Part shown: positions 1 to 64,000 of the stretch, piece after piece
Numbering within the stretch: position 1 is the first letter of the stretch
Layout of the letters: every line of letters begins with the position of its first letter
Notes under the pieces: generated by a model
Databases searched by the model: none
What the model was told of the DNA's origin: nothing
The model's input: only the letters and a program-made list of their open reading frames with translations
Assembly: GCF_000152625.1 (NCBI RefSeq)
Contig: NZ_CH724156.1
Location: 2,382,687-2,446,686, forward strand
Origin: Roseovarius nubinhibens ISM
GTDB lineage: Bacteria; Pseudomonadota; Alphaproteobacteria; Rhodobacterales; Rhodobacteraceae
DNA: 64,000 nucleotides
Direction: 5' to 3'
Position numbers and translations under genes: made by a program

Positions 1-226
1 CGCCATGTGCGCCGCCGCCATCTCTGCGGCCCGCGTGGCGCGGGTCTATTATGGCGCGGGCGATCCGAAATCGGGCGGCGTGGCCCATGGCGCGCGGGTT
101 TTCAGCCACCCGCAATGCCACCATGTGCCCGAGATCTATGACGGGATCGGCGGGGCTGAGAGCGAGGCGCTGCTTCGCGCCTTCTTTGCCGCGCGTCGAG
201 GCGCGACCGGAGCAGAGGGTATTTAG
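1..226 (+). CDS. tadA: tRNA-specific adenosine deaminase TadA (C-terminal part, cut by window edge)
   Basis: The reading frame is open from base 2 and ends at the TAG at 224-226, so only about the last 74 codons are present. The visible start AMCAAAIS is the second half of the zinc-binding PCxxC motif of the cytidine/deoxycytidylate deaminase fold, and the GARVFSHPQCHHVPEIYDG stretch matches the C-terminal region of TadA. TadA converts adenosine to inosine at the wobble position of tRNA-Arg(ACG). The N-terminal half with the catalytic HAE motif lies outside the window. An inverted repeat that probably ends transcription begins right after the stop codon. Confidence 0.88.
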   Translation, partial: AMCAAAISAARVARVYYGAGDPKSGGVAHGARVFSHPQCHHVPEIYDGIGGAESEALLRAFFAARRGATGAEGI

Positions 227-274
227 AACCAGAAAGAGGCAGGGCGTGGCCCTCTTTCTGGTTGGAAAATACCC
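217..274. terminator. Inverted REP-like pair acting as terminator-type hairpin
   Basis: A perfect 13-bp inverted repeat (227-239 AACCAGAAAGAGG against 251-263) encloses an 11-nt loop. The similarity extends outward: GGGTATTT at 217-224 is mirrored by AAATACCC at 267-274. It lies between the tadA stop and the cfa stop on the opposite strand, so it can serve as a bidirectional terminator. There is no clean U-tract. A single copy of the same half-element is found near 38299, which suggests a dispersed REP-like family. Confidence 0.6.
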
Positions 275-304
275 AAGGCGCGACGTGGGTCCCTAGCGGG
301 CCGT

Positions 305-1537
305 CTATTCGGCGGCGCGCCGGGTGCTCAGCCCCGCTTCGCGGTAGAGATAGTCACGGGTCAGCGGCACGCTGCGCTGGTCGCGGGCGAGTTGGAACTG
401 GAACACCACTTGCGTGGCATGGCGGAAGGTGAGCTCGCTCGCCAGAAGGTAATAGCGCCACATCCGGCAGAACCGGTCGTCATAGAGCGCGCGGGCGCGG
501 TCGATATTGTCCTCGAACCGGCTGAGCCAATGGCTCAGCGTTTCGGCATAATGCAGCCGCCAGACCTCGACATCGGTGGTGACCAGTTTTTGATGTTCGA
601 TGGCGCGTAGAGTTTCCGACATGGCGGGGACATAGCCGCCGGGGAAGATGTATTTGGTGATCCAGGGCGAGGTGGAGCCGGGGGGCTCGGACCGGCCGAT
701 GGTGTGGATGAGCGCCACGCCCTCGGGGGTCAGCAATTGGCGCAGGCTGCGGAAATAGGTCTCGTAATGGGGCACGCCGACATGTTCGAACATGCCCACC
801 GAGACGATCCGATCAAATTCGCCGCTGATGTCGCGGTAATCGGTGAGCAGGAATTTGGCGCGCTGGGCGAGGCCGGCCTCTTCGGCGCGGCGATTGGCCA
901 TGGCGTGCTGTTCGGTGGAAAGCGTGATGCCGGTGACCTCGGCGCCATAGTCGCGCGCCAGGGTGAGCCCCATGCCGCCCCAGCCGCAGCCGATGTCGAG
1001 CACGCGCATCCCCGGCTCGATCAGCAGCTTGCGGGCGATATGGTGTTTCTTGGCCTCCTGCGACGCCTCGAGCGTCATCCCCGGATTAGAAAAATAGGCG
1101 CAGGAATATTGCCGGTCGGCGTCTAGAAAAAGATCATAGAGCTCGCCCGAGAGATCGTAGTGATGCGCCACATTGGCGCGCGAGCGGCTGGCGGGGTTGA
1201 ACTGTTTGAGATGGCGCAGCGCCACGCGGAGATATTCGAGCGGGCGGCGGAACCAGGGCTGACCCTGGGCGTGGATATTGATCAGCGCGAGGCTGAGAAA
1301 GCCGCGCAGATCGTCGCCGGCGATGGTCAGGCGGCCGTCCATATAGGCCTCGCCCACCGCCATGTCGGGCGACAGCACGATCTTGCGCGGCAGCGTGTCA
1401 TCATGCAGCGTGATCGCCACCTCTGGCGCGCCTTCGCCCGAGCCATAGCTCTGGGTGCGGCCGCTGGGCAGGGTCACGGTGAGCCGTCCCTGCCGGATCA
1501 AATGTTCGAGAAACGCGTCGAATACCTGTACCCACAT
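305..1537 (-). CDS. cfa: Cyclopropane-fatty-acyl-phospholipid synthase family protein
   Basis: A 410-residue S-adenosylmethionine-dependent methyltransferase of the CFA synthase family, which adds a methylene bridge to double bonds of membrane phospholipid acyl chains. The SAM-binding motif VLDIGCGWGG lies near residues 179-188, preceded by the family signature NVAHHYDLSGELYDLFLD near 122-139. The frame is open further upstream to a TTG, but the ATG at 1537 is preceded by GGGAGGAG at good spacing and is where family similarity begins. Length is close to that of E. coli Cfa (about 380 residues). It is divergent from aspS. Some homologues act in mycolate-type or tuberculostearate synthesis, so the exact product is inferred. 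Confidence 0.9.
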   Translation of the reverse strand: MWVQVFDAFLEHLIRQGRLTVTLPSGRTQSYGSGEGAPEVAITLHDDTLPRKIVLSPDMAVGEAYMDGRLTIAGDDLRGFLSLALINIHAQGQPWFRRPLEYLRVALRHLKQFNPASRSRANVAHHYDLSGELYDLFLDADRQYSCAYFSNPGMTLEASQEAKKHHIARKLLIEPGMRVLDIGCGWGGMGLTLARDYGAEVTGITLSTEQHAMANRRAEEAGLAQRAKFLLTDYRDISGEFDRIVSVGMFEHVGVPHYETYFRSLRQLLTPEGVALIHTIGRSEPPGSTSPWITKYIFPGGYVPAMSETLRAIEHQKLVTTDVEVWRLHYAETLSHWLSRFEDNIDRARALYDDRFCRMWRYYLLASELTFRHATQVVFQFQLARDQRSVPLTRDYLYREAGLSTRRAAE

Positions 1538-1855
1538 GGTCCGATCTCCTCCCAAAGCGGCGGGCGGGAATTGCGCGCCGTTCCAGAGGAGTCGTTGCCG
1601 GACAGCCCCCGGAATTTGCAGGACGTCTTTCAAATCGAAGAGCATTTTTGCGCAAAGAGAGCGTTCTGTAAACGGTTTGCTAACTTTTTTGCGGGTGGCG
1701 TGCGTGGCACGAATGCCCGTGGATTGATCATGGATTGCCAGAGGATTGGCCTTGGAATGCCCCGGTGCCCTTGACTTTAGGCCGTGGGCAAGGTGTATCG
1801 GCGCGACCAAGGATCACTCAGACCCGCGCCCCGCGAGGCGCCCGGAGACAGCATC
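1538..1855. other. Divergent intergenic region between cfa and aspS
   Basis: This 318-bp gap holds the promoters of the two divergent genes. On the plus strand TTGACT at 1771-1776 and TGTATC at 1794-1799 are 17 bp apart and suit aspS. The cfa frame runs open through part of it, but nothing resembling the family is encoded upstream of 1537. I see no RNA gene in it. Confidence 0.5.
1771..1799 (+). promoter_or_regulatory. Putative sigma-70 promoter of aspS
   Basis: TTGACT (1771-1776) is followed after exactly 17 bp by TGTATC (1794-1799). The aspS ATG lies about 50 bp beyond the expected start site. The -35 is good and the -10 only fair. The call rests on sequence alone. Confidence 0.45.
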
Positions 1856-3640
1856 ATGCACGCATATCGCAGCCACACCTGCGCCGATCTCAACAAGGAC
1901 CACGTGGGTCAGACCGTTCGTCTGGCCGGCTGGGTGCACCGCATCCGCGACCACGGGGGCGTGTTGTTCGTCGATCTGCGGGATCATTATGGCATCACCC
2001 AGGTGCTCTGTGATCCCGACAGCCCGGTGTTTTCGCAGGTCGAAGAGCTGCGCAGCGAATGGTGTGTGCGCATCGATGGCGAGGTCAAGGCCCGGGCCGA
2101 GAGCCTGATCAACCCCAAGCTGCCCACCGGCGAGATCGAAGTCTATATCCGCGATGTCGAAGTGCTCGGCCGGGCGCAGGAGCTGCCGCTTTTGGTCTTT
2201 GGCGATCAGGAATATCCCGAGGAAACCCGCCTGCGCTATCGCTATCTCGATCTGCGCCGCGAGGCGATGCAGCGCAACATGACGCTGCGCTCGGATGTGG
2301 TGGCCTCGATCCGCCGCCGCATGTGGGACCAGAAGTTCCGCGAATTTCAGACGCCGATCATCACCGCGTCGAGCCCCGAGGGCGCGCGCGATTTCCTCGT
2401 GCCGAGCCGTCTGCACCCGGGCAAGTTCTATGCGCTGCCGCAGGCGCCGCAGCAGTTCAAACAGCTGATCATGGTGTCGGGCTTCGACAAGTATTTCCAG
2501 ATCGCGCCCTGTTTCCGCGATGAAGACCCGCGCGCCGACCGTTCGCCCACCGATTTCTATCAGCTCGACCTCGAGATGAGCTTTGTCGAGCAGCAAGATG
2601 TGTTCGACACGGTGGCGCCGGTGATTGCGGGCGTGTTCGAAGAGTTCGGCGGCGGCCGCAAGGTCGATGCGCCGGGCGACTGGCCGCAGATCCCCTATGC
2701 GAGCGCGATGCTCAAATATGGCACCGACAAGCCGGACCTGCGCAACCCGATCGAGATGCAGGATGTGAGCGAGCATTTCCGCGGCTCGGGCTTTGCGATC
2801 TTTGCCAAGCTGCTCGAACAGGACGGCACCGAGATCCGCGCCATCCCCGCGCCGACCGGCGGCAGCCGCAAATTCTGTGACCGGATGAACGCCTTTGCCC
2901 AGAAAGAGGGTCTGCCCGGCATGGGTTATATCTTCTGGCGGGCGGGCGAAAACGGCATGGAGGCGGCAGGCCCGCTGGCCAAGAACATCGGCCCCGAGCG
3001 CACCGAGGCGATCCGCCAGCAGCTCGGCCTCGGCGAGGGCGATGCGGCCTTCTTCCTCGGCGGCAAGCCCGATGCGTTCCAGCGCGTGGCCGGCAAGGCG
3101 CGCGATGTGATTGGTGAAGAGCTCGGCCTCACCGATCAGGACCGGTTTGCCTTTGCCTGGATCGTGGATTTCCCGATCTACGAGAAGGACGAAGAGACCG
3201 GCGAGATCGATTTCGAGCATAACCCGTTCTCGATGCCGCAGGGCGGCATGGCGGCGCTTGATGGCGATCCGCTGGCGGTCAAGGGCTGGCAATATGACCT
3301 TGCCTGCAACGGCTATGAGCTTGTCTCCGGGGCGATCCGGAACCACAAGCCGGAGATCATGCTCAAGGCGTTCGAGCTGGCGGGCTATGGTGAGGACGAG
3401 GTCAAGAGCCGCTTTGGCGCGCTGTTCAACGCCTTCCATTACGGGGCCCCGCCGCACGGTGGCTGTGCCGCCGGGATCGACCGGATCGTGATGCTTCTGG
3501 CCAATCAGGAAAACATCCGCGAAGTCATCATGTTCCCGATGAACCAGCGGGCCGAAGACCTGATGATGAACGCGCCGTCGGAGCCCACCAGCGATCAGCT
3601 CATGGAGCTGGGGCTTCGGGTGATGCCGCGCGAAGAGTGA
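1856..3640 (+). CDS. aspS: Aspartate--tRNA ligase
   Basis: A 594-residue class II aminoacyl-tRNA synthetase that charges tRNA-Asp; its length matches E. coli AspRS (590). The N-terminal OB-fold anticodon-binding domain carries [20 protein letters not shown]. The catalytic core has class II motif 2 ([12 protein letters not shown]) and the C-terminal motif 3 ([13 protein letters not shown]), and the bacterial GAD insertion lies between them. The frame extends upstream to 1784, but MHAYRSHTC at 1856 is the conserved start. Organisms lacking AsnRS use a form that also charges tRNA-Asn; whether that applies here cannot be judged from this window. A strong terminator follows. Confidence 0.97.
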
Positions 3641-3663
3641 TCTTTGGCGATGAGATGCGAGAA

Positions 3664-3687
3664 GGCCGGGTCAGGGACCCGGCCTTT
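3664..3687 (+). terminator. Rho-independent terminator after aspS
   Basis: A 9-bp perfect stem GGCCGGGTC/GACCCGGCC (3664-3672 with 3676-3684) with a 3-nt loop is followed by TTT and flanked by AA on the left, so it can work in both directions between the convergent aspS and hemerythrin genes. Confidence 0.8.
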
Positions 3688-3716
3688 GGCGTTTTAAGGG
3701 GCGTGCGGCCTGAGGA

Positions 3717-4193
3717 TCAGTCTTCGAGACTGTCTTCGCGCTTTTCCGCGATCAGGCCGAGCTCCTTGTCCTTGCGCTCTTGGAAGCGTTTTCCATAGCC
3801 TTCGATCTCGTCCTCGGGGATGACCTCGCGGGCGCGGCTGAACACCTCGTCCTCTTCTTCGTCGATGTGATGTTCGTAATCATGGCGCAGTTTCTTGAAC
3901 TTTTGCAGCCAGGCGCCCTGGCTCATGTCCATCTCGTTGAGCTCTTCGAGCAGGTCGTCGATTTGCTGATGCTCATGCACGGAATGGCGGGCGCTGTCCT
4001 GGCCCCAGGTTTTCGAGATGAGCTTGGAATAAAACGTCTCTTCTTCGGCGGCGGAATGGCTTTTGACATCCATGTAGAACTGCGTCCAGGCGTCCTGACG
4101 GTCTTCGCTGGCGCCGCTGGTGTCCTCGATCCGGTCCAAAAGCTTGCGATGCGCGTCATGGTCGGATTTCAGGGCGGTGTAGATATCTGGCAT
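3717..4193 (-). CDS. Hemerythrin-like (HHE) domain protein
   Basis: A 158-residue, very acidic protein of the hemerythrin/HHE cation-binding family. Candidate di-iron ligands are spread over four helices: DHDAHRKL near residue 10, HSAAEEETFY near 49, HEHQQID near 77 and HDYEHHIDEEEDE near 105. Such proteins bind iron and are linked to oxygen, NO or iron homeostasis; which applies here is unknown. The start at 4193 has a GAGGAGA ribosome-binding site 5 nt upstream; the frame continues upstream but only over antisense-type sequence. It lies 65 bp downstream of the GNAT gene on the same strand. Confidence 0.85.
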   Translation of the reverse strand: MPDIYTALKSDHDAHRKLLDRIEDTSGASEDRQDAWTQFYMDVKSHSAAEEETFYSKLISKTWGQDSARHSVHEHQQIDDLLEELNEMDMSQGAWLQKFKKLRHDYEHHIDEEEDEVFSRAREVIPEDEIEGYGKRFQERKDKELGLIAEKREDSLED

Positions 4194-4258
4194 GGGTCTC
4201 TCCTCGGCTGGCTTTGCCATGCAACGCAGGCGAGGGGCGGCGGGTTCCCGCGCGGGGG

Positions 4259-4981
4259 TCAGCCGGTGAGCGAGGGATCGTCGGCGACGCGAACCAGTCG
4301 GGTGAGATCGGAGAGCGATTCGTGTTGGCGGCTGTCGGCGTCGAAGTTGCCGGGGTCGAGCCAGAGGCGGTAGGCCTCTGCGAGCGCGGGCCAGTCCTTG
4401 TCGATGACGGCGAACCAGGCGGTGTCGCGGTTGCGGCCCTTGACCACGGTGGCCTGTCGGAAGAGGCCCTCGTAGCTGAACCCGAGGCGCTGTGCGGCGC
4501 GGCGCGACGGGCGGTTGAGCGCGTCGCATTTCCATTCATAGCGCCGGTAGCCCGCGTCAAAGGCCCATTGCATCATGAGAAAATGCGCCTCGGTGGCGGC
4601 GCGGGTTTGCTGCAGGCAGGGGGCGAGGGCGATGGAGCCGGTTTCGATACTCCCCGAGGCCGGGGTGATGCGCAGGTAGGAGGCAAAGCCGCCCCAGTCG
4701 CCGGTTTCCTTGTTCTGGATCGCAAAAAAAAGCTGATCGCGCGATTGCGTGGCCTCGCGCATCCAGCGGTGAAACTGCGCGGCCGAGGCGAAGGGGCCGT
4801 CCGACATGTAATCCCAGACCCAGTCATGGCCGTCGAAAGCGCGAAAGAGCAGCGCGGCATGGGCATCGGCGTCGAGCGCCACGAGCCGAGCATAGTGCCC
4901 GTCGAACACGAGCCCGGCCTCGGGGGCGGGCGGGGGCGTCCAATTCTCGATCACCGGGCCGATGGGGCGGTCGCTCTTCAT
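4259..4981 (-). CDS. GNAT family N-acetyltransferase
   Basis: A 240-residue acetyltransferase of the RimJ/RimL-like GNAT type (Acetyltransf_3), transferring acetyl from acetyl-CoA to an amine of unknown identity. The YEWKCDALNRPSRRAAQRLGF stretch around residues 148-168 fits the acetyl-CoA-binding region followed by the conserved N-x-x-S-x-x-x-x-x-x-LGF end motif. AGGAGG precedes the ATG at 4981. It is read in the same direction as the hemerythrin gene, with which it may be co-transcribed. The substrate cannot be inferred. Confidence 0.88.
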   Translation of the reverse strand: MKSDRPIGPVIENWTPPPAPEAGLVFDGHYARLVALDADAHAALLFRAFDGHDWVWDYMSDGPFASAAQFHRWMREATQSRDQLFFAIQNKETGDWGGFASYLRITPASGSIETGSIALAPCLQQTRAATEAHFLMMQWAFDAGYRRYEWKCDALNRPSRRAAQRLGFSYEGLFRQATVVKGRNRDTAWFAVIDKDWPALAEAYRLWLDPGNFDADSRQHESLSDLTRLVRVADDPSLTG

Positions 4982-5065
4982 GCCGATCCTCCTTTGGGAT
5001 GCGGCAACGATGCTAGGCCGGGGCGGCGGGCGGTTAAAGCGCTATCCGCCAAGCGGCGCGCGGTT

Positions 5066-5782
5066 TTAGATCGCGGCGCGGTCGGCGACGCGCTCTTGCA
5101 ACAGCGCGGCCAGATGGGCGAGGGTGCGTGCCGGGCTTTCCTTGCGGTCGAGGGTCTCGGACAGGCTCTGAGCGCAGAGCAGCAGCTCGTTATCTTCGGC
5201 GGCGCGGGCGATGCCGATGAGAAACTGGCTGATATAGCGGATCATCCGGGGGCTGAGCGAGTCCTCGACCAGCAGCGAGATATGCCCGAGGTCGTCGCGA
5301 TAGGCCATCGGATCGGGGTGGATCACCTCGTCGCGCATTGGGCGCGGGCCGCTGGGCTGTCGGTCGGGGGGCAGGGCGTTGAGAATGATATTCTGAAACG
5401 TGCCGAGATTGGCCACGGGTTTCGGCAGGAAGGCATCGGCCCCGGCCTGCATGGCGCGGGAGGCGGCGCCCTCATCGCCGCTGGTGCCGATGATGGCGGC
5501 GACACGGGGCAGGGCGGTGCTCAGATCCGAGATGAGATCCTCGCCCGCGCCATCGGGCAGGCCGAGATCAACGAGGATCGCCGAGGGGCGGTAGACCTGC
5601 AGGTGACGCCGCGCCGAGCGCAGGCAGTCCGCGCGGCGGATGCGTGCGCCGCTGTGCAGGCACATGAGCCGGAGCGCATCGCTGGCGTAAAGGCTATCCT
5701 CGACGGCGAGGATCGTCATGCCCAGCAACGGTCGGCCCGCGTTGGGCGCCTGAGCGGGGTGAAAGCAAGCAATGTCATCCAT
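5066..5782 (-). CDS. Response regulator receiver protein with unknown C-terminal helical region
   Basis: A 238-residue protein. After about 20 residues comes a full receiver domain: TILAVEDS (acidic pocket), LVDLGLPDG (phospho-acceptor Asp), GTSGDEG (conserved Thr/Ser) and FLPKPV (conserved Lys). After roughly residue 145 a helical segment without a recognisable DNA-binding or enzymatic motif follows, ending in LAALLQERVADRAAI. No histidine kinase or phosphotransfer gene is adjacent, so it is an orphan. AGGAGA precedes the start at 5782. A role as a stand-alone phospho-relay partner is inference. Confidence 0.85.
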   Translation of the reverse strand: MDDIACFHPAQAPNAGRPLLGMTILAVEDSLYASDALRLMCLHSGARIRRADCLRSARRHLQVYRPSAILVDLGLPDGAGEDLISDLSTALPRVAAIIGTSGDEGAASRAMQAGADAFLPKPVANLGTFQNIILNALPPDRQPSGPRPMRDEVIHPDPMAYRDDLGHISLLVEDSLSPRMIRYISQFLIGIARAAEDNELLLCAQSLSETLDRKESPARTLAHLAALLQERVADRAAI

Positions 5783-5967
5783 GACCGTCTCCTGATGTTG
5801 TCCGGGCCGCGGTGCAGTCTGGGCCGAGTCGCAGCATGGCAGAGCGATGGTGAACGCGAGGTTAATCGCGGGGCTGCGGCGCTTCGCCCCGCTGCGGACC
5901 CTTGTCATGGGAGGCGCGGAGTTTCATAAGAAACGCCGACAGAACCATTCCGAGGGAGAGCCTGACC

Positions 5968-6372
5968 ATGATCGGACGCCTGAACCACGTAGCCATTGCC
6001 GTGCCGGATCTCGACGCCGCGGCGGCGCAATATCGCGACGCGCTCGGCGCCAAGGTGGGTGCGCCCCAGGACGAGCCCGACCACGGCGTCACGGTGATCT
6101 TCATCGAGCTGCCGAACACCAAGATCGAGCTTCTCTACCCGCTGGGCGACGACAGCCCGATCAACGGTTTCCTTGAAAAGAACCCCTCGGGCGGCATTCA
6201 CCATGTCTGCTATGAGGTCGATGACATTCTCGCGGCGCGCGACCATCTCAAGGCGACGGGGGCCCGTGTGCTTGGCTCGGGCGAGCCCAAGATCGGCGCC
6301 CATGGCAAGCCGGTGCTGTTCCTTCACCCGAAGGATTTCAACGGCTGCCTCGTCGAGCTGGAGCAGGTCTGA
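5968..6372 (+). CDS. mce: Methylmalonyl-CoA epimerase
   Basis: A 134-residue vicinal-oxygen-chelate (glyoxalase fold) protein that interconverts (S)- and (R)-methylmalonyl-CoA. The start IGRLNHVAIAVPDLDAA, the central PSGGIHHVCYEVDDI and the end FLHPKDFNGCLVELEQ are the typical epimerase elements, including metal-binding His and Glu residues. GAGGGAGA lies upstream of the ATG at 5968. The stop overlaps the next start (TGATG), so it is translationally coupled to the DUF1467 gene. meaB, needed for methylmalonyl-CoA mutase, lies elsewhere in the window (34234), which supports an active propionate or ethylmalonyl-CoA route. Confidence 0.93.
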   Translation: MIGRLNHVAIAVPDLDAAAAQYRDALGAKVGAPQDEPDHGVTVIFIELPNTKIELLYPLGDDSPINGFLEKNPSGGIHHVCYEVDDILAARDHLKATGARVLGSGEPKIGAHGKPVLFLHPKDFNGCLVELEQV

Positions 6373-6638
6373 TGGGCCCCGTCTCCGGTCTTGTCCTCTA
6401 TGTGGTGATCTGGGCCATGACCTTTCTTGTGGCGCTGCCCATCCGCATCCAGACGCAGGGCGAGGCAGGCGAAGTGGTCAAGGGCACCCATTCGGGATCG
6501 CCGCAGCAGCATCACATCAAGAAAAAGGCCTGGATCACCACCGGCGTGGCCTTTGTGATCTGGGCCATCTGCGCCTATGTCATCCTCACCGGCACGGTGA
6601 CGGTGCGCGACATCGACTGGTTCAACCGGATGGGGTGA
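6372..6638 (+). CDS. DUF1467 family membrane protein
   Basis: An 88-residue protein with two membrane segments (about residues 5-22 and 54-73) separated by a charged loop with HHIKKKAW, the layout of the DUF1467 family. Function is unknown. It overlaps the mce stop by one base and therefore depends on mce for translation. Its 3' end overlaps the convergent EI24 gene by 17 bp. Confidence 0.82.
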   Translation: MGPVSGLVLYVVIWAMTFLVALPIRIQTQGEAGEVVKGTHSGSPQQHHIKKKAWITTGVAFVIWAICAYVILTGTVTVRDIDWFNRMG

Positions 6639-7332
6639 TCCCGCTTTTGCGCGTCACCGCGTGGAAGATGTGGGTGAACGTGGCGGCCCCGAGGATCGGC
6701 ACCAGCAGGTTCACAAGCGGGATCGACAGCGGCATCGCCATCAGCGTGCCGGCGATCCAGATCCGGCCGATATGGGCGCGGCGCAACTCCTTGGCGCGGT
6801 CGCGCCCGACATGGCGCATGGCGGCGAGCTGAAAATACTCGCGCCCGAGCAAGAACCCGTTCATCGCCCAGAAGATAAAGAGCGCGGCGGGCGGGAACAG
6901 AATGTAGAGGATCAGCGCGAGGATATTCGCGGCCACCAGCACGCCGAGAAAATTCACCGTGTCACGCAGCCCGTCCCAAAAGCCCACATTGCGGCCCTTG
7001 GGCACGTCCGGGTAATGCCGGTCCTCGACCGCCTGCGCCACGTCTTCGAGAAAGAGCGAGGTGATGGCCGAGGCGACCGGCACCATGAGGAAGACCGACA
7101 GGAGCAGCATCACAAAGAAGCTGCCCCAGCTCAGCAGATCATCGACCCAAGTGACATGGCCGATGATCGGCAGCTCTGCCCCCTCGCCAAGCGACCATTG
7201 CAGAAAGGCGAGAAACACCGCATAGACGGCGATCAGCAGGGCAAAGCTCAGCCCGATGCCGAGAAAGAACACCCGCCGGAACCGAGGATCGCTGAGCTGG
7301 CCCAGCGCCTTGAAAAAACTTGCGAAAATCAT
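6622..7332 (-). CDS. EI24 domain (CysZ-like) membrane protein
   Basis: A 236-residue multi-pass membrane protein with about four to six hydrophobic segments (for example 22-46, 68-93, 131-160). The family includes CysZ sulfate permease and eukaryotic EI24. The FLEDVAQAVEDRHYP stretch near residue 93 is the conserved EI24 region. Sulfate uptake is possible, but the neighbours do not indicate sulfur assimilation. Its start overlaps the nitroreductase stop by 4 bp (ATGA), so the two are translationally coupled. Confidence 0.8.
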   Translation of the reverse strand: MIFASFFKALGQLSDPRFRRVFFLGIGLSFALLIAVYAVFLAFLQWSLGEGAELPIIGHVTWVDDLLSWGSFFVMLLLSVFLMVPVASAITSLFLEDVAQAVEDRHYPDVPKGRNVGFWDGLRDTVNFLGVLVAANILALILYILFPPAALFIFWAMNGFLLGREYFQLAAMRHVGRDRAKELRRAHIGRIWIAGTLMAMPLSIPLVNLLVPILGAATFTHIFHAVTRKSGITPSG

Positions 7333-7913
7333 GCGTCCATCCAGGTGGTGATCTCTGCCAGATCAGGGCGGGGCCGGTCGGGCGGGGCGGTCTCGGCGGT
7401 GCCGATATGGATGATCCCGGCGACCCGTTCAGAGGCGGCGAGGCCGAGCCCCGCCTCGACGAAATGGCGGTCGAAGACCGGCCAGCCGGTAAGCCAGTTC
7501 GCCCCCCAGCCCGAGGCCAGCGCGGCATTGAGCAGCGCAAGGCAGACGGCCCCGGCGGAATAGGTTTGTTCGACCTCGGGGATCTTGTCCGAGGGTTTCG
7601 GCGCCTCGATCACCACCACGGCGAGGGGCGAGCTGTCATAGCAGGCACGGGCCTTGGCGATGTCTTCGTCCGAGCGGCCGCTGGCCGCGCCACAACTCGC
7701 CACGAGATCGCCGAGCCGCCGCAGCGCTGCCGTCTCGAGCACCACAAAGCGCCACGGCACCAGCTTGCCATGGTCCGGGGTGCGGGCGGCGGCGGTGAGA
7801 ATGGGCGTGAGGGCGGCGCGATCCGGGGCCGGACCTTGCAAGAGCTTGGCCGGGCGCGACCGGCGGCTGAGAAGAAACTCCATCACGGCCGGGGCCGGGC
7901 TTTGATCGGTCAT
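7329..7913 (-). CDS. Nitroreductase family protein
   Basis: A 194-residue FMN-dependent oxidoreductase of the small YdjA-like nitroreductase group. RRSRPAKLL near residue 17 and AARTPDHGKLVPWRFVV near residues 42-58 are the FMN-binding elements, and SGWGANWLTGW near 133 is the family's second signature. Natural substrate unknown. It heads a two-gene unit with the EI24 gene. A 7-bp hairpin without a U-tract lies about 35 bp upstream at 7946-7964. Confidence 0.88.
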   Translation of the reverse strand: MTDQSPAPAVMEFLLSRRSRPAKLLQGPAPDRAALTPILTAAARTPDHGKLVPWRFVVLETAALRRLGDLVASCGAASGRSDEDIAKARACYDSSPLAVVVIEAPKPSDKIPEVEQTYSAGAVCLALLNAALASGWGANWLTGWPVFDRHFVEAGLGLAASERVAGIIHIGTAETAPPDRPRPDLAEITTWMDA

Positions 7914-8017
7914 GCTATGGGGTCCGCCTCTTCTACAAACTGCAATGCCCCGTATGTCGGGGCAGGGCGGTCCGGGGTCAAGCCCTTGTGGCGGCGGGCC
8001 GGTCTCGTGCGGATAGC

Positions 8018-8257
8018 TCAGCGCGGCTGGCGGGCGCGCTGATAGACGCCTTCGGGCAGGTCGAGCGCGGCGGCGAGATCCTGCAGCTGGTTCACCGAGA
8101 GGGTGATCGTGATGCTTTGATCCGTGCGCGCGTCAAACTGGGTGAGCGTCACGCATTCCTCAAAGGCGTTGATGATCACGTCTTCCTGCAAGGGCGCGGT
8201 GCCCTCGTCGACGAGCGTGATCACGGTGGAGTCGAATTCGTGTTCAATGGAAAACAT
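8018..8257 (-). CDS. Hypothetical small acidic protein
   Basis: A 79-residue protein starting MFSIEHEFDSTVITLVDEG, mostly beta and acidic, with no domain that I recognise. The frame continues ten codons upstream but MFSIEH is the better start. It lies alone, divergent from the M48 lipoprotease gene with a shared 119-bp promoter region. Confidence 0.6.
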   Translation of the reverse strand: MFSIEHEFDSTVITLVDEGTAPLQEDVIINAFEECVTLTQFDARTDQSITITLSVNQLQDLAAALDLPEGVYQRARQPR

Positions 8258-8376
8258 GGGTTTACCCTGACCTGCTTGGCGGATCATTGCAAGATGTCAG
8301 CGTCCCGCGCGAAGGCACTGGCAAGTGGGTTGATCCGTGCTAGATTATTCAGCGACCAAGTAGAACCGAGGTTTCC

Positions 8377-9096
8377 ATGCGTAAACTGATCTGTGCCAGC
8401 TTTCTCGTTCTTGCGGGATGCGTGAGCACCACCACGACCCAGTCGCCCAGCCCGCAGCCGAGCCAGCCGCAGGCGCAATCGGCCCAGAGCAAGGCCACCA
8501 CACCGACCGCCGCACAGGTGAGCCGGTTCAAGACCGTGGTGTCCCGCGTCGAGCCGGTGGCCGAGCGGATGTGCCGCCAGCAGACCTCGAACCTCAACTG
8601 TGATTTCAAGGTGGTGATCGACGATCGCCCGCAGAAATCGCCGAACGCGTTCCAGACCATCGACAAATCGGGGCGGCCGATCCTGGCCTTCAACCTGCCG
8701 ATGATCGCGCAGGTGCGCAATGATGACGAGTTGGCCTTTGTGATGGGCCATGAGGCGGCGCATCATATCGAGCGCCATCTCGACCAGCAGCGCAACAATG
8801 CCATGGCCGGGGCGATCATCCTCGGCGGGCTTGCGGCGCTCACCGGTGCAAGCTCGGGCAATGTCGATGCGGCGGCGGATCTCGGCGCCAATGTCGGCGC
8901 GCGTAGCTATTCCAAGAATCACGAGCTCGAGGCGGATGCGCTGGGCACGGTGATCACGCGCTATGCGGGCTATAACCCGGTGCGCGGGGCCGAGTTCTTT
9001 ACCCAGATCCCGGATCCGGGCGACCGCTTCCTCGGCACCCACCCGCCCAACAAGTCGCGGATCGAGACGGTGCGCCGGGTCAACGCCGGGCTCTGA
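8377..9096 (+). CDS. M48 family metalloprotease, lipoprotein
   Basis: A 239-residue zinc protease. Residues 1-15 form a lipoprotein signal peptide ending in the lipobox LAGC, so the mature protein should be anchored by its lipidated cysteine. A Ser/Pro/Gln-rich linker (about 16-45) precedes the peptidase domain. The zinc motif is HEAAHH near residue 125, and the third ligand lies in NHELEADALG near 187. Relatives include LoiP and BepA, which maintain outer-membrane proteins. Its stop overlaps the next start (TGATG). Confidence 0.88.
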   Translation: MRKLICASFLVLAGCVSTTTTQSPSPQPSQPQAQSAQSKATTPTAAQVSRFKTVVSRVEPVAERMCRQQTSNLNCDFKVVIDDRPQKSPNAFQTIDKSGRPILAFNLPMIAQVRNDDELAFVMGHEAAHHIERHLDQQRNNAMAGAIILGGLAALTGASSGNVDAAADLGANVGARSYSKNHELEADALGTVITRYAGYNPVRGAEFFTQIPDPGDRFLGTHPPNKSRIETVRRVNAGL

Positions 9097-9446
9097 TGCG
9101 GCAGCTTCTCAATGTGATCAGCGACCGGGGATCGAAATATGCGGTCTCCGGGGCGGCGGTGCGGGATCGCGCCGCCGTTGACGATTTTCTCAAGGAATTG
9201 AAACGCAACAAGAAGTTCGCGAAGGCGACCCACAACAGCTGGGCGGTGGATTTCTCGGAGGCGGGCCCTCTCAAGGGCGATGACGGCGAAGCGGGCGCGG
9301 GCCAGGTCATCCTGCGGATGCTCGAGCGCGAAGAGCTGCGCGACCACGTGATCGTGGTCACCCGCTGGTATGGCGGCAAGCATCTCGGCGGCGACAGGTT
9401 CCGCCATGTGCAGGATTGCGTGCGGGCCTATTTGGAAGGGGCTTAG
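9096..9446 (+). CDS. YigZ/IMPACT (UPF0029) N-terminal domain protein
   Basis: A 116-residue protein with the IMPACT family signature [13 protein letters not shown] near residues 88-100 and the preceding GDDGEAGAG loop. It contains only the IMPACT_N domain; E. coli YigZ (about 200 residues) has an additional C-terminal domain that is absent here. The biochemical role is unsettled. It is coupled to the M48 gene by a one-base overlap and shares its last 4 bp with the end of convergent rimO. Confidence 0.82.
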
Positions 9447-10813
9447 CCCAACCGCCCCCAGAGATCATATTCGCCGGCCTCGTCGACGGTGACCGAGACG
9501 AGATCGCCGACCGAGAGCCCCTCGGTGCCTTCGTCGATGAAGAGATTGCCGTCGATCTCGGGCGCATCCGCCTTGGTGCGGCAGGTGGCGATGCCGTCCG
9601 CGTCGATGTCATCGACGATCACCTCTTGGACGCTGCCCACCTTGGCGGCGAGCTTGGCCTCGGAGATGGCCTGCGCCTTTTCCATGAACCGCTCCCAACG
9701 CTCCTGCTTGACCTCTTCGGCGACGTGATCGGGCAGGTCGTTCGACCGCGCGCCATCGACGTTTTCATATTTGAAACAGCCGACCCGGTCGAGCTGGGCC
9801 TCGTCCATCCAGTCGAGCAGGTGCTGGAACTCGGCCTCGGTTTCACCGGGATAGCCCACGATGAAGGTCGAGCGCAGGGTGATGTCGGGGCAGATGTCGC
9901 GCCAGGCGGCGATCTCGGTCAGGGTTTTCGACGTATGGGCCGGGCGCGCCATGCGTTTGAGCACATCGGGATGCGAATGCTGAAACGGGATGTCGAGATA
10001 GGGCAGCACCAGCCCCTCGGCCATCAGCGGGATGAGCTGGCGCACATGCGGGTAGGGGTAGACGTAATGCAGCCGCACCCAAGCCCCGAGCGAGCCCAGA
10101 TCGCGGGCCAGATCGGTGATATGGGCGCGGTGGCCGCGATCCTCGGCATGTTTGATGTCAACGCCATAGGCCGAGGTGTCCTGACTGATCACCAGCAATT
10201 CGCGCACGCCGTTTTCGACCAGCTTCTCGGCCTCTCGCATCACCGCGAAGGCCGGGCGCGAGGCGAGACGGCCGCGCATGTCGGGGATGATGCAGAATTT
10301 GCACTTGTGATTGCAGCCCTCGGAAATCTTGAGATAGCTGTAATGGCGCGGCGTGAGCTTGACGCTCGAGGCGGGCAGCAGATCGACAAAGGGATCGGGC
10401 GAGGGCGGCACCGCCCCATGCACCGCGTCGAGCACCTGTTCATATTGATGCGGCCCGGTCACCGCGAGCACTTTGGGATGCACCCCGGTGATATAGTCGG
10501 GCTCGGCCCCGAGACAGCCGGTGACGATCACCCGGCCATTCTCCTTGAGCGCCTCGCCAATCGCCTCAAGGCTTTCGGCCTTGGCGCTGTCGAGAAAGCC
10601 GCAGGTGTTCACGATCACCGCATCGGCGCCGGAGTAATCGGGCGAGATGCCATAGCCTTCGGCGCGCAGCCGGGTCAGGATGCGTTCGCTGTCGACAAGG
10701 GCCTTGGGGCAGCCAAGGCTCACCATGCCAATGGTGGGCTGGCCAGCACGGGAGGTGTCGGTGACGCGGGCGCGCGCAAGATCGGGGCGCAGATCGGGTG
10801 GGTTTGTGCTCAT
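9443..10813 (-). CDS. rimO: Ribosomal protein S12 methylthiotransferase RimO
   Basis: A 456-residue radical-SAM enzyme that methylthiolates an aspartate of ribosomal protein S12. The N-terminal MTTase domain holds conserved cysteines in [20 protein letters not shown] and VTGCLG. The radical-SAM cluster motif is CNHKCKFC, and a C-terminal TRAM domain ends in [10 protein letters not shown], the RimO-type ending. Starts at 10813 or 10822 are both possible; neither has a strong Shine-Dalgarno. It is divergent from the AsmA gene. Confidence 0.94.
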
Positions 10814-10929
10814 GGGGGCCATATAACCATGCCGGGGCGGGCCGGAAAGAGTGAAACGGTTATTGTAAATCAGGGCCGCGGCTTCCATCATTGCGAAAAG
10901 ACACAGCAGAGCAGGACGGAGGCCCACCC

Positions 10930-12888
10930 ATGCGCTGGATCATTCGCCTGATGGTGCTGGCCCTTGTGTTCGTGGTCATTGCCGTCGGTTCAATTCTCTT
11001 GTTGCCGAGCGAGCGCATTGCCCGCATTGCCGCCGACCAGATCGCCCAGGCCACCGGGCGCAAGGTCGAGATGACCGGCGAGACCAAGGTCAGTTTCTAC
11101 CCCGTGCTGGGCATCAGCACCGGGCGCACCACCGTCGCCAATGCCGATTGGTCCGACAAGGGCCCGATGTTCCAGGCCGACAGTTTCAAGGTCGGGGTCG
11201 ATCCTCAGGCGCTCTTTGGCGGGGCGATCCGGATCACCGGGCTCGAAGCGGTGAACCCGCATATCCTGTTGCAAAAGGACAAATCGGGCCGCGTCAACTG
11301 GGAGCTCAATGTCGAGGGGGTCACCACCACCGGCGCCGGGACCGAGAGCGCGCCGGCGCAATCCTCGCAGCTGGCTCTGACGCTGGACCGGGCGCTCATC
11401 ACCGGGGCGCAGCTCACCTATATCGACGATCAGGCGGGCAGCACCACGCAGATCAAGGATGTGAATTTCGATATGCGCTGGCCGTCCTATACCGGCGAGG
11501 CGACGATCGACGCCTCGTTCCGGCCCGCGCAAGAGGTGGTGTCGATCACCGGCCGCATCGCGCGGCTCGATCATCTGATCGACGGGGCGGTGTCGGATCT
11601 GACGGCCAAGGTCAGCACCAAGGGCGGTGCCGTCGATTTCACCGGCAAGGTGAGCAGCCTGCCGCAGGCGGCGGGGCGGATCAGCGCCGATCTGTCAGAC
11701 AGCTCGCGGTTTATGACCTCGCTGGGGCAAGCGGCGCTCGACCTGCCAGAGGGGCTTGGCCGGGCGGCATCGGTGGCGGGGGACCTGACCTATAGCGAGG
11801 CGGGGCGGCTGTCGCTGCGCAACCTCAGCGCCAAGCTCGACCACAATAGCCTGACGGGCGGGGTTGATTTCATCCCCGGCGGGGCGCGACCCCGGATCGA
11901 GGCGCAGCTTGACGCGGGCGCGCTCGACCTCAGCGCGCTGGCGCCCGAGAGCGACGGCGAGGCCGGCACCAAGGAGACCGGCACGGCGGTGGACACCGGT
12001 TGGTCCAAGGCGCCGATCGATGCCAGCGCGCTTGGCCTGGCCGATGCGCAGATTGCGCTTTCTGCCAAGAGCATCGACCTCGGCACGTTCAACTTTGGCC
12101 AGACGCGGATGATCGCCGCGGTCGATAATTCGCGGGCGGTGTTCACGCTCAAGGAGCTCAGCGGCTATGGCGGCAATGTCTCGGGCGAATTCGTTGCCAA
12201 CAACCGCAGCGGCCTTTCGGTGGGCGGCAGCATGACCGCGCGCGGCATGGATATGGAACGCCTGCTCACCGATGCGGCGGGGATCACGCGCTTTGCCACG
12301 ACGGGCGACATGACGCTCAATTTCCTCGGCGTTGGGCAATCGGTCCATGCGATCATGAACAGCCTGAGCGGCAGTCTCAGCCTTGGCACCGGGCGCGGCG
12401 TGATCAGCGGCTTTGACCTCGACAAGCTTATGCGCTCGGGCGATGTCACCGGCGGCACCACGGTGTTTGACGAGATGTCGGCGAGCTTTGCCATCAAGGA
12501 TGGCAATATGCAGGGTGACGATCTCAAGATGTCGATGCCGCTGGCGCGGGCGACGGGCACCGGACGGATCGGGCTTGGGGCGCAGGATCTGAACTATACG
12601 TTCACGCCGAGCCTTCTCGAGGGCGACAGCCGCAAGGGTCTCGCCATTCCGGTGCGCATCAAGGGGCCTTGGGCCAATCCCAAGATCTACCCCGATCTTG
12701 AGGCGGCGATTGATCTCAACTTCAAGGAAGAGAAGAAAAAGCTCAAGGAAGAGGCCCGCCAAGAGGTTCAGAAGGCCATCGAGAAAGAGCTTGGGGTGAC
12801 GGTGCCCGAGGGCGGCGATCTCAAGGATACGCTCAAGAAAGAGGCTGAGGACACGATCAAGAAAGAGCTGTTCAAGCTTTTTGACTGA
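10930..12888 (+). CDS. AsmA family protein
   Basis: A 652-residue protein with one N-terminal membrane anchor (about residues 3-25) and a long beta-rich periplasmic part typical of AsmA-like proteins, bridge-like proteins thought to affect lipid transport to the outer membrane. The N-terminal [19 protein letters not shown] and the C-terminal [12 protein letters not shown] regions fit the family. The last 50 residues are lysine/glutamate-rich and helical. GGAGG precedes the ATG at 10930. Annotation as AsmA is firm; the lipid-transport role is inferred from family knowledge. Confidence 0.87.
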
Positions 12889-12910
12889 CGGGCGTCATGC
12901 CGGGCAAAGC

Positions 12911-12939
12911 AAAGGGGCCGCGAATGTGCGGCCCCTTTT
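12911..12939. terminator. Bidirectional rho-independent terminator
   Basis: An 11-bp stem (12911-12921 AAAGGGGCCGC with 12928-12938) with a 6-nt loop has T-rich flanks on both strands. It sits between the convergent AsmA and HlyD-family genes and can terminate both. Confidence 0.85.
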
Positions 12940-12958
12940 GTTTGTGCTGTGGCGGGGC

Positions 12959-14152
12959 TCAGTGGCCGCCGCCGCCAAGCCCGACACCGGCGATGAGCGC
13001 GCCCCAGACCTTGAGCCGCAGCCCCGCCGCCTTGACCACCCCGGTGGCCGAGATCACGTGACCGAAAACGCCGGGAAGACGGTTGGTATAGGTCTGGATG
13101 ATGCAGCCACTGCCATCGAGCATGATCGCCTCATGTTCCGGGTGCAGCAGTTCGAAATAGACAAGGATCGAGCCGCGTGTCGCCCGGGCGCTGGGCTCGA
13201 GAAGATCGCCGCCGGGGGTGACCTGACCCGACGCGATGGCGGGCTGAATGGCCACGATATGCGCGGGCAACACCGCATCCCGGTTCGACAGGTTCAGATT
13301 GCTTTCGCAGGCGATCTCGGCGGGCATCCCTTCGTAAAGCGTGGCGCGGGCGACCTGTGGGAACCCGGCGATCACCCGCAGATGGGCGTCCTCGCCCCGT
13401 TCGGGGATGATCACCATGCCCGGGCGCAGCACCAGCTGTGACGCGGGGCTGCCGACGCTCATCGCCATCTGCGTCACCGTGCCATCGGCATAGGCGCGCA
13501 CCTCGGTGTGATCGAGCTCGACCTGGGCGCGTTGCACAGCCGCCTCGGCCACGGCGCGCTGAGCGGGGATGCTCTGCGACAGATCGGTTTCGGCCACGTC
13601 GGTCTGTGCCTTGGCCGCCTCGCGCGTGGCCTCGGCGGAAATGACCGCCGCCTCCAGCTCGCGCACCTTATCCTGGGTGCCGACATTGCGGTCGAGCAGG
13701 GTCTGCGCCTGATCGAGATCCTGCTGCAGCTTGGCGAGGCTGGCGTTGGCTGATGTGACGCTCGCCTTGGCGAGGGTCAGCGCATCCTTGGCCTTGGCCT
13801 CGGCGGCGTCGAGCTGGGCAAGCTCGGCCTTGGCCTGGGTCAGGGCGGCGGTCTGGCTGCTGTTCTCGATGCGAAAGAGCAGATCGCCCGCCTTGACCGC
13901 CTGACCGTTTTCGACGGCCACCTCGGTCACCGGGCCATTGGCCTGCGCCACGACCGAGATGGTGCGAAAGGGCACGAGACCGGTGTAGGATTTCGGGTGA
14001 AAGTAAAAGATCGTCACGAACAGCGCGAAGGCGAGGCAGGCCCAGGCGTAGAGCGCGGTTTTCATGTTCCAGATGGTCATCGCCTCGCCGCGCAGGCGCA
14101 GTTGAATATAGCGGATGAGAACGGGAAAGGAGGTCAGGAGCAGCTCAATCAT
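12959..14152 (-). CDS. HlyD family secretion/efflux periplasmic adaptor
   Basis: A 397-residue membrane fusion protein. A single membrane helix (about residues 32-50) is followed by a lipoyl-like half (ANGPVTEVAVENGQAVKAGD), an alanine/lysine-rich coiled-coil hairpin (about 105-215) and a second lipoyl half with the RAYADGTVTQM motif. It resembles EmrA/AaeA-type adaptors that link an inner-membrane pump to the outer membrane, but no pump gene adjoins. Its start overlaps the end of the small membrane protein gene by 8 bp, so the two are a coupled pair. The C-terminus ends in a glycine-rich GVGLGGGGH tail. Confidence 0.86.
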   Translation of the reverse strand: MIELLLTSFPVLIRYIQLRLRGEAMTIWNMKTALYAWACLAFALFVTIFYFHPKSYTGLVPFRTISVVAQANGPVTEVAVENGQAVKAGDLLFRIENSSQTAALTQAKAELAQLDAAEAKAKDALTLAKASVTSANASLAKLQQDLDQAQTLLDRNVGTQDKVRELEAAVISAEATREAAKAQTDVAETDLSQSIPAQRAVAEAAVQRAQVELDHTEVRAYADGTVTQMAMSVGSPASQLVLRPGMVIIPERGEDAHLRVIAGFPQVARATLYEGMPAEIACESNLNLSNRDAVLPAHIVAIQPAIASGQVTPGGDLLEPSARATRGSILVYFELLHPEHEAIMLDGSGCIIQTYTNRLPGVFGHVISATGVVKAAGLRLKVWGALIAGVGLGGGGH

Positions 14153-14534
14153 GGGCGGTCTCCGGGCCGGTCGCCACAGCGGTGTCATGAGGCCGGGTCT
14201 CGGGCGCGCCGGCAGGGCCTTCGCCCACATGGAACCGCGCCCAATCGGCCATCAGCGCGATGAGAATGGCGCTGAGCGGCAGCAGGATGCTCACATGTCC
14301 GAGGGGGAAAACCTCATAGAGCAGGGCGATTGTCAGCAGTGTCGGGATCGTCTTGGCCAAGGGCGTGCCATGGGCGCGCTGTTCGGCCCAGCGGTCAAAG
14401 GATGCATAGAGCACCACCAGCCCGTAGAGCGCGAGAATAAGACCGCCCAAGGCCACCCAGGCCAGACTGTCGCCCCCGCCGGGGGAGGTGAACCAAAAAG
14501 GCGCCGCGTGTTCGGAACCATGCGTTGTCGTCAT
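14145..14534 (-). CDS. Small integral membrane protein paired with HlyD adaptor
   Basis: A 129-residue protein with about two or three membrane segments (residues 24-43 and 65-92), upstream of and overlapping the HlyD-type adaptor. Such small proteins accompany YibH/AaeX-like adaptor pairs; I cannot name a specific family. AGGAG precedes the ATG at 14534, and a 20-bp near-palindrome lies just upstream of that site. Confidence 0.7.
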   Translation of the reverse strand: MTTTHGSEHAAPFWFTSPGGGDSLAWVALGGLILALYGLVVLYASFDRWAEQRAHGTPLAKTIPTLLTIALLYEVFPLGHVSILLPLSAILIALMADWARFHVGEGPAGAPETRPHDTAVATGPETAHD

Positions 14535-14545
14535 CGGAAACTCCT

Positions 14546-14565
14546 CTTGCAAATATATCTGCAAG
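14546..14565. promoter_or_regulatory. 20-bp near-palindrome upstream of the membrane-protein/HlyD pair (putative operator)
   Basis: Arms CTTGCA (14546-14551) and TGCAAG (14560-14565) flank an AT-rich core containing the self-complementary ATATAT. On the minus strand the core reads TATATT, a plausible -10 element, so a protein bound to the dyad would cover the promoter. It lies 12-31 bp before the start codon of the small membrane protein. No regulator gene adjoins. Operator function is inferred. Confidence 0.45.
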
Positions 14566-14686
14566 GGTAAGCGACCGATCCGCCAGCTGTCCACGATTTA
14601 TGGGGGGCGCAAATGCGATCCGGCGGCCCCTATGTCAGGGCCGCCGGGTCATGGAAACAAAGCGCGCGCGTTGCGCTGCGAGAGAT

Positions 14687-15301
14687 TTAGCGGCGGCGGT
14701 CCCGGCGCGACGACATGGGCTGGAACGCCACGCCGACATGGGCCTCGCAATAGGGTTTGCCCGCTTGCGACGGCAGGCCGCAGAACCAGAAATCATCGGT
14801 CGCGGGATCGCCCACGGGCCATTTGCAGGTCCGCGAGGTCAGCTCCATCAGCGTGAGCTTCTTGGCCTTCTTCTCGACTTCGCTGACCTTGGCCAGCGCC
14901 TTGGGGTCGATCTCATTGGCCGAAGGCTGCGGCGGCAGGGGCTGACCGGCCGGGATGATCGGCTTGATCCGGCTGCCGGGCACCGGGCTCGGCGCAGCCT
15001 CTGCGGCGGGCTCGGGCTTGGGCGCGGGCTCTTCCTTGGGCTGCGGCGCGGCGGCGGCGGCCTTCTTGGGCTTGGGCGCAGGTTTCGCAGCCGCCTTGGC
15101 GGGCTTGGGCTTGGCCTCGGTCGCCGCGCTCGCGCCGCCCGTGCCGCCACCGCCATTGCGGTTGGACAGGCCAAGGCGATGCACCTTGCCGATCACCGCG
15201 TTGCGGGTGACGCCGCCGAGTTCCTTGGCGATCTGGCTGGCCGATTGCCCTTCAGCCCACATTTTCTTGAGTATCTCGACGCGTTCGTCGTTCCAGGACA
15301 T
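14687..15301 (-). CDS. gcrA: GcrA cell-cycle regulator
   Basis: A 204-residue alphaproteobacterial transcription factor that works with sigma-70 and methylated GAnTC sites. The N-terminal domain SWNDERVEILKKMWAEGQSA and GVTRNAVIGKVHRLGLSNR (residues 2-50) is diagnostic. A long low-complexity Ala/Pro/Lys/Glu linker (about 55-130) leads to the C-terminal domain with CKWPVGDP, FCGL and PYCEAH. The frame extends upstream of MSWNDE, but this is the conserved start. It is divergent from the ABC-2 permease gene and upstream of the small-membrane/HlyD pair. Confidence 0.95.
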   Translation of the reverse strand: MSWNDERVEILKKMWAEGQSASQIAKELGGVTRNAVIGKVHRLGLSNRNGGGGTGGASAATEAKPKPAKAAAKPAPKPKKAAAAAPQPKEEPAPKPEPAAEAAPSPVPGSRIKPIIPAGQPLPPQPSANEIDPKALAKVSEVEKKAKKLTLMELTSRTCKWPVGDPATDDFWFCGLPSQAGKPYCEAHVGVAFQPMSSRRDRRR

Positions 15302-15433
15302 GGTAACTCCGTGCAAAAGGGGCGGGGCACATCCCCTGTGCATTGCCGCCCTGAAAAATCCGGTCAAGGGCCTATTCTAATCACTGGGGGCCAAGTTACA
15401 AGGCACGAGCAACGGAATCGGCACGAGGGCAGC

Positions 15434-16231
15434 ATGTATCAGCAAATGGGCGAAAGACGGTTCGGGGCGGTCAACTGGCTGGGGCTGGCGACATTGGCGC
15501 GGCGCGAGGTGCAGCGCTTTCTCGCGGTCTGGACGCAAACCATCCTTGCGCCGCTCGTGACCTCGGGGCTGTTCCTGCTGATTTTCACCATCGCCATCGG
15601 GCCTCGGCGCGGCGATGTGATGGGCGTGCCCTTTACCCATTTCATTGCCCCCGGCATCCTGATGATGGCGGTGATCCAGAACGCTTTTGCCAATACCTCC
15701 TCGTCGATTGTCATCTCGAAAGTGCAGGGCAATATCGTCGACACGCTGATGCCGCCGCTCAGCGCTGGAGAGCTGGTGCTGGGCTATCTCGCGGGGGCGG
15801 TGGCGCGCGGGGTGATCGTGGCGCTGGCGATTGCGCTGGGTCTGTGGCTGGTGCTCGGGCAGGCCCCGGCGCATCCGATCTGGGCGCTATGCTTTGTCGT
15901 GCTTGGCGCGGCATTCATCGGCGGTGTCGGCATCGTGGCGGGGATTTTTGCCAATAAATTCGACCAGATGGCGGCCATCACCAATTTCATCGTGACGCCC
16001 TTGGCGTTCCTGTCGGGCACGTTTTATTCGGTCGAGGCGCTGCCGCCGGTGCTGCGCGATATCACCCATGCCAACCCGATCTTCTACCTGATCGACGGCG
16101 CGCGGTTCGGGGTCATCGGCGTCTCGGACGCCTCACCGGTGTTGGCGCTCTCGGTGGCCTGCGGCTCCGTTCTCGGGATCATGGCGCTGGCCTGGCTGAT
16201 GTTCCGCCGGGGCTATCGGCTCAAGTCCTGA
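15434..16231 (+). CDS. ABC-2 type transporter permease
   Basis: A 265-residue inner-membrane protein with six hydrophobic segments and the ABC-2 signature region ending in NPIFYLIDGARFGVIG, as in NodJ/DrrB/YadH-type exporters. The start at 15434 has GAGGG upstream and fits the family; the frame is open far upstream but only antisense to gcrA. No ATP-binding subunit gene is next to it in this window, so its ATPase must be encoded elsewhere. Substrate unknown. Confidence 0.88.
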   Translation: MYQQMGERRFGAVNWLGLATLARREVQRFLAVWTQTILAPLVTSGLFLLIFTIAIGPRRGDVMGVPFTHFIAPGILMMAVIQNAFANTSSSIVISKVQGNIVDTLMPPLSAGELVLGYLAGAVARGVIVALAIALGLWLVLGQAPAHPIWALCFVVLGAAFIGGVGIVAGIFANKFDQMAAITNFIVTPLAFLSGTFYSVEALPPVLRDITHANPIFYLIDGARFGVIGVSDASPVLALSVACGSVLGIMALAWLMFRRGYRLKS

Positions 16232-17097
16232 GCCGGCCTTCGCGCCAGGCCAGAAGCCCCGCGCCGCAGAGGATCACCACCCCGCCAATGAGCGAGACCG
16301 CATCCGGCACAACGCCAAAGATCGCCAGATCGTAGAGCGCGGCAAAGGCCAGCGCCGCATAGAAGAAAGGCGCCACGAAACTGGCATCGGCGCGGGCCAT
16401 GGCATTGACGAAACAGGCCTGACCCGAAGCCATGAGCGCGCCGAGACCGGCCAGCGCCGCCCATTGCGCGGGCGTCGGTGTTTGCCAGACGGCGAGGGCT
16501 GCGAGCGTCGCGATGCACAGCCCGATCACATTGTTGAGCAAGAGAATCTGCATCATGCCTTCGCGGCCCGACAGGCGCTTGATCAAGATCAGCTCGGCCC
16601 CGAGGCAAAGCGCCGAGCCCAGCGCCAGCAGCGCCCCGAACTCGAGCGCGCCGCCCCCCGGGCGGGTCAGGATGAGCGCCCCGCAAAGCGCCACGGCAGC
16701 AGCAGTCCAACGCCACGGCCCGACCTTTTCGCCCAAGAGCGGCACCGCCAGCAGCATGGCGAAGACCGGGTTGAGAAAACTGATCGCGGTGGCATCCGAC
16801 AGCGGGATAAAGGCCGCGGCGGCGAACATAAAGCTCGCCCCGCCCCAGCCGAGGCTCGACCGGCCCAGATGCAACAAGAGCGCGGGCGGGGTGAAGCGGG
16901 GGCCAGCACCAAAGCCGCCCCTGAGAGCGCCATCAGGGCAAAGAAAACCGGCCCTGGCTGATCTGTAGCGCGTGGAGCGGCGGCCCGAGAACGCCGGTGC
17001 CCAGCGCCTTGGCGATCAGCGTGGTGGCGGCAATGAACCCAGCGGCACAGAGCGTGAGCAGGGCGACAAGGGCAGGGTTCTGGGGGCGCGAGGTCAT
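16221..17097 (-). pseudogene. EamA/DMT family transporter with two frameshifts
   Basis: The gene begins MTSRPQNPALVALLTLCAAG at 17097 and follows the EamA drug/metabolite transporter pattern, but the frame breaks twice. Near 16946 (an AAAGAAAA run on the plus strand) similarity moves to a second frame reading FFALMALSGAALVLAP, and near 16900 (a GGGGG run) it moves to a third frame, which continues as TPPALLLHLGRSSLGWGG through to the stop at 16221. Restoring one base at each run gives about 292 residues with ten membrane helices, a normal EamA length. Either the gene is decaying or the two homopolymer positions are sequencing errors; reads would decide. The 3' end overlaps the ABC permease end by 11 bp. 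Confidence 0.8.
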
Positions 17098-17193
17098 GGG
17101 CCATCGGTGACAGCCGCCCCTGACCCTCGCAAGAGACAAAACGGCGGGGAATGCATTTTTTGCTTCCCGAATGGCTGAGCGGACGCTAAACCC

Positions 17194-17247
17194 ATGGCCA
17201 TGATCAAACGACGCCTTCATATCCGACGCCGACGCCTGAGTGCGTGA
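17194..17247 (+). CDS. Arginine-rich leader peptide upstream of argD-argF (putative)
   Basis: A 17-residue ORF, MAMIKRRLHIRRRRLSA, lies 103 bp before argD. Six of the 17 residues are arginine, four in a row, using alternating CGA and CGC codons. A GC-rich hairpin followed by a U-tract lies 15 bp beyond its stop. This arrangement (short ORF rich in the regulated amino acid, then a terminator, then biosynthetic genes for that amino acid) is the layout of ribosome-mediated attenuation. The Shine-Dalgarno match is weak. The HIRR segment also recalls the ornithine-sensing arrest peptide SpeFL of gammaproteobacteria, though its second histidine is missing. Expression is unproven. Confidence 0.55.
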   Translation: MAMIKRRLHIRRRRLSA

Positions 17248-17262
17248 GCCCCGTTTGACCCC

Positions 17263-17284
17263 GGCGCGATTGCGCCTTTTCTTC
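17263..17284 (+). terminator. Attenuator-type hairpin in the argD leader
   Basis: The stem GGCGC/GCGCC (17263-17267 with 17272-17276) closes a GATT loop and is followed by TTTTCTTC. The segment TGCGT at 17241-17245, just before the stop of the leader ORF, could pair with GCGCG at 17264-17268 (two G-U pairs) as a weak antiterminator when a ribosome stalls on the arginine codons. This alternative fold is my inference. Confidence 0.5.
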
Positions 17285-17349
17285 CCCAGAGATTGACCTT
17301 TTCTTGACGCTGCGGCACTCAATGCCCTGTCTTTAGCGGAGTATATCCA

Positions 17350-18528
17350 ATGATCCCGTCCATTCTGCCGACCTATAACCGTGCGCCCCTCAGCTTTGTC
17401 AAAGGCGAGGGCAGCTGGCTCATCGAGGCGGATGGGCGACGTTTTCTCGATCTTGGCGCGGGGATCGCGGTGAACGCGCTGGGCCATGCCCACCCCAAGC
17501 TGGTGGCGGCGCTGACCGAACAGGCGGGCAAGCTGTGGCACACGTCGAACCTCTATCACATCCCGGCGCAACAGGCGCTGGCCGACAAGCTGGTGGAACA
17601 CAGCTTTGCCGATACGGTGTTCTTCACCAATTCGGGCACCGAGAGCTGTGAGCTCGCGGTCAAGATGGCGCGCAAATACTGGTACGAGAAAAACGCCCCC
17701 GAACGGGTTGAGATCATTGCCTTTCATGGCTCGTTCCATGGCCGGTCCTCGGCCGGGATCGCGGCCGCCGGGTCGGAAAAGATGACCAAGGGCTTTGGTC
17801 CGCTGTTGCCCGGGTTCAAACATCTCGATTGGGGCGATCTCGAGGGGCTCAAGGGCGCGATCGACAGCCGCACCGCCGCCGTGCTGCTCGAGCCGGTGCA
17901 GGGCGAGGGCGGCATTCGCCCGATGGCCGATCACGATCTGCGCGCGTTGCGCCAGATTTGCGACGAGGCGGGCATTTTGCTCATCTTTGACGAGGTGCAA
18001 TGCGGCATGGGCCGGACCGGGCGGCTCTTTGCCCATGAATGGGCCGGTGTCACGCCCGATATCATGATGGTGGCCAAGGGCATTGGCGGGGGCTTTCCGC
18101 TCGGGGCGGTGCTGGCCACCGAGGCGGCCGCAGTGGCCATGACGGCGGGCTCGCACGGGTCGACCTATGGCGGCAACCCGCTGGCCTGTGCCGTGGGCTG
18201 TGCGGTGATGGATGAGGTGACCGCGCCCGGATTTCTCGAAACGGTCAACACCCGGGCGAGCCAGCTTCAGCAAAAGCTTGGCGGGCTCGTCGAGGCCTAT
18301 CCGGAAGTTTTTGCAGAGCTGCGCGGCTCGGGGCTGATGCTCGGGCTGAAATGCGTGGCGCCGAACACCGATGTGCTGCAGGCCTGCTATGAGGCCGGGC
18401 TCATCACCGTGCCCGCAGGCGACAATGTGATCCGCCTCCTGCCGCCTCTGACGCTCAGCGAAGACGAGGTGACCGAGGCGGTGTCGCGGCTCGACCATGC
18501 GGCGCGTGCCATCAAGGACCGGCTCTAA
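17350..18528 (+). CDS. argD: Acetylornithine/succinyldiaminopimelate aminotransferase
   Basis: A 392-residue class III PLP aminotransferase of arginine synthesis, converting N-acetylglutamate semialdehyde to N-acetylornithine. Key elements are NSGTESCELAVKMARKY (about 97-113, PLP phosphate), FHGSFHGRSS (about 124-133), IFDEVQCGMGRTG near 215 and the PLP lysine in MVAKGIGGGFPLGA near 240. Full length for the family. argF follows 53 bp downstream in the same direction, giving two consecutive arginine genes. The leader ORF and hairpin upstream suggest control by arginine supply. Confidence 0.94.
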   Translation: MIPSILPTYNRAPLSFVKGEGSWLIEADGRRFLDLGAGIAVNALGHAHPKLVAALTEQAGKLWHTSNLYHIPAQQALADKLVEHSFADTVFFTNSGTESCELAVKMARKYWYEKNAPERVEIIAFHGSFHGRSSAGIAAAGSEKMTKGFGPLLPGFKHLDWGDLEGLKGAIDSRTAAVLLEPVQGEGGIRPMADHDLRALRQICDEAGILLIFDEVQCGMGRTGRLFAHEWAGVTPDIMMVAKGIGGGFPLGAVLATEAAAVAMTAGSHGSTYGGNPLACAVGCAVMDEVTAPGFLETVNTRASQLQQKLGGLVEAYPEVFAELRGSGLMLGLKCVAPNTDVLQACYEAGLITVPAGDNVIRLLPPLTLSEDEVTEAVSRLDHAARAIKDRL

Positions 18529-18581
18529 GGCCCTCTGCTCTCACCATATTTTCCATGCCGGTCAACAAGGGGGACCGATAG

Positions 18582-19508
18582 ATGCCCGATTTTCTCGATA
18601 TTCACAAAACCGACGCTGGCGCGCTGCGCGATATTCTCGATCAGGCGAGCCAGATGAAACAGGCCCGTCTGGGTCGCAAACGCGGCGCGCCCGACGATGA
18701 TCAGCCGCTGGCCAATCACATGGTCGCGCTGATCTTTGAAAAACCGTCGACGCGGACGCGGGTGAGCTTTGACGCGGGCGTGCGGCAGATGGGCGGGCAG
18801 ACCATGCTCTTGTCCGGGGCAGAGCTGCAGCTTGGCCATGGCGAGACCATCGCCGACACCGCCCGGGTGCTGAGCCGCTATGTCGATCTGATCATGATCC
18901 GGACCTTTGACGAATCCGTCCTGCTCGAGCTGGCGGAACATTCGCAAGTGCCGGTGATCAACGGCCTGACAGACCGCACACACCCCTGTCAGATCATGGC
19001 CGATATCCTCACCTATGAGGAACATCGCGGGCCGATCAAGGGCAAGAAGGTCGTCTGGTCGGGCGATGGCAACAATGTCTGTGCCTCCTTCCTCCATGCC
19101 GCCGGCAAGTTCGGGTTTGATTTCACCTATACCGGTCCGCAACAGCTTGATCCCGAAGAGGAATTCATCGGCGAGGCGCGGCGCGCGGGGGTTCAGGTTA
19201 CGATCGAACGCGACGCGGCCAAGGCCGTCGAGGGTGCCGATCTGGTGGTCACGGACACCTGGGTCAGCATGCATGACAGCCAATCCACCAAGGAGCGACG
19301 GCATAATCTCCTGCGGTCCTATCAGGTGAATGACGCGCTGATGAGCCATGCCAAGCCCGATGCGCTCTTCATGCATTGCCTGCCGGCCCATCGCGAAGAA
19401 GAGGTCACGAGCAAGGTCATGGACGGGCCGCAATCGGTGATCTGGGACGAGGCCGAGAACCGGCTGCACGCCCAGAAGGCCGTGATGCGCTGGTGCCTCG
19501 GGGTCTGA
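18582..19508 (+). CDS. argF: Ornithine carbamoyltransferase
   Basis: A 308-residue transcarbamylase that makes citrulline from ornithine and carbamoyl phosphate. The carbamoyl-phosphate motif STRTR is near residue 56, HPCQ near 134, the ornithine-binding DTWVSM near 227 and HCLP near 265. It forms an operon with argD. A hairpin GGCCTTG/CAAGGCC (19516-19541) follows the stop but lacks a U-tract. Confidence 0.97.
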
Positions 19509-19576
19509 GCCGACGGGCCTTGCAAATCCTGCGCCAAGGCCTAGCCTGAACCCGACACATCACGGTGGAGACGGGC

Positions 19577-20980
19577 ATGGCGAAGGCGCAGATCGGGGTC
19601 TATGGGCTGGGGACGATGGGCAGCGCTCTGGCGCTGAACATGGCCGAGGCCGGCATCCGCGTGGCCGTCACCAACCGCGAGGCCGACTGGATCGCCCGCT
19701 TTGTCACCGAGGCCGGGGCGCTTGCCGAAAATATCGTGCCCCAAGACGGGCTTGAGGCGTTTGTCGCGAGCCTCGTGACGCCGCGCGTGATCCTGTTCAT
19801 GATCCCCTCCGGCGCGCCGATGGACGCGATGATCGAGGCGATTGCGCCGCTTCTGTCGCCCGGTGACACGATCATCGACGGCGGCAATGCCAATTTCCAC
19901 GACACGCGGCGGCGGTCGGCGGCGCTGGCCACGCAGGATCTGCATTTCGTTGGCATGGGCGTGTCGGGCGGCGAAGAGGGCGCGCGGCATGGGCCGTCGA
20001 TGATGGTGGGCGGCTCGGACCATAGCTGGGCGCAGCTCAAACCGCTGCTCGAGGCCATCGCGGCGCGCTATGGCGAGGACCCCTGCGTCGCGCATCTCGG
20101 GCCGGATGGGGCGGGGCATTTCGTCAAGACGGTGCATAACGGGATTGAGTATGCCGACATGCAGGCGATTGCCGAGATCTACACGCTCGAACATCACGGC
20201 GCGGCCAAGATTCCCGAGGAAATCGGCGCCATGTTCACGCGCTGGGATGCCGGCCCCCTCAAGTCCTATCTGCTGGAAATCACAGGGAAACTTTTGACCT
20301 ATACCGATCCGGAAACCGGTCATCCCATGGTCGATGTGATCTGGGATGCGGCGGGGCAAAAGGGGACGGGGCGCTGGACGGTGATCGAGGCGCTGCGGAT
20401 GGGGCAATCGGCCAGCATGATCGAGGCTGCGGTGGGCGCGCGGGGCTGGTCGTCGGAGAAATACACCCGCGTCGAGGCCGAGAAAATCCTCGGCGGCGCG
20501 CGGGGGGCGATGGAGTGCAGCGAAGAGGTGCTGGCGGATGCCTTCATGGCGGCGCGGATCCTGAGCTATGCGCAGGGGTTTCGCATCCTGAAGGCGGCGT
20601 CAGAGGAGTATGACTGGCAGCTCGACATGGCGCGGATTGCTGAAATCTGGCGCGCGGGCTGTATCATTAGGTCGGCCATTCTCGACGATATTTCAGAAGC
20701 ATTCCAAGGGGATATCCCCCATGGTGAGCTGATCCTCGCGCCCCGGTTCGCCCAGACGCTGGCGCAGTGCATCCCGAGCCTGAGACAGGTCGTGTCGCAG
20801 GCGGTGCATAGCGGCCACGCGGTGCCCGCGCTCGCGGCGGGGCTGAGCTGGTACGACACGATGCGGCAGGGCTGGGGCAGCGCCAATATCATCCAGGCCC
20901 AGCGCGATTTCTTTGGCTATCACGGGTTCGAAAAATTCGGCGTCGAGGGGCAGTTCCACGGCCCCTGGTGGGACGATTAG
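19577..20980 (+). CDS. gnd: 6-phosphogluconate dehydrogenase, decarboxylating
   Basis: A 467-residue oxidative pentose phosphate enzyme producing ribulose 5-phosphate, CO2 and NADPH. The Rossmann start IGVYGLGTMGSALALNMAEAG, the catalytic IDGGNANFHDTRRR and MGVSGGEEGARHGPSMM segments, and the signature VHNGIEYADMQ (about 183-193) are intact. The ATG at 19577 with GGTGGAGA upstream is preferred over the in-frame GTG at 19565. It lies 68 bp after argF and may be read with it. Copy A of the 11-bp-period repeat begins 7 bp after the stop. Confidence 0.96.
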   Translation: MAKAQIGVYGLGTMGSALALNMAEAGIRVAVTNREADWIARFVTEAGALAENIVPQDGLEAFVASLVTPRVILFMIPSGAPMDAMIEAIAPLLSPGDTIIDGGNANFHDTRRRSAALATQDLHFVGMGVSGGEEGARHGPSMMVGGSDHSWAQLKPLLEAIAARYGEDPCVAHLGPDGAGHFVKTVHNGIEYADMQAIAEIYTLEHHGAAKIPEEIGAMFTRWDAGPLKSYLLEITGKLLTYTDPETGHPMVDVIWDAAGQKGTGRWTVIEALRMGQSASMIEAAVGARGWSSEKYTRVEAEKILGGARGAMECSEEVLADAFMAARILSYAQGFRILKAASEEYDWQLDMARIAEIWRAGCIIRSAILDDISEAFQGDIPHGELILAPRFAQTLAQCIPSLRQVVSQAVHSGHAVPALAAGLSWYDTMRQGWGSANIIQAQRDFFGYHGFEKFGVEGQFHGPWWDD

Positions 20981-20987
20981 GCGATGT

Positions 20988-21024
20988 CGGTAACACGTCG
21001 GTATTTCGACGGTATCGCGACTGT
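20988..21024 (+). repeat. 11-bp-period intergenic repeat, copy A
   Basis: Three 11-bp units, CGGTAACACGT (20988), CGGTATTTCGA (20999) and CGGTATCGCGA (21010), are followed by CTGT. The same order of unit endings (CGT, CGA, CGA, then CTGT) is found at 24582 and 45740. It lies just beyond the gnd stop. Confidence 0.75.
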
Positions 21025-21044
21025 CCGGATTTTCGGGGTCTCGC

Positions 21045-21599
21045 CTAGCTGCTGCAGAGGTCCCATTGCGGTGCGGCGGCGCTTTCCAGCAGGTAGGGCG
21101 CGAAGGTGAGGGCGCCGAGGATGAGGGCGGTGAGGGCGCAGAGGAGGACGGCGCCGGCGGCCATGTCCTTGGCCCGGCCGATGAGCGGGTGGGGCGCGGT
21201 GGTGATCGCGTTGCAGGTGGTCTCGACCGCAGTGTTGAGGATTTCCGCGGCGATCACCAGACCGATGCAGAGGATGATCCAGCGCCAGGCGGCGAGATCG
21301 ATCTGCAGGATGAAGCCGAGGCCGATGGCGAGGGCCGCTGCGCCGAGGTGGAGCCAGGCGCTATGTTCGCGCCGTAGGACCAGCTTGATGCCATGGGCGG
21401 CAAAGCCAAAGCTCCGAGCGCGGTGACGCCAGGTGAATTTCCGGGCCGCTGCGGGCGGCGTTGGGGTCTCTGTCGGGTCTGTCGGATCTAATGTCCAGCT
21501 CAGGGGGCTTGCCGTATCAGAGGCGGGCAGGAGGCGGAGGGTTCGGGCGATCCAGAGGAGCGCGCCGAAGAGGAGGGCGATGAGGGCGCAGCAGATCAT
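21045..21599 (-). CDS. Diacylglycerol kinase family membrane protein with N-terminal extension
   Basis: A 184-residue protein. The C-terminal part carries the DgkA pattern: RSFGFAAHGIKLVLRREHSAW, then three membrane helices with the catalytic signature AAEILNTAVE near residue 130 and a GRAKDMAAGAVLL segment. E. coli DgkA has about 120 residues; here an extra N-terminal membrane helix (residues 1-22) and a Pro/Thr-rich linker are added. The family phosphorylates diacylglycerol or, in Gram-positives, undecaprenol. It is the last gene of a four-gene operon and overlaps the LDI-like gene by 4 bp. Confidence 0.82.
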   Translation of the reverse strand: MICCALIALLFGALLWIARTLRLLPASDTASPLSWTLDPTDPTETPTPPAAARKFTWRHRARSFGFAAHGIKLVLRREHSAWLHLGAAALAIGLGFILQIDLAAWRWIILCIGLVIAAEILNTAVETTCNAITTAPHPLIGRAKDMAAGAVLLCALTALILGALTFAPYLLESAAAPQWDLCSS

Positions 21600-23503
21600 T
21601 GCGCCGCCTCTTTGGTCGAGAGGCCAACGGGTTTGGCCGGGGTCAGGGTGAGGCTGGTCCGCTCGGTGAGGGTGACAGAGAACGTGACCTCGCCGGAGGC
21701 GTCGGAGAGAAGCTCGGCGGGCTCGGGCGCGCAGAGCCTGCAACGCGTGCGAGGGGCGAGCCCCGCCACGGTGAGCGTGACCTCTGAGCCCGGCGCGGTG
21801 GGCACGAGGCTCAGGGCCAAGCCCCCATCCTGCCAGCGCGCGTTGGCGACGAGGACATCGGGATAGGGCGCCGAGGCGAGATAGGGGGTCTGTGGCGGCA
21901 GCGGGGCGGTCACGAGGTGGCGCAGGCTGTCGCGGCGCAGCACGCGGGCGAGCATCTCATTGGCATGGGCCCAGATCGAGGCCCCGGGCCGGTGCGCGAT
22001 GCCATTGGCGAGGCAAAGCGGCAGATCGCGCGCCAGATGGTCCTGCAGCGCGCGGGCGGCGCTCGCATCGCCCATTTCCCCCGCGGCGGCGGCGGTAGCG
22101 GCATAGCCCGCGGCGCGGGTGAAGCGGTAATTGCCCACATCGACCGGCCAGATGACCGCGCGCCAATCGCGCCCGGCGCGGGCGATCTGCAGCGCGGCCC
22201 ATTGGCGTCGGGCGATGTCGGGGAAGACGGCGTTGAAGAAAAGGCAAGGAAAGCTCTGGAGCACCGCGCCGCCGATGGCGGGCGGGGCAAAGCCCGTATA
22301 GCTCGACCGGAAGGGCAGAAAGCGCCCGTTGGTGTCGATGAACTCGGCCTCGAGATGCTGGCGGAAGGCGGGGGCGATTGTTTGCCAATGGGCGGTGCCA
22401 TAGGCCGCGTCATAGGCGCGGATCGCGGTGGCGGTGATCGCGTTGCAGAGGGGAAAGACCCAGTTCGGCTCGCAGGGCAGCAATCCATAGCTGGCGCGCG
22501 CGTATTGGGCGACAAGCGTCTCGATGATCTCGTGGATCGTGTAGCTGTAGCGGACATCCCTGTCGGAGATGCAGGTCATCCGCAGGGCGTCCTCGTCGAG
22601 CGGATAGCCCACGGCCTTTTGGTGGTAGAGAAGCTGGGCCGCGACAAAGCCGGAATACATGATGTTGTCGCGGGCGAAGGGATCGCCATTGCGGTCGAGA
22701 TTGCCCCAGCTGTTTTCGAGCTTCCAATAGCGCCAGACGCGGGGGTCGGCCTGCTTGGCCTTCAGCTTGGATTGGGCCTCGGCCATGTAGCCCGCGAAGG
22801 CAGGAAGGTGGGCGGCTTGAACCGCCGAGAGGGCGTAGGAGGTGAAGTTGAGCTGATAGCGCAGGGCGGCGGTCTGGAACTGATCGAGCTGGTCAAAGCC
22901 GTTGAAGGTCTCGACCGGTTGCAGGGCGCGATCGAGGAGCAGGCGCAGGGCGGCGAGATCTGCGTCGGTGAGCGCGTCAGCCTGGGGTGTGGGCGGGGCG
23001 GTGTCGGGCTGATAGGCGCGCAGGGCTTGGTTGAGGGCGCGGCGTTTTCGGGGCAGGCGCCAGGTTTGAAAGGTTTGATGGCAGAGTAAGCCGGTGAGGA
23101 GGACCGGGGGCAGCCAGAGGACGTTTTCGCTGCCCGCCGCGGGGGCTGTCCACATGGCGAGAAGGGCGAGGCCGAGCCAAGTGGCGCAGGGCAGGATCAC
23201 ATTGCCGGTGGCGAACCAGATCACCAGGCTCAGCCCGAAGGCGAGAAGCCCGGCCAAGAGCAGCATGAGGGCCATGGTATCGCCTTGGCCGGTGATGGCG
23301 GGAAGGAACCCGAGGCCGGGGAACAAGAGCCCGAGACCGAAGGTTTGCGGCGCCTCTCCGGGCATGAGGATCAGGGCAAAGCCGATCAGCGAAAGCATCG
23401 CGTAGCCGATGAGAAAGCGCGATTGTTTCGCGCTTGTGAGCGGGCCGCAAGCGCTGTCGGGGATCGGGAAGAGGGAAATTTCGTCGGGCAAACTACTCTG
23501 CAT
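21596..23503 (-). CDS. Linalool dehydratase/isomerase-like membrane enzyme
   Basis: A 635-residue protein. Residues about 30-147 hold four or five membrane helices. The rest resembles the linalool dehydratase/isomerase (LDI) catalytic domain: WRYWKLENSWGNLD (257-270), ARDNIMYSGFVAAQLLYH (277-294), YSYTIHEIIE (319-328) and CEPNWVFPLC (344-353). The two cysteines are nine residues apart, the spacing of the LDI active-site pair, and Glu follows the first. A beta-rich tail follows. LDI hydrates, dehydrates or isomerises terpene alcohols; here the substrate is unknown. The start at 23503 lies 22 bp after the regulator gene. Family assignment is by motif memory, not a database search. Confidence 0.65.
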   Translation of the reverse strand: MQSSLPDEISLFPIPDSACGPLTSAKQSRFLIGYAMLSLIGFALILMPGEAPQTFGLGLLFPGLGFLPAITGQGDTMALMLLLAGLLAFGLSLVIWFATGNVILPCATWLGLALLAMWTAPAAGSENVLWLPPVLLTGLLCHQTFQTWRLPRKRRALNQALRAYQPDTAPPTPQADALTDADLAALRLLLDRALQPVETFNGFDQLDQFQTAALRYQLNFTSYALSAVQAAHLPAFAGYMAEAQSKLKAKQADPRVWRYWKLENSWGNLDRNGDPFARDNIMYSGFVAAQLLYHQKAVGYPLDEDALRMTCISDRDVRYSYTIHEIIETLVAQYARASYGLLPCEPNWVFPLCNAITATAIRAYDAAYGTAHWQTIAPAFRQHLEAEFIDTNGRFLPFRSSYTGFAPPAIGGAVLQSFPCLFFNAVFPDIARRQWAALQIARAGRDWRAVIWPVDVGNYRFTRAAGYAATAAAAGEMGDASAARALQDHLARDLPLCLANGIAHRPGASIWAHANEMLARVLRRDSLRHLVTAPLPPQTPYLASAPYPDVLVANARWQDGGLALSLVPTAPGSEVTLTVAGLAPRTRCRLCAPEPAELLSDASGEVTFSVTLTERTSLTLTPAKPVGLSTKEAAQ

Positions 23504-23525
23504 CACAAAGTTAACCTTCAAATTT

Positions 23526-23897
23526 TTACACAACAGGTTTCGGGGGCGTGGCGGGGGCGGGGCGTTCCGCGTCTTGGGTCGCGTCCTTGACGATTCTTTC
23601 GAGCACGGCGAGGTAGTCGAAAAACTGTTTCTGCCCCTCGGCGGTGATCGTGCAATGGGTGTGGGGGCGGTTGTTTTCATAGCCCTTTTCCACGGTGACC
23701 AGCCCGGCGTCTTGCAGGACCTTGATATGGCGGCTCAGATTGCCGTCGGTCAGGTCGCAGAGCCGTTTGAGATCGACGAAGGAGAGGCCCTTGGGGTGCG
23801 AGACCAGCGAGGTCAGCAGCCCAAGCCGGGCCTTTTCGTGAATGGTCCGTTCGAGCCCGTCATAGGAAAACCGGGCGCGGTTGCGATCCTCAGTCAT
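23526..23897 (-). CDS. Winged-helix transcriptional regulator
   Basis: A 123-residue DNA-binding protein of the ArsR/HTH_34-like winged-helix type. LSFVDLKRLCDLTDGNLSRH and IKVLQDAGLVTVEKGYENNR (about residues 33-72) give the recognition helix and wing; the HTHCTITAEGQKQF segment completes the fold. Its start overlaps the upstream membrane-protein stop by 4 bp and the LDI-like gene follows after 22 bp. Regulators of this kind often sit beside a membrane protein of unknown function, as here. It probably controls its own operon. Confidence 0.85.
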   Translation of the reverse strand: MTEDRNRARFSYDGLERTIHEKARLGLLTSLVSHPKGLSFVDLKRLCDLTDGNLSRHIKVLQDAGLVTVEKGYENNRPHTHCTITAEGQKQFFDYLAVLERIVKDATQDAERPAPATPPKPVV

Positions 23898-24508
23898 GGC
23901 AGGGGTCTCCTTTGCGGGTTTTTGCGCTTTTCCGGGGCCCAGTGGAGCAGGCAGGCCAGAAGGATCTGGCCGAGGCCGAACGGCAGGCCCATGGCCCAAG
24001 GGGTGATGGCTGTGGCCTGGGCCGAGATCAAGAGGACGAGCAGCCCCGCGACGAGATACCAGCCCGCGGCGAAGAGCGTGTTGCGCGGCAGCATCGAGGT
24101 GGCGGCAAAGAGGCCAAGCGCGAGGAGGATCTGCCAGAGCCCCGGTAAGATCCACGTGATCTCAGGGGTTTGCGTCAGGATGATCCAGCCGAGCGCGGCC
24201 CCGGCAATGAGGCAGGGCAGGAATTTTTGCAAGATCGCCCAGAGCAGATTTGAGGCGTTTGGGCCGTGGGTGCGGCGGGTGAGGGCGTAGGTCTCGATGG
24301 CGATGAGCGCGGTGCTGAGGCAGGCGAGGGCGATCCAGGGGAGGAGGGACGTGTCGCCGCCGGTCAGGGCCTGCAGCGTCGCGAGCCCGAGGGCCAGAGC
24401 GCCGGTGAGAGCGATCACCAGAGGGCCAAACCCCTGAAATAGCTGCACGTCCGCAATCTGACTGCGGATGTTCGAGATATCGTCCAGGGCGCGCTGTAGC
24501 TCGGTCAT
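23894..24508 (-). CDS. Integral membrane protein of unknown function paired with winged-helix regulator
   Basis: A 204-residue protein with about six hydrophobic segments after a short helical N-terminus (MTELQRALDDISNIRSQIAD). I recognise no named family. It is the first gene of the operon membrane protein, regulator, LDI-like enzyme, DgkA-like protein. The ATG at 24508 is preferred over an upstream in-frame ATG because MTELQRAL starts the conserved-looking helix. Confidence 0.7.
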   Translation of the reverse strand: MTELQRALDDISNIRSQIADVQLFQGFGPLVIALTGALALGLATLQALTGGDTSLLPWIALACLSTALIAIETYALTRRTHGPNASNLLWAILQKFLPCLIAGAALGWIILTQTPEITWILPGLWQILLALGLFAATSMLPRNTLFAAGWYLVAGLLVLLISAQATAITPWAMGLPFGLGQILLACLLHWAPEKRKNPQRRPLP

Positions 24509-24581
24509 GGAGTTCTTTGTATTGCAAAGTGATCTCTCGGGCAAGGGGGATTTGGTTGCCAAAATGGCGTTTGCGGCTTTG

Positions 24582-24623
24582 CGGTATCACGTCGGTATTG
24601 CGACGGTAACACGACTGTGGCGG
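24582..24623 (+). repeat. 11-bp-period intergenic repeat, copy B
   Basis: Units CGGTATCACGT (24582), CGGTATTGCGA (24593) and CGGTAACACGA (24604) are followed by CTGTGGCGG. It ends 3 bp from the stop of the glutaredoxin-MauE gene on the opposite strand and lies upstream of the membrane-protein operon. Confidence 0.75.
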
Positions 24624-24625
24624 GA

Positions 24626-25414
24626 TCAGACTGCCAGGTGCAGGAGCATCACGATCGCCATTCCCATCATCATCAGGTTTTCCGTCAGGCTGACGAAGCC
24701 AAGCGGCACGTTCGAGCCGCCGCCCACGCAGGCGCATTTCAGCTTGCGCTTGTCGATATAGACCGCCTTGAACACGCTGACAGCGCCGATGGTGGAGATA
24801 AAGAGCGCGGCGGGGGCGGACAGCGGCGTCAGGATCATGCCGGTCATCAGGACGCCTGCGCCGACCTCGACCCAAGGGTAGACATAGGCGTAAGGCACCC
24901 ATTTTCGCGCCAGCAGATCGTAGTTGAGAAACATCGTGGTAAAGCTCTCGATGTCGCGGAGCTTTTGCATGCCGAGCAGGATCATCGACAGCGAGATGAA
25001 CCAGCCCAGTGTCTGCCAGGTGAGCGCGCCGAGAAAGCCGATGGAGAGCGCCAGCGCGGTGGCGGCGGCCACGGCAAAGAGGTAGATCACCGGTCGGTAG
25101 GTGGTGGCATCCGGGTCGTAACCGGTCAGCTTTTGGCGTAGCGCGTCATAGCCGCCGACACGCGTGCCGTCGATCCAGACCTGTGGCGTGGTGGGCACGT
25201 CATGGGCGGCCTTAAAAGCATCGACCTCGGCGCGCTCGCGAAACAGCCGGTCATCGACCTCGAACCCTTTGCTCTGCAAAAGCCAGCGCGCCTTTTGCCC
25301 CGCCGGGCAGAGATGGTCTGGCAGGGCCATGCGGTAGAGAACGGCGGTTTTGCCGGTGGCCGCCGTGGCGGGATCGGTGGTCACATCGGCAACATTGCGC
25401 GTGGTCTCGGGCAT
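24626..25414 (-). CDS. Glutaredoxin domain fused to MauE/DoxX-type membrane domain
   Basis: A 262-residue fusion. Residues 24-98 form a glutaredoxin fold with the active site CPAG at 36-39 (one cysteine, so monothiol-like), the cis-proline motif TTPQVWI near 75 and the GGYDAL ending. Residues about 108-260 hold four membrane helices of the MauE/DoxX redox-associated type, with a conserved-looking KCACVGGG segment near 226. The combination suggests passing electrons or thiols across the inner membrane, as MauE-like proteins help disulfide formation in methylamine dehydrogenase; that role is inferred. AAGGAG precedes the ATG at 25414. Confidence 0.83.
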   Translation of the reverse strand: MPETTRNVADVTTDPATAATGKTAVLYRMALPDHLCPAGQKARWLLQSKGFEVDDRLFRERAEVDAFKAAHDVPTTPQVWIDGTRVGGYDALRQKLTGYDPDATTYRPVIYLFAVAAATALALSIGFLGALTWQTLGWFISLSMILLGMQKLRDIESFTTMFLNYDLLARKWVPYAYVYPWVEVGAGVLMTGMILTPLSAPAALFISTIGAVSVFKAVYIDKRKLKCACVGGGSNVPLGFVSLTENLMMMGMAIVMLLHLAV

Positions 25415-25587
25415 GGCGGGGCTCCTTCATGTCTGGGATCTGAGACGACCCATATAAGGTGAAACGTAATGGGGGCGGGGCTTGGTTCCATAAGGGCGGG
25501 GCGTCGTGGGGACGCAAAGATGCCAAAAAATCGTCTCAAAACCTTGCAACACTGCGGGAGTGAACAGAGTAGAGTGTAGAGAGTGCT

Positions 25588-26718
25588 ATGAGTATTGTCC
25601 CGTTTTTTGCAGCGCTGAGGCGCTGTTTCGACTATTCCGGAACCATGTCGCGCGCCGATTTCGGCTGTTTTCTGGGGTGGCTTTTGCTGCTCACGATTGG
25701 CTGGCGTCTGATCACCCACAGTTGGATGCCCGTGCTGTTGCTGGCCTTGCCGCCGTTGGTCTCGGCCATGGTACGGCGCAGCCGGGACGCCCGCCCGGAG
25801 GAGGTGCGGGTGATGCTGCTGTTGATGGCCACGCCGCTCGTTTTCGCGTTTCTCTACGCTATGATGATCGCCCTCGGGGAGCGGATCACCGGGGGGACAT
25901 GGCCCGATCTTCTGTTTCAGATCCCGGTTGCGATCGTCGCCGTGGCGCTCTGGGGGCTGATCTTGCTCTCTCTGCTGGTGCGGGAAGGGGCGGAGAAGAA
26001 GGTGCAGGAAGCGCAGCCCGATCCTGATGCGGAACGTGCAAGGGCACAGGCCTTGATCACCGAGATGTCCGACCAGATTGCAAGGAAACTGGGGTTTCCG
26101 AACGAACCGGCGGCAAAGCCGAAACTGCCCCCGGATGGCAAAGAAATTGCAGAGACCTTCAAATTGCTCAAGCTGCTTTGCGCGAAGTATTCGCATGGAA
26201 TGGCTTCGCCGAACTTTGAGAAGACTGCGGAAATGATGCGCAAAACGTTGATGGCTGGCGGGTGGGTCGAGGCAGATGCCGATACCACAGAACGCGCGCC
26301 AGAGCGGTTCCAGGGAACGCTGGAAGTTCTCTTTCCAAAAAAAGGGCCTTGGGAAGCCACGCCCGAGGGTGTTACCGCCTTCATTCATCCCCATCACCCG
26401 GAGGCACTTGCGGTCATTGAATTTAAGCATGCCTATCCTCAAACGAACCAAAACTTCAGGTTTCTCCTGTCACCAGACCTGGCTGAGGCCGCAGCGCGGA
26501 TGGGGGTGGATTCGATATTTTATCGCTCATACCCTGACAGCTTTCAGGTCAGGCAGCTCGACGTCGGGCTCGCAATCGGGGGCAGTTCCCTACGTGCGGG
26601 GCGTGACGGATTGTCCACGTTTTTAACGATACGTAAGCTTTCGCAGGCCGCGCTTGAGAACGCGCCGGGCTGCGCGGCGGGCTATGTCGAGCTGGGCTTT
26701 GACGAGCAGTGTTTCTAG
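25588..26718 (+). CDS. Hypothetical protein with DUF805-like membrane N-terminus
   Basis: A 376-residue protein. The first 130 residues hold four membrane helices and resemble DUF805 (FDYSGTMSRADFGCFLGW followed by PLVSAMVRRSRDA). A helical, charged linker (about 130-165) leads to a soluble C-terminal domain with no motif I can name. The C-terminal half is visibly less GC-rich and less codon-biased than its neighbours, which may mean transfer or relaxed selection. It stands alone, divergent from the glutaredoxin fusion gene. The Shine-Dalgarno match is weak. Confidence 0.65.
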   Translation: MSIVPFFAALRRCFDYSGTMSRADFGCFLGWLLLLTIGWRLITHSWMPVLLLALPPLVSAMVRRSRDARPEEVRVMLLLMATPLVFAFLYAMMIALGERITGGTWPDLLFQIPVAIVAVALWGLILLSLLVREGAEKKVQEAQPDPDAERARAQALITEMSDQIARKLGFPNEPAAKPKLPPDGKEIAETFKLLKLLCAKYSHGMASPNFEKTAEMMRKTLMAGGWVEADADTTERAPERFQGTLEVLFPKKGPWEATPEGVTAFIHPHHPEALAVIEFKHAYPQTNQNFRFLLSPDLAEAAARMGVDSIFYRSYPDSFQVRQLDVGLAIGGSSLRAGRDGLSTFLTIRKLSQAALENAPGCAAGYVELGFDEQCF

Positions 26719-26768
26719 CGAGGGCTGCCTTTGCACCGTGGAGGCGGCGTGTCTCCGGCCCCGCCCCT

Positions 26769-27701
26769 TCAGGTCACGATGAGCGCCCTTGCCTCGGGGG
26801 TTCTGCGCCAGGTTTGCAGCGCCTCGAGACAGGCGGTGACGGTGCGGCGGGGGTGGCGGAGCGCGTGGCCGGCGGCGAGCTGGAGCGGCGGCAGGTCGCC
26901 TGAGAGCGGCCGGGCCAGGAGCGCGTCATTGCCATAGCTGCGGTCGGTGAGCGGGCGCATGTTGAGCAGGGCGATGCCATGGCCCGCGCCGACGAGGCTT
27001 CGGACCATTTCAGTGGCGGTGGCCCGGGCGGCGATGCGGGGGCGCAACCCGGCCGTGGCAAAGAGGCTCTCGACATAGGGGCGGGCGACGGGGCGGTCGA
27101 GCTGGACCAGCGGGTGATCGGCCACATCGGCGAGGCTTGGGCAGGGGATCTGGCCGAGCGGATGGCCCTCGGGCATCAGCACATAGGGCGGCAGGTCGAG
27201 CAGCGGGGTGAGCGCGATGCCGGGGCGCAGATCGCCGCCGGTGAAGAGGATGAGATCGAGCGCGCCGGACAAGAGCGCCTCTTGCGCGCTGTCATTGTCA
27301 TGTTCGCTGAGCTCGAGCGTGATGCCGGGATGGTCGCGCAAAAGCGGCCCGAGCGCATGCGGCAGGAAGGCGGGCGCCACCGGGGCGTAATAGCCGATGC
27401 GCAGCGGCCCGGCGAGGCGGCGGGCCTGTTGCCGGCCCCAGTCGAGCGTCTCGCCATACTCCTCGAGCAAGACACGGAGCCGGGCGGCGAGCGCCCGCGC
27501 CTCGGGCGTCGGAGTGATCCCCTTGGCGCGGCTGCGGATCAGGAGATCGGCGCCCATCTCTTCCTCGACCTGGGTGAGGGCGGCGGCGACGGCGGAGGGC
27601 GCGATATGGAGCTGTGCCGCGGCCCCGGTGATCGAGCCGCAATCCACCACGGTGACAAAGGCGCGGAGCGCGCGCAGCGACAGGCGCAGGTCGGGGGGCA
27701 T
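26769..27701 (-). CDS. LysR family transcriptional regulator
   Basis: A 310-residue regulator. The helix-turn-helix is near residues 20-60 (CGSITGAAAQLHIAPSAVAA), and a periplasmic-binding-like effector domain fills about 95-300. It is divergent from a fatty-acid-hydroxylase-type gene, the usual arrangement for a LysR regulator and its target. A perfect 17-bp palindrome lies 8 bp upstream of the start codon and overlaps the AGAGGA ribosome-binding site, so autorepression is likely. Effector unknown. Confidence 0.92.
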   Translation of the reverse strand: MPPDLRLSLRALRAFVTVVDCGSITGAAAQLHIAPSAVAAALTQVEEEMGADLLIRSRAKGITPTPEARALAARLRVLLEEYGETLDWGRQQARRLAGPLRIGYYAPVAPAFLPHALGPLLRDHPGITLELSEHDNDSAQEALLSGALDLILFTGGDLRPGIALTPLLDLPPYVLMPEGHPLGQIPCPSLADVADHPLVQLDRPVARPYVESLFATAGLRPRIAARATATEMVRSLVGAGHGIALLNMRPLTDRSYGNDALLARPLSGDLPPLQLAAGHALRHPRRTVTACLEALQTWRRTPEARALIVT

Positions 27702-27708
27702 GGTCTAT

Positions 27709-27725
27709 CCTCTGATAATCAGAGG
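27709..27725. promoter_or_regulatory. LysR-type operator between the regulator and hydroxylase genes
   Basis: A perfect inverted repeat, CCTCTGAT and ATCAGAGG around a single central A, contains a T-N11-A core (27711 to 27723) as expected for LysR-type regulators. It sits 8 bp from the regulator start and about 100 bp from the divergent gene. Confidence 0.65.
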
Positions 27726-27822
27726 TAGTTTCAATATTAATTCTGTTTTTGCAAGATCGAGCGGCGTGGCAGGATGGCGGCCTGTGAGACCTGTCAGAAC
27801 GACTGCTTGGAAAGGCTGCCCC

Positions 27823-28812
27823 ATGAGCGAGAATGAGAGCCCCGCGCCGCATCTGCCCGGCTGGAACCATATCCCCGATGTGCCGGTGGCGGTGTCGCCG
27901 TTTTTCAGCTGGCCGCCCGAGCCGCGGCGGATGGTGCGCTGGGTCCGGCTGCGCTGGTTCGCGCTGGCCGAGAATGTGATCCTTGTGGGCATCGCGCTTG
28001 TGTCCTGGGCGTGGTTTCAGCCGTCGATGGAGGCGGCGCGCACGCTGTCGCTCGACTGGGTCGCGGCGATCTGGCTGCGCAACATGGTGCTCATGTGCCT
28101 CGTGGCCGGGGGGCTGCATTGGTTTTTCTACATGCGGCACGGGCAGGGCAAGCGGCTCAAATACGATGCGCGGCCCTTGATGACCAAGGGGCGGCAGTTC
28201 AATTTCGGCGGCCAGGTGCGCGACAATATGTTCTGGAGCCTCACCAGCGGGGTGGGGTTCTGGACCGGCTATGAGGTGCTGATGTTCTGGGCCATGGCGA
28301 ACGGCTGGGCGCCGCATCTGAGCTGGGCCGGGAGCCCGGTGTGGTTCGTGCTGTTGTTCCCGCTGACGCCGGTGTGGATTTCGTTCCATTTCTACTGGAT
28401 TCACCGGGCGCTGCATTGGGGGCCGCTCTATCGGTTGGCGCATGGGCTGCATCATCGCAACGTCAATGTCGGGCCGTGGTCGGGGCTGTCGATGCATCCG
28501 GTGGAGCATCTGATGTTCTTCAGCTCGGTTCTCATCCATGTCATCGTGCCAGCGCATCCGCTGCATATCCTGTTTCACATGCAGCATCAGGCGCTGACGG
28601 CGGCGACCTCGCATACGGGCTATGAGAGCCTTCTGGTCAAGGATCGGCAGGCGCTGGCGCTGGGGACGTTTCATCACCAGATGCATCATCGCTATTTCGA
28701 GGTGAATTACGGCAATCTCGAAGTGCCCTGGGACAAGTGGTTCGGCTCGTTCCACGATGGCACGGCGGAGGCGCATGAGCGGCTCAAATCGCGGCGCGGG
28801 CGGGCGGGCTGA
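27823..28812 (+). CDS. Sterol desaturase / fatty acid hydroxylase superfamily protein
   Basis: A 329-residue membrane-bound di-iron oxygenase. Four or five membrane helices are seen, with the histidine clusters HRALH (near 196), HGLHH (near 208) and HQMHH (near 286) plus further histidines between, forming the eight-histidine iron site. Such enzymes hydroxylate or desaturate sterols, fatty acids or carotenoids; the substrate is not evident. It is divergent from the LysR gene, which probably regulates it. Confidence 0.9.
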   Translation: MSENESPAPHLPGWNHIPDVPVAVSPFFSWPPEPRRMVRWVRLRWFALAENVILVGIALVSWAWFQPSMEAARTLSLDWVAAIWLRNMVLMCLVAGGLHWFFYMRHGQGKRLKYDARPLMTKGRQFNFGGQVRDNMFWSLTSGVGFWTGYEVLMFWAMANGWAPHLSWAGSPVWFVLLFPLTPVWISFHFYWIHRALHWGPLYRLAHGLHHRNVNVGPWSGLSMHPVEHLMFFSSVLIHVIVPAHPLHILFHMQHQALTAATSHTGYESLLVKDRQALALGTFHHQMHHRYFEVNYGNLEVPWDKWFGSFHDGTAEAHERLKSRRGRAG

Positions 28813-28814
28813 GG

Positions 28815-29126
28815 CTAGCTTGCGTCGGGGTGATTGCGGCCCCAGATGGCGGCGGCGTCGCGGGCGATGAGGCGGCGCTGCAGCTGATCGAGCTCGGCCA
28901 GGGCGCGGCGGCGGTCGCCGGTGCGGGCCAGCGCCTTGTCAAAGGCGCGCGCGACCGAGCGCGGCCGCCACGGCAAGAGTGCCCCCGCGAGCCAGCGGCG
29001 CAGTTCGGCGGGCAGGCGGTCATATTCCTGCATCGCGGGCCGGCTGTGGCGTTTTGCGGGCAGGGTCGAGCGGCCCGTGTTGCGACCTGTATTGCGGCGG
29101 GAGTTGCGGCCTGTGGTGCGGGGCAT
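28815..29126 (-). CDS. DUF6525 family protein
   Basis: A 103-residue basic protein. An arginine/asparagine-rich N-terminus with repeated RNTG is followed by YDRLPAELRRWLAGALLPWRP and ALARTGDRRRALAELDQLQ, the pattern of the small DUF6525 family of Rhodobacterales. Function unknown. It lies tail to tail with the hydroxylase gene, 2 bp apart. The start could also be the ATG at 29033. Confidence 0.7.
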   Translation of the reverse strand: MPRTTGRNSRRNTGRNTGRSTLPAKRHSRPAMQEYDRLPAELRRWLAGALLPWRPRSVARAFDKALARTGDRRRALAELDQLQRRLIARDAAAIWGRNHPDAS

Positions 29127-29223
29127 GGTGGCGTCCGGGTTGGGAATCTCCCGGGATTGATATGTTATACTGTATCACGCCGCAAGGGGGCGCGGGCCGA
29201 GGCCGGGCGCGGGGCTGCCGCGA

Positions 29224-30705
29224 TCAGCCCGTGGCGCTGTTGAGCAGGATGAAGATCAGGGCCGACATGGCGGCGGCGGCGGGCACGGTGATCACCCAGG
29301 CCGCGACGATGGTCATGAAATGGCTGCGACGGACGAGCTTGCGGCGGCGGCGTTCTTCGGCGGGCAGGCGGCGGGTCTGCCCCGAGGCGGCGAGGCCCTG
29401 GCGCAGGCGGCGCTCCATATACCATTCGCGGAAGAAGCCGACGCCAAAGACGCCGCCCACGGCGATATGGGTCGAGCTCACCGGCAGGCCGAGCCAGGAG
29501 GCGATGATCACGGTGATGGCCGCCGAAAGGGCCACGCAATAGGCGCGCATCGGGTTGAGCTTGGTGATCTGGCTGCCGACCATGCGGATCAGTTTCGGGC
29601 CGAAGAGGAAGAGGCCGAAGGAGATCCCCGCCGCGCCGATCACCATGACCCAGAGCGGGATCGCGACCTTGTCGGCGAAATTGCCCTCTTGGGCGGCATG
29701 GACGATGGCGGCGAGCGGGCCCACCGCATTGGCCACGTCATTGGCGCCATGGGCGAAGGAGAGAAGCGCGGCCGAAAGGATGAGCGGCAGGCCGAAGAGC
29801 GTCTTGAGCGAGCGGTTGCGGTTTTCGAGCCCTTCCGACTGACGCCGGATGAGCGGCCGGGTGATGAGCCATGTCAGCAGCCCGAGCCCGAGCCCGATCA
29901 GCAGCGCGGAGGGCAGGTCGATGGAGATCACCCGCTTGAGCCCCTTGAGGGCCAGATAGGCCGCGAATGTGCCGGCCATGACGCCGACCAGCACGGGCAC
30001 CCAGACGCGGGCGGCGGCGATCTTGTCGTCGCGGTAGATGATCCGGTCCTTGATCAGGGCGAGGAAGGCAGCGGCGATGATGCCGCCGAGCACCGGGCTG
30101 ATGACCCAGGAGGCGGCGATCTGGCCCATGGTGGGCCAGTTGACCGCGCCAAACCCCGCCGCCGCGATGCCCGCGCCCATGACGCCGCCGACGACGCTAT
30201 GGGTGGTGGAGACCGGCGCGCCGAGTTTCGTCGCGAGGTTGACCCAGAGCGCGGCGGACAGAAGCGCCGCCATCATCGCCCAGATGAAGGTGCGGGTTTC
30301 GGACATGCCGGAAGGGTCGATGATGCCCTTGGAGATGGTCGAGACCACGTCGCCGCCCGCCAAGAGCGCGCCGGCGCTTTCGCAGACCGCCGCGATGAGG
30401 ATGGCGCTGCCCATGCTGAGCGCGTTGGCGCCCACCGCGGGCCCCATGTTGTTGGCCACGTCATTGGCGCCGATGTTAAGCGCCATATAGGCCCCGAAGA
30501 CGGCGGCGGTGATGACGACGAAGCGTTCGGGTTCGGTGCCCAGAAAGAGCGAGGCGAGAAGCCCGGCGATCACCAGAAAGGCCAGCGAAATCCCCATGCC
30601 GACAAGCGGGCGCGACACATAGCTGGTGGCGTATTCCATATGGGAAATACGCCCCAGATCCTTGTCGAGGGTCTTCCATTGATTGTGGCTGGTCGGTTCG
30701 CTCAT
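29224..30705 (-). CDS. Inorganic phosphate transporter, PiT family
   Basis: A 493-residue permease with about ten membrane helices and the duplicated PiT signature: ALNIGANDVANNMGPAVGA (about 75-93) and FAHGANDVANAVGPLAAI (about 317-334). It moves phosphate (usually as a metal complex) with protons. No DUF47/PhoU-like pit accessory gene adjoins, unlike many Pit loci. Upstream at 30782-30810 is a three-part PHO-box-like site, so PhoB control is likely; in Sinorhizobium PhoB represses pit. Confidence 0.93.
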   Translation of the reverse strand: MSEPTSHNQWKTLDKDLGRISHMEYATSYVSRPLVGMGISLAFLVIAGLLASLFLGTEPERFVVITAAVFGAYMALNIGANDVANNMGPAVGANALSMGSAILIAAVCESAGALLAGGDVVSTISKGIIDPSGMSETRTFIWAMMAALLSAALWVNLATKLGAPVSTTHSVVGGVMGAGIAAAGFGAVNWPTMGQIAASWVISPVLGGIIAAAFLALIKDRIIYRDDKIAAARVWVPVLVGVMAGTFAAYLALKGLKRVISIDLPSALLIGLGLGLLTWLITRPLIRRQSEGLENRNRSLKTLFGLPLILSAALLSFAHGANDVANAVGPLAAIVHAAQEGNFADKVAIPLWVMVIGAAGISFGLFLFGPKLIRMVGSQITKLNPMRAYCVALSAAITVIIASWLGLPVSSTHIAVGGVFGVGFFREWYMERRLRQGLAASGQTRRLPAEERRRRKLVRRSHFMTIVAAWVITVPAAAAMSALIFILLNSATG

Positions 30706-30781
30706 CCGCGGCCCCGTTTGCTATGGTCGCGCAGACCGCTAGTGCCTTTGGTCGCGGGTTTCAATCGCTGCCCGGGGCTTC

Positions 30782-30810
30782 GTGACAATTTTGTAACGAT
30801 TTTTTGACAC
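30782..30810 (-). promoter_or_regulatory. Three-part PHO box (PhoB site) upstream of the PiT gene
   Basis: On the minus strand three 7-mers, GTGTCAA, TCGTTAC and TTGTCAC, are separated by exactly AAAA each, giving the 11-bp spacing of PhoB half-sites. The outer two contain TGTCA. The site lies 77 bp before the start codon, between the NUDIX stop and the PiT start. Confidence 0.6.
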
Positions 30811-30831
30811 CGAGGCCGTGGGCCGTGCGGA

Positions 30832-31290
30832 TCAGAGCGCGCGCAGGATTTCGGCCAGTTCCGGCTCGTCCACCCGGTCGGCGGCCTGTTCGGGGCTCAG
30901 CCAGAGCCGGGCGCGTTCGGCCCGTTCGGGATAGTCGCGGGCAAGATCGGCCACCTCGACGCGGAACAGTTCGACCCGCACCGGGGCCGGGTAGCCGCCA
31001 TCAAGCTGCTTGTCGTAATGGTAATGGCCGATATGGGCGGGCTCGGTCTCGGTCGGGGTGACGCCGCCCTCTTCCCAAGCCTCGATCAGCGCCGCCTCGG
31101 CGGTGGCGCAGCCATCCATCAGCCAGCCCTTGGGCAGCACCCAGCGGCCGGTGTCCCGGCTGGTGATCATCAGTACTTCGAGCCCGGCGCCGCCGGTCCG
31201 CAGGCAGAGCGCCGCCACCTGAAGCTCGGGCGGTCGCCGCAGCAGGGGCTGGACCATTTCGGCCCAGGCACGTTTCAATCCATCGGTCAT
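30832..31290 (-). CDS. NUDIX hydrolase
   Basis: A 152-residue NUDIX domain protein. The NUDIX box GWLMDGCATAEAALIEAWEE near residues 61-80 keeps the catalytic glutamates but has Ile where the consensus has Arg before the first Glu. TGRWVLPKG before the box is like the diphosphoinositol polyphosphate phosphohydrolase group. Substrate unknown. A well-formed minus-strand promoter (31346-31374) supports the ATG at 31290 over the longer frame starting at 31347. Confidence 0.87.
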   Translation of the reverse strand: MTDGLKRAWAEMVQPLLRRPPELQVAALCLRTGGAGLEVLMITSRDTGRWVLPKGWLMDGCATAEAALIEAWEEGGVTPTETEPAHIGHYHYDKQLDGGYPAPVRVELFRVEVADLARDYPERAERARLWLSPEQAADRVDEPELAEILRAL

Positions 31291-31629
31291 AGCTATCCTG
31301 TCGGCTGCTCGCAGAGCCATTCGTGTTTTTGTCGTTGATGAGGGCAATATAGGGTGTTTTCAGGGAGATATCAAATAATGAGCTCTCAAGACCTCCGTGA
31401 TCGACCCCGACAACAGCGTGTTTCCGCCTCCTTTCGTCACCGCGCGGTGGCTCAACCTTGCCATCTGGAGGTTAACATCCCGTCAAAATCGCGCCGGTGA
31501 TCAAACGTTTTTTTCGCCCGGCCGTTAGCAAAGCCTCAACCTCTCTGGGGTAGATGTGAGGGGCGAGGGAAAGTCGCGGCGGTGCTCAGGGCCGGGCTGA
31601 TAGCGATGGGCGGCTGTCGAGAGCGTGAA
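31291..31629. other. Intergenic region between NUDIX and hrpB genes
   Basis: About 340 bp without a convincing gene. It holds the NUDIX promoter at 31346-31374 and the region after the hrpB stop. A 40-codon plus-strand ORF (31378-31500) has a fair Shine-Dalgarno but no recognisable product and lies over the NUDIX promoter. A T-rich run is seen at about 31510. Confidence 0.4.
31346..31374 (-). promoter_or_regulatory. Putative sigma-70 promoter of the NUDIX gene
   Basis: On the minus strand TTGATA (31369-31374) and TATATT (31346-31351) are exactly 17 bp apart, close to consensus at both boxes. The start codon at 31290 is about 50 bp downstream of the expected start site. Confidence 0.65.
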
Positions 31630-34083
31630 CTACCTGCCGCGCGGTTTTGCGCGCAAGGTGGGGTCGGCCTGGGTCGGGTCCTCGGGCCAGGGATGTTTGG
31701 GATAGCGGCCGCGCATGTCCTTGCGCACGTCGGCGTAGGAACTCGCCCAGAAGCCGGGCAGGTCCATCGTGGTCTGCACCGGGCGGCCCGCCGGGGACAG
31801 GAGCGTGACGCGCAAGGGCGTGCCGGCGACATTCGGGTGGGTTTTCTGGCCGAACATTTCCTGCAGGCGGAGGGAGATTTCCGGGGCCTCGCCGGAATAG
31901 TCGATGGGAATGTCGCGCCCCAGCGGTGTGGTGAAGCGGCCCGGCACCGATTGGTCGAGCGCCTGCATCTGGCCCCAGTCGAGCCGGGCGCGGAGCGCGT
32001 CGAGCATGTCGAAGCGCTTCCAATCCGCGGCGCTGCGCAGGCCGGTGAGATAGGGCAGAAGCCAGCTCTCGAGCGTGTCGAGCAGGGCCGCGTCGGACAT
32101 GTCGGGCAGGTCCATCCCGCCCGCGCGGGCGAGCATCACGCGGGCGCGGAAGCGGCGCGCCGGGTCGGACCAGCTCAGCCCCAGCTCGCGCACCCCGTCG
32201 AGCATGGCGCGGGCCAGCGCCTCGGGCGGGGCGTCCTTCCAGACGCGGTCGTCGAGCACCAGCGCGCCGAACCGTTCGTGACGCCGCGCCAGCACTCGGC
32301 GGTCGCGGCTGTCCCAGAGGCAGAGGTCCTGCCAGCCGATGCGGTCGCTGTAGAGTGTGCGCAGCTCGGCCTCGGAAAGGGCGATGGCCTGCCGGATGCG
32401 GGCCTCGCGGCGGTCGCCGTCGAGATCGGTGGCCACGATGAGCCGGGTCGCGGCGAGCGTGTCCTCCTCGGCAAAGACCGCGCCCTTGCCGCCTGAGAGC
32501 ACATAGCGCGGCGCGTCGCCCGCGCGGCGCAGCCCGACGCGGTCGGGATAGGCGAGCGCGGCCATTTGCGCGGCGCTGAGATCGGGATGCGCCGGTTTCG
32601 GCGCGAGCCGGGCGAGGCGTTTGGCCTCTTGCGTGATGCGGGTCAGCGCCGGGCGGTTGGGCGTGTGGGGCGAGCGCGCGGCGAAGCCTTTGGGATCGCG
32701 CAGGGCGGCGAGGCGCAGGGTCAGATCGCTCGGCGCGCTGCGCGGCAACGGATCGCGGTCGGCGAGAAGGGCGGCGAGCGGCGCGGCCTCGGGACCGGCC
32801 AGTGCCAGCATATGCGCCAGACGCGGGTGCAGCGGCATGGTGGCGAGGCGGCGGCCATGCTCGGTGATGTGCCCCACCTCATCGAGCGCGCCGAGGAGCT
32901 GCAACAGCGCCTGCGCCTCGGCATAGCTGCGCGGGTTGGGCTGGGTCAGGAAGGGCAGGGCGTCGGGCGCCGCACCCCAGAGCGCCAGATCGAGCGCCAG
33001 ACCGGCGAGATCCGCGGCCTCGATCTCGGCCGGGGGGAAGGCGGCGAGGCCGCCTTCTTCGCCGCGGGTCCAGAGCCGGTAGCAGATCCCCGGCGCGACA
33101 CGGCCGGCGCGGCCAGCGCGCTGGGTCGCCTCGGCGCGGGTGACGCGTTCGGTGATGAGGCGCGACATGCCGGCACCGGGATCGAACCGGGCGCGGCGGG
33201 CGCGGCCGGCGTCGACCACGACGCGGATGTCTTCGATGGTCAGCGAGGTTTCGGCGATCGAGGTGGCGAGCACGATCTTGCGCCCCGAGGCGACGGGCGC
33301 GATGGCGGCGCGTTGCTCGGCGAAGGGCATCGCGCCATAGAGCGGGCGCAGCACGCAGCCCTTGGGCAGGCCGGGGGCGAGCAGGGCCTCGGTGCGGCGG
33401 ATTTCGCCCTCGCCGGGGAGAAAGACGAGCACGCCGCCTTCGGTCTCGGAAAGGGCCTCGGTCACGAGATCGGCGGTTGCCTCGGGCAGCCGGGCCTTGG
33501 GGCCGAGCGGGCGGTCGAGCCAGCGGGTCTCGACCGGGTAGCTGCGACCCTCGGAGGTGATCACCGGCGCATTGCCCATGAGCGCGGCGACGGGGCCTGC
33601 GTCGAGCGTGGCGGACATCGGCAGCAAGATCAGGTCGTCGCGCAGCGCCTCGCGGATTTCGAGGCAGAGGGCGAGGCCGAGATCGGCATTGAGCGAGCGT
33701 TCGTGAAATTCGTCAAAGAGCACCGCGCCCACGCCCGGCAGGTCGGGGTCGGATTGGATCATCCGTGTCAGGATGCCTTCGGTCACCACTTCGATCTGGG
33801 TGCGGGGGCCGCATTTCGCCTCGCCCCGGATGCGGTAGCCGACGGTGTCGCCGGGGCTCTCGCCCAGCGTTTCCGCCAGCCGTTCGGCGGCGGCGCGGGC
33901 GGCGAGGCGGCGCGGTTCGAGCATCAGAATGCGCCCCGAGGTGAGCCCGGCCTGCAAGAGCGCCAGCGGCACCACGGTCGTCTTGCCGGCGCCGGGCGGG
34001 GCCTGCAGCACGGCGCGGCCATGGGCGCGCAGGGCAGCCACCAGTTCGGGCAGGCAGTCATGGATGGGCAGGGTCGCGGTCAT
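31630..34083 (-). CDS. hrpB: ATP-dependent helicase HrpB
   Basis: An 817-residue DEAH/RHA-type helicase. Walker A is QAPPGAGKTT near residue 28, the motif II box is DEFHE near 124, SAT is near 152 and motif VI is in QRAGRAGRV near 320. The HrpB-specific C-terminal region follows. E. coli HrpB has about 809 residues. The biological role is poorly known. The start at 34083 (MTATLP) or 34101 are both possible. It is divergent from meaB. Confidence 0.93.
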   Translation of the reverse strand: MTATLPIHDCLPELVAALRAHGRAVLQAPPGAGKTTVVPLALLQAGLTSGRILMLEPRRLAARAAAERLAETLGESPGDTVGYRIRGEAKCGPRTQIEVVTEGILTRMIQSDPDLPGVGAVLFDEFHERSLNADLGLALCLEIREALRDDLILLPMSATLDAGPVAALMGNAPVITSEGRSYPVETRWLDRPLGPKARLPEATADLVTEALSETEGGVLVFLPGEGEIRRTEALLAPGLPKGCVLRPLYGAMPFAEQRAAIAPVASGRKIVLATSIAETSLTIEDIRVVVDAGRARRARFDPGAGMSRLITERVTRAEATQRAGRAGRVAPGICYRLWTRGEEGGLAAFPPAEIEAADLAGLALDLALWGAAPDALPFLTQPNPRSYAEAQALLQLLGALDEVGHITEHGRRLATMPLHPRLAHMLALAGPEAAPLAALLADRDPLPRSAPSDLTLRLAALRDPKGFAARSPHTPNRPALTRITQEAKRLARLAPKPAHPDLSAAQMAALAYPDRVGLRRAGDAPRYVLSGGKGAVFAEEDTLAATRLIVATDLDGDRREARIRQAIALSEAELRTLYSDRIGWQDLCLWDSRDRRVLARRHERFGALVLDDRVWKDAPPEALARAMLDGVRELGLSWSDPARRFRARVMLARAGGMDLPDMSDAALLDTLESWLLPYLTGLRSAADWKRFDMLDALRARLDWGQMQALDQSVPGRFTTPLGRDIPIDYSGEAPEISLRLQEMFGQKTHPNVAGTPLRVTLLSPAGRPVQTTMDLPGFWASSYADVRKDMRGRYPKHPWPEDPTQADPTLRAKPRGR

Positions 34084-34233
34084 GGCCGCTTTATCCGTCA
34101 TCGGCGGGCGATTGGCCAGTGTTCCGGTGGCGGCGCGGTGGCGGCGCGGGGCGGTTCGGGCTGGACATCGGCGCGCGGCCCCGTGCATGTATCGGGTCGG
34201 CAAGAAATGGCAGGCGGGGGGACCGGGCGCGAC

Positions 34234-35208
34234 ATGAATATCACAGAGCTGAGCGAGCGGATCACGCGCGGCGACCGGCGGGCGCTGTCGCGGGGGATCA
34301 CCCTTGTGGAAAGCAGCCGCGACGACCATCGCGCGCAGGCGGCGGAGCTGCTCGACCTGTTGCGGGGCAGCGGGCGGGAGGCGCTGCGCATCGGGCTCTC
34401 GGGCACGCCGGGGGTGGGCAAATCCACCTTCATCGAAGGCTTTGGCATGTATCTGCTGGACCAAGGCAAGAGCGTCGCGGTTCTGGCGGTTGACCCGTCG
34501 AGCGCGCGCTCGGGCGGCTCGATCCTTGGTGACAAGACCCGGATGGAGCGGCTGTCGCGGGCCAAGGGCGCCTTTATCCGGCCTTCGCCGAGCCAGAGTC
34601 AGCTTGGCGGTGTGGCGCGGCGGTCGCGGGAGGCGGTGGCGCTCTGCGAGGCGGCGGGGTTCGATGTGGTGCTGATCGAAACGGTGGGCGTCGGCCAGTC
34701 CGAGACCATGGTGGCCGAGATGGCCGATCTGTTCTTGCTGCTGCTGGCCCCGGCGGGGGGCGATGAATTGCAAGGCGTCAAGCGCGGCATCATGGAGATT
34801 GCCGATCTGATCCTCGTCAACAAGGCCGATGGCGATCTGAAATCCACCGCGATGCGGACCTGTGCGGATTACGCGGGGGCGCTGCGCCTGTTGCGCAAAC
34901 GGGCGCAGGACCCGGAGGGGTTTCCCAAGGCGATGACGGTCTCGGCGCTGGAACTGGCGGGGTTTTCAGAGGCTTGGGGCGAGATGTGTGCGCTCACCCA
35001 GTGGCGGCGTGAGACCGGGCATTTCGCGGCGCGGCGGGCCGAGCAGGCGCGCTATTGGTTCGGGGAAGAGGTGCGGCATGCGCTCTTGGCGCAGTTGCAG
35101 AACGGGCCGGCGCGGCAGGATATGGCCGAGCTCGCCGAGGCGGTGGCCGCGGGCGACATGGCGGTGAGCGCCGCCGCCCGCGAGATGCTGAGCCGCTTGG
35201 GCCGTTAG
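34234..35208 (+). CDS. meaB: Methylmalonyl-CoA mutase-associated GTPase MeaB
   Basis: A 324-residue G3E GTPase that protects and reactivates adenosylcobalamin-dependent methylmalonyl-CoA mutase. Walker A is GLSGTPGVGKST (about 53-64), followed by LAVDPSSARSGGSILGDKTR, the switch region ETVGVGQSE and NKADGD. It was formerly misnamed ArgK. The frame is open far upstream (antisense to hrpB), but MNITELSERI is the conserved start. Together with mce at 5968 it indicates methylmalonyl-CoA metabolism, although the mutase itself is not in the window. Confidence 0.94.
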   Translation: MNITELSERITRGDRRALSRGITLVESSRDDHRAQAAELLDLLRGSGREALRIGLSGTPGVGKSTFIEGFGMYLLDQGKSVAVLAVDPSSARSGGSILGDKTRMERLSRAKGAFIRPSPSQSQLGGVARRSREAVALCEAAGFDVVLIETVGVGQSETMVAEMADLFLLLLAPAGGDELQGVKRGIMEIADLILVNKADGDLKSTAMRTCADYAGALRLLRKRAQDPEGFPKAMTVSALELAGFSEAWGEMCALTQWRRETGHFAARRAEQARYWFGEEVRHALLAQLQNGPARQDMAELAEAVAAGDMAVSAAAREMLSRLGR

Positions 35209-35594
35209 GGCGTTTTGCCGAGATCGGCGAGGATCGGGCAATCGGGCCGGTGGTCGCCGGCGCAGGCCTCGACCAGATCGGCGAGCGTGGCGCGCATCTG
35301 CCGGAGCTCGGCGATTTTCTCGTCGATCCGGGCGAGGTGGTCGCTGGCCAGCGCCTTGACCTCGGCGCTTTCGCGGTTGCGATCCTCGTAGAGCGTCATC
35401 AGCAGGCGGCAATCCTCGATGGAAAAGCCAAGCGCCCGGGCACGGCCGAGAAAGGCCAGCTTGTGCATGTCCTGTTCGCTATAGTCGCGGTAGCCATTGG
35501 GGCGGCGCGCGGGCGTCACGAGGCCGATGTCCTCGTAATAGCGGATCGTCTTGGCGGGCAGCCGGGCGCGGTCGGCGACATCTCCGATATTCAT
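35205..35594 (-). CDS. cueR: Cu(I)-responsive MerR-family regulator CueR
   Basis: A 129-residue MerR-type activator. The N-terminal helix-turn-helix [20 protein letters not shown] is followed by a dimerisation helix and a metal-binding loop with two cysteines (CAGDHRPDC near residues 111-119), the CueR spacing. It lies at the end of the copA operon, overlapping copA by 4 bp, so it is made together with the pump it controls. Its last 4 bp overlap convergent meaB. Confidence 0.92.
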
Positions 35595-38149
35595 GCGGTG
35601 ACCTCCTGTCTGGCGCGGGCCTGCCCGGCGGGGGTGGTGCCGCCGGGGGTTTCCGAGAGCGCGGCGCTGAGCCCGCGCAGGCGCAGCGCATTGCTGAGCA
35701 CGAAGACCGAGCTCAGCGCCATGGCCCCGGCCGCCAGCATCGGCGACAGCAGGAGGCCAAAGGCCGGGTAGAGCACGCCCGCCGCCACCGGGATCAGCGC
35801 CACGTTATAGCCAAAGGCCCAAACGAGGTTCTGCCTTATGTTGCGCAGCGTGGCGCCCGAGACATGCAGCGCGTTGACCACGCCGCGCAGATCGCCGGAC
35901 ATCAGCACCACATCGGCGCTTTCAATCGCCACATCGGTGCCGGTGCCGATGGCAATGCCGACATCGGCATGGGCGAGGGCGGGCGCGTCATTGATGCCGT
36001 CGCCGACAAAGGCGAGCTTTTCGCCATGGGTGCGCAGATGGTCGAGCGCCGCCACCTTGCCGTCGGGCAGCACATCGGCGACCACCGTGTCGATGCCGGC
36101 CTCGCGGGCGATGGCGCGGGCGGTGGCCTCTTTGTCGCCGGTGATCATCGCGACCCGCAGGCCCCGGTCATGCAGCGCGGCGATGGCGGCGCGGCTGGCC
36201 GGTTTGATCGGGTCCGAGACGCCGATCACGGCGGCGGCCTCTCCGTCGAGCGCCACGTAGAAGGCGGTGCGCCCGCGCTCGGCCATGGCCTCGGCCACCG
36301 GGTCAAGATGGGAGCTGTCGACGCCCTCGCGGGCGAGCAGCCGGGCGGCACCAACCAGCACCTCTTTGCCCGCCACCATGGCCGTGACGCCATGGCCTGC
36401 GATGGCCTCGAAATCGCTGGCCTCGAGCGTTGCCACGCCTTCCGCGCGAGCGGCGCGCAGGATGGCTTCGGCGATGGGGTGTTCCGAGCGGGCCTCGACC
36501 GCGGCGACGGCGGCGAGAAGATCGGCGCGGGTCACGCCCTCGGCCAGATGCAGATCGGTGAGCTCCGGGCGGCCTTCGGTGATGGTGCCGGTCTTGTCAA
36601 AGGCCACGATGTCGATCTCGGAGAGCTGTTGCAGCGCGTCGCCCTTGCGAAAGAGCACGCCGAGCCCGGCGGCGCGGCCGGTGCCGACCATGATCGAGGT
36701 CGGCGTGGCGAGCCCCATGGCACAGGGGCAGGCGATGATCAGCACCGAGACCGCCGCCACCAGCGCGTGCGAGAGCGCCGGGCTCGGCCCGAAGGCGAGC
36801 CATGCGGCGAGCGTGGCCAGCGCCACGGCGATCACCGCGGGCACGAACCAGAGGGTGATCCGGTCCACCAGACCCTGGATCGGCAGGCGGGCGCCTTGCG
36901 CCTCTTCGACCATGCGGATGATCTGGGCCAGGGTGGTGTCCGCGCCGACGCGGGTGGCGCGGAACTCGAAGCTGCCGGTGCCGTTGACGGTGCCGCCGGT
37001 GACCGCATCGCCGGGGGTTTTCGCCACGGGCAGCGGCTCGCCGGTGATCATGCTCTCGTCGATATTGGCGCGGCCTTCGGTCAGCTCGCCATCGACGGGG
37101 ATGCGTTCGCCGGGGCGCACCACGAGGATGTCACCGGGCTGCAGATCGTCGACGGCGCGGGTGGTGATCTCGCCATCGACGCGGACGCGGGCCTCTTTGA
37201 CCTGCAGGCCGAGAAGTTTCTCGATGGCGGCCCCGGTGCGGCCGCGGGCGCGGGCCTCCATCCAGCGGCCCAGCAGGATGAGCACGACGATCACCGCCGC
37301 CGCCTCGAAATAGACGGCGCGGGCGGAGGCGGGCAGCAGCGCGGGCGCAAAGAGCGCCACCAGCGAATAGAGATAGGCGGCCCCGGTGCCGAGCGCCACG
37401 AGGCTGTTCATGTCGGGCGCGCCGCGAAAGAGCGCGGGAAAGCCCTTGGTGTAGAAGCTGCGGCCGGGGATGAAGAGCACGAGGCTGGTGAGGAGGAACT
37501 GAAGGATCCAGCTCGTCTCATGGCCGATGCTCTGGCCGATCAGCGCGTGCATGCCGGGGATCACATGGCTGCCCATTTCCAGCACGAAGACCGGCAGGGC
37601 GAGGGCGGCGGCAAACCAGGTGCGGCGGGCGAGATGGCGGGCCTCTTCGGCCTTGCGCGCGCTTTGCGTCGGGCGGGGCGTTGTGGCGTTATCGGTGCCG
37701 CCACCATCCGGGCCGCCATCTGGGCCACCGGAGCGCAATGTCGCCGGGTAGCCCGCGTCGCGGGCGGCTTTGAGCACGGCTTGCACGTCGCCCGCGCCCT
37801 CGGCGAGGGTGACCGAGGCGCTTTCAGCGGCAAGGTTCACATGGGCGTCGATCACGCCGGGGGCGGCGGCCAGCGCCTTTTGCACCCGGCCGACGCAGGA
37901 GGCGCAGGACATGCCGGCGATGTCGAGCCGCAGCTCTTGGGTGCGGGCCGGGTAGCCTGCCGCCTCAAGCGCCGCGATGGCGGCGGCGAGGCCGGTGGCG
38001 TCGGTTGTGATGCGGGCGCTTTCATTGGCGAGGTTCACATGGGCCTCGGAGACGCCGGGGGCGGATTTGAGCGCCGCCTCGGCCCGTCCCACGCAGGAGG
38101 CACAGGAGAGGTTTGAGAGCGAAAGCTGATATGTCTGGGCCGTGGTCAT
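35591..38149 (-). CDS. copA: Copper-translocating P-type ATPase CopA
   Basis: An 852-residue P1B-type Cu(I) exporter. Two N-terminal heavy-metal domains each carry CASC (near residues 16 and 82). The transport motif CPC lies in [12 protein letters not shown], the phosphorylated Asp is in DKTGTITEG, and HP, GDGIND and the metal-site membrane helices are present. A glycine/aspartate-rich linker follows the second domain. The promoter upstream has a classic CueR site. AGGA precedes the ATG at 38149. Confidence 0.96.
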
Positions 38150-38201
38150 GGCTGATGTCCTATGAGTCGCTGGGCCCCGATATGGGGGCCGATCGACATC
38201 T

Positions 38202-38232
38202 CATATAAGGCTTCCAGTCACTGGAGGGTCAA
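38202..38232 (-). promoter_or_regulatory. CueR-type copper-responsive promoter of copA
   Basis: On the minus strand TTGACC (38227-38232) and TATATG (38202-38207) are separated by 19 bp, the over-long spacer of MerR-family promoters. The spacer contains the dyad CTCCAGT/ACTGGAAG (38211-38226). This is almost the textbook CueR operator, 45 bp upstream of the expected copA leader. Confidence 0.88.
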
Positions 38233-38298
38233 GAGGTATTTTTCGGGCGCTTTTGCCGTGCCCTTTCAGGCCTCTGCGCCCGGGGCCGGCGCGGTGCA

Positions 38299-38326
38299 GG
38301 GGTATTTGCCACCAGAAAGAGCAGGG
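38299..38326 (+). repeat. REP-like half-element, single copy
   Basis: The segment GGGTATTTG, then CCACCAGAAAGAGCAGG matches each arm of the inverted pair at 217-274 (shared core ACCAGAAAGAG preceded by GGGTATTT). It lies in the copA-rnr intergenic region. Confidence 0.5.
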
Positions 38327-38397
38327 GCGCGTGCGATGCGGCGGGCGGGGCGGCGATTGCGGGTGACGCCCATCTGGGGGTGTGCTAGGCCAAGGGC

Positions 38398-40653
38398 ATG
38401 AGCCAGCTGCCCAGTAAGGACGAGATCCTGCAATGGATTTCGGACAACCCGACCGAGACTTCGAAACGTGACATCGCCCGTGCCTTTGGCATCAAGGGTG
38501 CGGCGAGGATCGACCTCAAACGCATCCTCAAGGAGCTTGAGGCCGAGGGTCATCTCGAGAAACGCAAGAAGACCTATCGCGATCCCGACCGTTTGCCGCC
38601 GGTGGCGGTGATGCGGGTCGGCGTGCCCGATGCCGATGGCGATCTTTTCGCGCATCCGATGGAATGGGCGGGCGAGGGCGAGGCGCCCGTGGCGTTGATC
38701 GTGGCCAAGCCGGGCGATCCGGCGCTGGGCGAGGGCGATCAGGTGTTGTTGCGCCTGCAGGAGGTGGCGGATGAGGACCACGCCTATGAAGGGCGGCTCA
38801 TCCGGCGGATCGGGACCAATCCGCGCAAGGTGCTGGGGATTTTTCGCGCCGGGTCCGAGGGCGGACGCATTCACCCGATCGACAAGGGCGATGACAAGGA
38901 ATGGATCGTCGCGGCGGAGGCCGTGGCGGGGGCCAAGGATGGCGAGCTTGTCGAGGCGGAGCAGGCCGGGCCCAAGGGCCGTATGGGCCTGCCGCGGGCG
39001 CGGATCGTGGCGCGGCTCGGGGATCCGAGCGCGCCCAAGGCCGTGTCGCTCATCGCGATCCATCAGCATGGCATTCCCGATGAGTTTCCCGATGAGGTGA
39101 TCGCCGAGGCGGATGCGATGAAACCTGCGGGGCTCGACGGGCGGGAGGATCTGCGTGAGCTGCCCCTGGTCACCATCGACCCGTCGGATGCGCGGGATCA
39201 TGATGACGCCTGTTTCGCCCATGAGGATGACGACCCGAAGAACGCTGGCGGGCATGTGATCTGGGTCGCGATTGCCGATGTGGCGCATTATGTGACGCCG
39301 GGCTCGGCGCTCGACCGGGAGGCGAAAAAGCGCGGCAATTCCAGCTATTTCCCCGATCGCGTCGTGCCGATGCTGCCGGATCGGCTGTCGGGCGATCTTT
39401 GTTCGCTGCATGAGGGCGTGCCGCGCGCCTGTCTGGCGGTGCGGATGCAGATCGATGCCCATGGTCAGAAGATCGGCCATCGCTTTGTGCGGGGGCTCAT
39501 GAAGTCGCCCGCCTCGCTGCATTACCAAGAGGTGCAGGCGGCGATGGATGGCGCGCCGAATGAGAAAGTCGCGCCCCTGATGGAGGAGGTGATCCGGCCG
39601 CTCTATGCCGCCTATGACGCGCTCTGCGATGCGCGGGCGGCGCGCCAGCCTCTCGATCTCGACCTGCCGGAGCGCAAGGTGGTGCTCAGCGAGGAGGGCG
39701 AGGTTCTGTCGGTGAATTTCACCGAGCGGCTCGATGCGCATCGGTTGATCGAAGAATTCATGATCCTCGCCAATGTGGCGGCGGCGGAAACCTTGCTGGC
39801 GAAGAAATCGCCGCTGCTGTTGCGGGTGCATGAAGAACCCGCGCCTGAAAAGCTCGATGCGCTGCGCGACGTGGCGGAGACGGCGGGGCTCAGCCTGGCC
39901 AAGGGGCAGGGGCTCAAGACCATGCATCTCAACCGTCTTTTGAAGGCGGCGGAGGGCACGGATCATGCCGAGCAGATCAACATGGCGACGCTGCGGGCGA
40001 TGACCCAGGCCTATTATTCGCCGGCGAATTTCGGGCATTTCGGCCTGTCTCTCAAATCCTATGCGCATTTCACCTCGCCCATTCGGCGCTATGCCGATCT
40101 CGTGGTGCATCGGGCGCTGATTTCGGTGCATGGCTGGGGCGAGGATGGGCTGTCGCCGCAGGAGGTGGAGCGGCTCGAACAGACGGCGGAGCATATTTCG
40201 CAGACCGAGCGGCGGTCGATGCTGGCTGAACGCGACACCAATGACCGCTATCTCGCGGCCTTTCTCAGCGAGCGGGTCGGCGAGGAATTTTCCGGCAAGA
40301 TCAGTGGTGTGGCGCGGTTTGGCGTCTTTGTCCGGCTGGACGAGACGGGGGCGGACGGGCTCATCCCGATGCGCAGCCTTGGGCGCGAGTATTTCCATTT
40401 TGACGCGGAGAGCGCGACGCTCACCGGGCAGGACAGTGGCCGGGTGATCGGCATGGGGCAGCGGGTGACCGTGAAGCTTGCCGAGGCGGTGCCGGTGACG
40501 GGGGGGATCGCCCTCGAGCTGGTGTCCATCGAGGGCAAGGCGGTCAAGCGCGGCGCCTCGGCACGGCGCGGATCGGCGCCCCGGCGCAAGCAGGGCCAAG
40601 CCAAGCGCAAGGGCGCCAAGATGAAACGCAAGGTCGAGCGGCGGCGGAAGTAA
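38398..40653 (+). CDS. rnr: Ribonuclease R
   Basis: A 751-residue 3'-5' exoribonuclease. An N-terminal winged helix (SKRDIARAFGIKGAARIDLK) is followed by cold-shock domains, the RNB catalytic domain with TIDPSDARDHDDACFA (metal-binding aspartates, about 260-275), an S1 domain (GVARFGVFVRLDETGADGLI, about 640) and a basic Arg/Lys-rich tail. Function is degradation of structured RNA and RNA quality control. It ends 15 bp from the convergent M23 peptidase stop. Confidence 0.96.
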   Translation: MSQLPSKDEILQWISDNPTETSKRDIARAFGIKGAARIDLKRILKELEAEGHLEKRKKTYRDPDRLPPVAVMRVGVPDADGDLFAHPMEWAGEGEAPVALIVAKPGDPALGEGDQVLLRLQEVADEDHAYEGRLIRRIGTNPRKVLGIFRAGSEGGRIHPIDKGDDKEWIVAAEAVAGAKDGELVEAEQAGPKGRMGLPRARIVARLGDPSAPKAVSLIAIHQHGIPDEFPDEVIAEADAMKPAGLDGREDLRELPLVTIDPSDARDHDDACFAHEDDDPKNAGGHVIWVAIADVAHYVTPGSALDREAKKRGNSSYFPDRVVPMLPDRLSGDLCSLHEGVPRACLAVRMQIDAHGQKIGHRFVRGLMKSPASLHYQEVQAAMDGAPNEKVAPLMEEVIRPLYAAYDALCDARAARQPLDLDLPERKVVLSEEGEVLSVNFTERLDAHRLIEEFMILANVAAAETLLAKKSPLLLRVHEEPAPEKLDALRDVAETAGLSLAKGQGLKTMHLNRLLKAAEGTDHAEQINMATLRAMTQAYYSPANFGHFGLSLKSYAHFTSPIRRYADLVVHRALISVHGWGEDGLSPQEVERLEQTAEHISQTERRSMLAERDTNDRYLAAFLSERVGEEFSGKISGVARFGVFVRLDETGADGLIPMRSLGREYFHFDAESATLTGQDSGRVIGMGQRVTVKLAEAVPVTGGIALELVSIEGKAVKRGASARRGSAPRRKQGQAKRKGAKMKRKVERRRK

Positions 40654-40668
40654 CCCGTCAGGGCGCAA

Positions 40669-41657
40669 TCAGGGCAGGGTAAACCTTGTGTCGCGCTGGC
40701 TGATCATCTGGTCGCCGCGCCATAGGGTTGCGCGGCCGAGGTAGGCGCCGGGCGGCCAGCGGTCGGTCTTGCGTTTCTTGCCAGCGGCGCGAAAGAGCCG
40801 GGCCTGCGATGTTTTGAGCAGGGCGCGGTGGCGGATGATCTGGCCTTGGGGGCCGGTGATCTCAAGCTCGATCACATCGCCTTGGCGTCCGCCATGGGCA
40901 AAGGCCCAGAGCACCAGCGCCGGGGCCTCGGCGGTGACCTCACGTGGGGCGGTGCCGGCGCGGATCGCGTCATACTCTGGCACGAGGGGCGCAAAGCCCA
41001 GATCCATCACCCCGCCGGTCGTGGCGCTGATGTCGGGGGCCCAGAGGGTGGCCTCGGGCGGCGTGTCGCAGCCCGTGACGCCGTCGGGCGCGAAAGGGTC
41101 GACGACGCGCCCCTCATGGCGCAGGGTGAGGTGGAGATGGGGAAACTCGGTCCGCCCCGAGAGGCCGATGCGACCCAGTGGCGTGCCGGTGGTGACCATA
41201 TCGCCGGGGGCGAGCGTGATCGAGCCCTCTGCCATATGGCAATATTGGCTCGTCCAGCCGCCCTCATGTTCAAGGATCAGCCCATTGCCGCAATCGCGCC
41301 CGCCGAGCGCCTCCGGCGCGTCGCGGTCGTAGGTTGCGTCTTTCATGTCACTGCGGGCGGCGGTGACGCGGCCCGGCGCGATGGCCAGAACGCCCACGTG
41401 GCGCGCGAGATCGGCCTCGGTGGCGAGGGCGAAATCGGTGCCTTTGTGGCCGTCATAGGTCTGATCGCCGCAGGTGAGTTCGCGCGTGCCGGGACCGGGG
41501 TCGTGATCGACATATTGTTGGAGGAAACAATCCTGCCCGAGTGTGCAATCGACCGGCAGGGCAAAGCGCGGCAGCGGGTCGGCCTGTGCGGCGCTGGCCC
41601 ATGAAAAGGCCGCCGCGATGAGACACGCGGCGGCCCTTGGTGGGGTGAGGCCCAGGG

Positions 41658-41661
<4 letters not shown>
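40669..41661 (-). CDS. M23 family metallopeptidase, secreted
   Basis: A 330-residue protein with a signal peptide (residues 1-28, cleavage after SWASAAQA). The LytM/M23 domain has the zinc motif HKGTDFA near residue 72 and HLHLTL near 173. A C-terminal domain of about 110 residues is not recognised. It should cut peptidoglycan cross-links or interact with amidases in the periplasm. Its start overlaps the clpA stop by 4 bp, an unusual pairing of a periplasmic hydrolase with a cytoplasmic protease subunit. Confidence 0.88.
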
Positions 41662-43994
<2,333 letters not shown>

Positions 43995-44059
43995 TGTTGT
44001 GCTCCTTCTTATTTGGTCCCGGACACGGCATGTCCTTTGACCTTGGCCTCATACCCTTA

Positions 44060-44089
44060 AAGTTTGGTCGATATCCCCGTAGCTTCAAG
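44060..44089 (-). promoter_or_regulatory. Putative heat-shock-like promoter of clpA
   Basis: CTTGAAG on the minus strand (44083-44089) matches the RpoH -35 box. A fair -10 region follows about 13-17 bp downstream, placing the transcript start roughly 60 bp before the GTG. The -10 match is not strong enough to tell RpoH from the housekeeping sigma. Confidence 0.35.
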
Positions 44090-44151
44090 GTTTTTCTGTC
44101 ACAAAATGCTCACTTTTCCTGACAATGCTGCACTTATGCGTGTGGCGCGGG

Positions 44152-44919
44152 TCAGAAACGGTCTTTGCGGTGTCGGATTTCGGCGAAAACCTCGGCATCG
44201 GACGCATCGCCCATGTCGAGGGCGGATTTGAGCGCCGGGTCGGAAGCCCGCAAAAACGGATTGGTGGCCAGTTCGTCGGATAGGGTGGAAGGGACGGTCG
44301 GTTGGTTGGCAGAGCGCGCGGTGGCGATCCGCTCGGCTCTTGATATAAGCGCGGAATTCGCCGGGTCAATGGACAAGGCAAAGCGCGCGTTGGCGGCGGT
44401 ATATTCATGGCCCGAGCAGATCGTCGTCTCGGGCGGCAGGGCGGCCAGTTTCGACAGGCTCTGCCACATCTGATCCATCGTGCCCTCGAACACCCGGCCA
44501 CAGCCGAGCGCCATCAGGCTATCGGCGGTGAAGGCCACGGCGCTTTGCGGAAAATGCAGGGCGATATGGCCGATCGTGTGGCCTGAGACGTCGAACACAT
44601 GGCCGGTCTCGCCACCGATGTCGACCGTGCCGCCATCGCGCAATGCGATGTCGAGCGGCGGCAGGCGGTGGGCATCGGCGGCATTGCCAGCGACCTTGGC
44701 TTGATGTTCAGCCAGCAGTTCGGGCAGGCCCTGCACATGGTCGTCATGGTGATGGGTGAGGATCACGAGGCTGGCCTGCCAGCCCCGTTCGGCCAGTACC
44801 GCCGTGATCGGCGCGGCCTCGGGCACGTCGACCACGGCGGTGGCTCCGGTGCCCGGATCATGGGCGAGATAGGCATAATTGTCGCTCAGACATGGGACGG
44901 TAACGATTTCCAGCGCCAT
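44152..44919 (-). CDS. gloB: Hydroxyacylglutathione hydrolase (glyoxalase II)
   Basis: A 255-residue metallo-beta-lactamase-fold hydrolase that releases lactate from S-lactoylglutathione. The metal site THHHDDH lies near residues 55-61 and the C-terminal GHEYTAANARFA near 170 is specific to glyoxalase II. GAGGGGG precedes the ATG at 44919. It is divergent from a methyltransferase gene with only a 62-bp gap. Confidence 0.94.
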   Translation of the reverse strand: MALEIVTVPCLSDNYAYLAHDPGTGATAVVDVPEAAPITAVLAERGWQASLVILTHHHDDHVQGLPELLAEHQAKVAGNAADAHRLPPLDIALRDGGTVDIGGETGHVFDVSGHTIGHIALHFPQSAVAFTADSLMALGCGRVFEGTMDQMWQSLSKLAALPPETTICSGHEYTAANARFALSIDPANSALISRAERIATARSANQPTVPSTLSDELATNPFLRASDPALKSALDMGDASDAEVFAEIRHRKDRF

Positions 44920-44981
44920 GATATTTCCCCCTCGATGCAATGCTGCTAGGGTCATGGTGACTGATCCGGGGCAGGGCTGCA

Positions 44982-45722
44982 ATGCATCTAGACGTGCAGG
45001 ATCTGAGGAATTTCTATTACCGCAGCGCGCTGGGCCGCGCGGCGCAGAAAACCTTGCGCCAAGAGCTGTTGAAATTCTGGCCCGAAGCCAAGGGGCAGAC
45101 GGTGGCGGGCTTTGGCTTTGCGGTGCCCTTCCTGCGCCCTTATCTGAGCGAGGCGCGGCGGGTGGTGGGGCTGATGCCGGCGCAGCAGGGGGTGATTGCC
45201 TGGCCGCAGGGGATGCCGAATGTCAGCGTTTTATGCGAAGAGACCTCCTGGCCCTTGGAAACTGGGCGGATCGACAAGCTCTTGCTGGTGCATGCGCTGG
45301 AGGTGAGCGAGCGGCCCGGCGACCTTTTGGAGGAATGCTGGCGGGCGCTGGGGCCGGGGGGATCGGCGATTTTCGTGCTGCCGAACCGGGCCGGGCTGTG
45401 GTCGCGGAGCGACCGCACGCCCTTTGGCTATGGCCGTCCCTATTCGCAAGGACAGCTCGAAACCTTGTTGAAAACCAAGGGCTTCCTGCCTGAGCGCCAT
45501 GTCACGACCCTCTATCAGCCGCCGAGCGAGCGGCGGTTCTGGCGCAAGACCGCCGGGATGTGGGAGCGGCTTGGCGGCAAGATCGAGATCATCGGCGCGG
45601 GCGGGGTTCTCATGGTGGAGGCCAGCAAACGGGTGCAGGGCCAGACCGGGACCGGGGTCAAGGACGCGGTGCGCAACCCGCTCGAAGTGCTGCAACCGAA
45701 GCCCAAGGTAAAGCCGATCTGA
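44982..45722 (+). CDS. Class I SAM-dependent methyltransferase-like protein
   Basis: A 246-residue protein next to gloB. The SAM-binding glycine loop is degenerate ([15 protein letters not shown] near residues 41-55), but [20 protein letters not shown] and [15 protein letters not shown] (about 100-135) fit the methyltransf_11 fold. Pairing with gloB is common in related genomes. Substrate unknown. Copy C of the 11-bp repeat lies 17 bp after its stop. Confidence 0.8.
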
Positions 45723-45739
45723 GCCGCAAAATGGCCTGT

Positions 45740-45781
45740 CGGTATTCCGTCGGTAGAACGACAGTATCGCGACTGTGGCGG
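45740..45781 (+). repeat. 11-bp-period intergenic repeat, copy C
   Basis: Units CGGTATTCCGT (45740), CGGTAGAACGA (45751) and CAGTATCGCGA (45762) are followed by CTGTGGCGG. In this copy a short ORF (45731-45844) reads through it as RYSVGRTTVSRLWRK. Confidence 0.75.
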
Positions 45782-45908
45782 AAATTGGCCATTGAGCGGG
45801 GGCTGCGACCGGGGATCACGCCCGAGGATTATTTCCCGCGCTGACACAAATTCCATCTGGATTTCCAACGCGATCTTTGCCAATTTCATTTGCATACGAA
45901 GTACTTGA

Positions 45909-45965
45909 GGGCCTGTGTGCGAGAGCGCGGGCCCCGTGCAGCCCCGGCTTTGCTCGCACAGGCCC
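45909..45965 (+). other. Strong intergenic hairpin, possible small RNA or terminator
   Basis: GGGCCTGTGTGCGAG (45909-45923) pairs with CTCGCACAGGCCC (45953-45965), leaving a 2-nt bulge and a GC-rich loop of 29 nt. A plausible -35 TTGCCA lies about 35 bp upstream. No clean U-tract follows. It lies between the methyltransferase gene and the small ORF at 46025. Confidence 0.35.
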
Positions 45966-46024
45966 GGTTGCCTTTTGCCAGCCAGTGACCCCGGACAACA
46001 ACCCAGCCCATCGGCAAGGTGGCC

Positions 46025-46171
46025 ATGACGCTTATGAAACGACTCTGTCTCACGCTTTATGTCCTGCTGCTGCGGCAGTGCGGGCTGCGGGCATTGCGGC
46101 GGGGCGATTATGGCCGGGCCCGGCAATTGACCGACCGGATTCGGCGGCTTGAGGGCAAAAAGCAGCGCTGA
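46025..46171 (+). CDS. Small basic hypothetical protein
   Basis: A 48-residue ORF starting MTLMKRLCLTLYVLLLRQCG: a short hydrophobic N-terminus followed by an arginine-rich helix (RGDYGRARQLTDRIRRLEG). AAGGTGG precedes the ATG. It resembles small DUF1127-type proteins in layout but I cannot confirm the family. It ends 36 bp before the stop of the convergent Hint gene. Confidence 0.4.
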   Translation: MTLMKRLCLTLYVLLLRQCGLRALRRGDYGRARQLTDRIRRLEGKKQR

Positions 46172-46207
46172 GGTGAGGGCGCGGAGGCCCAGCAGAGACC
46201 CGACAGA

Positions 46208-47344
46208 TCAGAAGAAGGCGGCGAGCGCGGTGGCGGGTTGGTCGTCGCAGGGCGGCTGTAGATGCGCGCCCCGGGCGAGGGTGCGGTCAATCAGGGCGCG
46301 GGCTTGCTTGCCGGTGAGCAAGGGCCGGGCCGGGGTCTTGGCACAGCCATAGAGCGCGCGGGGCAGGCGGTGGCCGGCCGCGTCGCGAAACTGGCCCAGA
46401 GTGAGCGCCTCGCTCGATTGCGGGCCGAGCATCAGGCTTTCGACCAGCGCGCCGCTGGCGTCGATGACCTCATGCCGGTCGAACAGCAGATGCATATAGA
46501 TGAGATCGGGCGGAGTGTTGTCGATCTCGGCGATCTCGGAGGTGGCAAATTGAATGGCGGGGATCAGCACCTCGTCCTCGCCCACCATATGGTCGGCCAC
46601 CTTGCTGCGCAAAAGCACGCGATGTTGCCGCGAGAGATAGAGATCGGCCAGCGGCACCCCGGGGGCCAGCGCATCGCGGCGCAGCAGGATCGGCCGGGTC
46701 TTGGGCTCGGCGGCAAAGAGTGCGGCGGGCATCTTGGCCTGACCGATCCACCGCAAGGGCTGATAGCCATGGTCGAGGGTCCAGACCAGATCGCCCGCCC
46801 GCAATTTATGGCAGGGGCGATAGCCGAGCGGCGTGCGCACCGGCACCTCCGAGGTCAGGCAGAGGATCGAGCTGCCGAGGGAAATCGTGCCGTAATATTC
46901 ATTGCCATAGACATCCCATTGATAGCTCTGTCCGATGTTGAGATTGGTGAAGTCGAGCACCGGATCCGAGCTGGCACCCTCGGCGGCACCGCTTTTGGCG
47001 ACGATGGCGCCTTGGCTCTTGGCACCGTAGAAATCGACGACCTGACCCTCGGTGGTGTTGGTCAGCGCGATGGCCGAGCCTTCGTTGCCGTCGCTGGTGC
47101 CGCTCTTGATGCCGACGGACACGATATAGATGGTGAAATTCGGATTGTCGGGATGGGGGACGGGGGACAGGCTCGACAGGCGCACTTCGCCGCCGGGGAT
47201 GCCGGCGTTGCTGTGCAGGTTGCCATTGTGGCGGTAGACGCTGACCACGAAATCATCGGGGTCGTCATTGGGACCGAGGGTGATCTCGACCCATTCGGTC
47301 GCGGCGGCCGATCCTCTGAAATTCAGTTCTGAGATAAACGCCAT
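46208..47344 (-). CDS. Hint domain protein with lamin-tail-like N-terminus
   Basis: A 378-residue protein. Residues 1-130 (ISELNFRGSAAATEWVEITL) resemble a lamin-tail domain. From C162 (CLTSEVPVRTPLGYRPCHKL) follows a Hint (hedgehog/intein) domain with AGDLVWTLDHGYQPLRWIG and LSRQHRVLLRS. The Cys at the start of the Hint module is the expected nucleophile for self-processing. Such proteins are frequent in Rhodobacteraceae and thought to be secreted, but no signal peptide is seen. It follows a glycine-aspartate repeat protein gene on the same strand with a terminator between them. Confidence 0.83.
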   Translation of the reverse strand: MAFISELNFRGSAAATEWVEITLGPNDDPDDFVVSVYRHNGNLHSNAGIPGGEVRLSSLSPVPHPDNPNFTIYIVSVGIKSGTSDGNEGSAIALTNTTEGQVVDFYGAKSQGAIVAKSGAAEGASSDPVLDFTNLNIGQSYQWDVYGNEYYGTISLGSSILCLTSEVPVRTPLGYRPCHKLRAGDLVWTLDHGYQPLRWIGQAKMPAALFAAEPKTRPILLRRDALAPGVPLADLYLSRQHRVLLRSKVADHMVGEDEVLIPAIQFATSEIAEIDNTPPDLIYMHLLFDRHEVIDASGALVESLMLGPQSSEALTLGQFRDAAGHRLPRALYGCAKTPARPLLTGKQARALIDRTLARGAHLQPPCDDQPATALAAFF

Positions 47345-47387
47345 GAACCTGCTGCCCGCGTTTTTGTCGAACTTGTGATTTTCTTAT

Positions 47388-47404
47388 AATTTAAGGCTTA
47401 AATT
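47388..47404. promoter_or_regulatory. 17-bp perfect palindrome upstream of the Hint gene
   Basis: AATTTAAG and CTTAAATT flank a central G, a perfect dyad 44-60 bp before the start codon. On the minus strand it abuts TATAAG, a plausible -10 element, so it is placed as an operator would be. The AT-rich segment stands out in GC-rich DNA. Confidence 0.5.
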
Positions 47405-47505
47405 GCGGCGATTTTTAGGCAGCTCGCGTTCTGCGGGTATTGGGCGCGCCTGGGCGGCGGCCTCAGGCGGGTGGCTCCGAGGTCTGGCGCGGCTCTGTCG
47501 GACGC

Positions 47506-47536
47506 AAAAAAACGCGGCCGGAGACCCGGCCGCGTT
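47506..47536 (-). terminator. Rho-independent terminator of the repeat-protein gene
   Basis: An 11-bp perfect stem AACGCGGCCGG/CCGGCCGCGTT (47511-47521 with 47526-47536) with a 4-nt loop is followed on the minus strand by a run of Ts (complement of the A-run at 47506-47512). Confidence 0.9.
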
Positions 47537-47645
47537 GCGCGCTTTGGAGGGGGGAGGGCCGGCGGCAGGTGTCACCGCCGGACCAGCGCGGATCAGGTCA
47601 GAACAGCCCAGATCAGACCTGAACAGATGGGGCTCGGCCCGGGCT

Positions 47646-48962
47646 TTAGACGGTGGCCGCCGCCTCATCAGCCGCCGGAGTGGCCGCCGGGGTCGCATCG
47701 GGGGCTGCCGCCGGAGTGGACTCGGGGCTGGCCGCCGGCGTTGTCTCGGGGCTGGTATCCGGGCTGGTGTCGGCGGCGGGCGCCACGAAGCTGATGTCGG
47801 ACTGGGTGATCGTCGCGCCATTGGTGAGCTGGATCAGCAGATCGGGGCGGTTCTCATAGCTCAGCCGCAGCTCTGTTGGGCTCTCATCCGTGCCGGGGGT
47901 GATGTCGACGCTCGAGGGCTCTTCGCTGGTGATCTGCAGCATGTCCTCCTCGGGGTCGAAATCGCTGATGACGATGGCGGCCAGCTCTTCGGGCGTGGCG
48001 CCTTCGGCCTCGTGGCTGATGTTGAACGTATCGGCCCCTTCGCCGCCGGTGAGGCTGCTGGTCTCGGTGCCATCGGCCTCCGAGGGGGTGGTGATCGAGA
48101 GCAGATCGTCGCCTGCGCCGCCGTCGAGCGTCGCGCCCGCATAGGCCGAGAGGCTGTCGTCGCCGGACCCGCCGCGCAGGGTGGCGGTGCTGTCCTCGGC
48201 GGCGGTGAGCGTGTCATCGCCCGCGCCACCATTGCCCAGAGCCGCCTCCGAGACAGTCAGCAGGTCATCGCCCGCGCCGCCATGACCATGGGCCTCGCCG
48301 GAGATGTTGAGCGTGTCATTGCCCTCGCCGCCAAAGCCGGTGGCCTCGCCCGAGAGGGTCAGGGTGTCATTGCCGTTCTCGCCAACCAGCCGCGTGCTGC
48401 CGTCGCCGGTCAGCGTATCGTGGCCAGAGCCGCCGCTGGCGCGGGCGTTTTCAGTGGCGTTCAGCGTGTCATTGCCGACGCCGCCATCGCCACGGGCGTT
48501 GTCGTCGAGGGTCAGCAGATCGTCGCCGGTGCCGCCCTGGGCAAGCGAATTGTCGGTGGCGGTGAGCGTGTCATTGCCCTCGCCGCCGGCGATGGTGGCC
48601 TGATGCGTGCTAAAGAGCGTGTCATTGCCCAGATGGCCCGAGGCCTGCGCGGTGTTCGCCGCGTGGATCGTGTCATCGCCGTCGCCGCCAAAGCCGGTGG
48701 CGCTGTCGGTCAGGGTGATCGTGTCATTGCCGTCGCGGCCTAGCATGGTGGCATTGCCGGAGCCGGTGAGCGTGTCATCGCCCTGGGTTCCGTGCACGAC
48801 GTCTTCGTCGTCGCCGGTGAAGTCGTCACCGGCCATGCCGGGGAGTTCCATATCGGGGTTTTCTTCGGGCGGATTGTCGTCATCGTCGTCGGTCAGAGCA
48901 TCAACGAGGAAGAAGGTACCGCCGATCAGGGCCAGGCTGGCCAGTATTATAATTTCCATCAC
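47646..48962 (-). CDS. Membrane-anchored protein with 17-residue GGxGND repeats (RTX-like, calcium-binding)
   Basis: A 438-residue acidic protein. Residues 3-20 form a hydrophobic anchor, followed by a run of aspartates. From residue 64 there are eleven consecutive 17-residue units of the pattern TLTLSGEATGFGGEGND, then units of 19, 17 and 25 residues. Each unit has one GGxG(N/D)D calcium-turn motif, unlike the 9-residue repeat of ordinary RTX proteins. The last 45 residues are a Pro/Thr/Ala/Glu-rich tail. No type I secretion gene adjoins. The initiator may be either of the two adjacent ATGs. A terminator follows. Confidence 0.85.
   Translation of the reverse strand: MMEIIILASLALIGGTFFLVDALTDDDDDNPPEENPDMELPGMAGDDFTGDDEDVVHGTQGDDTLTGSGNATMLGRDGNDTITLTDSATGFGGDGDDTIHAANTAQASGHLGNDTLFSTHQATIAGGEGNDTLTATDNSLAQGGTGDDLLTLDDNARGDGGVGNDTLNATENARASGGSGHDTLTGDGSTRLVGENGNDTLTLSGEATGFGGEGNDTLNISGEAHGHGGAGDDLLTVSEAALGNGGAGDDTLTAAEDSTATLRGGSGDDSLSAYAGATLDGGAGDDLLSITTPSEADGTETSSLTGGEGADTFNISHEAEGATPEELAAIVISDFDPEEDMLQITSEEPSSVDITPGTDESPTELRLSYENRPDLLIQLTNGATITQSDISFVAPAADTSPDTSPETTPAASPESTPAAAPDATPAATPAADEAAATV
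48105..48773 (-). repeat. 51-bp tandem coding repeats (17-residue units)
   Basis: The units encode TLxxxxxAxxxGGxGND-type repeats in perfect 51-bp register for eleven units, then one unit of 57 bp and one of 51 bp. Sequences of units have diverged at DNA level, so the array is old and kept at protein level. Confidence 0.8.
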
Positions 48963-48986
48963 ACACCTGTGTACTTGTTAACATTG

Positions 48987-49031
48987 TCACTCGCATCGAA
49001 GTCACGCGCCTCGACGCCACTTGCATCGAAC
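48987..49031 (-). repeat. Three 15-bp imperfect direct repeats upstream of the repeat-protein gene
   Basis: Units TCACTCGCATCGAAG, TCACGCGCCTCGACG and CCACTTGCATCGAAC lie in exact 15-bp register, 25-69 bp before the start codon. They could be regulator-binding sites or the leader of the mRNA. Confidence 0.5.
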
Positions 49032-49124
49032 CAAGGTCGATCGCGTGAACCACTGGGCGGGAAACAGGGCCGCCGAATACAGTCGGGGCCAAACCCAAGG
49101 CGCACGCTCAAAAACCACAACCTC

Positions 49125-49139
49125 TTAACGAGGCGTTAA
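49125..49139. promoter_or_regulatory. CtrA-box-like site
   Basis: TTAA, seven bases, TTAA (49125-49128 and 49136-49139) is the full CtrA consensus arrangement. A further TTTAA lies a few bases on. It is about 165 bp upstream of the repeat-protein start and 570 bp from atpH, so the former is the likelier target. Confidence 0.45.
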
Positions 49140-49507
49140 TAAAGTTTAATCAAGGCAGAAAGGTGGAACCTGTCAAGGTGGATGGCGAAATGATGGTAAA
49201 TTCGCCGCCCTCCGACGGCCATTGTTTCGCAAGGGGCGTCAATGGCGCGGATGGGCGGGCATTGTCGCAAGGGATGCGGAAGGGAATCGCTGGGCGCGCG
49301 CCTCTCGGACCGCGGGGCCGTGGCTGTGGCATCCGCGGGCGACGGGCCGGGGCCGTGCCGGTTTGCGACATTGGAATGTGCGCTGAGCCGGGGGATTTGT
49401 CGCAAAAGTTTTACGATAGCGGTAACGCCGCACCCTCGAATTTGCCGCGATCCGCGCCATGTCACGATTCTTGGGAGGAATCCGGGTAATTTTTTTACCC
49501 TGCAATC

Positions 49508-49536
49508 TTGACACAAACCGTCGCACCTAAGGTAAG
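49508..49536 (+). promoter_or_regulatory. Putative promoter of the atp operon
   Basis: A perfect -35 TTGACA (49508-49513) stands upstream of the leader. The -10 is less clear; GGTAAG or an overlapping hexamer lies 16-18 bp downstream. The resulting leader would be about 170 nt. Confidence 0.5.
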
Positions 49537-49564
49537 CCCTTGGCCGGTCTCAGTTTTCCGGGAT

Positions 49565-49691
49565 TTGGCCCGGAGGCCAAGCCGCTTGCCCGCTTGGCAA
49601 GGCTCTGCTAGACCCACGCCGATCACAGTGATTTGAGCCGCTCAAGGCTCTCCAACGCCCCCGGAGGCAGGTGTCTGCCTGAATACCGGGG
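49565..49691 (+). other. Hairpin-rich 5' leader of atpH
   Basis: Four hairpins follow each other: TTGGCC/GGCCAA (49565-49580), CTTGCC/GGCAAG (49585-49601), TTGAG/CTCAA (49633-49645), and a nested one with outer CCCCGG/CCGGGG (49659-49664, 49686-49691) and inner GGCAG/CTGCC (49666-49679). The last ends 10 nt before the GGAAGG ribosome-binding site. Confidence 0.5.
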
Positions 49692-49712
49692 CCAACTGTC
49701 GGAAGGGTGGAC

Positions 49713-50273
49713 GTGTCGGAAACAGCTTCGATTTCCTCCGGTATCGCCGCGCGCTATGCGACGGCGATTTTTGAACTCGCGCAGGACAGCAGCGCGCTGC
49801 CGAAGCTGGAGGCAGGCGTTGACGCGCTCGCTGAGGCTTTGGAGACCAGTGCCGATCTGCGTGCCATGATTGCTTCGCCGGTCATCAGCCGGGCCGAGCA
49901 AGGTGCGGCGATCGCCGCGCTGGCCAAGAAGATGAAACTGCCGGCCGAGCTGAGCCAGGGTCTGGCGCTGATGGCCGAAAAGCGCCGTCTGTTCACGCTG
50001 CCCCAGCTGGTCAAGTCGCTGCGTGCGATGCTGGCCGAGCATAAGGGTGAAGTGACCGCCGAGGTGACCAGTGCCAAGGCGCTGACCAAGACCCAGGCGG
50101 ACAAGCTGGCCAAGACGCTGAAATCCAGCGTCGGCAAGGATGTCAAAATCAATGCGACCGTCGATGAAAGCCTCATTGGCGGTCTTGTCGTGAAAATGGG
50201 CTCGAAGATGATCGATACCTCGATCCGCTCGCGTCTCAATTCTCTCCAGAATGCAATGAAAGAGGTCGGATAA
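49713..50273 (+). CDS. atpH: ATP synthase F1 subunit delta
   Basis: A 186-residue stalk subunit joining F1 to Fo. [17 protein letters not shown] opens the protein, and the C-terminal [26 protein letters not shown] is the delta signature. The likely start is the GTG at 49713 with GGAAGG six bases upstream; the GTG at 49707 is inside that site. It begins the order delta, alpha, gamma, beta, epsilon; the Fo genes are elsewhere, as usual in Rhodobacteraceae. Confidence 0.94.
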
Positions 50274-51812
<1,539 letters not shown>

Positions 51813-51826
51813 GGGGGGACGAGGCA

Positions 51827-54156
<2,330 letters not shown>

Positions 54157-54164
54157 GAGACGCG

Positions 54165-54223
54165 GGGTGGGCCCCAGGCCCACCCTGACCAGACCATCCC
54201 GGCATAGGGGGGCCACGCCCCCC
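54165..54223 (+). other. Two strong hairpins in the atpD-atpC gap
   Basis: GGGTGGGCC/GGCCCACCC (54165-54173 with 54177-54185) and GGGGGGC/GCCCCCC (54207-54213 with 54217-54223) are both perfect with 3-nt loops. Neither has a U-tract, so processing or protection of the mRNA is more likely than termination. Confidence 0.65.
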
Positions 54224-54245
54224 GGTGCCCAAAGCGGAGGCCAAG

Positions 54246-54671
54246 ATGGCTGAAACAGTGCAATTCGACCTCGTCAGCCCGGAACGCCGTCTGGCGTCGG
54301 TTCAGGTGACCGAGGTGCAGATCCCCGGCGCCGATGGCGACATGACGGTGATGGCCGACCACGCGCCTCTGATCACCTCGCTGCGCCCCGGTGTGCTTCG
54401 CGCAAGCGGCCCGGACGGTGAGAGCGAATATGTCGTGACCGGCGGCTTTGCCGAGATCAACGCCGATGGCATTTCGGTGCTGGCCGAGCGCGCCGTGCCG
54501 CGCGGTGACATGACGCAGGACAGCTTTAAGGCGCTGGTGGATGACGCCAAGCAAAAGCTCGACCGCGCTCAGGAAACCTTCAAGAACGAGCCGGGCCCGG
54601 TCGATGATGCGGCCAAGCTGCTCGCCGATATGGTGGCCATGGGCGACGAAATCGGCCTCTCCTCGCATTAA
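54246..54671 (+). CDS. atpC: ATP synthase F1 subunit epsilon
   Basis: A 141-residue subunit with the N-terminal beta-sandwich ([34 protein letters not shown]) and a C-terminal helical hairpin. It couples rotation and can inhibit ATPase activity. CGGAGG precedes the ATG at 54246; the in-frame upstream ATG at 54225 is inside the intergenic hairpin region. A strong terminator follows. Confidence 0.95.
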
Positions 54672-54694
54672 GCGGCGGCAGGCAAAAATAGAGA

Positions 54695-54723
54695 AGGGTC
54701 CGCCATGGCGGGCCCTTTTTTGT
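54695..54723 (+). terminator. Rho-independent terminator of the atp operon
   Basis: A 10-bp stem AAGGGTCCGC/GCGGGCCCTT (one G-U pair) with a CATG loop at 54705-54708 is followed by a run of eight Ts. Confidence 0.93.
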
Positions 54724-54793
54724 ACATAAGACTTCTTTTTTTCGCCAGATTGGTTAATTAGATCAACTTTGAGTGGTGCGAGCGGTTGGAAGA

Positions 54794-55144
54794 ATGAAAA
54801 GACTCGATAACAGGCTGATCGGAATCGATCAGGGCGAATTGGTGCTCTTCTCGGATTACGAGAAGGGTGGCGAGATGTGGACGGGCACGGGCGAGCGCAC
54901 GCGCCGCCATTCGATCCATTTCGCCGAAGCCTATCGCCTGCCGCCGATGGTGCATGTGTCGCTGTCGATGTGGGACACCGACAGTTCGACCAATGCGCGG
55001 ATGGAAATTTCCGCCGAGAACATCACAGAGATCGGGTTTGATTGCGTGTTTCGCACCTGGGCCGATACGCGAGTGGCGCGGGCGCGGATGCGCTGGATGT
55101 CGATTGGTGAGCTGGCCCATGAGGATGATTGGGACCTCTATTGA
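54794..55144 (+). CDS. H-type lectin domain protein
   Basis: A 116-residue protein with the H-type lectin pattern: IHFAEAYRLPPMVHVSLSMW (about 41-60), DTDSSTNARMEISAENITEIGF and FRTWADTRVARARMRWMSIG. Related domains bind sugars such as N-acetylgalactosamine in animal lectins; the bacterial role is unknown and no signal peptide is seen. GGAAG precedes the ATG at 54794. It follows the atp terminator, so it has its own promoter. Confidence 0.82.
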   Translation: MKRLDNRLIGIDQGELVLFSDYEKGGEMWTGTGERTRRHSIHFAEAYRLPPMVHVSLSMWDTDSSTNARMEISAENITEIGFDCVFRTWADTRVARARMRWMSIGELAHEDDWDLY

Positions 55145-55179
55145 GCCGCGTCGCCATAGCCTGACCGCAAGACATGAAA

Positions 55180-55208
55180 AGGCCGCCGAACCCAAGGGTT
55201 GGCGGCCT
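55180..55208. terminator. Terminator between lectin and prs genes
   Basis: AGGCCGCC (55180-55187) pairs with GGCGGCCT (55201-55208), extended inside by AACCC/GGGTT. On the minus strand it is followed by TTTT, so it suits the prs gene; on the plus strand it may also stop the lectin transcript. Confidence 0.85.
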
Positions 55209-55237
55209 AAGTTGATTCAACGCATGAAGTGGCGGAA

Positions 55238-56257
55238 TTAGCTCGCGGAATACATCCCGTCATAGATCGGGCCGAGCGTGTCGGTTTCAAACAGCGACGA
55301 GACCGAGGTGCCGTTCCAGATGTTCAGGATCGCCTGGGCAAAGATCGGCGCGGTCGGCACGATGCGGATATTGGGCGCGTTGCGCACCGCTTCGCTCGGC
55401 GCGATCGTGTCGGTCAGAACCAGCGATTTCATCACCGATTTGCTGACCCGTTCGACGGCGGGGCCCGACATCACGCCATGGGTGATATAGGCGTGGACCT
55501 CGGAGGCGCCATGTTCGAGCAGCACTTCGGCGGCCTTGCAGAGCGTGCCGGCGGTGTCGCAGATGTCATCGACGATGATGCATTTCTTGCCCGAGACGTC
55601 GCCGATCACGGTCATTTCCGCCACTTCGCCCGCCTTTTCGCGGCGCTTGTCGACGATGGAGAGCGGCGCGTTGATGCGCTTGGCCAGTTCGCGGGCGCGG
55701 GCCACGCCGCCGACGTCGGGCGATACGATCATCACCTCGTCCATGCAATCCTTGAACTGATCCTTCACATCGAGGGCAAAGATCGGCGAGGCATAGAGGT
55801 TGTCGACGGGGATGTCGAAGAAGCCCTGGATCTGCGTCGCGTGGAGATCCATGGTCAGCACCCGTTCGATGCCTGCGCCATAGATCATGTTGGCCACCAG
55901 CTTGGCGGTGATCGGCGTGCGGGCCTTGGTGCGGCGGTCCTGACGGGCATAACCGAAATAGGGGATCACGGCGGTGATGCGCTGGGCCGAGCTGCGGCGG
56001 AGCGCGTCGGCCATGATCAGGAGTTCCATCAGGTTGTCATTCGCCGGGTTCGACGTCGACTGGATGATGAACATGTCTTCGCCACGAACGTTTTCGTAAA
56101 CTTCGACAAAGATTTCCTGATCGTTGAAACGCTCGATCCTCGCGTCGCACAGACCCACCTGCACACCGCGATGCATCGACATGCGTCGGGCCACGGCATT
56201 GGCGAGGGGTTTGTTGGCATTGCCAGTGATAAGCTTGGGTTCGGCGGTCTGGGGCAT
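55238..56257 (-). CDS. prs: Ribose-phosphate pyrophosphokinase
   Basis: A 339-residue PRPP synthase supplying nucleotide, histidine and tryptophan synthesis. [18 protein letters not shown], the active-site [24 protein letters not shown] (split here: [10 protein letters not shown] then [10 protein letters not shown]), the metal-binding [12 protein letters not shown] and the PRPP loop [12 protein letters not shown] are intact. AGGAA lies upstream of the ATG at 56257. It is divergent from the HCCA-isomerase gene. Confidence 0.97.
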
Positions 56258-56364
56258 GTGCGGTTCCTGTCCGGGGAGCTGAATGACAGATTCGTGACGT
56301 TGAACCCCGCTTAGCACGCGCTTAGGGTCGGGCAAAGTGTGACCCCACAGGGAGGAGCCGGAAA

Positions 56365-56964
56365 ATGGCCCATATCGACTATTACTTCACCACTTTGTCG
56401 CCTTTCGCCTATCTCGCCGACCAGCGGCTCGAGCGAATCGCGGAAGCCGAAGGCGCGAGCATCACCTACAAGCCGCTCGATATCATGGCGCTGTTTTCCC
56501 GCACGGGCGGTCAGGCGCCGAAGGATCGCCACCCGTCGCGCATGGCCTATCGCAATCAGGAAGTGCGCCGTCAGGCCAAGAAGACCGGCATGAAGATGAG
56601 CTTTCAGCCGGCCCATTGGCCGACCAACGCGGCGCCTTCCTCATATGCGATCATCGCGGCGCAGGCGGCGGGCGGCGGCGATATGGGGGCGCTGGTGCAT
56701 GGGGTGCTACGGGCGTGCTGGGCCGAGGATCGCGACATTGCCGAGGATGCGGTGATCCGCGACTGCCTCGAACAGGCGGGATTCGATCCGGCGCTGGCCG
56801 ATAGCGGTCTGTTGTCGGGGGCCGAGACCTATGCCGCCAATCTCGAAGAGGCGGTGTCGGTCGGGGTGTTTGGCTCGCCCTTCTATGTGGTCGACAGTGG
56901 CGAGATGTTCTGGGGTCAGGACCGGCTCGACGATCTGCAGGCGCATTTGCAGGGCAAGCTCTGA
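56365..56964 (+). CDS. 2-hydroxychromene-2-carboxylate isomerase / DsbA-family protein
   Basis: A 199-residue thioredoxin-fold protein of the kappa-class GST/HCCA isomerase type. [19 protein letters not shown] at the start, with SPFAY at the glutathione-site position, and [20 protein letters not shown] near the end are diagnostic. It probably uses glutathione for isomerisation of an aromatic compound, but other members have unrelated roles. GGGAGGAG precedes the ATG. An alpha/beta hydrolase gene follows after 4 bp. Confidence 0.88.
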
Positions 56965-56968
56965 TCCG

Positions 56969-57790
56969 ATGCCACAGGGGATGATGGCCGGGGTCGAGAC
57001 CCATTGGACCGAGTTCGGTCGCGGGCCGCGTGGTGCGCTGCTCATTCATTGCTCGCTCGCCCATGGCGGCAGTTGGGCCGGGGTGGCGCGGCGGCTGTCG
57101 GAGCGGCTGGCGATGCGGGCCTTTGATCTGCCCGGCCATGGCCGCAGTGCCGATTGGGGTGGCGAGACCGAGCTGCAGGGGCTCAGCGCCGAGATTGCCG
57201 CGAGCCTTGCCGCCGAGATGGGGGGCGGCGCGCCGGTGGATGTGATCGGGCATTCCTTTGGCGCGACGGTGGGTTTGCGGCTGGCGCTGGAGCGGCCCGA
57301 GCTGGTGCGCAGTCTGACGCTCATCGAGCCGGTGTTCTTTGCGCTGGCGCTGGCCGATCAGCCGGGGCTCGACACGGCGTTCGAGGGCGACACGCGGGCG
57401 ATCACGGCGGGGCTCGCATCGGGCGATCATGCGGCGGCGGCGCGGGCCTTTACCGCGCTCTGGGGCGATGGCACCGAGTGGGACACGATCCCGGAGCCGC
57501 AGCAGCGCAGGCTGGCGGATCAGATGCATCTGATCGCGGGCTCGGGTCCGGCGCTTTATGAGGATGCGGGCGGGATGCTGCGCCCGGGGCGGATCGAGGC
57601 GATTGCCTGCCCCGTGCTGCTCATGGAGGGCGGCGCGTCGCCCGCGATCATCCCAGCGATCCTTGACGGGATTGCGGCGCGGCTGCCGCAGGCCGAGCGG
57701 GTGGTCGTGGAGGGGGCGGGGCATATGCTGCCCATCACCCATCCCGAGCCGGTGGCCGAGGCCATTGGCGCGCTGCTCAGCCGGTCTTAG
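56969..57790 (+). CDS. Alpha/beta hydrolase
   Basis: A 273-residue alpha/beta-hydrolase-fold protein. The oxyanion region is LLIHCSLAHGGSW, the nucleophile elbow is GHSFGA (Ser near residue 97) and the catalytic His is in GAGHMLPITHP near 254. The start may be 56969 or the ATGs at 56981/56984. It lies 4 bp after the isomerase gene and is probably co-transcribed. Substrate unknown. It overlaps the MocR gene end by 4 bp. Confidence 0.87.
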   Translation: MPQGMMAGVETHWTEFGRGPRGALLIHCSLAHGGSWAGVARRLSERLAMRAFDLPGHGRSADWGGETELQGLSAEIAASLAAEMGGGAPVDVIGHSFGATVGLRLALERPELVRSLTLIEPVFFALALADQPGLDTAFEGDTRAITAGLASGDHAAAARAFTALWGDGTEWDTIPEPQQRRLADQMHLIAGSGPALYEDAGGMLRPGRIEAIACPVLLMEGGASPAIIPAILDGIAARLPQAERVVVEGAGHMLPITHPEPVAEAIGALLSRS

Positions 57791-59280
57791 GTGAGCCCTG
57801 TGATGAGGCGGCAGAGCCGCGCCGCGCCGTCGCGCAGCTCGGCCTCGTCAAAGCCGGAATAGCCCAAGAGCAGGGCCTCGGGCGCGTCGGGCAGCACAGC
57901 ATGGGCCGAGAGCGCGCCGATCCGGAGCCCCATGGCGCGGCCCGCCTCGGCGATGGCGCGGTCGCAGGTGTGGGCGCGCAGGCAGGGGCGCAGCGGGACG
58001 CAGAGATGCATGCCGGAGGGATCGGGCGCGAGATCGAGCCAGCGGGCCAAGGGGGCGAGCGCGTCGAGGAGCACCACCTGGCGGCGGGCATAGCTGCGCC
58101 GCATCCGGCGGAGATGAGTGGCGAACTCGCCGCTGTCCATGAACCCCGCTAGCGCCGGTTGCGGCGCGAGAGAGGCGCGTGCGCCGCGCTGGGCGAGATA
58201 GGCGTGGACCGGGGCGATGGCGGGCTCTGGCAGGACGAGATAGCCAAGCCGCAGGGCGGAGCTCAGCAATTTGGAAAAGCTGCCCATATAGATCGTGCGC
58301 CCCTGTTGATCGAGACCGGCGAGGGCGGGCAGGGGCTGGCCCTGGTAGCGGAATTCGCTGTCGTAATCATCCTCGACGATGAGGGTGCCCTGCGCCGCGG
58401 CCCAGTCGAGCAGGGCGAGCCGTCGGGCGAGCGGCATCGGGCGGCCGGTGGGGTAGTGGCGCGAGGGGGTGACGATGGCAGCGGCGGTGGCGGCGGCGGT
58501 GCGGTCCGGGATGCGCGCCGGGTCAAAGCCCTCTGCGTCGATGCGCAGGGGCAGGGGGATGTGGCCCGTGTCGCGCACCGCGTGATGCAGGCTCGCCCAG
58601 CCCGGATCTTCGAGCGCGATCTGGGCGGGGCCGGTTTGGGCGGGGCCGGTCTGAGCTGGCGGGGGCAGCAGCGCCCGGGCGAGGATATCGACCCCGTCCC
58701 AGGCGCCGCCGGTGATCACCACCTGTTCGCCCTGACAATCAAGCCCGCGCCACGCCCCGAGATGCGCAGCGATGGCGCGGCGCAGGGGCATCCAGCCGAA
58801 CGGATCGGGACGGCCCAGAAGCGCCGGGTCGGGGGCGCGCCAGGCCCGATCCATCTGGCGGGCCCAGTCGCGGTGCGGAAAGAGCGATTGATCGGGCAGG
58901 CCGGTCTGAAAGATCTGCCACGCGGCGGGGGGCGGCGCGGGCGGCGGGGCGTTTTGCGGGGCGGGGGCGAGATGCGGCAGGTCGGCCGCGACAAAGGTGC
59001 CGCTGCCACGCCGGGCGGTGAGATAGCCCTCGGCCATGAGCTGATCATAGGCGGTGGTGACGGTCATCCGCGACACCGAGAGTTCCGCCGCGAGGCTGCG
59101 GCTTGGGGGCAGGGGCAGGCCCGCCAGATCGCCGCCGCGCAGCAAGAGCGCGCGCAGCCCGTCGCAGAGCTGTTGGTGCAGCGGCGCGGGCTGGGACCGG
59201 TCGAGCGTCAGCGCAAAAAGCGCCGCCTCGAACCCGGGCTGCGTCAAATTGGACTGAGATTTTTTGTCGATACTGGCCAT
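57787..59280 (-). CDS. MocR-type PLP-dependent transcriptional regulator (PdxR-like)
   Basis: A 497-residue fusion of a GntR winged helix (PSRSLAAELSVSRMTVTTAY, about 59-78) and a class I aminotransferase-like domain with VEDDYDSEFRY (near 305) and the PLP lysine in GSFSKLLSSALRLGY (near 337). The tract PAQTGPAQTGPAQ near 212 is a short internal duplication. PdxR-like members control vitamin B6 genes; the divergent neighbour is a flavin/PNPOx-like protein gene, which is consistent but not proof. Confidence 0.9.
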   Translation of the reverse strand: MASIDKKSQSNLTQPGFEAALFALTLDRSQPAPLHQQLCDGLRALLLRGGDLAGLPLPPSRSLAAELSVSRMTVTTAYDQLMAEGYLTARRGSGTFVAADLPHLAPAPQNAPPPAPPPAAWQIFQTGLPDQSLFPHRDWARQMDRAWRAPDPALLGRPDPFGWMPLRRAIAAHLGAWRGLDCQGEQVVITGGAWDGVDILARALLPPPAQTGPAQTGPAQIALEDPGWASLHHAVRDTGHIPLPLRIDAEGFDPARIPDRTAAATAAAIVTPSRHYPTGRPMPLARRLALLDWAAAQGTLIVEDDYDSEFRYQGQPLPALAGLDQQGRTIYMGSFSKLLSSALRLGYLVLPEPAIAPVHAYLAQRGARASLAPQPALAGFMDSGEFATHLRRMRRSYARRQVVLLDALAPLARWLDLAPDPSGMHLCVPLRPCLRAHTCDRAIAEAGRAMGLRIGALSAHAVLPDAPEALLLGYSGFDEAELRDGAARLCRLITGLT

Positions 59281-59340
59281 GTTGCATAGACCAATACCCC
59301 TCTAAGCCTAGTCCATCAAGACAAGACAAAGGCCCAAGCC
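59281..59340. promoter_or_regulatory. MocR-flavoprotein intergenic region with direct repeat
   Basis: Related segments TAGACCAAT (about 59287) and TAGTCCATC (about 59309) lie in direct orientation about 22 bp apart, two helical turns. MocR regulators usually bind direct repeats between themselves and a divergent target. Confidence 0.4.
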
Positions 59341-59991
59341 ATGACCCAGACCCTCGACATCACCGACAGAACCCGCCTGCGCCGCAGCCATGAGCGCGGG
59401 CATTTCGACCGTGAGACGATCAACGCCATCCTCGATGCGCAACCCATGTGCAGCGTCGGCTATGTGATTGATATGAAACCCTATGTCACCCCGACGCTGC
59501 AATGGCGCGAGGGCAATCATGTCTATTGGCATGGCTCGTCGGCGAGCCGGGCCTTGCGCAATTCGCGCGATGCGGAGGTGTGTCTCACGGTGTCGATCCT
59601 CGACGGGTTCGTGATGGCGCGGTCGGGGATGCATCATTCGGTCAATTCGCGGTCGGTCATGCTCTTTGGTCGGGCGTTCAAGGTCGAAGACCCGGCGGAG
59701 AAACATGCCAAGCTGGCGCGGTTCGTGAACGGGCTGTTCCCCGGGCGCTATGAGGGGCTGCGCGAGGAACATGCGCAGGATCTCAAGGCGACGACGCTGC
59801 TCGGGATGGAGATTGCCGAGGGCAGCGCCAAGATCCGCACCGGCCCGCCGAAAGATGAGGAGGCGGATTACGAATTGCCGATCTGGGCCGGGGTGATCCC
59901 GGTGACGACAACGGTTGGCACGCCCGAGCCGGACCCGCGCAACCTGCCCGGCGTCGAGATGCCGGAGCATATCCGCAAGTTTCGTCTGTGA
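59341..59991 (+). CDS. Pyridoxamine 5'-phosphate oxidase family (flavin-nucleotide-binding) protein
   Basis: A 216-residue split-barrel FMN-binding protein. RRSHERGHFDRETINAILDA opens it, followed by the barrel with YVTPTLQWREGNHVYWHGS. It resembles the 'pyridoxamine 5-phosphate oxidase-related, FMN-binding' group rather than PdxH itself. It is divergent from the MocR regulator. The stop codon region is duplicated: a perfect 14-bp tandem repeat spans it. Confidence 0.85.
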   Translation: MTQTLDITDRTRLRRSHERGHFDRETINAILDAQPMCSVGYVIDMKPYVTPTLQWREGNHVYWHGSSASRALRNSRDAEVCLTVSILDGFVMARSGMHHSVNSRSVMLFGRAFKVEDPAEKHAKLARFVNGLFPGRYEGLREEHAQDLKATTLLGMEIAEGSAKIRTGPPKDEEADYELPIWAGVIPVTTTVGTPEPDPRNLPGVEMPEHIRKFRL

Positions 59992-60008
59992 GATTTCGTC
60001 TGTGAGAT
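59981..60008 (+). repeat. 14-bp perfect tandem duplication over a stop codon
   Basis: TTCGTCTGTGAGAT occurs twice in direct contact (59981-59994 and 59995-60008). The first copy contains the codons for the last residues and the TGA stop; the second repeats them outside the gene. Confidence 0.9.
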
Positions 60009-60029
60009 AGGGCGCGAAGAGGCGCGGGG

Positions 60030-61073
60030 TCAGCCCCGCGCCAGCGCCACGAATTGATCAATGAGATCGTCGCTGATCGACCAGTCGCAGACGAGCCGCA
60101 TCGGCAGCGCCTCGTCCGGGTCGCCGTCGAGCCCACCCTCGAGCAGGTAATAGACCGCGCCCGCCGCATGGAGCCGCTGATGCGCGGCGCGGGGCAGGGC
60201 GCCAAAGATGATATTGGCCTGCGGCTCGAAGTGAAATTCCATGCCGGGCACGGTTTTCAGCCCCGCCACCAGCCGCGCCATATTGGCATTGGCGCGGCGC
60301 GCCGAGCTGAGCCAGAGATCATCGGTCAGAAGCGCGTTCATCTGCGCCGCCATATAGCGGTGCTTCGAGAAAAGATGCGCCCCGCGTTTGCGGCGCAGCT
60401 CGAACTCCCAGGCTTTTTCCGGGTTGAAGAAGATCACCGCCTCGACGCCGGGGGCGCCGTTCTTGGTGCCGCCAAAGCTCAGCGCGTCGACGCCGAGCTT
60501 CCATGTCATTTCGGCGGGCGTGCAGCCGAGCGTCACCAGCGCATTGGCAAAGCGCGCGCCATCCATATGGACGGGCAGGTTGTAGCCATGGGCGAGCTCG
60601 GTCAGGGCGCGCAGCTCGTCGAGCGTATAGACGCGGCCGCGTTCGGTGACTTGGGTGATCGAGACCGGGCCACGCTGCGGGCCATGGACGCCACGGGTTT
60701 CCTCATAGTCGATGGCGGCGCGCAGCTCGGCGGCGCTCATCTTGTCGTCTTGCCCCACGAGGGTAAGCTTGGCCCCCGACATATAGAATTCCGGCCCGTT
60801 GCATTCATCTTCGTGGATATGGGCGAACCGGGTGCAGAACACCGTGTCCCAGGGCTGGGTCAGGGTGGCGAGGGCGAGGCAATTGGCCGCCGTGCCGGTG
60901 GCCACCAGATAGACCGCCGCCTCGGGGGCCTCGAAGAGATCGCGGACCTGATCGCGCACCACATCCATCAGCGGCTCGACCCCGTAGGGGTTGGCATAGC
61001 CCTGATTGACGTCGAGAAGCGCCTGCATGACCTGCGGATGGGCCGGGCCGGCATTGTCGGAAGCGAAAAACAT
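60030..61073 (-). CDS. ltaE: Low-specificity L-threonine aldolase
   Basis: A 347-residue fold-type I PLP enzyme splitting threonine/allo-threonine into glycine and acetaldehyde. FFASDNAGPAHPQVMQAL opens it; the PLP lysine is in SFGGTKNGAPG near 203, and VHMDGARFANA near 168 binds the cofactor ring. GAGGAG lies upstream of the ATG at 61073, which overlaps the last base of the UPF0260 gene, so the two are coupled. Confidence 0.92.
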   Translation of the reverse strand: MFFASDNAGPAHPQVMQALLDVNQGYANPYGVEPLMDVVRDQVRDLFEAPEAAVYLVATGTAANCLALATLTQPWDTVFCTRFAHIHEDECNGPEFYMSGAKLTLVGQDDKMSAAELRAAIDYEETRGVHGPQRGPVSITQVTERGRVYTLDELRALTELAHGYNLPVHMDGARFANALVTLGCTPAEMTWKLGVDALSFGGTKNGAPGVEAVIFFNPEKAWEFELRRKRGAHLFSKHRYMAAQMNALLTDDLWLSSARRANANMARLVAGLKTVPGMEFHFEPQANIIFGALPRAAHQRLHAAGAVYYLLEGGLDGDPDEALPMRLVCDWSISDDLIDQFVALARG

Positions 61074-61567
61074 CAGGTTGGCTCCTCTATAATATGGTCT
61101 TCCCAATCATCCTCGCCGACCTCGAATTCGGGCACGGTGCGGTGGCGCATCGAGACGCCCGCCTCATGCACGCTCTCGGCAGTGCCGGAGATCAGCGGAT
61201 GCCAGTCATAGAGCGGCTTGCCCTGCCAGAGCAGTTTGTAGGCACAGGTTTCGGGCATCCAATAGAGATGGGTTTCGAGCGTGTTGGCGTCGAGCGAGAT
61301 ACATTCCGGCACGAATTGATGGCGGATCGGATATTGCGCGCAGCGGCAGGTGGTGTCGTCGAAGAGACGGCAGGCGACGCGGGTCAGCGCCACTTCGCCG
61401 CTGTCCTCATCCTCGATCTTGTTGAGGCAGCATTTGCCGCAGCCGTCGCAGAGCGCCTCCCATTCCGGGCGGGTCATCCGATTGAGCGGCGTGGTCTCCC
61501 AGAACCGGGGGCGCAGCCCGTCGCGGTTGATCGGATCCTCTGGCCCGTCCGAGAACGCCCTGCTCAT
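61073..61567 (-). CDS. UPF0260 (YcgN-like) cysteine-cluster protein
   Basis: A 164-residue protein with the family's cysteine motif CDGCGKCCLNK near residues 40-50 and more cysteines in CRLFDDTTCRCAQYP. It likely binds zinc or an iron-sulfur cluster; function unknown. The start overlaps the ribF stop by 4 bp and its end overlaps ltaE, making a ribF-UPF0260-ltaE operon. Confidence 0.9.
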   Translation of the reverse strand: MSRAFSDGPEDPINRDGLRPRFWETTPLNRMTRPEWEALCDGCGKCCLNKIEDEDSGEVALTRVACRLFDDTTCRCAQYPIRHQFVPECISLDANTLETHLYWMPETCAYKLLWQGKPLYDWHPLISGTAESVHEAGVSMRHRTVPEFEVGEDDWEDHIIEEPT

Positions 61568-62502
61568 GATGCCTCGAGAATCTCGCGGGCGCGGGCGCAA
61601 TCGGCATCCATCTGGGCGATGAAGGCCTCGAGACTGTCGAACACCTCTTCGGGGCGCAGATAGTCGGCCAGCGCCACCGAGAGATGCGCGCCATAGAGAT
61701 CGCCGGAGAAATCAAAGAGGAAGGTTTCGAGATTGGGCACCTCGCCATTGAACATCGGGCGGATGCCGAGGCTTGCCGCGCCATGGTAGCGCCCCTTGTG
61801 GGGGCCATCCATGACCTCGATCTGCACCGCGTAGACGCCGAATTTCGGCGGGTGCAGCCCGGCGATGGACATGTTCGCGGTGGGATAGCCCAGCTCGCGG
61901 CCGCGCTGTTCGCCGCCCACCACCGGTCCGTCGATCCGGTGCCAATGGCCAAGCATAGCGGCGGCGTCGCGCGGGCGGCCTTCGGAGAGGGCCTGACGGA
62001 TGGCGGTCGAGCTGACCTCGCCCTGATCGCCTTCGAGCAGTTCGGCCACGGTGACGCCAAAGCCCATCTCTGCGCCAAAGCGTTTGAGATCGGCGGCATT
62101 GCCGGTGCGGCCCTTGCCAAAGCAGAAATCCGCCCCGACCACCACATGCGCGAGGCCGAGCCCGTCGCAGAGCACATTGCGGGCGAACTCCTCGGGGCTG
62201 AGCGCCGAGAGGGCGGCGTTGAAATTGAGCTCGTAGAGCCGCTCGACGCCGAGCTTTTCGAGCCGGTTGGCGCGAGCCTCGGCGCTCATCAGGCGAAAGG
62301 GCGGGGCCTCGGGGGCGAAATACTGGCGCGGGTGGGGCTCGAACGTGAGTACGCCGAGCGGGGCATCGGCGGCCTCTCCGGCCTTGCGCGCAAGGTCGAT
62401 CACCGCCTGGTGGCCGAGATGGACGCCATCGAAATTGCCGATGGCCACGGATGCGCCCCGGTCGGCGGCATCAACATAGCTGTGGTCGCGGATGATCCTC
62501 AT
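61564..62502 (-). CDS. ribF: Bifunctional riboflavin kinase / FAD synthetase
   Basis: A 312-residue enzyme making FMN and FAD from riboflavin. The N-terminal nucleotidyltransferase has GNFDGVHLGHQAVI (about 22-35) and SSTAIRQAL (about 163); the C-terminal kinase has GRELGYPTANM (about 200-210) and the catalytic SFxxE-like NLETFLFDF. Full length. First gene of a three-gene operon. Confidence 0.96.
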   Translation of the reverse strand: MRIIRDHSYVDAADRGASVAIGNFDGVHLGHQAVIDLARKAGEAADAPLGVLTFEPHPRQYFAPEAPPFRLMSAEARANRLEKLGVERLYELNFNAALSALSPEEFARNVLCDGLGLAHVVVGADFCFGKGRTGNAADLKRFGAEMGFGVTVAELLEGDQGEVSSTAIRQALSEGRPRDAAAMLGHWHRIDGPVVGGEQRGRELGYPTANMSIAGLHPPKFGVYAVQIEVMDGPHKGRYHGAASLGIRPMFNGEVPNLETFLFDFSGDLYGAHLSVALADYLRPEEVFDSLEAFIAQMDADCARAREILEAS

Positions 62503-62673
62503 GCAGGTTGCCTAGCGCGGGGCGGGGGGCGGTGCAACGGGGGATCGTTAGGAATGTCCCTATTTTCCAGCTTGCCCGATGGCGGGCGGGCCGCTTTACT
62601 GGCGCGCGTGCGAGGGATGCGTGCGTATGTGTGACAGAGATCAGAGGCGGGCCCGGCTGCGGGCCGTGGGGCG

Positions 62674-63369
62674 ATGAGCGGCGCGGCGTTGGAGCAGCGC
62701 GGCTCTGCGATGGGGCCGATCGTGTTTGTCGGGCTCACGATCTATACGATCGTGATGCAGCCCGGTCCCGACGGGTTGGCCAATCCGGCAGATAGCATGG
62801 ACATGAAAACGGTGCAGCGCGCGCCGCTGGGCAGCGTGCCGCGCGCGGCGTCGGCGTCCGGAGATCTGGCGGGGCTAGATCTGGCGGGGCTGGCGGGGAT
62901 TTTACCTGCGCCGGTGGCGGCAGGGTTTGCGCCGCGCCTGTCGATGATCATGGGCGAGGATGCGCCGCCAAGCCCGGTGCCGCGCCTGCCGCCGGTGTCG
63001 GCGCAAAGCCGGGCGGTTTTAGCGCCGGATCTTGGGGGCGCGGCGGGAGCCGAGCCTGCAAAGGCAATCCTCTGGCCGAGGGTTGAGCCGCAGCCACTGG
63101 CGATGCGCCTGCCGGATTTACCCATGTCGATGGCGGAGGGGTTGCCCGTTCAACTGCCCTTGCCCGAGGCGATGCGGGTGACCGGTGATGCGGTGCATCT
63201 GCGCGGCGGGCCTGCGGTCTGGCATGAGGTCTTGGCCAAGCTCACGCGCGACGCGCCGGTGCTGCGGCTTGGCACGCGGGGCAATTGGAGCCGGATCAGC
63301 GTCGGCGCGGGGGCCGAGACGCAAAGCGGCTGGATCTATTCGAGATATCTCGACGCGCCCGCGCCCTAG
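62674..63369 (+). CDS. Membrane-anchored protein with C-terminal SH3 domain
   Basis: A 231-residue protein. A hydrophobic segment (residues 13-28, MGPIVFVGLTIYTIVM) suggests an N-terminal anchor, followed by a Pro/Ala-rich, poorly conserved stretch (about 30-165). Residues 168-228 form a bacterial SH3 domain (VTGDAVHLRGGPAVWHEVL, then LGTRGNWSRISVG and SGWIYSRYL). A role at the cell envelope is likely. The start may be 62674 or 62710. Confidence 0.78.
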   Translation: MSGAALEQRGSAMGPIVFVGLTIYTIVMQPGPDGLANPADSMDMKTVQRAPLGSVPRAASASGDLAGLDLAGLAGILPAPVAAGFAPRLSMIMGEDAPPSPVPRLPPVSAQSRAVLAPDLGGAAGAEPAKAILWPRVEPQPLAMRLPDLPMSMAEGLPVQLPLPEAMRVTGDAVHLRGGPAVWHEVLAKLTRDAPVLRLGTRGNWSRISVGAGAETQSGWIYSRYLDAPAP

Positions 63370-63382
63370 AAGGGCGTCGGGA

Positions 63383-63826
63383 TCAGTCGAACTTGCCCGA
63401 GGGCGCGAGCACGGTGGCCTCGCCGACCAGCACCTTCTTGCCATTGACGAGGCAGCGGCAGTCGAGCTGTACCCGTCGTTTGGCGTGGTCGATGCCGATC
63501 ACCTCGACCTCGGCGCGGACCATGTCGCCGGGGCGCACGGGGGCGAGGAACTTGAGGCTCTGGCCCATGTAGACCGTGCCGTGACCGGGGAGCTGTTCGC
63601 CGATGACGGCCGAGATCAGCCCGGCGGTGAGCATGCCATGGGCGATGCGCCCCTCAAAGATCGTGTCCTGCGCGTAATCATCGTCGAGATGCACCGGATT
63701 CCGGTCGGTCGAGATCTGCGCGAACATCTCGATATCCTCGTCGGTCACCACCTTTTGCAGGTAGCGCATCATGCCCATCTCGATCTGTTCGATGGTGATG
63801 GTTCCGCGCGGCAGATTGTCCAACAT
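63383..63826 (-). CDS. MaoC family dehydratase (R-specific enoyl-CoA hydratase-like)
   Basis: A 147-residue hot-dog-fold enzyme. The hydratase motif with catalytic Asp and His is DRNPVHLDDDYA (about 42-53), followed by GRIAHGMLTAGLISAVIG. It resembles PhaJ-type hydratases that make (R)-3-hydroxyacyl-CoA. GGAGGG precedes the ATG at 63826. The upstream region has several TGCA-rich stretches. Confidence 0.9.
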   Translation of the reverse strand: MLDNLPRGTITIEQIEMGMMRYLQKVVTDEDIEMFAQISTDRNPVHLDDDYAQDTIFEGRIAHGMLTAGLISAVIGEQLPGHGTVYMGQSLKFLAPVRPGDMVRAEVEVIGIDHAKRRVQLDCRCLVNGKKVLVGEATVLAPSGKFD

Positions 63827-64000
63827 CCGACCCTCCGTTGATCAAAGTTCCGAAGGTCGTCGCGCAATTTTGCAATGCCGCCGCCCTCGGGTTGGCAACT
63901 TTATTACTTTGCAGGTGCAGAAAATCAAGCCCTATTTTCCCCGGGGGCCACGCCTTAGCGCAGCCGCCCGATGGTAAAGGTAGGATGTGCCTCTTGCGTC
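63827..64000. other. Right end of the window, upstream of the MaoC gene
   Basis: About 170 bp holding the MaoC promoter region, with TGCA-rich elements near 63870-63885 and 63912-63922. I cannot support any gene in the last 100 bp. Confidence 0.4.

Follow-up and report, generated by a model that had tools for sequence, protein, structure and literature searches.

A conserved arginine-codon leader upstream of argD–argF in Rhodobacteraceae: a probable attenuator with a 5′-end helix and a predicted backup promoter

Why would a short reading frame rich in arginine codons stand directly in front of two genes of arginine biosynthesis? In the window, by which we mean the whole 64,000-nucleotide stretch of Roseovarius nubinhibens ISM analyzed here, a first-pass annotation had singled out an ORF at 17194–17247 and a GC hairpin followed by a T-rich tract, and had read this arrangement as ribosome-mediated attenuation of the downstream genes. 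The parts themselves are as described: the ORF has 17 codons, six of them for arginine and four of these adjacent (CGA CGC CGA CGC); the hairpin begins 15 bp past the leader stop and is followed by the T-rich tract; and the next genes are argD and argF, each scoring over the cut-offs of NCBIfam models (Table 1). An attenuator would be expected to have, ahead of its genes, a small ORF in which several codons for the end product of the pathway follow one another, and this gene pair has one. Here, we ask whether the arrangement is kept among relatives, and by which mechanism it might act.

Table 1. Features of the argD–argF leader region (positions in the window)
Feature	Position	Strand	Remarks
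P1, predicted leader promoter	17163..17192	+	weak −35 CTTCCC (17163–17168), −10 TAAACC (17187–17192); predicted start ~17199–17200
Leader ORF	17200..17247	+	15 codons, MIKRRLHIRRRRLSA; predicted to be leaderless, no ribosome-binding site; start aligned with relatives
H1, 5′ arm	17202..17210	+	pairs with 17252–17260, one A–C mismatch in the window
Sensing codons CGA CGC CGA CGC (region 1)	17224..17235	+	codons 9–12 in the window; the same four in 122/194 leaders
Region 2	17241..17245	+	17242–17245 with arginine codons 17232–17235, or 17241–17245 with 17264–17268
H1, 3′ arm, directly before the hairpin	17252..17260	+	duplex scans and covariation in alignment A2
Terminator-like hairpin GGCGC-GATT-GCGCC (3:4)	17263..17276	+	helix 3 in alignment A2
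T-rich tail TTTTCTTC	17277..17284	+	six T in eight bases after the stem
P2, second predicted promoter	17293..17321	+	TTGACC (17293–17298), CACTCA (17316–17321); start predicted at ~17328
argD, acetylornithine transaminase	17350..18528	+	NF002325 617 bits, TIGR00707 466 bits, both above cut-off
argF, ornithine carbamoyltransferase	18582..19508	+	TIGR00658 370 bits, above cut-off

Materials and Methods

The window's own genome (3.68 Mb in four contigs) contains a single match for the queried stretch. We assembled 260 argD loci from 80 named contigs, the window's own place, same-genus and same-family genomes, and 120 stretches taken by place; the genus contributed 30 loci and 20 stretches out of 58 matching genomes and the family 30 loci and 100 stretches out of 240, and the sample leans to higher identity, the named contigs being the best 80 of at least 591. 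Leaving out one locus with a cut argD (L072) and five identical regions gave 254 distinct upstream regions; one cut was misplaced (L192), and it was scored as a leader miss. A region was counted as bearing the leader if it held an ATG-initiated ORF of 9–20 codons that ended 50–230 nt before argD and whose last nine residues included a run of at least three arginines.

Structural counts were made on A2, an alignment built from sequence alone; its 50 members, among them the window, were picked by hand from 85 references and may favor clear structures. The row of the window (L082) is six bases late in the energy-swap tests, the folding of 181 sequences, the RNAalifold run and the codon and tail counts, the other rows being fine; it is correct in A2 and in the ribosome folding of 111 sequences.

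Results

Conservation and Distribution

The strict leader rule was satisfied by 194 of the 254 distinct Rhodobacteraceae argD upstream regions, the window included; applied to their reverse complements it picked out 2 of 254, and applied to single-base shuffles, 8 of 2540. The first-pass annotation had proposed an alignment of at least 50 such regions as a check, and had held that its reading would fall if neither ORF nor hairpin was conserved in relatives; what the comparison finds is the arginine-codon ORF in that large majority and a hairpin that covaries. Judged by these counts, the leader-peptide element is genuine and widespread in Rhodobacteraceae. The downstream order is stable as well, argF lying less than 400 nt 3′ of argD in 118 of the 127 loci examined.

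Among the 60 regions that failed the rule, a short ORF carrying RR close to its end is present in 36; in 21 cases it is 9–12 residues long, and many of these are of the IRRA type (e.g., MTHATRIRRA). A short variant of the leader can be recognized among them, with 10–11 residues and two adjacent arginine codons near the end, often as IRRA, at the same place before argD (L008, L017, L029, L124, L125, L128, L129, L144, L150, L159, L166, L167, L236 and similar loci). No leader was seen in some argD upstream regions (L203, L226, L228–L230, L244, L250 and L260), three of which (L244, L250, L260) belong to the window's own genus; the TTGAC element discussed below is kept there. Outside the family, 27 argD loci from other families of the class (L267–L293, the highest in identity of 117 matching genomes) held no comparable leader, and TTGAC occurred less than 90 nt before argD in 4 of the 27. 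Arginine runs in three of these loci, an ATG ORF ending in RRRR 52 nt before argD (L272) and inner RRR in ATG ORFs (L270, L290), were taken for chance.

The element is tied to this place. A covariance model gave one significant match in the window's genome, at argD (E = 2.4e-9), and thus no significant sign of the leader at other genes; two weaker matches had E of 1.18 (L263, in coding-looking sequence) and 6.03. The model matched 44 of 150 family genomes, 43 of them once; 35 of the 45 matches fall just upstream of the listed argD place, one lies elsewhere (the second match of G114) and the remaining nine are in genomes for which no argD place was given. The model is less sensitive than the ORF rule, and a missing match means little. 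A known Rfam element was rejected as an explanation, the 4227 families of Rfam 15 giving no covariance-model match in the window at gathering score or in 17050–17400 at E up to 10.

Two neighbors of the locus may be recorded in passing. On the minus strand at 16221–17104, the gene adjoining the leader appears split over different frames (ORFs 16221–16877, 16667–17104 and the end of 16933–18498), by frameshifts or sequence errors; from its residues we guess it to be transporter-like. The minus strand at 14687–15367 holds an ORF of 226 aa with a long Ala/Pro-rich linker and the segment MSWNDERVEILKKMWAEGQSASQIAKELGG, which we take to be GcrA-like.

Leader Start and Codons

The frame proposed originally is correct but probably its start is not: the inner ATG at 17200, which gives the 15-codon ORF, aligns with the relatives, and the outer ATG at 17194 does not. 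In 184 of 194 cases, a TA suited to a −10 element precedes the leader ATG at a distance of 10–14 nt, against a background of 7.4% (186 of 194 at 10–15 nt), most commonly at positions −13 and −12 (166 of 194). Only 8 of 186 leaders have T as the sixth base of this hexamer, and a TTGAC-like −35 precedes only 57 of the 194; in alphaproteobacteria, most −10 elements are reported to lack the −7 T, and the commonest distance from −10 to start is six bases (PMC8407463). A plain sigma-70 consensus scan of 17050–17400, which demands that T, rare in alphaproteobacteria, found neither P1 nor P2. An SD-like 4-mer stands before 20 of 194 leaders, as against 190 of 194 argD starts. Together, the spacing of the −10 and the rarity of ribosome-binding sites suggest that the leader transcript is probably leaderless; with six bases from −10 to start, transcription would run from about 17199 and leave the outer ATG untranscribed, and the true leader start is probably 17200, in a transcript beginning at or next to the AUG. 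The region upstream of cysS in the same genome (L261, about 3000–2900, minus strand) holds a cysteine leader ORF, MTKSCIIICCITC, with TTGACC and CTATGG spaced for a start at its AUG, and this leader, too, looks leaderless.

Codon choice in the arginine runs is extreme. Pooled over the 194 leaders, the runs consist of 356 CGA, 357 CGC, 38 CGT, one CGG and one AGG (n = 753); CGA thus makes up 47% of run codons but 3.7% of the 972 arginine codons that 29 long ORFs of the window contain and, within the leaders, 18 of 195 arginine codons outside the runs. One tRNA-Arg with inosine reads CGA, CGC and CGU. The choice of CGA and CGC could serve the sensing of this tRNA, the pairing with region 2, or both. 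The first arginine codon of the run is codon 10–12 in 179 of 194 leaders (the misplaced row of the window is counted there; its true value is codon 9), and the residues adjoining the run vary freely.

A pentamer, CATAT (17218–17222 in the window), recurs in 87 of the 194 leaders, where shuffles lead one to expect 3.6, and lies at nt 16–17 in 65 of them. It is read in mainly two frames (HI 43, TY 40) and is thus conserved as nucleotides, not residues; it may have a role in pausing or pairing, or as an unstructured spacer.

RNA Helices

RNAalifold returned no structure on a MAFFT alignment of 91 sequences, and we therefore looked for helices with duplex scans of own against swapped partners and by eye, and then counted them on the fixed alignment A2. 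One strong long-range pairing emerged, joining the 5′ end of the transcript (AUGAUCAAACG) to the segment that immediately precedes the hairpin (CGUUUGAUC): −8.44 kcal/mol with its own partner and −6.31 kcal/mol with swapped ones (p = 1.5e-18), neither control pair being significant (p = 0.52 and 0.09). A positional duplex scan had its maximum at this helix, H1, in both length classes (t = −3.8 in the shorter class of 71 sequences with 12–15 codons). In A2, H1 (columns 3–10 × 69–76) is 90.6% paired, with changes on both sides in six of eight pairs, AU being replaced by GC or by CG, for example. The terminator-like hairpin is 91.7% paired, with both-side changes in four of five pairs, and the helix of the codons with region 2 (1:2) is weak, with 78.3% paired and a both-side change in one of four pairs. 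The 17 pairs of these three helices hold 57 cells changed on both sides, as against 15.5 in shuffles, none of 500 of which reached that number, and their pairing falls from 88% to at most 42% when the columns are slid by one to three.

The pairing on which an attenuator would turn is that of TGCGT in region 2 with the left arm and first loop base of the hairpin (17264–17268), as originally proposed. The corresponding antiterminator (2:3; A2 columns 47–51 × 82–86) is 89.7% paired in the 50 sequences, with 12 both-side-changed cells against 4.6 in shuffles. In 61 relatives outside A2, however, its coevolution was not significant, with 0.797 paired for own and 0.778 for swapped partners; 50 of 500 shuffles reached the own value, and a 2:4 control gave 0.728. 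The energy-swap tests likewise gave no coevolution for 2:3 or 1:2, though some entries of the positional scan are artifacts of pairs without a duplex. The helices 2:3 and 3:4, which would exclude each other, are both more than 89% paired in A2, but the relatives outside it add no significant coevolution of 2:3. Sequence comparison thus gives good support to H1 and to the hairpin, whereas the antiterminator, covarying weakly, is no more than plausible. This structural support is comparative throughout, a plain fold of the single window sequence being ordinary (z = −0.22).

Ribosome Position and Folding

Constrained folding of the window, in which the footprint of the ribosome was blocked, behaves as the stalling proposal would have it: the probability of the hairpin is 0.06 with the ribosome at the first arginine codon of the run, 0.12 at the second, 0.98 at the third and 1.0 at the stop. 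Across 111 sequences with the 5′ end blocked, the mean falls only from 0.89 at the stop to 0.67 with the ribosome stalled at the first arginine codon; shifts above 0.3 go in the expected direction in 26 of the 111 and in the opposite direction in one. With the 5′ end free, the drop vanishes in the same sequences, the mean being 0.85 for the stalled ribosome and 0.80 for one at the stop, and an earlier folding of 181 sequences showed none either (0.81 and 0.72). The absence of a drop with a free 5′ end is likely explained by H1, which excludes 2:3. By these models, the textbook switch agrees well with the window and only partly with the family.

Discussion

A Probable Attenuator with a 5′-End Helix

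We consider the region probably to be an arginine-responsive, ribosome-mediated leader-peptide attenuator of argDF, most likely one with an unusual 5′-end helix and a backup promoter. The ORF, its codons, H1, the hairpin and both promoter-like motifs are conserved, and from them we infer transcript starts, stalling, termination and an arginine response along the following lines. Transcription from P1 would begin with the AUG of the 15-codon ORF or directly beside it, and a ribosome would load on the naked 5′ end and translate toward the four arginine codons, which, being in the family nearly all CGA, CGC and CGU, would draw on the single inosine tRNA-Arg. With ample charged tRNA, the ribosome would reach the stop and cover region 2, the hairpin 3:4 would form and transcription would end; with charged tRNA scarce, the ribosome would stall on the arginine codons, region 2 would be open to the left arm of the hairpin and the polymerase would enter argD–argF. 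H1 would re-close the region of the start codon and, as it crosses 2:3, should favor the hairpin unless a ribosome sits on the 5′ end. P2 would supply arginine-independent basal transcription. Of the first-pass annotation's attenuation reading, the arginine ORF and the covarying hairpin hold up well, whereas the scarcity of U-tracts in relatives and the position of P2 past the hairpin sit less easily with it.

The place of H1 allows a more specific scheme, which we would put forward only tentatively, as doubtful: a one-round leaderless switch with a clamp on its 5′ end, in which a queue of two ribosomes, rather than one stalled ribosome, is read. H1 would seal the AUG region once the segment before the hairpin has been made; if one ribosome stalled on the arginine codons while a second waited at the AUG, H1 could not close and the antiterminator could form, whereas after a fast ribosome H1 would close and force termination. 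The distance from the AUG to the run, 27–33 nt in the leaders with the run at codon 10–12, is about that of one ribosome. To our knowledge, the trp and his attenuators have not been described as depending on such a queue.

Termination

The hairpin and its tail are the sole terminator-like site found in 17050–17400, and the U-tract of an intrinsic terminator is present in the window; most relatives lack it, only 30 of 165 having at least four T in the eight bases after the hairpin. Instead, the tails are C-rich and G-poor, with 44–59% C and 4–10% G at positions 3–9 (counted from 0) past the hairpin. Intrinsic termination may be inefficient, or Rho may be involved. An alternative that we find rather unlikely but worth keeping in sight takes the latter course: the ribosome, stalled or terminating, would decide the loading of Rho on the C-rich, G-poor stretch between hairpin and P2, with the hairpin stabilizing the ended RNA or setting its 3′ end. 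The composition of the tails and the weak U-tracts speak for it, and there is a precedent in Salmonella, where translation of orf34, an upstream ORF with arginine codons, is reported to interfere with Rho-dependent termination before speF (PMC6386406). Against it, compensatory change keeps the hairpin, the tail in the window is properly T-rich, and the stretch from the leader stop to argD is mostly only ~100–140 nt.

A Predicted Second Promoter

Spacing like that of P1 is conserved, yet the route to argDF probably does not run through the attenuator alone. A TTGAC 40–80 nt before argD is found in 189 of the 194 regions with a strict leader and in 51 of the 60 without, as against 8 of 254 reverse complements, and the element persists where the leader is lost, including within the window's genus. 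In five regions lacking the leader (L228, L229, L244, L250, L260), a frame that resembles the 3′ part of the gene upstream terminates directly ahead of it. In 188 of 240 sequences, the second base of the second hexamer is A, and the GGCAC conserved at the −10 place is a poor match to the −10 consensus. An RNA hairpin at this place instead of a promoter was rejected, the best pairing reaching only 57% in 224 sequences. It had been stated beforehand that transcription of argD from downstream of 17284 would speak against attenuation; with P2 conserved even in regions lacking the leader, such transcription is probable in part. P2 would then transcribe argDF bypassing the attenuator, and the leader cassette would be an added layer of control, not the sole route.

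The same conservation, with and without a leader, would suit a scheme in which P2 mainly drives argDF and the product of P1 is a trans-acting small RNA, a peptide or both, with the hairpin as its 3′ end. H1 and the hairpin would make a closed, stable RNA, and rnTrpL, which begins with the trpL AUG, is reported to act in trans (PMC7298713). We consider this improbable all the same: the leader is tied to argD, as the 35 of 45 model matches just upstream of it indicate, its arginine codons suit the downstream pathway, and the residues beside the run are free to vary.

Peptide or Codons

Could the nascent peptide itself stall the ribosome, through the positive charge of RRRR in the tunnel or as an ornithine sensor like SpeFL, independently of tRNA charging? 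The four adjacent arginines invite the idea, and the window has HIRR, as in the SpeFL core HIRRT*HIMM (PMC6386406), a resemblance to which the original proposal had drawn attention. HIRR occurs in only 5 of 254, however, and looks accidental; the window peptide has no HIM and the gene is argD. With peptide conservation missing, we rejected a SpeFL-like ornithine arrest, and the free variation beside the run, the conservation of CATAT as nucleotides and the extreme synonymous choice make peptide-driven stalling of any kind very unlikely. That a chance ORF merely lies beside a chance hairpin, regulating nothing, could appeal to the ordinary single-window fold and to the genomes that do without a leader, but it is practically negligible, the conservation counts refuting it already and the covariation and promoter spacing adding to this.

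The favored reading, an attenuator sensing arginine through codons, fits the regulators of these genomes. ArgR (PF01316) had no match in the window's own genome or in any of the 150 family genomes, which include it, while 9 of 14 control genomes matched; according to a regulon survey, gammaproteobacteria conserve ArgR and other classes lack it (PMC5343134). With no ArgR found in the 150 Rhodobacteraceae genomes searched, the element would be an arginine sensor that reads the charging of tRNA-Arg. It would also be a bacterial arginine-codon leader on genes of arginine biosynthesis, the arginine leaders that we found acting elsewhere (speF, rbf). Among the matches listed in a search of open-licence literature by title and start of abstract, there was no arginine leader at argD or in Rhodobacterales; an earlier prediction in subscription journals or older surveys is possible. 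With its covarying 5′-end helix and probable leaderless start, the leader would be well suited to studying attenuation in which no ribosome-binding site takes part, and the presence of two promoter-like elements poses the concrete question of how basal and starvation-induced supply are split; the element is directly testable in many cultivable bacteria.

Relation to Known Systems

Two known leaders sense arginine. In Staphylococcus aureus, arginine codons in the rbfL leader ORF are reported to sense arginine limitation through tRNA charging; the codons there are AGA and AGG, the leader acts on the initiation of rbf translation, and starvation lowers expression (PMC13009471). In Salmonella orf34/SpeFL (PF10940), consecutive arginine codons of an upstream ORF likewise sense arginine and alter the fold of the downstream RNA, but that ORF has 34 codons and a conserved core, precedes an ornithine decarboxylase gene in gammaproteobacteria, and works with Rho and RNase G (PMC6386406).

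The nearest system in the papers listed is uORFC-8-2, the cysS leader of Rhodobacterales and thus of the same bacterial order, with a short ORF of tandem cognate codons, a codon stem and a terminator stem; it, too, is a candidate that genome comparison brought to light (PMC8632094). As noted above, its copy upstream of cysS in the window's genome looks leaderless as well. It differs in its cysteine codons, in its tRNA-synthetase gene and in a U run at the 3′ end in all cases reported, and the account of it on which we draw has no 5′-end helix, unlike H1 here (PMC8632094). With arginine codons and argD in place of cysteine codons and cysS, the present leader does not belong to that family.

A further comparison is with trpL/rnTrpL of Sinorhizobium meliloti, an alphaproteobacterial leader peptide of 14 residues, transcribed from its AUG in front of a biosynthetic gene and operating without transcriptional repression (PMC7298713). 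That system senses tryptophan and has been shown experimentally, and the parts of its description used here mention no second promoter past the terminator (PMC7298713). Its leader RNA is known to begin directly with the AUG (PMC7298713), and both the promoter spacing and the rarity of SD sequences point to a probable start of the same type in the argD leader.
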